Assembly: GCA_937969515.1 (NCBI GenBank) | Contig: CALBVX010000011.1 | Location: forward strand, 1 to 35,083 | Length of the DNA: 35,083 nucleotides | Direction of reading: 5' to 3' | Source of the DNA: an uncultured Croceitalea sp. | GTDB taxonomy: Bacteria; Bacteroidota; Bacteroidia; Flavobacteriales; Flavobacteriaceae | In this document: positions 1 to 35,083 of the stretch, in pieces | Layout: every line of letters begins with the position of its first letter | How positions within the stretch are numbered: position 1 is the first letter of the stretch | Notes under the pieces: model-generated | Database searches by the model: none | Seen by the model: the letters and a program-made list of their open reading frames with translations, nothing else | What the model was told of the DNA's origin: nothing | Translations under genes and position numbers: made by a program

Positions 1-536
1 ATGCAGATTATATAGAAAATCCACGTAACGGACGCAAGTATGTCTATTTAAAGAAGTTTGCCAACAAACAAGAAGCCATGACCGCCTATGCTTCAAAAAT
101 GGGCGGAACTTACAATAATGATATGTGGGTAATGAAAGTGAAAGGCACAGATGATTATACCAATGACATCGCCGCTACTACTGGCACGTCTAAGTACGGG
201 GCCAATACCCTTCAAAAGAATATTGTTGAGAACAACAAACAAAACCCAAATGAAGTAACTGCAAAAACCTATAACCTCAACGGAGTTGGTAGCGGGTACT
301 ATATCATCGCAAATGTTTTTGCAAACACCTCAAATGCAAATCGCTTTGTGAAAAAACTAAATGCGCAAGGTTTAAATGCGGGTTACTTTATAAATCCAGA
401 GAACAACTACAAATATGTGTATTTGAAAAAACACGAAACTTGGAACAACGCACTTATATCTTATTATGATAGGTTAGATGATGCCTATGATGATAAAATG
501 TGGATCATGCGTGTTAAGCCTAATAAAATAGCTTAG
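1..536 (+). CDS. 3' end of probable PorP/SprF-family protein with C-terminal SPOR-like repeats (partial)
   Basis: The reading frame is open from base 3 to the TAG at 534-536, so the gene starts upstream of the window and only its last 177 residues are visible. They contain two related segments: a first ending in 'RKYVYLKKFANKQEAMTAY' and 'DMWVMKVK', and a second with 'GYYIIANVFAN', 'YKYVYLKKHETW' and 'DKMWIMRVK'. The pattern (strand, helix, 'G-x-NPxNxYxYVYL', helix, 'MWIMxV') is SPOR-like. Such repeats occur at the C-terminus of long PorP/SprF-type outer-membrane proteins in flavobacteria, but the beta-barrel part is not in the window, so the family call is inference. The position just before a SprB-like adhesin gene fits a role in adhesin secretion or anchoring. 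It could also be another SPOR-repeat envelope protein. Confidence 0.6.
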   Translation, partial: ADYIENPRNGRKYVYLKKFANKQEAMTAYASKMGGTYNNDMWVMKVKGTDDYTNDIAATTGTSKYGANTLQKNIVENNKQNPNEVTAKTYNLNGVGSGYYIIANVFANTSNANRFVKKLNAQGLNAGYFINPENNYKYVYLKKHETWNNALISYYDRLDDAYDDKMWIMRVKPNKIA

Positions 537-943
537 GTCAAGTTGTTTTGTATGCTTTAAAACTCATTGCGCCCCTTGAGCGTTCTCCGGTTCTCACTTT
601 TATTTTCTCTAAGATCCGCCGATTTTTCTGTTACCAACTCATATAGAAACATATTCTTCTCTCAAATTAACATATGTCTTTATCTTAAAAACACACTGTT
701 CATCTATGCTCTCTTGTTTGTAACCCCATTAAAACTAGGGCTTACCATGAGAAATCCTGCTTTCACAACAGAAAGTAACCCTGCTACAACAATAAGTTTT
801 CGACCTCAGTTTTAAGGCTAATCTTTGTTATTGGATAAGATTGGAGTAGCCCTATTTCAAATAGACAAATAGCTTAACTCTATCACTAAAACAACGCCAA
901 GTCGCCTCCGGTTTGGCCCAGTTTTATTAAACCGACGAACTAA
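537..943. other. 407-base gap upstream of the giant adhesin gene
   Basis: I see no convincing gene here. A frame open at 567-815 has no recognisable domain and an unnatural composition. No exact TAnnTTTG box was found; TAATCTTTG near 821-829 is one base too widely spaced. Bases 909-914 (CGGTTT) can pair with 929-934 (AAACCG) to give a short hairpin ending nine bases before the adhesin start codon, which might affect its translation. The gap probably carries the adhesin promoter and a long leader. Confidence 0.4.
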
Positions 944-3900
944 ATGAAACTATCTTTTAGGATACCAAAACCTGCTTTTCTTTTATTACTTTTAATACTC
1001 TGCTGTGTCGGTATAGCATCTGCACAAGAATACAATACTTTCGAAGTTAGATACCAGAGTAATTTAAGGGGTGACCTTACTTTTATTGGAAACAACATTC
1101 TTAATAGGGACAGCGGCACTAGTGGCGAAGGCCCGAACGATGCCTATAATAATCAGCGCAACAACAATAACGGCTCCACCAACAATGATAACAGCGGTTT
1201 TTACAATTACAATGATTTTAAAAATATGCAGTACATTGATGTAGATAGTGATCCATCTACATTTAGTTCAAGTACTTCAACATTTACATTTGAACAGGCC
1301 GATTGTAATTTAATTCGCTATGCCGGGCTATACTGGTCAGCAACATACCCCAGTGCAACAGCGAATGGCTCTTATAATAGTTCAGGCTATACCCCCAATA
1401 CCGTAGCTGTCGGAACGGGAAGAGAAACCGATTTTAACCAAGTGAAATTTAGGGTTCCTGGAGGGGCGTATGTAGATATTACTGCTGATGAAGTATTGTA
1501 CGACGGATTTAACAGTACCGATAATACTGTAAGACAAAACAGTCCGTATGCCTGTTATGCCGACGTGACTTCTATGATTACGGCATTAGCCAATCCCGAA
1601 GGAGATTATACCGTAGCAAACATCAGGGCAACAACTGGGGGCTTGACTCCTGGGGGCGGTTCAACCGGCGGTTGGACCCTTGTAATTGTTTATGAAAATC
1701 CAACAGTGACCGGTAAGTTTATAACAACTTTTGATGGTTTTGCCCGGGTAAACGGAACAAACACTATCGATATCGACTACAGTGGTTTTGAAACTATTCC
1801 TTCAGGACCTGTGGAAGCTGACTTAGGTGCCGCTACGCTTGAAGGGGATTTTAGAATAGATGGTGATGGTTTAAGCATTGAAGCCTCAAGCAATTCAGGT
1901 TTTACCGCAATAGGCAACGCCACCAATCCAACAGATAATTTCTTTAACAGTAATATTACCTTAGATGGGGTCGTAACTACCAATAGAAACCCAGCAAGTA
2001 CAAATACGCTGGGCTACGACACCGATATCTTCCGCCTAAATAATGCGGCCAACTCCATAATACCAAATGGTGAAACGGCAGCAACATTTCGGTTTTCTAC
2101 GGATGGAGACCAATATTATCCCTTCTTTAATTCCTTCAATGTTGAGGTTATTGAACCCAATATTGTTCTTGAGAAAAGGGTAGAAGATATTGCTGGAAAT
2201 GATATTACTGGCGCAGGTGTAAACCTGGGTCAATTTTTAGATTATGTACTCTCTTTTCAGAATATCGGAAATGATAATGCGACAAACTATACAATACGTG
2301 ATGTTTTACCGATTAATGTCACTCTTGATGAAACAAATCTAATCTTACCTGCTGGGGTTACCTATGTCTATACGCCAGCTACAAGAGAAATAACTTTTAC
2401 AATACCCAATAATTTAATCGAAGAAAACGATCCTGCCTCTAGCATTAGAATGCGGGTAAGGGTAGCTGAAAACTGTTTTGATTTTATTGATGCCTGTACT
2501 GATCAAATTCAAAATGTTGCGTTTTCTACATACCGAGGCCAAATCAATACGGCACAAATAACCGATGACCCCAGTGTTAACGATTTTGATTCATGTGGTT
2601 TTGTAAATGCAGGTGCAACTAACTTCTTGCTAGATGACTTGGATGCCTGTGATTTTTCAAGAACGGTTCAATTGTGCGGTGATAGTGTGGTACTTGATGC
2701 CGGTGATAATTTTGATGCCTATTTCTGGTATGTAGATGAAAATAATGACGGTCTAATTGATGCAGGTGACACCCTTATTTCGGGTGCTAATACAGATACC
2801 CTTCTAGTAACTGAAGTGGGGACATATATTGTTGACAAACAAGTTGCTGACCCCTGTAAAGGTTTTCAAGAAATCATAACCGTTACTTTGTTTGGCACAA
2901 CCCAAAGCAATCCGATAACAGCATTGATAAATGATACTTCCAACACTGTAGAAGGAGAAATCGTCGTTTGTCCGAATGACGGTGAAGAACTGCCGGAAAT
3001 ATTTCTTTGTGGACTTAATGACACTGAACTTATTCAAATTAATATCCCTGATGCAGATAGTATTGTTTGGGAGCAACTAGATGAGGCAAGCTGTTCTGCT
3101 GCTACTGAAGATTGTGCCAACAAAAACAATACCTGTACATGGAATACGGTCGAAACCGGAGGTGATTTTACAGCATCGGATGCCGGTCAGTATAGAGTGG
3201 TCATCAACTACGCCAACGGTTGTTTTTCAAGATTTTATTTTAACATCTTCAAAAACCCTCTCGACCCACAATTCAACAGCAGTGATATTATCTGTAATAC
3301 CCCTGGTAACATTACTGTCACCAATATGCCTTTAGACTATGAATTTCAACTTGTTGACGCTACCAATGATGCCGTTTTAGTGCCATATAGTGCCAATAAT
3401 GGTCCTAGTTTTGATATAGCGGCCAACGGTGCGTATCGCGTTGAAATGAGACAACAAGGTGTTGTAGATGGTTGTGTTTTTATACTTGACAACATAGGTA
3501 TTCTCGATAGAGATTTTCAAGTTGATGTTACAAGTAGAGACACAGATTGTAATGGTCTAGGTGAGATATCAATATCCGTACTTAATGTTGAGGCCCAATA
3601 TTATTATGAAATATCTCAAGGAGGAACATCCGTTGATACTTTTGGCCCATCTAACGACAATAATTATACCTTTGAAAACTTAAATGATGGCGTTTATGAT
3701 ATTCTTGTAACTACCGATGACGGCTGTAACTACACCGAACAAGTTACAATTAACGACCTTTCCGATTTAGATTTAACAGCAAGGGTTTCTCAACATATTA
3801 CGTGTAGAGAGGGTAATATTCAAATGGACTCCTCGGGAGGTCAAACACCTCATAATTATGCTATCTGGTCTTATGTTGATGATAACGGTGTCACTGTTAC

Positions 3901-6900
3901 TTCCTATCCTACCGTTAATGATATTCCGGCTGGTGAGTTTCAGACCAGTGTGATTTTTGACATTCTTAATCCGGGAGACTATACGTTCGTTGTTGTTGAT
4001 AGAAATAATTGTTTTGCTTTTTCCAATACCGTAAATATTGAATTTCAACCAGCAGCAGATTTCGACCCAACTTCAATTATTAATGTGTCTTGTTTCGGGG
4101 AATCTACAGGTTCTATAACTTATAATTTGGTCGATGATAATGGATTTAGACTGACCTATTACTTGTTTGATGGAGCGACAACAGATGAAAACAATTACGA
4201 CATAAACAATGCGCTTGCGACCAACACTAATGGGTTCTTTCCTAATCTGCCGCAAGGCGATTACTTTATAGTTATAAACCAAAGAAAGGGTAGTGCCGAT
4301 TGTGATTATTTTGAAACCTATTCGGTTTCAGGTCCATCTGCCGCAGTTGCTTCCAGCCTTGCGCTAATTCAAGATTATACTTGTATCCAAGACGGCATTA
4401 TAGAAGCTCAACCGGCTATAGGAGGAACTGCACCATATGCTTACAGTATTGACGGTGTAAATTTCATTCCAGATTCGACACCGAACGCTAATCGATTTGA
4501 AAATTTAACGGACGGCACATACACTGTAACCGTTAGAGATGCAAATGGCTGTTTGTTCGTCACCAATAGTATAACTCTTGACCCTTTAAACCCCCCAACC
4601 GATTTAACCTTTACAGCTAGCGCCCAGACCTGCCCTACACTTACATCAGATCTGGTGGTAACTGTTGTAGATGGAAACACCCCGTTCAATTTCGAAATCA
4701 TTGCTCCTAGCGCAATCGCCGCAACATCTATTAGCGGAAATACTGCAAATTTTGATGGCTTGGCCCCAGACACTTATACATTTAGGGTAACCGACGACAA
4801 AAATTGTGTTTACGAAGAAAGTTTTACTATCGCTCCAGCGCCGCAAATAACTGTTACCGGTCAGCTGATCAATAATATTTCTTGTTTTGCTTCAACCGAT
4901 GGAGAGGCAAGGTTTGTTGTTGCGGATTTTGTGACCTCTTTTGATTATTCCGTTACAGGGCCATCAACTTTTTCAGGAACTGGAGAAACCAATGGAACTA
5001 TTGACTTAAGTGGTTTAGATAATGGTACATATACGATTACCGTAACTGACAATGACACTAATTGCTCTGCCACTACAAGTGTGCTAATTAATGCCCCGCC
5101 CGCAGCCCTAGCAATAACAGATTTAGATGTTACAGATTTAAGTTGCTCTACTACAGGAACTGTTCCTGGATCCGTAACAATAACAGCAGAAAATGGCTGG
5201 GGAGGATATGAATACGAACTTGAAGATCCTTCTGGAACTGTCACAGGACCACAAGGAACGAATTCTTTTACGGGCCTTACCGATACCTCAGGAAACTACA
5301 CCGTTACAGTTAGAGATGCCGGTGGTTGTGAGGTGACCCAAACCTTTGGCCTTTCGCCTACTATTTCGCCTGTGTTAGACGTAGTCGCAAACAATCTGTG
5401 TTATGATAGTAGTACAGGTTTAGAGCTCACAGCGAGCGTTACTTCAGGTGGTGTTGCTCCATTTCAATATCGTTTAAATGGTGGGGCATATCAATCAAAC
5501 ACAAATTTTACAGGTCTAGGGCCAGGAACATACACAGTTGAGGTAATTGATAGCAGAAATTGTACGGCTTCGGCAAGTATTACTGTTTTCCCTACCTTAA
5601 ATGCCAGCGCTAACCTTGTTAAAGATTTAGATTGTAGCGCGACCCCCGATGCAGAAATTGCGATTTCCATATCAGGAGGAAACCCAACATTCACCTATGA
5701 AGTGTTTTTAAACGGAGCTTCTTTTCAAGCGAATACTCCTGTTCCTAGCACATCATTTTCATATTTTACGACAACTCCAGGAACGTATACCTTCACTATT
5801 ACCGATAGTGAATCTTGTACGGTTACAACAAACACTATTGTAGTTACCGATAATCCACTGCCCACCGTATCCCCCTTGGTAACGGATGTGCTTTGTAACG
5901 GTGACTCCAACGGTGCGGTCGACCTTAACGTGTCGGGCGGACTCGCTCCATATTCCATCGTATTCGACGGTAGTGCGCCTTCCACGCAACAAACCTACAC
6001 GGGCCTTGCCGCAGGTACTTACACCTACACCGTGACCGATAGCAAAAACTGTGTTACAACAAACACGGTGACCATAAACGAACCAGCGGTACTGAGCCTC
6101 ACCACGGCCATTACCGTAGACTATACTTGTGATAACGATGCCACCATAGACGTAACGGCGACCAATGGCGGTACGGCCCCTTATCAGTACAGTATCGACG
6201 GTGTCAATTTTAGCGGCACTTCAACCTTTACAGGCCTTACCGATGGCACCTATACCATTACCGTAAGGGATGCCAACAATTGTGTGCGGACAAGTGCACA
6301 GACCATTGACCCGCTCGATCCGCCCACCGACCTATCATTTACACAAACGGCACTGACATGCCCGACCTTGGTAGGGGACGTTACAGTAAGCGTAACAGGT
6401 GGCAATACCCCGTTTACATATGAGATCATAGCTCCTTCGGGAAGTGTGACCAACAACGGAAACAACGCAACGTTTACAGGGCTGGCCCCAGGAACATATA
6501 CCTTCCAGGTAACTGACGGTAAAAACTGTATCATAACCGAAGACTATACCGTCGACCCGATACCACAAGTAGATGCCGTTTCACAATTGGTAAGGAACGT
6601 TACCTGTGTAGGCGATACCGACGGCGAGTTCAACTTTACCGTATCCGATTTCGATACTACCTATAGCTATATCGTACAGGATGGATTGGGAACTACCGTT
6701 ACATCGGCGAACAATATCAATACAACAACACCGATAACCGTACCCGGCCTTGCCGCGGACACCTATATCATAACCATTACCGATGACGTTACCAACTGTA
6801 CCGTTACACTGAACCAAGTCATTGCGGAACCTGCAACGCCCCTTGGATTTACCTTTACAAATACCGACGATACCTGTGTGGCGGACGCCACCATTACCGT

Positions 6901-9900
6901 GAACGCAACTGGAGGATGGGGCGGTTACGAATACCAGTTGGAGGAAATCTCCGGACCGACCATCATATACCCTTACCAGAGCGGAAACTCCTTTGCCGAT
7001 GTGGCTCCGGGAACTTACGATATCTACGTAAGGGACACCAATGGATGTATCGTTGTACAGCGTATTACCATAGACCCTGCGGAAACGCCCGTAATAGCCC
7101 TTGCTCCTTCCGACCTGTGTTATGACGGTACAGATCAAGCTTCCCTGGTGGTCAACATTACCGATGGTGTAGCTCCTTATTCCTATACCATTAACGGAGG
7201 AGGGCTTATAGCTGCCAGTGGAAATCCTTTCACCATAGCAAACCTGACCCCGGGAACATACAATATTCAAGTGACCGACGCCTATGGCTGTGTATCGAAC
7301 ACTATCACACAGACCATCGAACCGCAGCTTACCGCAAACGCAGTACTTACCCAAGACCTGTTCTGTACAGCGAACGCGATCATCGATGTGACCATAAGCG
7401 GAGGATATACACCATATGCTACCTACCAAGTGCAGATAGATGGCGGTGGATATGGAACAACAACCGCAATAACAGGAAACGGCTTTACCTACAACGGGGC
7501 CGCAACCGCAGGTACTTACCAGTTCCTTATAACCGACAACAACAACTGTACCGTCGAAACAAACGAAATCATCGTCTCACCAACCGTTAATCCTCAAGCG
7601 ACCGCAATCGTAACCGACGCAGCTTGTTTTGGTTTCGCTGACGGTTCCGTATTTATTGATGTTGATGAGAATTTTGGTGTTGCACCATATACTGTAAGCT
7701 TTGATGGGAGTGCTTTTACAGCTACAAGAACTTATTCAGGGCTTGCTGCTGGTACATATACCTATATTGTTAGGGATAGCAGAGGCTGCGAATTTACGGC
7801 CAACGCAACTGTAGGTGAACCTTTGCAGATATTATCTAATATGACAGCAACGGATGTAACCTGTAATCCTGCAACGGGGGCTTCAGTTTTAGGTAGTGTT
7901 GACGTCACAATTACCCAAGGAGGTGTGCCAAACTTTACTTATACGCTTTATGATAGCACAAATGCTATCGTTGATACCGCTGTATCGGCAAGTACAACAC
8001 ATACTTTTAGTAACCTTGATTTCGGCGATTACTATGTAAGAATAATTGATGCCAATGGTTGTGAAAGTGACTTAGGTTCTGTAAGAGTAAGTTCTAATCC
8101 ATTCTTGACTTTAACGGCAAGCCCTGCGCCATCAGATTGTGTGACGGGCGGTACAGTAGAAATTACGGCATCGGGTGGTTCCGGAAACTATGACTTTGAG
8201 GTTTATGACGGTGGGGCTGGTCCTACAACCGAGGTAGCTACTCCTCCAGATACCGAAGTGGCAACTTTCACCGGTCTCAACCCTGGACAAACCTATATTA
8301 TAAAAGCTGAAGATACTACAAACGGATGTGTCAGTTTCCTTGAGGTAACCATCCCTCCTGTATCCTCAATCTCACTAGTTGTTGATGCAACAACTGACAT
8401 CACTTGTGTGGCTGAAGATGATGGTATAATGACATTTACTGTGGACAATTATGACACTTCTGTCACTTCCATTAACTGGGAAATTTTAAATTCACTTACA
8501 AATACACCTGTTACAGGCCCTGGAACGTATACTGGTGTTGTTGGTCCTGGGCCCGCTGGCGGACCACAGACAGCAACTGTAAACCAAATACCGCCAGGAG
8601 ATTATGTGTTGGTCGTTAGGGAAGCATCTGCGCCTTCATGTACAACGACCGCTACATTTAGAATTACCGAACCTTCGGCAACAACGGTTTCACTAATAAG
8701 TCAAATTGCCGGAAATTGTTTTTCAGATGCCGAAGTCTCTGTTAGAGCTTCAGGGGGAACACCTTCATACTCTTATGCTTATGTGATAGATGGCGATCCT
8801 ATTCCTACAGTTTTTCCAGAAGGACAAACCTTTACCTTAGACCCAGCTATAAGTTTAAACTGGGATATTTATGCACAAGATTCGAACGGTTGTGTGTCCA
8901 CTCCGTTAGATGTAACCATAAGCGTAGATGCTTCTCCTGAAATTACAACCAGTATCGCAAATACATGTGCTACTACCGATGGTAATTTTAGTCTTGATGT
9001 AAGATTAGATGCTCTTGGTATTTCACCTTATAGAATTAGCATTGATGGGGGTGCGCCGCAAGCAACATCGTGGACAAATATTGGCGATATTGTAACCGTT
9101 TCAGGTTTAAGCTCCGGAAACCATACCGTACAAATACTCGATGCCAACGGATGCGGGGAAATAGAAAATATTAACATATTCCCTCCTTTGGAGATTATCG
9201 CCAACGTAACGGCCGACGATAATTGTGATCCCGCGAACTCGGGGGTAGTGACCGTTACCGCCAATGGCGGGTCGGGCGTGTATACCTTTACACAGATCAG
9301 CCCTGCAGGCGCCTCGAACACCACCGGGGTCTTCAACGGGCTTACCCATAGCATCGCCTATACCTTCGAGGTAGAGGACGACAATACAAACTGTACCGTG
9401 CCCGTGACCATTACATTGCCGGCACCGATGGACCCAACATTTACCCTTGCCAAAACCGATGTGAACTGTTTCGGAGGAAATGACGGCACCATTACCGTCA
9501 ACCTTAGTGCGGGCAATATTGATACACCATATCTATACAGCTTGGACGGCGGTACGACCACTCAGACATCGAACATCTTTACAGGTCTTGTACAAGGAAC
9601 CTATAACGTCACCGTTATCTCCGATAAAGGTTGCCAGACCACCCTGCCGATAACCGTCGATGAGCCTTCGGCACTCGATATCGCGGCAAGTGCGTCGCCG
9701 TTTACATGTGACGATGCGGTAAGTACCGTGACCGTGACCATAAACAACGATGGCCTGGGCAACCCTTCAGGTACCGGACCATACCAATACAGTTTTAACG
9801 GAGGCGCGTTCAGTAGCGACAACACATTTACAATCGCCTACGGAAGCCCCAACGTCACCGTGACCGTGCGTGACGATAACGGATGTACAGATACCGAAAG

Positions 9901-12900
9901 TGTCGCCATACCTGTGGAAGAGGAAGTGACCGCGGTTATCGCCGAGCTACAGGATATCGATTGTGACAACGGGGAGGAAATCATACAGATCAATGCCTCG
10001 AACGGTTCGGGCAACTATGTGTTTACACAATTGCCTAGCGGAAACATCGTCGCAGATCCGACCAATATCATCATTACGGCTCCCGGTACCTATGTCTATC
10101 AAGTGACCGACACAACGACCAATTGTTCCGTTATCGTAGAACATGTCGTGGCACCGTACGACCTTATCGATGCCGTGGCCACCGTAACCTCCAATGCTAC
10201 CTGTAGCGACGGGACGGACGGAACCATAGACGTGACAATAACGGGCTATACAGGAACTTTTGATTATGTCGTACTCGACAGCGCAGGAAACGATATCGCG
10301 GGGACCAACGATTCCGATAACGCGACAAGCGACCCCTATACCTTTACCGTGTCCACCACACTTGGTGCGGGAACATATACCGTAAGCATCACGGAAACCG
10401 CAGACCCATTATGTATTACCGAGACCAATCCGGTGACCATCATGGCGCCACAGCCATTGGCACTGCAACTTATCGACAACGTAAACGCCAACTGTAACCA
10501 GGCCAATGCCATCGTTACCGTACAGGCATCGGGCGGAACGGCACCATACACCTATGGAGCGTCACAGAGCGGAACCGGCGTACCAGCATCGTTCCCCTTC
10601 GACAACACCATAGAACTGGATCCGTTGACCGCAACCGCATGGGACATTTATGTAAGGGATGCCAACGGATGTATCATAAGCGCACCTTTGGCCGTAACCA
10701 TCGGTACCGATACAACTCCCGACATCTCCCTGGCAATAGTAGATGAATGTGCCGACCAAGGAAGCTTCGCCATAAACGTGTCCCTCGATGCAACAAATAC
10801 CGGTATAGCACCGTACACCTTGAGCCTAGACGGTGGAGCGTTCCAGTCAATATCAGGGTTCGTACACACATTCAACAACCTTAGCTCCGGAAACCATACC
10901 GTACAAATACTCGATGCCAACGGATGCGGGGAAATAGAAAATATTAACATTGAACCTGAATTGCAGTTAACCGCTACACCTAACACCCAGCCTACATGTG
11001 GTGTTAACGACGGAATAATAGATTTTACCATTTTAGGAGGTTCTGGTTCGTCAAATGTTCAATTGTTGAGAACAGATTTCAGTGACACCGGTTTAGTTCC
11101 TGTTGGTAATCAATTCACAGGTGTTGCCTTTGGCGACTATATTGTGCGGGTAACCGACAACACCCTTGGCACTCCGAACTGTTTTGCCGATGCGCCAGTT
11201 TCGTTGGAAGAGCCTACGCCAGTATCTTTATTGACAACAACTAAAACAGATGTGAGTTGTTTTGGTTCGACTGACGGTACCATATCGGTAAATCTTGTTC
11301 CTGCTTCTTCGGGCGTGAATGACAATCCACCATATGTTTTTGAAATAACTGATGGTACAAACACCTTTACCCAGAACAATGGTCTGTTTACTGGTTTGCC
11401 TGGTGGAACTTATGATATTACAGTGACTTCAAACAGAAATTGCGTTGCCACAGATCGCATTACAATAAATGTGCCTTTGGCATTGGATGCCGCAGTTACT
11501 GATATTGTTGAGCTTTCTTGTAATCCGAACAATGGTATTTCGGCTGCTTCTATTGAAGTGACAATAACTGCTGGTACAGGTACCGCTGATTACTTTTATA
11601 GTGTCAATGGCGGGTCTTTTGTTCCAACTGGGGGAAATGTATTTACATATACTACGACCTCTTCTGGTAATTATGACATTGTCATAAGAGATGCTAGAGG
11701 ATGTTTGTTCGTTGTACCCACACAAAACATTCAACCATTGAATACATTTACCGTGGGAGTTACATCTACCCCAATTACATGTATTTCTGATGAAAATGTG
11801 GTCTTGACGGTAAATGAAAGCAATCCAACAGGGCATAACTATACCTTTGAATTGTTGCCAATAGGAAACCCAACGGGTAACCTTATAACAAATACGGCTA
11901 CAACAGCTACGTTTGAAATAAGTGCACCAGGCAGTTATACATTCAGAACAACAAACAATACCACAGGTTGCTATGTAGACACCATACATACCATAGCCCC
12001 TTATGACTTAATTGAGGTAAGCGCAGTAGCAACAACACCTGTAACCTGTTATAATGATAACTCGGGAGCCTTGACAATTACAATTACCGGTTATTCTGGA
12101 GGATATGATTATGAGGTTTTTGATCAAGCAGGAAATAGTATTCAAACCGGTAGCGATAATACACCAACCCTTTTAATAGGAGGTCTTAATGGCGGTAACT
12201 ATTACGTAAATGTAAGAGAAACCGATGCCACGAGCACTTTCTGTTCAGACGATTCGAATATTGTTACCATTGTTTCGCCTGATGCAGAACTATTGGCAAC
12301 ACCTAGTGTTCTAGCGCCAGTAACCTGTACCAATGATCAAGGCGCAATTGCGATAAATATTGTTGGGGGCTATGAACCTTACGATGTTGCAATGACCAAT
12401 ACAACTACTGGTCAAACCTATGCTATCAACGATATTCTTGTACATACTTTTACAGGGCTATCTGCAGGAACATTTGACATTACTGTAACGGATAACAACA
12501 ATTGTATAAGAACTTATAATGAAACATTGGTTCCTGCAACGCCGGTTTCGGCCGACATTACGGCAACGCCGCTAATGCTGGCTTGCTATGGTGATACCAA
12601 TGCCACGGTTTCTGCAATTTCTGTAACAGATGGTAGCGGTTCTTACGAATATCGACTAAATCAGTATGCGGCTTTCGGCGACACCACACCTATATTTAGT
12701 TCTGGAGCTCAAACTAGTGCTGATTTTAACGGACTTGGAGCTGGTGTTTATAGCATAACCGTTGTCGATGGTTGGAATTGTGATGTTACAACAAACCAAG
12801 TTGAAATACAACAGCCTACTGAAATACAGCCTAACCTTGTTCAATCTGCAGAACTAACTTGTACCAATGATGCAGAGCTGATTTTAACGGCAACTGAAGG

Positions 12901-14533
12901 AACGGCCCCGTATTTCTATTATGATGAAGCGACTAGTTCATGGGAAGCCTTCAACAATGGAAATTCACATGTTTTTTCAAACATCATACCCGGCTCCTAC
13001 CAATTCGTTGTTCGAGATGTGAACGATTGTGAGGTGCCTTTATCAAATCAAATAACAGTTGATCCTATTCCGCCTTTAACAATAGAGATTGATGATAGTG
13101 CGGCATTTATTAACTGTACCGGTGAAGCCTCTGCAACTATAATTGCAAATGTAACCGGAGGACTAGGAAATTATAGCTATGAACTCTACACCGATGCCGG
13201 ACTAAGCAATTTAATTGCAGGTCCTCAGGCGTCAAACACTTTTAGCGGTCTACCTGCTAACAGTTATTTTGTTAGGGTTGTTAGTCAAGATTGCGAAGAA
13301 ACCTCTCCAGAAATACTAATTATTGACCCTGCTCCCCTTCAAATAGATAGGGAAGAGTCAACAGATGTTACTTGTTCTGGTCTTGAAGACGGTACCATTA
13401 CGGTTGAAGTTTCTGGAGGAACCGGTGAAATACTCTACGCCATTACGCCAAACTTAAATCAGTTTGATGATGTAAATACATTCGATGATTTGGCTGCAGG
13501 TGTATATGATGTTATTGCCCAAGATAGAAACGGTTGTTTTATAGCCTTCCAATTCACTATTGAAGAGCCCCAGCCTCTAGTTATCGATACAGTATCTATA
13601 ATGAATGAAATCTGTGAGGGTGATGAAGATGGGTCCATAGAAATAGAAATTTCTGGTGGAACGGCGCCATATAGTGCGGCCTTTAATTCAAACGCAGATG
13701 TAGATTTTGTTCAAGATCAAACTTTGTTTACTGATTTGGCGGCTGGAACGTATGTAATTTTCGTAAGAGATGCTCAAGGATGCGAACAAAACATCATAAT
13801 AGAAATCGAGTCTGGTGTGAACTTAAATGCCACGGTAACTCCTATTTATGAATGTACGGGCGATACTCCCGATAATTATATCAATGTAGTATTAGAAGAC
13901 CCATCCATAGGCTCAGATGTGTTATATGGATTGGATTCCAATCCAATGCAATTGGAGCCCAATTTTACAAACATGGCGCCTGGCCTACATACCCTAACTA
14001 TAGCCCATGCTAATGGGTGTATCAATACCGTTGAATTTGAAATTCAAAACTTTGAGCCTTTGACCTTGGTTTTAGAACAAAACAATGTTAACGAAATTAC
14101 TGCCGTTGTCACAGGAGGTTTAGAAGATTATACCTACTATTTTGATGGTAATGATAATGGAAACAATAATGTCTATTACATTAATAGAACCGACACCTAT
14201 ACGGTGCGGGTAGTTGATGCCAATGGTTGTGAGGCAATTGCTCAAATAGAAATGGAGTTTATCGATATTGAGATGCCAAATTTCTTCACACCGGACGGCG
14301 ATGGTACAAGAGACACTTGGATTCCTGATAATCTTGAAGGGTTCCCAGAGATACTAATTATACTTTACGATCGTTATGGTAGAAAGCTCGGTGAAATGGG
14401 CCAAGACCATAGAGGTTGGGACGGAAAATACCAAGGCCATGAATTACCAACAGGTGATTATTGGTATGTGATTAAACTTAATGGAGCAAATGACGAAAGA
14501 GAGTTTGTTGGCCATTTTACCCTATACAGATAA
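944..14533 (+). CDS. Giant SprB-like surface adhesin with type B T9SS sorting domain (4529 aa)
   Basis: Predicted cell-surface adhesin exported by Sec and then the type IX secretion system, like the gliding adhesin SprB. Order: signal peptide (about 1-28, hydrophobic core, ending SASA-QE); Asn/Gly-rich stretch (about 60-90); a conserved globular region with 'RYAGLYWSA' and 'GWTLVIVYENP' (about 110-400); a DUF11-like domain (about 404-540, 'VLEKRVEDIAG'); an Ig-like part with a calcium-loop-like 'DENNDGLIDAGD' (about 597-608); roughly 40 SprB-type repeats of 75-90 residues (about 860-4440), each with a Cys near the start, 'GGxxPYxY', 'FxxLxxGTYTxxVxDxNGC'; and a CHU_C/type B sorting domain (4444-4529, 'FFTPDGDGTRDTW', 'YDRYGRKL'). 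The repeats form a higher-order pattern of about 580-590 residues. Two internal blocks (about 5850-7630 and 9110-10950) have higher GC and a different codon choice. A PorP/SprF gene follows after 17 bases. ATG 944 is chosen because the signal peptide follows directly. Shorter than SprB of Flavobacterium johnsoniae (about 6500 aa). Confidence 0.93.
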   Translation: MKLSFRIPKPAFLLLLLILCCVGIASAQEYNTFEVRYQSNLRGDLTFIGNNILNRDSGTSGEGPNDAYNNQRNNNNGSTNNDNSGFYNYNDFKNMQYIDVDSDPSTFSSSTSTFTFEQADCNLIRYAGLYWSATYPSATANGSYNSSGYTPNTVAVGTGRETDFNQVKFRVPGGAYVDITADEVLYDGFNSTDNTVRQNSPYACYADVTSMITALANPEGDYTVANIRATTGGLTPGGGSTGGWTLVIVYENPTVTGKFITTFDGFARVNGTNTIDIDYSGFETIPSGPVEADLGAATLEGDFRIDGDGLSIEASSNSGFTAIGNATNPTDNFFNSNITLDGVVTTNRNPASTNTLGYDTDIFRLNNAANSIIPNGETAATFRFSTDGDQYYPFFNSFNVEVIEPNIVLEKRVEDIAGNDITGAGVNLGQFLDYVLSFQNIGNDNATNYTIRDVLPINVTLDETNLILPAGVTYVYTPATREITFTIPNNLIEENDPASSIRMRVRVAENCFDFIDACTDQIQNVAFSTYRGQINTAQITDDPSVNDFDSCGFVNAGATNFLLDDLDACDFSRTVQLCGDSVVLDAGDNFDAYFWYVDENNDGLIDAGDTLISGANTDTLLVTEVGTYIVDKQVADPCKGFQEIITVTLFGTTQSNPITALINDTSNTVEGEIVVCPNDGEELPEIFLCGLNDTELIQINIPDADSIVWEQLDEASCSAATEDCANKNNTCTWNTVETGGDFTASDAGQYRVVINYANGCFSRFYFNIFKNPLDPQFNSSDIICNTPGNITVTNMPLDYEFQLVDATNDAVLVPYSANNGPSFDIAANGAYRVEMRQQGVVDGCVFILDNIGILDRDFQVDVTSRDTDCNGLGEISISVLNVEAQYYYEISQGGTSVDTFGPSNDNNYTFENLNDGVYDILVTTDDGCNYTEQVTINDLSDLDLTARVSQHITCREGNIQMDSSGGQTPHNYAIWSYVDDNGVTVTSYPTVNDIPAGEFQTSVIFDILNPGDYTFVVVDRNNCFAFSNTVNIEFQPAADFDPTSIINVSCFGESTGSITYNLVDDNGFRLTYYLFDGATTDENNYDINNALATNTNGFFPNLPQGDYFIVINQRKGSADCDYFETYSVSGPSAAVASSLALIQDYTCIQDGIIEAQPAIGGTAPYAYSIDGVNFIPDSTPNANRFENLTDGTYTVTVRDANGCLFVTNSITLDPLNPPTDLTFTASAQTCPTLTSDLVVTVVDGNTPFNFEIIAPSAIAATSISGNTANFDGLAPDTYTFRVTDDKNCVYEESFTIAPAPQITVTGQLINNISCFASTDGEARFVVADFVTSFDYSVTGPSTFSGTGETNGTIDLSGLDNGTYTITVTDNDTNCSATTSVLINAPPAALAITDLDVTDLSCSTTGTVPGSVTITAENGWGGYEYELEDPSGTVTGPQGTNSFTGLTDTSGNYTVTVRDAGGCEVTQTFGLSPTISPVLDVVANNLCYDSSTGLELTASVTSGGVAPFQYRLNGGAYQSNTNFTGLGPGTYTVEVIDSRNCTASASITVFPTLNASANLVKDLDCSATPDAEIAISISGGNPTFTYEVFLNGASFQANTPVPSTSFSYFTTTPGTYTFTITDSESCTVTTNTIVVTDNPLPTVSPLVTDVLCNGDSNGAVDLNVSGGLAPYSIVFDGSAPSTQQTYTGLAAGTYTYTVTDSKNCVTTNTVTINEPAVLSLTTAITVDYTCDNDATIDVTATNGGTAPYQYSIDGVNFSGTSTFTGLTDGTYTITVRDANNCVRTSAQTIDPLDPPTDLSFTQTALTCPTLVGDVTVSVTGGNTPFTYEIIAPSGSVTNNGNNATFTGLAPGTYTFQVTDGKNCIITEDYTVDPIPQVDAVSQLVRNVTCVGDTDGEFNFTVSDFDTTYSYIVQDGLGTTVTSANNINTTTPITVPGLAADTYIITITDDVTNCTVTLNQVIAEPATPLGFTFTNTDDTCVADATITVNATGGWGGYEYQLEEISGPTIIYPYQSGNSFADVAPGTYDIYVRDTNGCIVVQRITIDPAETPVIALAPSDLCYDGTDQASLVVNITDGVAPYSYTINGGGLIAASGNPFTIANLTPGTYNIQVTDAYGCVSNTITQTIEPQLTANAVLTQDLFCTANAIIDVTISGGYTPYATYQVQIDGGGYGTTTAITGNGFTYNGAATAGTYQFLITDNNNCTVETNEIIVSPTVNPQATAIVTDAACFGFADGSVFIDVDENFGVAPYTVSFDGSAFTATRTYSGLAAGTYTYIVRDSRGCEFTANATVGEPLQILSNMTATDVTCNPATGASVLGSVDVTITQGGVPNFTYTLYDSTNAIVDTAVSASTTHTFSNLDFGDYYVRIIDANGCESDLGSVRVSSNPFLTLTASPAPSDCVTGGTVEITASGGSGNYDFEVYDGGAGPTTEVATPPDTEVATFTGLNPGQTYIIKAEDTTNGCVSFLEVTIPPVSSISLVVDATTDITCVAEDDGIMTFTVDNYDTSVTSINWEILNSLTNTPVTGPGTYTGVVGPGPAGGPQTATVNQIPPGDYVLVVREASAPSCTTTATFRITEPSATTVSLISQIAGNCFSDAEVSVRASGGTPSYSYAYVIDGDPIPTVFPEGQTFTLDPAISLNWDIYAQDSNGCVSTPLDVTISVDASPEITTSIANTCATTDGNFSLDVRLDALGISPYRISIDGGAPQATSWTNIGDIVTVSGLSSGNHTVQILDANGCGEIENINIFPPLEIIANVTADDNCDPANSGVVTVTANGGSGVYTFTQISPAGASNTTGVFNGLTHSIAYTFEVEDDNTNCTVPVTITLPAPMDPTFTLAKTDVNCFGGNDGTITVNLSAGNIDTPYLYSLDGGTTTQTSNIFTGLVQGTYNVTVISDKGCQTTLPITVDEPSALDIAASASPFTCDDAVSTVTVTINNDGLGNPSGTGPYQYSFNGGAFSSDNTFTIAYGSPNVTVTVRDDNGCTDTESVAIPVEEEVTAVIAELQDIDCDNGEEIIQINASNGSGNYVFTQLPSGNIVADPTNIIITAPGTYVYQVTDTTTNCSVIVEHVVAPYDLIDAVATVTSNATCSDGTDGTIDVTITGYTGTFDYVVLDSAGNDIAGTNDSDNATSDPYTFTVSTTLGAGTYTVSITETADPLCITETNPVTIMAPQPLALQLIDNVNANCNQANAIVTVQASGGTAPYTYGASQSGTGVPASFPFDNTIELDPLTATAWDIYVRDANGCIISAPLAVTIGTDTTPDISLAIVDECADQGSFAINVSLDATNTGIAPYTLSLDGGAFQSISGFVHTFNNLSSGNHTVQILDANGCGEIENINIEPELQLTATPNTQPTCGVNDGIIDFTILGGSGSSNVQLLRTDFSDTGLVPVGNQFTGVAFGDYIVRVTDNTLGTPNCFADAPVSLEEPTPVSLLTTTKTDVSCFGSTDGTISVNLVPASSGVNDNPPYVFEITDGTNTFTQNNGLFTGLPGGTYDITVTSNRNCVATDRITINVPLALDAAVTDIVELSCNPNNGISAASIEVTITAGTGTADYFYSVNGGSFVPTGGNVFTYTTTSSGNYDIVIRDARGCLFVVPTQNIQPLNTFTVGVTSTPITCISDENVVLTVNESNPTGHNYTFELLPIGNPTGNLITNTATTATFEISAPGSYTFRTTNNTTGCYVDTIHTIAPYDLIEVSAVATTPVTCYNDNSGALTITITGYSGGYDYEVFDQAGNSIQTGSDNTPTLLIGGLNGGNYYVNVRETDATSTFCSDDSNIVTIVSPDAELLATPSVLAPVTCTNDQGAIAINIVGGYEPYDVAMTNTTTGQTYAINDILVHTFTGLSAGTFDITVTDNNNCIRTYNETLVPATPVSADITATPLMLACYGDTNATVSAISVTDGSGSYEYRLNQYAAFGDTTPIFSSGAQTSADFNGLGAGVYSITVVDGWNCDVTTNQVEIQQPTEIQPNLVQSAELTCTNDAELILTATEGTAPYFYYDEATSSWEAFNNGNSHVFSNIIPGSYQFVVRDVNDCEVPLSNQITVDPIPPLTIEIDDSAAFINCTGEASATIIANVTGGLGNYSYELYTDAGLSNLIAGPQASNTFSGLPANSYFVRVVSQDCEETSPEILIIDPAPLQIDREESTDVTCSGLEDGTITVEVSGGTGEILYAITPNLNQFDDVNTFDDLAAGVYDVIAQDRNGCFIAFQFTIEEPQPLVIDTVSIMNEICEGDEDGSIEIEISGGTAPYSAAFNSNADVDFVQDQTLFTDLAAGTYVIFVRDAQGCEQNIIIEIESGVNLNATVTPIYECTGDTPDNYINVVLEDPSIGSDVLYGLDSNPMQLEPNFTNMAPGLHTLTIAHANGCINTVEFEIQNFEPLTLVLEQNNVNEITAVVTGGLEDYTYYFDGNDNGNNNVYYINRTDTYTVRVVDANGCEAIAQIEMEFIDIEMPNFFTPDGDGTRDTWIPDNLEGFPEILIILYDRYGRKLGEMGQDHRGWDGKYQGHELPTGDYWYVIKLNGANDEREFVGHFTLYR
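4373..5851 (+). repeat. Adhesin super-repeat family 1, first copy (AT-richer codons)
   Basis: A run of six SprB-type repeats that recurs in the same order further downstream. Landmarks: 'DYTC' plus 'GGTAPYAYSIDGVNF'; 'TCPTL' plus 'EIIAPS'; 'TDGEARF'; 'GWGGYEYELED'; 'NLCYD'; and 'KDLDC'. The second copy starts at 6119, an offset of 1746 bases (582 codons), so the period is in frame. The two copies encode similar peptides with many synonymous differences. Boundaries were placed by eye. Confidence 0.7.
5850..7630 (+). repeat. Adhesin super-repeat family 1, GC-richer block with distinct codon choice
   Basis: Codons shift to C/G-ending forms (ACC, TAC, GAC, AAC, ATC) near 5855 and shift back near 7620-7650. 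A hand count gives 33 of 60 G+C at 6121-6180 against 28 of 60 at the homologous 4381-4440 and 23 of 60 at 8401-8460. The block begins in the repeat with 'VTDVLCNGDSNGAV'; the equivalent repeat after it reads 'VTDAACFGFADGSV', an offset of about 1737 bases, close to one super-repeat period. Landmarks repeat those of the first copy: 'DYTC', 'TCPTL', 'TDGEFNF', 'GWGGYEYQLEE', 'DLCYD', 'QDLFC'. I see no perfect direct repeat at its edges. Confidence 0.7.
9110..9177 (+). repeat. 68-base perfect direct repeat, left copy
   Basis: Bases 9110-9177 are identical to 10883-10950; alignment breaks at 9109/10882 and at 9178/10951. It encodes 'SSGNHTVQILDANGCGEIE' plus a few residues, the end of a SprB-type repeat. 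The codon style is that of the GC-richer block that starts exactly here. The spacing of 1773 bases is a whole number of codons (591). Confidence 0.95.
10883..10950 (+). repeat. 68-base perfect direct repeat, right copy
   Basis: Identical to 9110-9177 and in the same reading phase. The sequence immediately after it returns to the AT-richer codon style of the rest of the adhesin. Recombination between the copies would remove 591 codons without a frameshift. Confidence 0.95.
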
Positions 14534-14550
14534 TGTATTAACCCAAAGCC

Positions 14551-15498
14551 ATGAAAAAGACCCAAATCTTAATTCTATTAATGCTGGTAGCCTTCGGCAC
14601 AAAAGCACAGGAGCTGACTATTCCTCAGCTTTCGCAGTATATCGCGGACAATCCATTTTTAATGTCTCCGACCTATGCGGGTGTTGGTGACCATATCAAA
14701 ATTCGGTTAAATGGGCTAACTCAATGGGTAGGTATAGAAAACGCGCCTGACACACAAACTTTGGCGGCCGATGCCAGAATAGGCAATCGCTCTGGTATTG
14801 GAATGCTCATGTATAATGACAGTAACGGAAACACCCGGCAACGTGGTGCCAGAATATCTTTTGCGCATCACTTAACCCTAGACCGTTATGATGATGAATT
14901 TTTATCCTTAGGTATATCATATAATTTCAACCAATTTAGAATTGATGTTGAAAATTTTAGAGATGAAAACGGACAGATTCCTACAGACGACAAATCAACA
15001 GTAAATCACAACTTCGACATTGGGGTGCTTTATCGTTTAGATAAGTTTTACTTAAGTCTTAATGCATCCAATATTCTGCCAAAAAACCTAGAAAACTTTA
15101 ACCCAACTTTTGAGCCAAATACATTACGAAATTACTACGCCTATTTAGGATATAGCTTTTCTAAAAACAAGAATAGTAAAGTCGAGGTTGAACCATCCAT
15201 ATTTTTTCAATGGTTCGAAAGTGATGGTCGTTCGGTCACCGATTTAAATACAAAGGTTCGTTTTCATGACTATGAAGACTACTATTATCTAGGCCTGACC
15301 TATCGTTTTTTGAACGATCAAGTTGGTACACCTTTATATATCGCCCCTATAGCTGGTTTTAAAAAGAATAATTTTTATTTTGGTTATTCATACCAAGTAA
15401 TTACCAATGAACTTTTAGGCTATAGTTCTGGCACCCATGTAGTAACCGTAGGGCTAGATCTCTTTCAAGGAATTAGTAACTGCCGTTGTACCTACTAA
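14551..15498 (+). CDS. PorP/SprF-family type IX secretion outer-membrane protein
   Basis: 315 residues with a signal peptide (MKKTQILILL...GTKAQ, about 1-20) followed by the typical start of the PorP/SprF family, 'QLSQYIADNPFLMSPTYAG', then 'RLNGLTQWVG' and a series of amphipathic beta strands expected to form an outer-membrane barrel. It ends with 'GLDLFQGISNCRCTY'. SprF of F. johnsoniae is needed for secretion of SprB, and family members usually sit next to the adhesin they serve. Here the gene starts 17 bases after the stop of the SprB-like gene, which strongly suggests co-transcription and a dedicated partnership. The length is normal for the short form of the family, without a SPOR tail. 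Confidence 0.92.
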   Translation: MKKTQILILLMLVAFGTKAQELTIPQLSQYIADNPFLMSPTYAGVGDHIKIRLNGLTQWVGIENAPDTQTLAADARIGNRSGIGMLMYNDSNGNTRQRGARISFAHHLTLDRYDDEFLSLGISYNFNQFRIDVENFRDENGQIPTDDKSTVNHNFDIGVLYRLDKFYLSLNASNILPKNLENFNPTFEPNTLRNYYAYLGYSFSKNKNSKVEVEPSIFFQWFESDGRSVTDLNTKVRFHDYEDYYYLGLTYRFLNDQVGTPLYIAPIAGFKKNNFYFGYSYQVITNELLGYSSGTHVVTVGLDLFQGISNCRCTY

Positions 15499-15511
15499 AC
15501 TAATATTACTT

Positions 15512-15519
15512 TAAATTTG
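15512..15519 (+). promoter_or_regulatory. Bacteroidota -7 element (TAAATTTG) upstream of folB
   Basis: Exact match to TAnnTTTG, 17 bases before the folB start codon. A TTG at 15486-15488 lies 23 bases further upstream and could be the -33 element. It gives folB a promoter separate from the adhesin operon, with a very short leader. Confidence 0.5.
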
Positions 15520-15536
15520 CCCTTTTACTACAACCA

Positions 15537-15893
15537 ATGGGTGAAATTAAATTAAACAATATCAGGGTTCATGCGTGGCATGGATGTTTAAAAGAAGAAA
15601 GTATTATCGGTAGTGATTACCGTGTAGATTTGAGCGTTTCCGCTGACCTTTCAAAGCCCTCAATATCCGATAGTTTAGGCGATACCGTTGATTATGTTCA
15701 TCTAAATAATATTGTGAAAGAAGAGATGGCGATTAAGTCAAAACTTCTTGAACACGTTGCCAAACGCATTTTAAATCGTATTTTTTCTGAAATCGAAACC
15801 ATTTCACATGCAGAGGTTTCGGTATCTAAAATAAACCCCCCTATTGGTGGTGATGTCGAGAGTGTTTCGATAAAAATGAAATATTCTAGATAA
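15537..15893 (+). CDS. folB: Dihydroneopterin aldolase
   Basis: Folate biosynthesis enzyme that cleaves 7,8-dihydroneopterin to 6-hydroxymethyl-dihydropterin and glycolaldehyde in the cytoplasm. The 118-residue length is typical. Visible family features are 'VHAWHGCLKEE' (about 11-21, with the substrate-binding Glu at about 21), 'VDYVHL' (Tyr at about 53) and 'SKINPPIGGDVESV' (Lys at about 98). These match the Glu, Tyr and Lys catalytic set known for the family. The gene stands alone between the adhesin operon and the tRNA genes, with no other folate genes near. The ATG follows a TAAATTTG box closely. Confidence 0.93.
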   Translation: MGEIKLNNIRVHAWHGCLKEESIIGSDYRVDLSVSADLSKPSISDSLGDTVDYVHLNNIVKEEMAIKSKLLEHVAKRILNRIFSEIETISHAEVSVSKINPPIGGDVESVSIKMKYSR

Positions 15894-15932
15894 ACGGTAT
15901 CGCTATTGTTTCGAGTAGTGCCTTTAAATTTC

Positions 15933-15940
15933 TAGATTTG
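15933..15940 (+). promoter_or_regulatory. -7 element (TAGATTTG) upstream of the first tRNA-Cys-like gene
   Basis: Exact TAnnTTTG match ending 12 bases before the tRNA 5' end. The functional-looking tRNA-Cys downstream has a similar box at a similar distance, which suggests that both are transcribed separately. Confidence 0.5.
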
Positions 15941-15952
15941 TAGTTCACAAAT

Positions 15953-16024
15953 GGCATTGTGGTCGAAATGGATAGGCAGGACCCCGCAAGGGTCTTTATA
16001 GTGGTTCGAGTCCACTCGATGCCT
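15953..16024 (+). tRNA. tRNA-Cys-like gene, anticodon GCA, with C33 and a constricted anticodon loop
   Basis: Seven-base acceptor stem 15953-15959/16017-16023 (one G-T pair), D stem 15962-15964/15975-15977 with GG in the loop, anticodon stem 15979-15983/15991-15995, anticodon GCA at 15986-15988, four-base variable region, T stem 16000-16004/16012-16016 with TTCGAGT loop, and discriminator T at 16024, as expected for tRNA-Cys. Position 33 is C (15985) instead of the nearly universal U. C32 (15984) can pair with G38 (15990), giving a six-pair stem and a five-base loop CGCAA. Positions 15 and 48 are A and T, where the neighbouring tRNA-Cys has G and C, so the tertiary pair is preserved. It may be a non-decoding or specialised tRNA, or a degenerating copy. 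CCA is not encoded. Confidence 0.7.
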
Positions 16025-16072
16025 CAAAGTAGAAAAATTCCCTCAGTTTAATATTAGTTATTACTTTGTAGA

Positions 16073-16096
16073 AAATGATTCGTTTAATAATCATTT
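16073..16096 (+). terminator. Possible weak hairpin between the two tRNA genes
   Basis: AAATGATT at 16073-16080 can pair with AATCATTT at 16089-16096 around an eight-base loop. It is AT-rich and lacks a clean U-tract, so a terminator role is only a possibility. Confidence 0.25.
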
Positions 16097-16113
16097 AACT
16101 CCATTTTATTTTA

Positions 16114-16121
16114 TAATTTTG
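16114..16121 (+). promoter_or_regulatory. -7 element (TAATTTTG) upstream of tRNA-Cys
   Basis: Exact TAnnTTTG match ending nine bases before the 5' end of the mature tRNA-Cys sequence. I do not see a clear -33 TTTG at the usual distance. Confidence 0.5.
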
Positions 16122-16129
16122 CGCCTTAC

Positions 16130-16200
16130 GGCATCGTGGCCGAGTGGCTAGGCACAGCTCTGCAAAAGCTTGTACAGCGGTTCGAATCCGCTCGATGCCT
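16130..16200 (+). tRNA. tRNA-Cys (GCA)
   Basis: Complete cloverleaf: acceptor 16130-16136/16193-16199 with full pairing, D stem GCC/GGC 16139-16141/16151-16153, anticodon stem 16155-16159/16167-16171 (outermost C-T unpaired), loop C-T-GCA-A-A with the expected U33 at 16161, anticodon GCA at 16162-16164, four-base variable region, T stem AGCGG/CCGCT with TTCGAAT loop, and discriminator T at 16200, the identity base of tRNA-Cys. CCA is not encoded. This is probably the decoding tRNA-Cys. Confidence 0.93.
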
Positions 16201-16203
16201 CAA

Positions 16204-16234
16204 AAAAACCCAGTAAAAGTTTACTGGGTTTTTT
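16204..16234. terminator. Bidirectional rho-independent terminator
   Basis: CCCAGTAAA (16209-16217) pairs with TTTACTGGG (16220-16228), flanked by an A-run at 16202-16208 and a T-run at 16229-16234. It can end transcription of the tRNA-Cys on the plus strand and of the LysE-family gene on the minus strand. The stop codon of the latter (16221-16223) lies inside the hairpin. Confidence 0.8.
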
Positions 16235-16892
16235 GTTCTTTAATACGTTCAATACCGTCGTGGATATTAAATTGCTCTTTGGGTAGAAATCCCTTTATTA
16301 TCAATACCAACCCACATATGGCCAGCACTGCCCCAAGGCCTTTTTTAATCAATTTAATTCTGTCTTTTGTCAGCTTTTTGCGCAGTTGTTTAGCAAGTAC
16401 TATCTTAAATAAATCCGTAATAAAATAAGCCGCAAGCATCGTTCCAAAAAAGATAAAAATTCTATTCGGCTCATTATCTAGGCTCGGTCCTACGATTATT
16501 AAAACCCCAAGCCAAAAAACCAATACGCCTATATTTATAAAGTTTAACAGAAAACCCTTAGCCATTAAGTTTAGATACGTTCCCTTCGTACTTTTTGTCT
16601 TTTCTTCCTTTGGGGGTTTCTTGACAAAAATCACTATTCCGTAAACCAATAATATCATTCCGCCAAAAACATAAAGTCCGGGTTGGTTGCTAAGGTTTTC
16701 AAGCAATTGAAAGCTACTAAAATAAGCGATGAAAAGAAAAAGAATATCAGCTAGAATAACACCAATATCCAGGGCCAATCCTGCTCTGAAACCCTTAGTT
16801 GCACTAGTTTCTAAGAGTACGAAAAACACAGGACCAATCATAAAGCTTAATAAAAAGCCTAAAGGAATCGCTGCCTGTATATCTTCTATCAT
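16221..16892 (-). CDS. LysE-family transporter (putative amino-acid exporter)
   Basis: 223 residues, very hydrophobic, with about six predicted membrane segments. The N-terminus 'AAIPLGFLLSFMIGPVFFVLLE' is the family hallmark (the usual 'GPxxxxV' motif in TM1, here GPVFFVLL), followed by 'KGFRAGLALDIGVILAD', typical of the LysE/RhtB superfamily. A charged loop 'KKPPKEEKTKSTKGT' separates the two halves, followed by 'KGFLLNFINIGVLVFWLG'. Members export lysine, arginine, homoserine or other small amino acids; the substrate cannot be told from sequence. It starts eight bases after the stop of the head-GIN gene, so it is probably the last gene of an rnr/GIN/LysE run. Confidence 0.85.
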   Translation of the reverse strand: MIEDIQAAIPLGFLLSFMIGPVFFVLLETSATKGFRAGLALDIGVILADILFLFIAYFSSFQLLENLSNQPGLYVFGGMILLVYGIVIFVKKPPKEEKTKSTKGTYLNLMAKGFLLNFINIGVLVFWLGVLIIVGPSLDNEPNRIFIFFGTMLAAYFITDLFKIVLAKQLRKKLTKDRIKLIKKGLGAVLAICGLVLIIKGFLPKEQFNIHDGIERIKEQKTQ

Positions 16893-16900
16893 TTACTTTT

Positions 16901-17590
16901 TTATTCCAGTCGCTCTATAGTGCCTCCAAAAACCGTTTTCTCGTCCATTTTTTCTGGATCACCATAAACTTTTACTTTTCCACCGCCTTTAACGTCTGCT
17001 TTCACATATTTTATTGCATATATTTCGGCGTTACCCCCTGCGCTCACGGTTATGGTCGTAAAACTTGTTTTAAAGGCTTTTCCGTCATAGGTGCCGCCGG
17101 TGTTTATCTTAACATCTTGGTTATCTGAAAAACCAGTGGTAATAATATCTCCACCTGTTACCGATTTAATCAATAATTGTTCAGTTTGACAATTAAGATT
17201 AATTTCTCCACCTTCTTGTGCCTTTAATTCAAGTACTTCTTGTGTAATCGTTTCTTCTGAAGTAATTAAGGCATCTTCGTTGACATCTATAACTAAAAGT
17301 TCTTCTGTATAATAAAGATCTATAAAAGTTCTAAAACCACTGAAAATTTTATCTATTTCCATTCGTATTTTTAAAACTCCGCTCTTATTGACAATAGCAA
17401 CTTTCTTAGTATTTACGCCTGATATAACCGCTCGATTTACATCTGACTTAATAAGTTTTATAGAAATACCGTCAAAAGCCTTGAGTTCTTTAAAAGCTGT
17501 AAGTTCTTGGGTGATTTTCTCTTCTTGACCGAACAACAAGGAGAAAAAAGAAAAGAAAGAAAAAAATAAGATAAATCTAATAGTTTTCAT
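16901..17590 (-). CDS. Head GIN domain-containing protein (DUF2807), putative auto-transporter adhesin head
   Basis: 229 residues with an N-terminal signal peptide (MKTIRFILFFSFFSFFSLLFGQ, cleaved around 21). The rest is a regular beta-helix-like sequence with the features of the family: 'FKELKAFDGISIKLI' near the start, 'LKIRMEI', 'LKAQEGGEINLNC', 'KSVTGGDI', 'TGGTYDGKAF' and 'VSAGGNAEIYA', ending with 'GGKVKVYGDPEKMDEKTVFGG'. The domain is common in Bacteroidota and is exported to the periplasm or cell surface; its biochemical role is not established. It lies 54 bases after rnr and 8 bases before the LysE-family gene on the same strand. Confidence 0.88.
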   Translation of the reverse strand: MKTIRFILFFSFFSFFSLLFGQEEKITQELTAFKELKAFDGISIKLIKSDVNRAVISGVNTKKVAIVNKSGVLKIRMEIDKIFSGFRTFIDLYYTEELLVIDVNEDALITSEETITQEVLELKAQEGGEINLNCQTEQLLIKSVTGGDIITTGFSDNQDVKINTGGTYDGKAFKTSFTTITVSAGGNAEIYAIKYVKADVKGGGKVKVYGDPEKMDEKTVFGGTIERLE

Positions 17591-17644
17591 ATATGTTTCT
17601 GATTGGTATTCAATAACATAAACAAATTTTTTTACAAAAAAGTA

Positions 17645-19834
17645 TTAGTTTTTCTTACCGATTAACGAAAAATCTAGATGTCTTTTAATAAGGTCTGAAT
17701 TCTTTACCATTACAAAGACTTCATCGCCTAATTGGTATACTTTTTTTGAACGCTCGCCAACTATTGCGTACTGCTTTTCATCAAAATTATAGTAATCATC
17801 TTTAATATCACGAATACGAACCATTCCTTCACATTTATTCTCAATAATTTCTACATAAATACCCCATTCGGTAACCCCAGAAATTACCCCAAGAAACTCT
17901 TTGTCGCTGTGGTCTTGCATAAACTTAATCTGCATATATTTAATAGAATCTCTTTCAGCGCTTGAAGCTAAAATCTCCATACTAGACGAATGTTTGCACT
18001 TTTCTTCATAAACCGCCTCCTTCGCAGATTTTCCGCCATCTAAATAATGTTGTAATAGTCGATGTACCATTACATCGGGGTACCTTCGTATTGGTGATGT
18101 AAAGTGACTGTAATAGTCAAAGGCAAGACCATAATGGCCAATATTATCAGTGGTGTAAACCGCCTTGCTCATACTTCTTATAGTCAAGGTATCTACTAAA
18201 TTCTGCTCTTTTTTACCCTTTACATCGTGTAGTAATTGATTTAAAGAACTGCTTATACTCTTTTTATCCTTTAGATTAACACTATGACCGAATCTTGAAA
18301 TAACCCCATTTAAAGCCATTAGTTTTTCTTCATTAGGCTCATCATGAATTCTATAAATAAATGTTTTCTTTGGATTTTGTTTTCCTATATACTCCGCTAC
18401 CTTTCTATTCGCGAGCAACATAAACTCTTCTATTAGTTTATTTGCATCTTTAGACTCTTTAAAATAGACCCCCTCAGGATTACTATTTTCATCCAAATTA
18501 AAACGCACTTCTATTTTGTCAAAAGAAATCGCCCCAGAATCCATGCGTTTCGAACGCATAATTTTAGCAAGTTTATCAAAAATTAAAACTGCCTCAACTA
18601 CATCTTCACCGACAGTATAGCCCGTTTCACGAATTGATATTTCATCGGGTATTCTATTTGCCGATGTTTCTATAATGTGTTGTGCTTCTTCATATGCAAA
18701 ACGCTCATTAGAATTGATGACCGTTCTACCAAACCACTGATTTTTTAAAACTGCCTTATCATCTAGTTCAAAAATCGCAGAAAATGTATATTTTTCTTCG
18801 TTTGGTCGCAACGAACACGCATTATTAGACAAAATTTCTGGCAACATGGGCACCACCCTATCTACCAAATAAACCGAAGTTGCACGATTATAAGCTTCTT
18901 CCTCTAGTATGGTATCGGGTTGTACATAATGCGAAACATCCGCTATATGAACACCAATTTCAAAGTTGCCGTTCTCTAGTTTACTAAATGACAGAGCGTC
19001 GTCAAAATCTTTAGCATCTTTTGGATCAATGGTAAAAGTTAAGATATCTCTCATATCTCTTCTTTTAGCTATTTCTTCTGGTTTTATACTCGTATCTAAT
19101 GTTTTAGCAAACTGCTCCACTTCGTATGGAAACTCATAAGGCAGACCATATTCAGCTAAGATTGAATGTATCTCGGTATTATGTTCCCCAGGTTTTCCAA
19201 GAATTTCTATTACTTTGCCGTAAGGTGAGTACGCATCTTTAGGCCAATTTCCTATGGCTACCAAAACTTTATCACCATCATTTGCTTTCTTTATATCTTC
19301 AAGGGGAACAAAAATATCGGTATACATTTTAGAATCTGTAGGTCGAACAAAAGCAAAGGTTTTTTGTTTGTCCAATATGCCAACATAAGTAGCCTTTTTT
19401 CGTTCTAAAACATTTGAAATTTCACCTTCCAATTTTTTACCGCTACCCTTCTTTTTTAAGAATACCTCAACTGTATCACCATGTAGTGCTCTATTCAACT
19501 TATGCTTCGGAACAAAGATGTCATCATCCATTTCCTCTACCAAAATATAGGCGTTACCGCTAGATGTTAAATCGACCTTACCTTGTATTAAAGTATATAC
19601 AGATGGTTTTTTCTGATACCTGCCGCGCTCTACCTCAACAATACGTTCTTTCTGCTTTAATTGACCAAGCCTTTTTATAAGGTCGTTTCTTCCTTCGGTA
19701 TCGTCTATATTTAGTTTTGCCGCTATTTGTTTATAATTAAAACTTTTTGAAGGTTCTTTTTCAAGTATTGTAAAAATGCCTTTTGTAATCTCGTTCTTTC
19801 GCTGGCTTTTAGCTCTCTTTCTGTTCTTTGACAT
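17645..19834 (-). CDS. rnr: Ribonuclease R (3'-5' exoribonuclease)
   Basis: Processive, magnesium-dependent hydrolytic 3'-5' exoribonuclease that degrades structured RNA and takes part in rRNA and tmRNA quality control. 729 residues is normal. Order: basic N-terminus and winged-helix region (about 1-75), two cold-shock-like domains (about 80-225; 'VDLTSSGNAYILVEE', 'FVRPTDSKMYTDIFVP'), RNB catalytic domain (about 250-590) with the metal-binding Asp cluster 'DPKDAKDFDDALS' and the later 'HFTSPIRRYPDVMVHR', and a C-terminal S1 domain (about 640-720; 'FLGVISGVTEWGIYVEI'). It is read divergently from rpiB. The start is the first ATG, followed by a Lys/Arg-rich segment typical of the family. Confidence 0.97.
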   Translation of the reverse strand: MSKNRKRAKSQRKNEITKGIFTILEKEPSKSFNYKQIAAKLNIDDTEGRNDLIKRLGQLKQKERIVEVERGRYQKKPSVYTLIQGKVDLTSSGNAYILVEEMDDDIFVPKHKLNRALHGDTVEVFLKKKGSGKKLEGEISNVLERKKATYVGILDKQKTFAFVRPTDSKMYTDIFVPLEDIKKANDGDKVLVAIGNWPKDAYSPYGKVIEILGKPGEHNTEIHSILAEYGLPYEFPYEVEQFAKTLDTSIKPEEIAKRRDMRDILTFTIDPKDAKDFDDALSFSKLENGNFEIGVHIADVSHYVQPDTILEEEAYNRATSVYLVDRVVPMLPEILSNNACSLRPNEEKYTFSAIFELDDKAVLKNQWFGRTVINSNERFAYEEAQHIIETSANRIPDEISIRETGYTVGEDVVEAVLIFDKLAKIMRSKRMDSGAISFDKIEVRFNLDENSNPEGVYFKESKDANKLIEEFMLLANRKVAEYIGKQNPKKTFIYRIHDEPNEEKLMALNGVISRFGHSVNLKDKKSISSSLNQLLHDVKGKKEQNLVDTLTIRSMSKAVYTTDNIGHYGLAFDYYSHFTSPIRRYPDVMVHRLLQHYLDGGKSAKEAVYEEKCKHSSSMEILASSAERDSIKYMQIKFMQDHSDKEFLGVISGVTEWGIYVEIIENKCEGMVRIRDIKDDYYNFDEKQYAIVGERSKKVYQLGDEVFVMVKNSDLIKRHLDFSLIGKKN

Positions 19835-20428
19835 TCAATTTTGTTATTTGGTGAAAATTACAAATTATAATTCGTGAATCTTAAATTACGCAGAGAATCG
19901 TTTCATTTAGACTTTATAAACATATTATAATATCATTATTTTCTTTTTTTAAAAATTTAAATAATTATGATTGTTATGATTGCTTGTTAAAAGGTGTAAT
20001 AAAAAAAACAAATTTTACTTGCTCTTAACAAGTATTAAAGTTTATTGACAAGTTGTAGTTGTTCAATAGTTTTAAAAATCAATTAGTTGAATAGTTTAAT
20101 AACATTAGTTAACAACTGTTTTTAACATAGAAATACTAATAACTAAATGTAATTTTAATGTTGATTAGTTTGGTTTTATGTTGAACAATAGTTGATTATT
20201 TTCTAATTGAATTTTAGTTGGATATTTAAATTAAGATTGCATTGGTAAAAATCCCTTTAAAAAGAAAAACTATTAATAAATAGTTCTCTTCTGTTTGTCA
20301 ACAAAACCATGATTTTGATAAAAGTTTGATTTAAAGCGTATTGTATTTATTTCATAAACTTTATAAACAATGCAAATTTAAAAGTATTGTACCTTTGTGA
20401 TAGACCTAAATATCTTAAAGAACAAACC
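19835..20428. other. 594-base AT-rich divergent gap between rnr and rpiB
   Basis: No gene seen. The middle part (about 19980-20225) is very AT-rich and carries many related words such as TTAGTTGA, TAGTTG, GTTGAACAATAGTTG and TTAACAAG, in both orientations. TTGTTAA (19984-19990) and TTAACAA (20025-20031) form an inverted pair. No DnaA-box-like TTATCCACA was seen. The rpiB promoter box lies at its right end. The repeated words may be binding sites for a regulator or simple low-complexity sequence. Confidence 0.4.
20390..20397 (+). promoter_or_regulatory. -7 element (TACCTTTG) of rpiB
   Basis: Exact TAnnTTTG match 31 bases before the chosen rpiB ATG. It overlaps an upstream in-frame TTG (20387), so that TTG could not be on the transcript and is rejected as the start. 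Confidence 0.6.
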
Positions 20429-20860
20429 ATGAAAATAGCCATAGGAAATGATCACGCCGGTACGGAATATAAGCTTGCCATAGTAGGAATGCTAAAATCT
20501 AAGGGTATAGCCGTCGCCAATTATGGAACGGATGGAACGGATAGCGTAGATTACCCAGATTTTGTTCACCCAGTTGCAGAGGATGTTGAAAAAGGCAATG
20601 TCGATTTCGGTATTGTTGTATGTGGAAGCGGAAATGGGGCAAACATGACGGCGAATAAACATCAAGCAATACGTAGCGCTCTTTGTTGGTCAAAAGAAAT
20701 TACCAAGTTGGCTAGAGAACATAACGATGCTAACATTCTAAGTCTCCCTGCACGTTTTATAGCCCTACCGCAAGCATTGGAGATGGTAAATACTTTTTTA
20801 GAAACAACTTTCGAAGGCGGTCGTCATGAGCGTAGAGTAGAGAAAATACCTTGTTCGTAA
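20429..20860 (+). CDS. rpiB: Ribose 5-phosphate isomerase B
   Basis: Interconverts ribose 5-phosphate and ribulose 5-phosphate in the non-oxidative pentose phosphate pathway (cytoplasm). 143 residues from the ATG at 20429, the usual size. Family signatures: N-terminal 'MKIAIGNDHAGTEYK' (Asp8-His9 phosphate and substrate binding), 'VDYPDFVHPVAE', the catalytic loop 'VVCGSGNGANMTANK' with Cys65, and 'EHNDANILSLPARF' with the His-Asn of the active site. An upstream TTG would extend it by 14 residues, but those lie in the promoter and are not family-like. It probably forms an operon with the acetyltransferase gene that follows. Confidence 0.95.
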   Translation: MKIAIGNDHAGTEYKLAIVGMLKSKGIAVANYGTDGTDSVDYPDFVHPVAEDVEKGNVDFGIVVCGSGNGANMTANKHQAIRSALCWSKEITKLAREHNDANILSLPARFIALPQALEMVNTFLETTFEGGRHERRVEKIPCS

Positions 20861-20876
20861 ATAGTTGAAAACAGAG

Positions 20877-21317
20877 ATGAAGGTATTTATCAAATCTTTC
20901 GATGAATTAAATCTAAATCAACTTTATGAACTTTTACAATTACGAAGTGAAATTTTTGTGGTTGAACAAGACTGTATTTATCAAGATATAGATGATAAAG
21001 ACCAAAAAGCCTTACATGTTCTAGGAATTAAAAACAATAAAATAGTTGCCTATACAAGAATATTTAAACCAGGCGATTATTTTGAAAATGCGAGTATCGG
21101 GCGGGTTGCAGTAAAAAAAGAAGAACGTAAATATGGTTTTGGAAAAAAAATCATGTTAACTTCAATCAAAGCCATAAAAGAAAAATTACACACCGATAAG
21201 GTTGAACTTTCTGCGCAAGTTTATTTGAAAAAGTTTTATAATGATTTAGGTTTTCTAATAATAGGAGAAGAATACTTAGAGGATGGAATTCCACATATAA
21301 AAATGATTAAAAAATAA
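20877..21317 (+). CDS. ElaA-like GNAT-family N-acetyltransferase
   Basis: 146 residues from the ATG at 20877 (a TTG at 20865 would add four residues). The start 'KSFDELNLNQLYELLQLRSEIFVVEQDCIYQDIDDKD' is the ElaA-type hallmark (Arg-Ser-x-x-F-V-V-E-Q), and the acetyl-CoA binding motif A is seen as 'IGRVAVKKEERKYGFGKKIM' (about 87-106). The C-terminal 'FYNDLGFLIIGEEYLEDGIPHI' is also typical of the subfamily. It should transfer an acetyl group from acetyl-CoA to an amine; the substrate is unknown. It lies 16 bases after rpiB on the same strand and converges on the restriction gene with a gap of only five bases. Confidence 0.88.
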   Translation: MKVFIKSFDELNLNQLYELLQLRSEIFVVEQDCIYQDIDDKDQKALHVLGIKNNKIVAYTRIFKPGDYFENASIGRVAVKKEERKYGFGKKIMLTSIKAIKEKLHTDKVELSAQVYLKKFYNDLGFLIIGEEYLEDGIPHIKMIKK

Positions 21318-21322
21318 ACACT

Positions 21323-21937
21323 TTATACTAATCTGCGCGCTAGTTTGTGTTGTATTAAAAACTCTAACCGAAGAATTAGATTAATAGGCTGTTCTGACTT
21401 ATTCTCTTTTGAAACAAAAAGGTAACCTTCTTTTCGCTCATCTAATTCTTTCATGCCATGCTTTCCATGCCGACCTCGCAGGCTATTTAATTGTTGAAGA
21501 ATAGAAGTTTGATTAACACCTTTTGTATGTAAAAAGGATATGAGCTTTTTTCTGTTTACTAAAGTTATTTTACATGATGTATAAGAATCAGTTTCATCAG
21601 AATAAATTGCGGTGATTAAGGAATAAAAGTCTGTTTTTTTATTCTCATCAAATAACCACCCTTCTTTAGCTTTTCCATTTTTTAAGTATGAAATCTCAAA
21701 GGCGAATGTTGGTAAATCATCATTTATATAGTCTAATTGAGCTTTTTCATCTATGTAGTAAGTGATTTCTTTTTTATGGTGTTTAAACAATATGTCAACA
21801 CCTTTAAACTGCTCACTTAAATTGGTCACTCGTTCAAATGAGTAATTTCGTAATTCAGATTTGTAATAAGAGTCTAAAAGAACGGACAAAAGCTTTTCTT
21901 TCTTAAGGTCCTCTTTAAAATTACTTTTCAAACCCAT
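21323..21937 (-). CDS. Probable type II restriction endonuclease of the adjacent RM system
   Basis: 204 residues that I do not recognise as a named enzyme. Residues 45-67 read as a PD-(D/E)XK core: 'KGVDIL' (Asp48), a short beta hairpin, then 'YYIDEKAQLDY' with Asp63-Glu64-Lys65, preceded by a helix with acidic residues. This fits a nuclease active site and a small type II subunit. The ATG directly follows the TAA of the cytosine methyltransferase (TAAATG, no gap), which implies coupled translation with the methylase made first. The C-terminal half is Lys/Arg-rich ('LNSLRGRHGKHGMKELDER') and could bind DNA. The nuclease call rests on these residues and the neighbour; specificity is unknown. 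Confidence 0.7.
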   Translation of the reverse strand: MGLKSNFKEDLKKEKLLSVLLDSYYKSELRNYSFERVTNLSEQFKGVDILFKHHKKEITYYIDEKAQLDYINDDLPTFAFEISYLKNGKAKEGWLFDENKKTDFYSLITAIYSDETDSYTSCKITLVNRKKLISFLHTKGVNQTSILQQLNSLRGRHGKHGMKELDERKEGYLFVSKENKSEQPINLILRLEFLIQHKLARRLV

Positions 21938-23164
21938 TTAGGCATTGATTTTTTCAATGAGCGAATTTGCAATACGCTCAACGACCCCGACCACCAAGGC
22001 ATTACCCATAAAAAATGCTCTTTTGGTATCTGTAACACCTTCAAGCTTGGTGTGATTGTCAGGAAACATGTTAAGTCGCTCCAGTTCTATAGGAGTAAGC
22101 CTACGGAGGCCTTTATTTGTTTGTATTACATGTTTAAACCGCGAAGGCGACTTGCCGCCCTCTCCTGTAATTATTGTTCTAGAAGCTTTATCCAACGCAT
22201 CAGGAAAAACCATTGACCCTTCTGAGTAATTATAGGTAAAACCTTCTTTAGTTGTTCTTAATTCTTTTTTCCCTCCTTTTAAATATTCCCATTTAGGTAG
22301 TTCTGTTTCAGAAATGAAATAGTCTTCTGATACTTCGCCATTTTGTAAAATATCTGAAAGCAGGGTAAAATTACCATCATAGCTCGGAATGGTTTTTATG
22401 GTAGAAACTTTACCATCTATACAAACACCACTATTAAAAAAAGGAGATAATTTTTCACCTTTATTGAAGTTTTCAGAAATGTTTAGAATATCACCTTCAA
22501 GACTTAGATGGTTAAGTTCTGTGGTGCTTTGGGATACAGGAAAAACGTTGGCAAAAATGCCTTTTTCCAATAGGATACTTGCTGAACTTAAAGTATTATA
22601 GTTTGAAAGCAAAGATGAAGATTTATGGATACCCACAATAAAAACACGCCTTCTGCGCTGCGGCATACCGTATTCAGCGGCATTGATTACACGCCATTCA
22701 ACGGCATAATCTAAGTCGGACAAACTTTTTAACATAATGGCAAAATCCCTGCCCCGTTGAGCAGATGGTGATTTTAGTAAACGATCTACATTTTCGAGAA
22801 TCAGGTATTTTGGTTTATTTTTTTTCTCTGAAAGTATACGATGAATAGACCACCACAAAACCCCTTTTTTACCAAGCAAGCCTTTTGAGTTTTTTAATGT
22901 GGTAGCAACGGAATAGTCTTGACAAGGAAATCCACCCACTAAAACATCGTTATCAGGAATATCTTTAGAAAGTACTTTTTCGATATTTTGATTAGAATGG
23001 TTTTTTGAACCAAACCTGGCTTCGTAGACCAACGAAGCATGTTGGGTTTTGGTTGAAGGCTCCCATTGATTGCTCCAAACTACCTCAAAACCACCGGTTT
23101 TTTCTAGGCCTAATCGAAAACCCCCAACACCGGCAAAAAGTTCGCAAACTTTTAGTTTCTGCAT
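21938..23164 (-). CDS. DNA (cytosine-5-)-methyltransferase of a type II RM system
   Basis: Transfers a methyl group from S-adenosylmethionine to C5 of cytosine in a target site, protecting the host from the partner nuclease. 408 residues with the C5-methylase motifs in order: I 'FAGVGGFRLGLE' (10-21), IV 'GGFPCQDYS' with catalytic Cys81, VI 'ENVDRLL' (124-130), VIII 'QRRRRVFIVG' (169-178), a target-recognition region of about 180-345, IX 'RRLTPIELERLNMFPDNH', and X 'GNALVVGVVERIANSL' near the end. All key residues are present, so it should be active. No controller (C) gene is seen. A TATTTTTG box ends four bases before the ATG, so the transcript may be almost leaderless. Confidence 0.95.
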   Translation of the reverse strand: MQKLKVCELFAGVGGFRLGLEKTGGFEVVWSNQWEPSTKTQHASLVYEARFGSKNHSNQNIEKVLSKDIPDNDVLVGGFPCQDYSVATTLKNSKGLLGKKGVLWWSIHRILSEKKNKPKYLILENVDRLLKSPSAQRGRDFAIMLKSLSDLDYAVEWRVINAAEYGMPQRRRRVFIVGIHKSSSLLSNYNTLSSASILLEKGIFANVFPVSQSTTELNHLSLEGDILNISENFNKGEKLSPFFNSGVCIDGKVSTIKTIPSYDGNFTLLSDILQNGEVSEDYFISETELPKWEYLKGGKKELRTTKEGFTYNYSEGSMVFPDALDKASRTIITGEGGKSPSRFKHVIQTNKGLRRLTPIELERLNMFPDNHTKLEGVTDTKRAFFMGNALVVGVVERIANSLIEKINA

Positions 23165-23168
23165 CTGT

Positions 23169-23196
23169 CAAAAATAAGGATTTGAAATACTACAAA
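23169..23196 (-). promoter_or_regulatory. Promoter of the methyltransferase gene, possibly leaderless
   Basis: On the minus strand, TATTTTTG (complement of 23169-23176) matches TAnnTTTG, and a TTTG (complement of 23193-23196) lies 16 bases upstream. The box ends four bases before the ATG, so transcription would start at or very near the start codon. The -33-like TTTG is inside the T-run of the terminator of the upstream protease gene. Confidence 0.5.
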
Positions 23197-23227
23197 AAAA
23201 GCGGGCTCTAGAAGAAGAGAGCCTGCT
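23193..23227 (-). terminator. Rho-independent terminator after the S41 protease gene
   Basis: On the minus strand, the arms at 23218-23227 and 23200-23209 pair over ten positions (one G-T pair), with an eight-base loop, followed by a run of seven T (complement of 23194-23200). It lies about 90 bases after the protease stop and separates it from the RM genes. Confidence 0.8.
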
Positions 23228-23315
23228 TGTGGTAGATAGTATTATAAAAAAAGCTGAGTAAAACCCTACAAATAATTTTTCAAATAAAGGACGACTTGCA
23301 ATTCGAGCATTATAA

Positions 23316-24944
23316 CTACAACTCGAGGAAGGAATTGTACTTTTTAGAATCTTCTAAAAGTGCTGCCGCAGAAAGAATAGCATCATCATTTTTTAGATTA
23401 TAATCATAAAGACCATCTCGGTAGAAATAACGCTTTATAATTTCATCCTCTAATTTTTTGGTGATTTCTTTTTTATAGGTGTCCAGCGCTAGAATTTTCC
23501 CTCGGTTTACAGCAAGCAATAAGTCTTTGTACTTATCTTGAACATCTGAGCCCAAAAGGGAATCATCAGAATTCAGACTTTCTTCCAAAAGCTTTTCTGT
23601 CTTGGTCTTAAATGAAAAATCTTTGCTATTTGCAAAGCTCTTGAACTCGTTATAATGGTTTTCCGAGAACTTAAAATCAGCTACGCTGTTGAACTCATTT
23701 TTATAGTAGAAATCCGTAGCAAAATCAAAAATGATATTATTTCCCAACAAGGCATCTGTTAAGGAATTTGATTTTGATGATGCTATTTCAACATCGGGCA
23801 TTACGCCACCGCCGTCTTCAACCACTCTTCCATTTCTTGTTTTGAATTGATTGAATTCTGTTGTTCTCACCGCTTTGCCTTCTTCATCCCTATTCCAATA
23901 ATCCAAGGACTGAATACACCTTCCCGAAGGGGTATAATAGCGAGAAATGGTAACTTTTAACTGAGTTCCATAGGTAAGTTTTAAAGGCCTTTGCACCAGA
24001 CCTTTTCCAAAACTGCGCGCCCCCATAACTACTGCACGATCTAAATCTTGTAGACTTCCCGAAACAATTTCACTTGCCGATGCACTTCTTCCATTTACCA
24101 GAACTACTAGCGGAATAGCTAAATCTTCAGCCTTATTTTTTGTTTTATAGGTTTGATTGAATTTTTTTACCTTGGATTTTGTAGTAACAATCAACTCTCC
24201 CTTTGGCACAAATAAATTGGTAACATTTATAGCTTCAGAGAGCAAGCCACCAGGATTACCTCTTAAATCTAAAATAATTTGAGTCGCCCCCTGGCCTTTT
24301 AAATCTTGTAGAGCTGATTTGGTTTGGCTAGAGGCCTTTCTATTGAATTTGGCTAAAACGATGTAACCGGTTTTATCATCTACCATATTGTAGTAGGGCA
24401 CAGCATCGACCTCTACACCTTCACGGGTAATAGTTGTTGTTTTAGTTGCACCTTGTCTTTTAAAAGTGACAGCTACACTGCTATTGTTGGCCCCTTTTAA
24501 TAACTCGCTTGCATTATCTTCAAAATCGGCAACGGCAATTTCTCCTATTTTGATGATCTCGTCTCCAGCTTTAAGTCCGGCCTTATCTGCAGGGTAATCT
24601 TTATAAGGCTCTACTACGACCAATTTGTCTTTATACGAACGAACAAGGGCACCGATACCTGAATATTCACCGGCATTATTAATTTTGTATTCTTCAACAT
24701 CTTGTTCATTTAAGAATTTGGTGTAGGGATCAAGCTCTTCCAGCATATTCTTAATTGCAGAATCCATTAATTCACCGGGGTTCGTCTCATCTACATAATT
24801 CATGTTCAATTCTTTGAACAGTGTGGTGAAAATTTCAATTTGTTTAGCTATTTCAAAAAAGTCGCTTTTAAAACTAGTTCCTGCAACTAAAAAAACAACG
24901 GCAAAAACCGGAATCAACAATTGTTTTTTATAAAATTTTTTCAT
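23316..24944 (-). CDS. S41-family C-terminal processing peptidase
   Basis: Periplasmic serine protease of the Tsp/CtpA type that cleaves protein C-termini. 542 residues: N-terminal signal or anchor segment (about 8-25), a helical region, a PDZ domain (about 85-175; 'GEYSGIGALVR', 'PADKAGLKAGDEIIKI'), and the S41 catalytic domain with 'ILDLRGNPGGLL' (about 224-235), the catalytic Ser289 in 'NGRSASASEI' and Lys314 in 'SFGKGLVQ'. The 25-residue Ser-Lys spacing matches that of E. coli Tsp. A charged helical tail of about 150 residues follows. The start overlaps the end of the rnpA fusion gene by 17 bases, so the two are co-transcribed and probably translationally coupled. Confidence 0.93.
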   Translation of the reverse strand: MKKFYKKQLLIPVFAVVFLVAGTSFKSDFFEIAKQIEIFTTLFKELNMNYVDETNPGELMDSAIKNMLEELDPYTKFLNEQDVEEYKINNAGEYSGIGALVRSYKDKLVVVEPYKDYPADKAGLKAGDEIIKIGEIAVADFEDNASELLKGANNSSVAVTFKRQGATKTTTITREGVEVDAVPYYNMVDDKTGYIVLAKFNRKASSQTKSALQDLKGQGATQIILDLRGNPGGLLSEAINVTNLFVPKGELIVTTKSKVKKFNQTYKTKNKAEDLAIPLVVLVNGRSASASEIVSGSLQDLDRAVVMGARSFGKGLVQRPLKLTYGTQLKVTISRYYTPSGRCIQSLDYWNRDEEGKAVRTTEFNQFKTRNGRVVEDGGGVMPDVEIASSKSNSLTDALLGNNIIFDFATDFYYKNEFNSVADFKFSENHYNEFKSFANSKDFSFKTKTEKLLEESLNSDDSLLGSDVQDKYKDLLLAVNRGKILALDTYKKEITKKLEDEIIKRYFYRDGLYDYNLKNDDAILSAAALLEDSKKYNSFLEL

Positions 24945-25725
24945 GAAGTACGGTTTCTTTAAATTTTTTCAATAGCCCTTTCATTTTCGTATCAACAAAG
25001 TCATACGTGGGCATTTCTTTTCCAAGATATAAAATCATGAACGCAAAATCTCCCTCAATGTTGTTAAAAACGAGATGCTTGTTTAAGCGATATGCCTCTC
25101 GCAGTAATCGCTTAATGCGATTTCTTTGTACTGCTTTTTTAAAGCTTTTTTTTGGAGCGATAACACCTGTTTTTATATGGCTGTTATCTTCAAAGTCAGT
25201 TTTAAGGTAAATGAGCTTTAGAGGGAAGTTGTTTATACTTTTTCCTTCGACAAAAAGTTGCTCAATCAGCTTTTTGCTTTTAAGTTTTTCTTTTTTTGAA
25301 AAGAAAGAGTCAATAGGATTGTCCCCTTGAGGGGACTTTAGAGATGTCTTTTTAATGTTTTCTTTTGAATGCTGATTAATAATTTCTTCTAATGACAATA
25401 ATACATTAAACATATTTTTTTTGACATCAAAATCAGAAAACCGGATGAACACGACACCTCTTTTTTCTAATTCGCCTTGTCTTTTCGAATCATACTCATA
25501 TTGGTATTGGTGCGAATTACCATCAATTTCAATAGCTAGCCTAAGTTCATGACAGTAAAAATCAACAATATATTCTAATAGAGGAACTTGTCTATGGAAA
25601 TGAACCTTAAAATTACGGTTCTTTATTTTTTCCCAAAGCAAAACCTCCGAAAGGGTGCTATTTTTTCGCAATACCCTCGCGTATTCTTTTAGTTTAGGAT
25701 TATAAGGTATTATGTCATTTCTCAT
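24928..25725 (-). CDS. rnpA: DUF559 endonuclease-like domain fused to ribonuclease P protein component
   Basis: 265 residues in two parts. Residues 1-118 are a DUF559 (Vsr-like, PD-(D/E)XK superfamily) domain: 'YARVLRKNSTLSEVLLWEKI', 'YIVDFYCHELRLAIEIDGNSH' with Asp55, Glu66 and Asp68, and 'RQGELEKRGVVFIRFSDFDV'. Residues 139-265 are a complete RNase P protein: 'FSKKEKLKSKKLIEQLFVEG', 'KTGVIAPKKSFKKAVQ' and the signature 'RNRIKRLLREAYR' (201-213); it assists the RNase P RNA in 5' maturation of tRNA. Typical RnpA is 110-130 residues and begins close to residue 139, where no ATG, GTG or TTG is seen; the nearest in-frame ATG upstream is Met105, inside DUF559. The linker (127-137) is the translated left inverted repeat of a 444-base unit. 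RnpA overlaps the S41 gene by 17 bases. The fusion is seen directly; whether the domain is cleaved off or active is unknown. Confidence 0.9.
   Translation of the reverse strand: MRNDIIPYNPKLKEYARVLRKNSTLSEVLLWEKIKNRNFKVHFHRQVPLLEYIVDFYCHELRLAIEIDGNSHQYQYEYDSKRQGELEKRGVVFIRFSDFDVKKNMFNVLLSLEEIINQHSKENIKKTSLKSPQGDNPIDSFFSKKEKLKSKKLIEQLFVEGKSINNFPLKLIYLKTDFEDNSHIKTGVIAPKKSFKKAVQRNRIKRLLREAYRLNKHLVFNNIEGDFAFMILYLGKEMPTYDFVDTKMKGLLKKFKETVLHEKIL
25317..25346 (+). repeat. Left inverted repeat of the DUF559 unit
   Basis: 30 bases whose reverse complement matches 25731-25760 at 25 of 30 positions, all five differences being transitions. It contains an internal hairpin, GTCCCC-TTGA-GGGGAC (25321-25336). 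It lies inside the fused gene and codes for the linker between the DUF559 and RnpA parts. Confidence 0.8.
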
Positions 25726-25730
25726 TTTAA

Positions 25731-25760
25731 CACCCCTAAGGCCCCCTCAAGAGGACAATC
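25731..25760 (+). repeat. Right inverted repeat of the DUF559 unit
   Basis: Partner of 25317-25346 (25 of 30 positions match in inverted orientation). It sits directly upstream of the DUF559 start codon (25723-25725), so the promoter or leader of the fused gene must lie in or beyond it. No exact TAnnTTTG box is seen between it and the terminator at 25792. Confidence 0.8.
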
Positions 25761-25791
25761 AATAACTTTGGAAAATAGTCTAAAATTAGAA

Positions 25792-25823
25792 AATCCGTTT
25801 GAGAACAAGCACCCAAACGGATT
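25792..25823 (-). terminator. Terminator hairpin after the M1 peptidase gene
   Basis: AATCCGTTTG (25792-25801) pairs perfectly with CAAACGGATT (25814-25823) around a 12-base loop. On the minus strand it is followed by a broken T-rich stretch. It lies 22 bases after the stop of the M1 gene and before the rnpA fusion gene. Confidence 0.7.
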
Positions 25824-25845
25824 CCATATTAAAATTATATCTTGA

Positions 25846-27702
25846 TTAGTTAGCCTGAAAGATATTATTATTTTGATCTACATCGGCCATCAGTTTTGAT
25901 GGGTCTACGACTATGCCTACAATATTTTCAATGGGCTTATCAATAATCATTTCGTATGTATTACTGGCCCATGCCCAATCGTCAAGAACGGTTCTTTTTA
26001 AAGAGGGATACGGATTTTCTTTTTCACCACGCATCATACGCAAAGGAACATAATAGGTTTCTTGATTTCCGTTAGAATCTACCACTAAAATATCCAAGGG
26101 CATTGGCATTAGTCCGATACGCTCAAGAACGATTTTGGTTTTTCCTTCGTCAGCCACCACCTCTTTTATTCCATAATCGATGGTATTTGTGGTTTGCGTC
26201 CAATCTGTTAAATACCAATCAAGCTCTATTCCGGATACTTTTTCAGCAGTTCTTTTAATATCATTAGGAACAGGATGCTTGAACTTAAAATCCTCATAAT
26301 ATTTACGAACTGTTTCCATTAATTTATCTTGACCAATAACGTAACCAAGTTGAGATAAAAAGATAGCTCCTTTACTATATGCCGCTATTCCGTAAGGCGT
26401 ATTTTCGTTGTACCTGTCTGCATGGGTGCTTTGTGGTTGTTCTTTGCCAGAATTTACTAAATAATAATATCCTTTATAAGATCCTTCAAAAGGATTTTCT
26501 TTGTTTTTCCCCAATATTTCATTGCTACAAAGGGCAGAGATAAAAGAGGTAAAACCTTCATCCATCCATTCATGCTTGGCTTCGTTGGTAGCCAAAACAT
26601 GCTGGAACCAAGAGTGGGCCAATTCATGGATCATGGTACCAACGACACTGCCGGGTTTGTCTCCACCGGTAATAAGTGTTGACATGGCATATTCCATGCC
26701 GCCATCACCACCTTGTATTACAGAGTATTGCTTATATGGATATTCTCCAATGTTTTTATTAAAGAAGTTCACGGCCTTGGCCGTAAGCGGTTGTACTTTT
26801 TCCCACGTTTCCTTGAACTTTTCATCGTTTTTATATAAAAAATGCAGTGTTGGACCGTTTTCCATTTGTAAGGTGTCATGCACATATTCTGGGTCAGCAG
26901 CCCACATAAAATCATGCACCATAGGTGCTTTAAAGTGCCAAGTCAGCGTTTTGCCTTTTGTTTTCACCTTGGTTCCCGGCGTTTCATAACCATGACCAAT
27001 TTCATTTGGGTTTTGTAAATAGCCCGTACCCCCAACAGTGTAGTTTTTATCAATTGTAAGTTTTACATCGAAATCGCCCCATACCCCATGAAATTCGCGG
27101 GCGATGTAAGCGTCTGCATGCCAACCTTCAATATCATATTCTGCCAATTTTGGATACCATTGACTCATAGAAAGCGCAACACCATCTTTGTTGTTGCGAC
27201 CAGACCTACGTATTTGAACGGGCACTTGGCCTTTGAACTCCATGTCAAAAGTAGTTTTACCTCCAGAAGGAATAGGTTTTGCCAAATCAACGACTAGCAC
27301 AGTACCTTCTTCGCTAAAATCTACAACTTCGCCATCTTGCAGCAAAGAGGTAGCATGCAAATACCCAATTTCCGAAGGAGATAAAGCAGCAATTCTACTC
27401 TTTTTGTCCGCGGTGACCATTCTGCCATCAGGATCGGCAATATTTTGCAAGCGCATGTCCATCTCGCTACCAGGCTGAAAAGCGTTAAAGTACAGGTGAA
27501 AGTATACACGGCTTAATTTATCAGGCGAGTTATTTGTGTAAACTAATTTTTGAGTTCCAGTATATTGATAATTTTCAACATCCATCTCAACATCCATGGT
27601 ATAATCAACATGTTGCTGCCAATACCCGGTATTGTTTTGGGCAATAAGCGATGTTAATCCACATAAAAGGATAAAGACAATTTTCTTAGCTAGTTTGACC
27701 AT
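25846..27702 (-). CDS. M1-family zinc metallopeptidase (aminopeptidase-like)
   Basis: 618 residues with a signal peptide (MVKLAKKIVFILLCGLTSLIAQ, about 1-22), so probably periplasmic or surface exposed. It shows the gluzincin zinc site 'HELAHSWFQH' at 359-368 with the third ligand Glu382 in 'EWMDEGFTSF', exactly 18 residues after the second His. A 'GGMEYA' motif just before it corresponds to the GxMEN exopeptidase motif of M1 enzymes. The N-terminal domain is the beta-sandwich type ('YTGTQKLVYTNNSPD', 'VYFHLYFNAF'). It should remove N-terminal amino acids from peptides. It starts one base after the stop of the S8 protease gene, which implies one operon with coupled translation. Confidence 0.93.
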   Translation of the reverse strand: MVKLAKKIVFILLCGLTSLIAQNNTGYWQQHVDYTMDVEMDVENYQYTGTQKLVYTNNSPDKLSRVYFHLYFNAFQPGSEMDMRLQNIADPDGRMVTADKKSRIAALSPSEIGYLHATSLLQDGEVVDFSEEGTVLVVDLAKPIPSGGKTTFDMEFKGQVPVQIRRSGRNNKDGVALSMSQWYPKLAEYDIEGWHADAYIAREFHGVWGDFDVKLTIDKNYTVGGTGYLQNPNEIGHGYETPGTKVKTKGKTLTWHFKAPMVHDFMWAADPEYVHDTLQMENGPTLHFLYKNDEKFKETWEKVQPLTAKAVNFFNKNIGEYPYKQYSVIQGGDGGMEYAMSTLITGGDKPGSVVGTMIHELAHSWFQHVLATNEAKHEWMDEGFTSFISALCSNEILGKNKENPFEGSYKGYYYLVNSGKEQPQSTHADRYNENTPYGIAAYSKGAIFLSQLGYVIGQDKLMETVRKYYEDFKFKHPVPNDIKRTAEKVSGIELDWYLTDWTQTTNTIDYGIKEVVADEGKTKIVLERIGLMPMPLDILVVDSNGNQETYYVPLRMMRGEKENPYPSLKRTVLDDWAWASNTYEMIIDKPIENIVGIVVDPSKLMADVDQNNNIFQAN

Positions 27703-27703
27703 A

Positions 27704-29353
27704 TTATTCTGCGTTAGAATCTAAAGTTAGTTTTCCTTTTGAAATGTTTTCAGCTAAAAGCAGTGCATTGTACGCATTGACCATTTTTCCGGATTTTGAA
27801 ATTTCCGAGAACGATTTACTTTTTGAAGGGTCTCCGGCAACAATTACGGAAGCCTTTGACCGCAGACCAGATTGCATTAATACATTTTTTACCTGAGAAG
27901 CCGATAAGTTTGGATAATAAGAGCGGATAAGAGCAGCGATGCCAGCAACCGCAGGTGCGGCCATTGAGGTTCCGCCTTGAAAGTCATATTTATTATTTGG
28001 CATAGTGGAATAGATATCATCACCAGGAGCGAAAACATCTACATTAGCATTACCATAATTGGAAAACGAGGCCACCATTTTAGAACCATAGGCCGGCGCA
28101 AGCGCCCCAACGGTAATGACGTTATCGCTTATTTCTACACCGGCATACCTGTGATCATTCGGAAAATTAGGATTGTTTGAATCATCTAAGTTGGCACCAT
28201 CGTTACCTGCAGCATGCACAATTAACACATCTTTTGACCCTGCATATTTGATAGCGTCATACACCCACTCTGCGTTAGGTGAAAATGACTTTCCAAAACT
28301 ACAGTTGATAATTTTTGCACCATTGTCAACCGCATAACGAATACCTAAGGCAATATCTTTATCATACTCATCCCCGTTTGGTACCGCACGAATACTCATT
28401 AATTTTACATTCTTGGCGACACCGTTAACGCCTTTTCCATTATTGCGCTCTGCTGCGATAATACCCGCTACATGGGTTCCGTGACTTTCATCTTCAACAC
28501 GGTTGTCCGGATTACCGTTACCATAATTTCTATCGTTAAAATCATAAGGATCATCACCAACAATTTCCCTCCCATTAAATTCTTTGTTGAGGTTATAATT
28601 GGCTTGTTCTGTAAAGTAAGTTACACCCTCTGTCAATTCTTTAAGTACTTCATCTATGCTATCTGCATACTGATACATTTGAGAAAGTATACCCACATTT
28701 TGTTGCATTTGTTCAGTTGAAGGCTTCATGGCCAACAGCTCTTTTTTTGTGTAAGAATCCTTTCCTAATGCAGATTTTACCTCTTTATCTGCGTTTTTAA
28801 CGGCTTGAAGAATCTGCTCATATTGTTGTTTGTTTTGAAGCGCCTTCGGATATTCTTTATCCAACTTTATTTGCGCTTTTGCCCTTTCTGAGGCATCTCC
28901 TACCCCTAAGCGCAGCATTCTTACATATTCCAATTGTTCATTATAAGCCTCTCCGAGAAAATTATACCCGTGTATATCGTCTACATATCCATTATTGTCA
29001 TCGTCCTTTCCATTGCCTGGCTTCTCCCCCTTATTTGTCCAAAGCACATCATCCAAATCCTCGTGGTCAAGGTCCATTCCAGAATCTAAAACAGCAACAA
29101 TTACAGTTTGCCCCCTCTTATTGCCTATCAATTCATTGTAAGCTTTATCAACGCTCATACCAGGAATGGTATCTGTAATCAAGTCTGTGTGGCCCCAATT
29201 TTTTTTCTGAGCGTCAGATAGATCTGCAATCTTTAAGGGAACTGTATCGATATTTTCGACAGGGGTCGAAACCAAAGAAGTTGCTCCGCAACCTGCAAGA
29301 AAAAGACTTCCTGAAACAAGTGCAAAAAGTGATTTTGAATATGTAGTCATCAT
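27704..29353 (-). CDS. Subtilisin-like S8 serine protease, predicted lipoprotein, with long helical insert
   Basis: 549 residues. The N-terminus has a lipoprotein signal with lipobox LAGC (Cys22), so the protein is likely anchored to an envelope membrane. The catalytic triad is Asp90 ('AVLDSGMDLDHEDL'), His291 ('ESHGTHVAGI') and Ser463 ('GGTSMAAPAVAG'), with the oxyanion Asn384 in 'AAGND'. Between Asp90 and His291 lies an insertion of roughly 150 residues: an Asp/Asn-rich stretch 'NGKDDDNNGYVDDIHGYNF', then a charged helical region (about 140-255). Normal subtilases have about 35-50 residues here. No long C-terminal domain is present. It lies 23 bases after the MBL-fold gene and one base before the M1 gene on the same strand. 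The start could also be the second Met. Confidence 0.92.
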   Translation of the reverse strand: MMTTYSKSLFALVSGSLFLAGCGATSLVSTPVENIDTVPLKIADLSDAQKKNWGHTDLITDTIPGMSVDKAYNELIGNKRGQTVIVAVLDSGMDLDHEDLDDVLWTNKGEKPGNGKDDDNNGYVDDIHGYNFLGEAYNEQLEYVRMLRLGVGDASERAKAQIKLDKEYPKALQNKQQYEQILQAVKNADKEVKSALGKDSYTKKELLAMKPSTEQMQQNVGILSQMYQYADSIDEVLKELTEGVTYFTEQANYNLNKEFNGREIVGDDPYDFNDRNYGNGNPDNRVEDESHGTHVAGIIAAERNNGKGVNGVAKNVKLMSIRAVPNGDEYDKDIALGIRYAVDNGAKIINCSFGKSFSPNAEWVYDAIKYAGSKDVLIVHAAGNDGANLDDSNNPNFPNDHRYAGVEISDNVITVGALAPAYGSKMVASFSNYGNANVDVFAPGDDIYSTMPNNKYDFQGGTSMAAPAVAGIAALIRSYYPNLSASQVKNVLMQSGLRSKASVIVAGDPSKSKSFSEISKSGKMVNAYNALLLAENISKGKLTLDSNAE

Positions 29354-29376
29354 AAAATGTATTTTGAATTGTAATA

Positions 29377-30240
29377 TTAACCTAACAGGTCTTTAAATAA
29401 AAATAACTCGTTTAGCCGTGCTCCTTTTTCGGTGTTTTTTAGTGTACAGAGCTCATTGTGAGCATCATGTTCAAAAAATAGAACAAATTCATTTTTTACT
29501 GCTTGCTCAAGAAACAGGCCTTTTTCATCCATACTTAATAGCGGGCGGGTGTCATAACCAGTTACGTACGGAAGCGGAATATGACCAACAGTAGGCATTA
29601 AATCTGCCATAAATACGACAGTTTTTCCTTTGTAATTGATATGAGGTATCATTTGTTTTTCTGTATGCCCGTCAATAAAGAGAATATCAAAACCTAATTC
29701 CGATTTTTCTAAAAAAGCATTTACGCCCCTCTTTACAAATTGAAGCTGCCCGCTTTCTTGCATGGGGAGAAGATTCTCTTTTAAAAATGAAGCCTTTTCC
29801 CTAGCATTTGGTTCGATCGCCCATTTCCAATGATTTTCATTTGTCCAAAACACCGCATTTTTAAAGGCAGGTTCGTATCCAGTTCTGTCTTTATTCCATT
29901 GAATGCTTCCGCCACAGTGGTCAAAATGCAAATGGGTCATAAAAACATCAGTAATATCGTCTCTATGAAAACCTATTTTTTCAAGCGAACTGTCTATGGA
30001 ATGATCACCCCATTGATAATAATAGCCAAAAAACTTTTCCGATTGCTTATCTCCCATTCCGGTATCAATAAGAATCAATCTATCACCATCTTCGATAAGA
30101 AGACTACGGGCGGCAATATCGATCATATTATTGCTATCGGCAGGATTGGTTCTCGACCAAATAGATTTTGGCACCACACCGAACATGGCACCGCCATCAA
30201 GCTTAAAATTTCCGGTTTCAACGGGATATATAGTCATCAA
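29377..30240 (-). CDS. MBL-fold metallo-hydrolase
   Basis: 287 residues with the binuclear metal site of the metallo-beta-lactamase superfamily: 'THLHFDHCGG' (His103, His105, Asp107, His108), His192 in 'FIDGHTEKQM', Asp213 in 'VVFMADLMPT' and a late His in 'FFEHDAHNE'. The arrangement resembles the lactonase/AHL-hydrolase-like group, but the substrate cannot be assigned. No signal peptide, so cytoplasmic. It is first in a run with the S8 and M1 protease genes and divergent from the APC permease. Two Met codons at the start leave the exact start open by one residue. Confidence 0.88.
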   Translation of the reverse strand: MMTIYPVETGNFKLDGGAMFGVVPKSIWSRTNPADSNNMIDIAARSLLIEDGDRLILIDTGMGDKQSEKFFGYYYQWGDHSIDSSLEKIGFHRDDITDVFMTHLHFDHCGGSIQWNKDRTGYEPAFKNAVFWTNENHWKWAIEPNAREKASFLKENLLPMQESGQLQFVKRGVNAFLEKSELGFDILFIDGHTEKQMIPHINYKGKTVVFMADLMPTVGHIPLPYVTGYDTRPLLSMDEKGLFLEQAVKNEFVLFFEHDAHNELCTLKNTEKGARLNELFLFKDLLG

Positions 30241-30370
30241 AAAACAAAATGACGGACAAAATAAGAAAACGAGGTGTAATTGCCTTTAAAACACCCAATT
30301 ATTGGATGTATTTTAACAGAAATGATTTTTAATTCAAAAAAGCTATTTTTAGGCCCTAGACCAAACCTAT

Positions 30371-32575
30371 TTGAAAAAATTAGAACGCAGCTTATCCCTA
30401 ACTTCTGTAATTGCCATTAGTATAGGAGGCATGTTGGGCAGTGGTATTTTTGTTTTGCCGGGCTTAGCGGCGGCAAAAACAGGGTCTTCAGTTTGGGTAG
30501 CTTATCTAATAGCCGCAATCTGTATTCTTCCTGCCGCTTTATCAAAATCAGAATTGGCCACGGCGATGCCTTCTTCGGGCGGCACCTATGTTTATATAGA
30601 AAGAGCTTTCGGCCCTTTATTTGGCACTATTGCCGGCTTTGGTCTTTGGCTGTCATTACTTTTTAAGAGTGCATTCGCTTTGGTAGGCTTCGGCGCATAT
30701 CTTTCCATACTAATTAATATTGACCCGGGACTTACAAAATACATTGCTGTTCTTTTTTTAGTGCTCATTTTGTTCTTGAACATTCTAGGGGTAAAAAAAG
30801 TGGGTAAGGTTCAGGTTTTTATTGTTAGCATTAGTCTTACTGCTTTGGGGCTTATTCTTTTATTCGGACTTCCTCGAACTTCTTCTGAATTATTAGACCC
30901 CTTTTTATTAAAAGGAAAAATGGGCTTGTTTTCAACAGTAGCTTTTGTATATATCTCTTACGCAGGCGTCACAAAGGTTGCCGCCATAGCAGGTGAGATA
31001 AAGAATCCCGGCACAAATCTGCCCAGGGCGATGATTCTTTCATTGTTCATTATGACCATTATTTATGTATCAGTAGCTTTTGCTTTGGTGGGAAACCTGC
31101 CTTTAAACGAACTTAAATCTGATATAAAGCCCATCTACACAATATCAAAACTTTTAGGGGGCAATGTTATAGGGTATACTGCAGCGCTAATAGGAGTCAT
31201 TACCCTAATTTCAATGGCAAACTCAGGCGTTTTGGCAGCATCAAGATTTCCATTTGCAATGGCTATAGATAAATTATTGCCAGATTTTATGGCCAAGATT
31301 CACAGTAAGTATTTAACTCCTGTTGTGACCATTATCATGACCTGTTTTTTAATGGCAATGGTCATCTTATTTTTAGACGTAGAAAAGATAGCCAAATTGG
31401 CAAGTGCCTTTATGGTTATGATGTTTATTTTGGTAAATGCCTGTGTAATCGTTCTTAGGGAAACCTCGGCACAATGGTACAAACCGCCTTATCGATCGCC
31501 TTTTTACCCCTTTGTTCAGCTATTTGGAATTTTTAGCGGGATAGCCCTACTTATTTTTTTAGGTATAGGCCCGATGCTTGCCATTCTAGGAATTTTTATT
31601 TTAGGGTTTATCATCTATTTCTTTTTCGGAAAAAACGCAACAAGAACAGGGATCCTTAGAAAATATGGACATCGCCCAGCCTTGTATCTGCTCTACAAGA
31701 AAAAAAGAGACGCTAAAATCACCTATAGAAATAATCAATCGGTAAGTCTTCAGAATTTAGATGGAAAACTAGCTTCAAATGCCGGTGTTGTCGTTCCGCT
31801 TTTAGGAAATGAACGTTCACCAGAAATGCTTGTAGAAATTGCCGCTGCCATCAACAAGCGCGAAAAAATACAGGTCGTAAATGTGACCGAAGTCCCCAAC
31901 CAAACTTTTTTGGACGCCATGGTCGAAGAAAACCCAAGGATAGCGTCTTTAGAACGACGGGTGACCAGACTAGCAACATCACAAAACATCGATGTTGATT
32001 TTGAAGCTGCGGTTACCCATGAAATTTCAGACACCATACACGAGCTTAGCAATCAAACACATTGCGACTGGCTTGTTATGGGCTGGAACGGACGAGCGCA
32101 TAGCGGTATTTTGGTGAGCAATCCCATCGGGTGGCTTTTGACACATATTAATTCTGATTTTGCACTTTTTAAGGATGACGGTGTTCGTTATATAGGTAAA
32201 GTGTTGCTTGCATTGAGACCAGGCAGGAGAGACAAAAATTTTATTGCAGTGGCCGATAGAATATGTTCTTTTTACAATGCGTCTTTAACCTTGCTACATG
32301 TTGTTTCAGAAAAAACGGACAAAGAAGCCATTGAAAATATGGAAGAAAACTCCAAAAAACTGCTTCAAAAAGTAGAGCGGCAGAGTATGGTTGTTATTCA
32401 AAAAGACGATGATCCTATTAACGCCATTTCAAAAGCATCAGCGAGTTTCGACCTACTTATTCTCGGTACCCCTCAAAAAGATAATTGGGTAGATATTTTG
32501 TTCGGAACCGGCAAGGATAAATATACCGAAAAATCGGCATGTTCTGTCTTAAGACTTACCATGAGGGATAATTAG
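30371..32575 (+). CDS. APC-family amino acid permease with C-terminal tandem USP-like domains
   Basis: 734 residues. Residues 1-430 are an APC-superfamily permease of about 12 membrane segments, starting with 'SVIAISIGGMLGSGIFVLPG' (the TM1 Gly-Ser-Gly substrate-binding motif) and with 'ATAMPSSGGTYVYIERAFG' in TM2-3. After a short basic linker come two universal-stress-protein-like domains (about 475-605 and 615-734; 'CDWLVMGWNGRAHSGIL', 'ASFDLLILGTPQKD'), which may bind nucleotide and regulate transport. The start is taken as TTG 30371: the frame is closed by a TAG at 30350, no ATG lies between, and the first ATG (in GGM) would remove half of TM1. Substrate unknown. 48 bases before the antiporter gene on the same strand. 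Confidence 0.9.
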   Translation: MKKLERSLSLTSVIAISIGGMLGSGIFVLPGLAAAKTGSSVWVAYLIAAICILPAALSKSELATAMPSSGGTYVYIERAFGPLFGTIAGFGLWLSLLFKSAFALVGFGAYLSILINIDPGLTKYIAVLFLVLILFLNILGVKKVGKVQVFIVSISLTALGLILLFGLPRTSSELLDPFLLKGKMGLFSTVAFVYISYAGVTKVAAIAGEIKNPGTNLPRAMILSLFIMTIIYVSVAFALVGNLPLNELKSDIKPIYTISKLLGGNVIGYTAALIGVITLISMANSGVLAASRFPFAMAIDKLLPDFMAKIHSKYLTPVVTIIMTCFLMAMVILFLDVEKIAKLASAFMVMMFILVNACVIVLRETSAQWYKPPYRSPFYPFVQLFGIFSGIALLIFLGIGPMLAILGIFILGFIIYFFFGKNATRTGILRKYGHRPALYLLYKKKRDAKITYRNNQSVSLQNLDGKLASNAGVVVPLLGNERSPEMLVEIAAAINKREKIQVVNVTEVPNQTFLDAMVEENPRIASLERRVTRLATSQNIDVDFEAAVTHEISDTIHELSNQTHCDWLVMGWNGRAHSGILVSNPIGWLLTHINSDFALFKDDGVRYIGKVLLALRPGRRDKNFIAVADRICSFYNASLTLLHVVSEKTDKEAIENMEENSKKLLQKVERQSMVVIQKDDDPINAISKASASFDLLILGTPQKDNWVDILFGTGKDKYTEKSACSVLRLTMRDN

Positions 32576-32623
32576 CCCTCAAAGCAAATGTATAATCCTT
32601 ATTTTTACTAAAATTCAAAACCA

Positions 32624-34459
32624 ATGATAGAGCTTGCAGGAATTATTATTTTAGGCATCATTGCTCAATGGGTAGCTTGGCGACTAAAATTGCCTGCTAT
32701 TTTGCCATTAATCTTAATTGGATTATTAGTTGGGCCTATTGCCACATTATATACTGAAAATGGAGCAAAGCTTATAGAGCCTATTTGGAACGGTGAGAAA
32801 GGATTGTTTCCCGGCGAAGGTCTCTATTATTTTGTATCCTTGGCAATAAGCATTATTCTTTTCGAAGGCGGACTAACCCTAAAACGTGCTGAAATAGCCA
32901 ACGTTGGCCCGGTAATCACCAAATTAATTACTGTTGGTTCGGTGGTTACATTTTTTGGCGCTGGCGTCGCTGCCCACTATATTTTTGATCTTTCTTGGCA
33001 AATATCTTTTCTTTTTTCTGCGCTTATAATAGTTACGGGCCCTACTGTAATTACCCCTATTTTAAGAAATATTCCGCTTAAAAAAGACGTGTCAACGGTA
33101 CTAAAGTGGGAGGGTATTTTAATCGACCCCATAGGGGCACTGGTAGCTGTATTGGTCTTTGAGTTTATCAGTGTGGGCGAAGGAAGTGGTTATACCCAGA
33201 CCGCATTGATAGAATTTGGCAAAATCTTATTGTTCGGCACAACCTTTGGTTTCACTTTTGCGCATGCTTTAGCTTTTGCCATAAAAAAGAACTTAATTCC
33301 ACATTATCTAATGAATGTGGTATCGCTATCCGTAGTGCTTCTGGTTTTTGTGGAGTCTGACTTGTTTGCGCATGAATCTGGGCTTTTAGCCGTAGTGGTA
33401 ATGGGGATGGTCCTTGGTAATATGAACCTACCCAACCTTAAAGAGTTGTTATACTTTAAAGAATCGCTGAGCGTCTTATTGATTTCTATTCTATTTATAT
33501 TATTAGCAGCCAATATTAATATCAGCGATTTAGAACTGTTGATGAATTGGAGAACAGCGGCCTTGTTTGTTTTGGTTGTTTTTCTAATTAGACCCATCGG
33601 AGTATTTCTTAGCACCCAAGGCTCTAATTTAAAGCTCAACGAAAAATTATTTATTGGTTGGGTAGGGCCTAGGGGTATTGTTGCAGCAGGAATCGCATCA
33701 CTTTTTGGCTCCAAACTTCTAGCTAAAGGTGAGCCGGGAGCAGAGTATATTACGCCATTGGTATTTATGATTGTATTGGGCACCGTATTGCTCAATGCGA
33801 CGACTGCGCGTCTTTTTGCTAAATTGGTTGGCGTGTTCTTGACCAAATCTGAAGGAATCTTAATTATTGGAGCGTCTAAAGTATCTCGCTTGATTGCCAA
33901 TTATTTAAAGAAAAATAAACGTCACGTAGTGCTTATCGATAATAACCAGACCAATGTCGAAAAGGCAAAAAAATTGGGCATAGAGGCAATGGCCGCCAAT
34001 ATTTTTTCTGATTCGTTGACCGATAATATCGAGTTGAACGATATGGGATATCTCATGGCATTAACAGGCAATTCTGACATCAACAAATTTGCCATTGATA
34101 AGTTTAAAAAACAGTTCGGTGAAAATGGAGCTTTTAGAATAGTGAATACGGATGAGATGAATGACCCTGAAAACAATCCTGAAGAAGGCTTGTTCTCGCA
34201 TACCGACGATTTTATAAAACTAACGGATGCAGCAAGAAAATATCCGTCAATAAACGAAATAGAGCTAAAAGATCAAGAGCATTATAATGGCCTAATAGAA
34301 ATCACGAAAGCCGATAATGATATTATCCCCTTATTTCTTAAAACACTACAAAACGACCTTAAGATTATATCTGCGTTCAGCAAAGAGTTTACTGATATTA
34401 AAGAAGGTTACAAATTGGTATACCTAGGCAAGGTCTTTGATTTTGAGGAAGAAAACTAA
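32624..34459 (+). CDS. CPA-type cation/proton antiporter with C-terminal TrkA-N-like domain
   Basis: 611 residues. Residues 1-400 form about 12 membrane segments of the monovalent cation:proton antiporter family ('LKLPAILPLILIGLLVGP', 'ILFEGGLTLK', 'TGPTVITPILRNIP', 'WEGILIDPIGALVAV', 'GWVGPRGIVAAGIASLF'). The 'TGPT' and 'DP' elements in the membrane core are those of the ion-binding site of NhaP-like transporters. Residues about 412-515 are a Rossmann-type TrkA-N domain ('ILIIGASKVSRLIANYLKK', 'VVLIDNNQTNVEKAKKLG'), which probably senses NAD(H) or another nucleotide, followed by about 90 residues of C-terminal domain. It likely exports Na+ or K+ in exchange for protons. Probably in an operon with the permease; it converges with lepA with a gap of six bases. 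Confidence 0.92.
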   Translation: MIELAGIIILGIIAQWVAWRLKLPAILPLILIGLLVGPIATLYTENGAKLIEPIWNGEKGLFPGEGLYYFVSLAISIILFEGGLTLKRAEIANVGPVITKLITVGSVVTFFGAGVAAHYIFDLSWQISFLFSALIIVTGPTVITPILRNIPLKKDVSTVLKWEGILIDPIGALVAVLVFEFISVGEGSGYTQTALIEFGKILLFGTTFGFTFAHALAFAIKKNLIPHYLMNVVSLSVVLLVFVESDLFAHESGLLAVVVMGMVLGNMNLPNLKELLYFKESLSVLLISILFILLAANINISDLELLMNWRTAALFVLVVFLIRPIGVFLSTQGSNLKLNEKLFIGWVGPRGIVAAGIASLFGSKLLAKGEPGAEYITPLVFMIVLGTVLLNATTARLFAKLVGVFLTKSEGILIIGASKVSRLIANYLKKNKRHVVLIDNNQTNVEKAKKLGIEAMAANIFSDSLTDNIELNDMGYLMALTGNSDINKFAIDKFKKQFGENGAFRIVNTDEMNDPENNPEEGLFSHTDDFIKLTDAARKYPSINEIELKDQEHYNGLIEITKADNDIIPLFLKTLQNDLKIISAFSKEFTDIKEGYKLVYLGKVFDFEEEN

Positions 34460-34465
34460 TAAATG

Positions 34466-35083
34466 CTAGTCGTTCAACTTCAGCACCGCCATAAACGCTT
34501 CTTGAGGCACTTCTACATTACCCACTTGGCGCATACGTTTTTTACCTTTTTTCTGTTTTTCAAGTAGCTTACGCTTTCTCGAGATATCACCACCATAACA
34601 TTTTGCGGTAACGTCTTTTCGAAGTGCCTTGGTAGTTTCCCTTGAAATAATTTTGGCCCCAATAGCAGCTTGTATCGGGATATCAAATTGCTGCCTTGGA
34701 ATGAGCTCTTTCAATTTCGCACACATTTTTTTGCCAATCGTAACGGCGCTATCTGCGTGAATTAATGCTGAAAGCGCATCAACTGGCTGGGCATTTAATA
34801 GAATATCAACACGAACCAATTTAGATACCCGCATACCAATGGGGGCGTAATCAAATGAAGCATAACCCTTAGAGACTGTTTTTAACCTATCATAGAAGTC
34901 AAAAACAATTTCGGCCAAAGGCATGTCAAACGTTAGCTCAACCCTTTGTGTAGTGAGATAAGTCTGATTTGTAATTTGCCCTCTTTTTTCGATACAAAGC
35001 GACATTACGTTACCCACAAAGTCAGATTTTGTGATGATAGTAGCTTTTATATAGGGCTCTTCTACACGGTCTATGCCAGAAGG
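34466..35083 (-). CDS. lepA: Elongation factor 4 (LepA), C-terminal part (gene runs off the window)
   Basis: Ribosome-bound GTPase that can back-translocate ribosomes and helps translation or initiation under stress. Only the C-terminal 205 residues are visible; the frame is open to the window edge. They begin in '[14 protein letters not shown]', cover domain V ('[16 protein letters not shown]', '[19 protein letters not shown]', '[11 protein letters not shown]') and end in the LepA-specific C-terminal domain ('[27 protein letters not shown]', '[14 protein letters not shown]'). The C-terminal domain is specific enough to exclude EF-G or TypA. The GTPase domain is outside the window. Confidence 0.97.

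What the first reader, a model, noticed from the sequence alone, without database searches (positions are those of the whole stretch)
24928..25725. RNase P protein fused in frame behind a DUF559 endonuclease-like domain
The only rnpA seen here is the second half of a 265-residue frame whose first half is a DUF559 domain with the acidic residues of the fold (Asp55, Glu66, Asp68). No ATG, GTG or TTG is seen where RnpA normally begins; the nearest in-frame ATG upstream is inside DUF559. Because RnpA is normally needed for tRNA maturation, the cell must translate through the nuclease-like domain, start internally at Met105 or a nearby TTG, or cleave the fusion. This would tie an accessory element to an essential RNA enzyme, making the element hard to lose, or could create a nuclease delivered to RNase P.
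Basis: partly seen in the sequence, partly recalled or inferred. Interest (0 to 1): 0.85.

Follow-up and report, generated by a model that had tools for sequence, protein, structure and literature searches.

The report
Homing-like nuclease fused to RNase P
In some marine bacteria a small nuclease gene that behaves like a selfish, site-seeking DNA parasite sits exactly in front of the gene for an essential RNA enzyme, in place of its usual start, and related species show the same thing at stages from intact insertion to decayed remnant.

Summary
The fusion is real: DUF559 (aa 11-113) then RnpA (aa 142-255), the only rnpA found in this 54% complete genome. It is no sequencing error: full-length fusions occur in Flagellimonas (9 of 71 genomes, each showing no second rnpA) and in Croceitalea, Maribacter and Croceivirga MAGs. 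The DUF559 half lies in an element bounded by 31-nt inverted hairpin repeats; the right repeat is open in frame, which makes the fusion. Structural neighbours of the domain include homing endonuclease I-Bth0305I. Two Flagellimonas species share a 573-bp block (element plus short flanks) with 2 mismatches in loci otherwise ~85% identical (synonymous differences 1/71 versus 375/673), a footprint expected of homing. Other species keep a broken DUF559, or only the translated repeat as an N-terminal RnpA scar, so DUF559 is dispensable and RnpA can start internally. DUF559 is likewise fused to a PLP-dependent lyase, CutC and QueG. Best reading: a homing-type nuclease element without intron or intein that enters gene starts and takes over their translation. 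Cleavage and homing are inferred. 'Nuclease delivered to RNase P' is not supported; 'hard to lose' only partly.

The parts
24928..25725 (-). DUF559-RnpA fusion frame, 265 aa, ATG start
25387..25695 (-). DUF559 nuclease-like domain (aa 11-113); E27, D55, E66, D68, H72 the same in all 12 distinct RnpA-fused copies compared
   Evidence: fold like 3hrl, I-Bth0305I and Vsr
24961..25302 (-). RNase P protein domain (aa 142-255) with RNRIKR motif
25730..25760 (.). left (5') hairpin repeat arm, just upstream of the DUF559 start codon
25317..25347 (.). right (3') hairpin repeat arm, translated in frame as TSLKSPQGDN
25411..25413 (-). Met105 ATG, candidate internal start for a short RnpA (10 A in the 25 nt before it)
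   Evidence: use as a start is inference
25312..25314 (-). ATT codon (Ile138) lying where relatives have the rnpA ATG
   Evidence: by eye
23316..24944 (-). S41-type peptidase gene downstream, overlaps the end of rnpA; synteny anchor
   Evidence: name from sequence, recalled
25846..27702 (-). M1-type peptidase gene upstream; synteny anchor in relatives
   Evidence: name from sequence, recalled

Best explanation
The DUF559 half is the nuclease gene of a small (~444 bp) selfish element bounded by inverted hairpin repeats. It most likely spreads as a homing endonuclease does: the nuclease cuts alleles of the target (here the start of rnpA) that lack the element, and repair from the occupied copy carries the element and a little flanking DNA across. 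It lies at the gene start, and because its right repeat is open in frame its reading frame runs straight into RnpA, so RnpA is made either as the fusion or from an internal start near the end of DUF559. Later the nuclease decays or is deleted and the translated repeat can stay as an N-terminal scar on RnpA. Shown: the fusion, its recurrence, the repeats, horizontal replacement at the same site in single cases, decay and scars. Inferred: DNA cleavage, homing as the cause of the transfer, which start codon is used.
For: Full-length fusions at the same syntenic place in several genera. Inverted repeats: 16 of 23 DUF559 loci score above the best of 30 rnpA control loci and of 115 shuffles. L175 vs L176: 573 bp with 2 mismatches cover the element plus about 55 bp upstream and 32 bp downstream; synonymous differences 1/71 in DUF559 against 375/673 in three pooled host genes, p=3.7e-22; DUF559 is below the pooled host genes in all 15 (non-independent) pairs. 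Second site: L091 vs L097 are ~97% identical upstream and in most of the lyase gene but 71-87% (with one mostly gapped window) across the element, and the L091 element matches L094 instead. Fold match to homing endonuclease I-Bth0305I, Z 11.4, rmsd 2.1 over 94 residues. Intact, broken, scar and empty states within one genus. In the nine fused genomes the other DUF559 copies, where there are any, are <=51% identical to the query, whereas rnpA-site copies of different Flagellimonas species are 67-100% identical. Purifying selection on DUF559, dN/dS 0.03-0.16 in pairs with enough change.
Against: No cleavage assay. The strong transfer signal rests on one species pair at rnpA and one trio at the lyase site; at the lyase site only 8 of 66 pairs have lower DUF559 than lyase synonymous divergence (1 of them significant at 0.01), and 14 have significantly higher. 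In several rnpA pairs DUF559 is about as divergent as RnpA itself (L173/L177 0.55 against 0.53), only lower than the pooled host genes. The DUF559 tree does not reject one clade for the Flagellimonas copies (AU p=0.21), so transfer between genera is not shown. Ordinary homologous recombination could move the block without a nuclease. Dispersed solo repeats suggest transposition as well.
Confidence: 0.58

Rival explanations
1. A transposon- or REP-like element: hairpin repeats are the mobile unit, DUF559 is their dedicated nuclease, the fusion at rnpA is a chance in-frame insertion kept because the host start was lost; movement is by transposition and ordinary recombination, not homing.
For: 193 dispersed repeat sites in 28 of 249 family genomes against 0 for the reversed pattern; enriched where a window-like DUF559 was listed, 12 of 16 against 16 of 233 genomes; three solo repeat sites in the window's own genome.
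Against: Same target recurs; the transferred block includes short host flanks on both sides; no consistent target-site duplication seen by eye. The association count used a truncated list of DUF559 hits.
Confidence: 0.23
2. A functional fusion: DUF559 gives RNase P a new activity or regulation and is kept by selection on the host.
For: Conserved catalytic residues in all 12 distinct RnpA-fused copies and low dN/dS.
Against: Broken or lost in many close relatives with RnpA intact; DUF559 exchanged independently of RnpA in L175/L176; same module fused to an unrelated lyase, CutC and QueG.
Confidence: 0.1
3. Assembly or sequencing artefact that hides a stop or frameshift.
For: The window genome is a fragmented, 54% complete assembly.
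Against: Full-length fusions in named isolates and nine genomes of one genus.
Confidence: 0.02

Closest known systems
EDxHD (Vsr-like) homing endonucleases, I-Bth0305I
   Same: Catalytic-domain fold (Z 11.4); site-specific horizontal replacement pattern in two cases.
   Different: No intron or intein found; nuclease fused in frame at the N-terminus of the target protein; flanked by hairpin repeats; cleavage untested.
Free-standing phage homing endonucleases (T4 type)
   Same: No self-splicing shelter; movement into a cognate site with short co-transferred flanks (for T4, recalled).
   Different: Those named in the passages read are free-standing frames in a phage genome; here the frame reads into an essential cellular gene.
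REP elements with RAYT transposases (Di Nocera et al. 2013, PMC3733652)
   Same: Short dispersed hairpin repeats, inverted around a nuclease gene.
   Different: DUF559 is a Vsr-like nuclease, not a tyrosine transposase; the repeat lacks the GTAG tag at its end.
Rickettsial palindromic elements (recalled)
   Same: Palindromic DNA translated in frame inside host proteins.
   Different: Those carry no nuclease gene (recalled); here the palindrome is the end of a nuclease-coding element.

Membership tests
EDxHD / Vsr-like homing endonucleases | Vsr-like PD-(D/E)XK catalytic fold | tested here: met
   3r3p Z 11.4 over 94 aa, Vsr 1cw0 Z 9.0; model pLDDT 79-89 for residues 11-120 except block 71-80 at 53
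EDxHD / Vsr-like homing endonucleases | the motif's Glu, Asp, His, Asp residues at equivalent positions | tested here: inconclusive
   E27, D55, E66, D68, H72 conserved; residue mapping to I-Bth0305I not made; its paper is not held
EDxHD / Vsr-like homing endonucleases | residence in a self-splicing intron or intein (usual, but not needed for free-standing members) | tested here: not met
   no intron family in 23000-28000; no intein domain among Pfam hits
EDxHD / Vsr-like homing endonucleases | site-specific double-strand cleavage | not testable with these tools
   needs purified protein
Homing elements in general | horizontal copying into the same site with short flanking tracts | tested here: met
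   L175/L176 at rnpA; L091/L094/L097 at the lyase gene; mechanism inferred, and most lyase-site pairs do not show it
REP/RAYT elements | dispersed hairpin repeats flanking the associated gene | tested here: met
REP/RAYT elements | tyrosine (HUH) transposase | tested here: not met
   gene is DUF559
Insertion sequence / MITE | target-site duplication | tested here: inconclusive
   no consistent duplication across fused loci (by eye)
RNase P protein (RnpA) | Pfam Ribonuclease_P over full length and RNR motif | tested here: met
   RNase P RNA also in the genome

The most novel reading that the evidence does not exclude
A new kind of homing parasite that needs no intron or intein: it enters the very start of (sometimes essential) genes, supplies the start codon, and reads out through its own terminal hairpin, so the host protein can only be made through the parasite or from a start inside it. 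Repeated rounds of entry and decay leave translated hairpin scars, giving bacterial proteins new N-terminal extensions, here on RNase P.
Probability: 0.5. Interest if true: 0.87.

Novelty: new variant of a known kind. Interest (0 to 1): 0.77.

Why it matters
Homing endonucleases in conserved genes are described as persisting largely by association with self-splicing introns or inteins (PMC3943268, passage seen). This would show another way: join the target protein at its start and make its expression run through the parasite. It gives a likely function (homing-type nuclease) to a DUF559 lineage, ties it to a hairpin repeat family, and supplies natural intermediates in which an essential gene gains, carries and sheds a selfish domain, leaving new protein sequence behind.

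Tried and rejected
Two other long rnpA frames in the first family survey (G018, G193) were checked and show no DUF559 fusion among their listed frames. L063, listed as DUF559 tail plus RnpA, was an rnpA frame with peptidase-gene sequence upstream and was dropped from the DUF559 sets. A DUF559-ThiG fusion suspected from long open frames in G536 and G689 was dropped: thiG lies in another frame by coordinates. A shared target-site duplication was looked for by eye and not found. One clade of Flagellimonas DUF559 copies was not rejected (AU p=0.21), so the claim of transfer between genera was dropped. A rule 'DUF559 always less divergent than its partner' fails at the lyase site and in some rnpA pairs. 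The RnpA half of the structure model is poor (block means 31-67 from residue 121 on) and was not interpreted. Literature: searches for DUF559 (14 papers listed), DUF559 plus palindromic (2), endonuclease domain-containing protein plus inverted repeat plus Flavobacteri (0), RNase P protein fusion terms (14 listed, none on this by title or abstract start) and homing endonuclease plus Bacteroidetes plus fused in frame (0) showed no description of DUF559-RnpA; only this library was searched, and the listed papers were not read beyond those cited.

Full report
OBSERVATION. The frame at 24928-25725 (-) is 265 codons from ATG to stop without interruption. Pfam places DUF559 at residues 11-113 and Ribonuclease_P at 142-255, both far above their cut-offs. 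The genome (54% complete) holds one rnpA and an RNase P RNA. Between Leu110 and the RnpA core there is no ATG, GTG or TTG; where relatives have the rnpA ATG the window has ATT (by eye).

AN ELEMENT, NOT JUST A DOMAIN. The DUF559 part is bounded by inverted repeats 25317-25347 and 25730-25760 (31 nt, 84%), containing the hairpin CCCCTTGAGGGG or a one-base variant. The pattern has 2 hits in the window (up to 3 mismatches) and none in 100 shuffles, and three further sites, apparently intergenic by eye, on other contigs of this genome (reversed control 0). Among DUF559 loci fetched from the family, 16 of 23 have inverted repeats scoring above the best of 30 rnpA control loci and of 115 shuffles, both 14 (L063 was dropped beforehand; the 23 are top hits to the window's DUF559). 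In a larger set of 93 loci, 4 were dropped for lacking a motif; of 89 rows (14 of them repeats of a locus already in the set), 59 score 14.5 or more; in those the DUF559 frame stops before the right repeat in 38, within it in 5 and beyond it in 16. A strict pattern finds 193 sites in 28 of 249 family genomes, reversed control 0; these genomes overlap with those where one search listed a window-like DUF559, 12 of 16 against 16 of 233 (that list was truncated).

THE FUSION RECURS. A scan of one genome per species (capped: 470 relatives confirmed, best 80 kept) found full-length DUF559-RnpA frames in Croceitalea, Flagellimonas/[Muricauda]/Allomuricauda, Maribacter and Croceivirga records. The window's own GTDB genus (8 genomes) has a second fusion, G300, identical in protein to the Croceitalea record; the other six have an ordinary rnpA, five of them with only 75-78 nt between the upstream gene and the RnpA core. 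In the genus of F. marinaquae, 9 of 71 genomes have the intact fusion, and none of the nine shows a second rnpA; five of the named records (L083-L087) are the same loci as five of these nine. In 397 family genomes (ranked list) and 395 class genomes only the window's genome gave a full-length match, so the architecture is rare outside this group. An M1-type peptidase gene lies upstream in all fused loci examined; a long frame downstream taken as the S41-type peptidase was compared in six Flagellimonas loci. The right repeat is read in two different frames, (T)PLKSPQGDN-like (window, most Flagellimonas, Maribacter) and TPKVPSRG-like (G300, L180/L086), which argues for more than one junction event.

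DECAY SERIES. By strict criteria the 71 genomes divide into 9 intact, 14 with a translated repeat in the N-terminal extension of RnpA but no intact DUF559 (one of these, L221, may be untranslated), 4 with a hairpin only, and 44 without strict trace; such hairpins arise in 3 of 1420 shuffled intergenic sequences. Some of the 44 still look homologous to scars by eye. In L149/L184 (one locus fetched twice) the DUF559 gene has a frameshift and lacks part of its catalytic stretch, and the RnpA frame opens just before the Met105 equivalent; in others some 20-25 residues remain before the RnpA core, for example MLEENTDSKKTDAPLKSPQGD in L183. On a tree of the M1-peptidase end plus RnpA (82 tips; five duplicate loci left out, L086 kept although equal to L180) intact fusion needs 10 changes and any trace 8; shuffled any-trace labels need at least 20 in 500 shuffles. 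DUF559 is thus dispensable and RnpA tolerates a short foreign N-terminus. Met105 is not universal: L178 has CTA there.

TRANSFER AT THE SAME SITE. L175 and L176 come from two Flagellimonas genomes whose locus is otherwise ~85% identical. Over 573 bp, from about 55 bp before the left hairpin stem to 32 bp past the right one, they differ at 2 positions. Synonymous differences are 1 of 71 in DUF559 and 375 of 673 in the three host genes together (one-sided Fisher 3.7e-22). All 15 pairs among six fused Flagellimonas loci show lower synonymous divergence in DUF559 than in the pooled host genes (p 5e-3 to 4e-22; pairs are not independent), though in some pairs it is about equal to RnpA alone (L173/L177 0.55 against 0.53). 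At a second site, DUF559 fused to a PLP-dependent lyase in Winogradskyella, L091 and L097 are ~97% identical upstream and in most of the lyase gene but 71-87%, with one mostly gapped window, across the element; L091's element is instead close to L094's (synonymous 0.14 against 0.45 in the lyase, p=3e-6). Against this, most lyase-site pairs look vertical or show higher DUF559 divergence: 8 of 66 lower (1 significant at 0.01), 14 significantly higher.

WHAT THE DOMAIN IS. The DUF559 part of the model is fairly confident (block means 79-89 for residues 11-120 except 53 for 71-80). Its nearest solved structures are 3hrl, an endonuclease-like protein (Z 14.0), the catalytic domain of homing endonuclease I-Bth0305I (Z 11.4, rmsd 2.1, 94 residues, 20% identity) and Vsr (Z 9.0); by sequence 3hrl at 1e-16. 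E27, D55, E66, D68 and H72 are unchanged in all 12 distinct RnpA-fused copies and DUF559 evolves under purifying selection (dN/dS 0.03-0.16 in pairs with enough change). A paper read in passages assigns a DUF559-containing gene, in its section on inteins of Thermosynechococcus, to the EDxHD homing family (PMC9403480); a review read in passages lists EDxHD and I-Bth0305I among homing endonucleases (PMC3943268). The primary I-Bth0305I paper is not held. No intron family was found in the window region.

OTHER TARGETS. The same in-frame read-out joins DUF559 to a PLP-dependent enzyme in 12 loci (11 titled Winogradskyella; Pfam run on L090 and on L057, which is the same locus as L103), to CutC (L134) and to QueG (L273). 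In the DUF559 tree the lyase-fused copies form their own group; RnpA-fused copies lie in two groups near the base plus L089 elsewhere, with modest support, and the data do not reject a single Flagellimonas clade.

CONCLUSION. The fusion is best read as a stage in the life of a homing-like DUF559 element. Horizontal replacement in single cases, recurrence, decay and scars are shown; DNA cutting, homing as the cause, and the start codon used by the living cell are inferred. The dispersed repeats suggest that transposition-like spread also occurs, as with REP elements, though the nuclease is of another kind (PMC3733652, one part of the results and passages read). On checking I lowered the main confidence slightly (0.60 to 0.58), because DUF559 is not less divergent than RnpA itself in every pair.

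Noticed in passing
L090-L095, L097-L100, L103, L106 (DUF559 at 3001 onward): DUF559 fused in frame through the translated hairpin to a PLP-dependent lyase in 12 loci, 11 of them titled Winogradskyella.
   Followed up: partly
L134:384-1493; L273:151-1638: Single DUF559 fusions to CutC and to QueG, again with a hairpin-like translated linker.
   Followed up: partly
G134 and G138 repeat sites: Hairpin repeats occur in near-regular tandem runs about 100-210 bp apart in G134 and in dense clusters in G138.
   Followed up: no
L050, between the M1 peptidase gene and rnpA: A sister genome without the fusion carries other palindromic repeats (CGTC-like by eye; class described in PMC3733652) in the same intergenic space.
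   Followed up: no
L181 (G433): DUF559 pieces and the RnpA frame are separated by about 1.3 kb of extra DNA, perhaps a further insertion.
   Followed up: no
window 21938-23164 (-): A DNA cytosine methyltransferase-like gene (by sequence, recalled) lies just beyond the S41-type peptidase gene; the genome also has a Vsr-like gene (by sequence, recalled) on another contig (L003).
   Followed up: no
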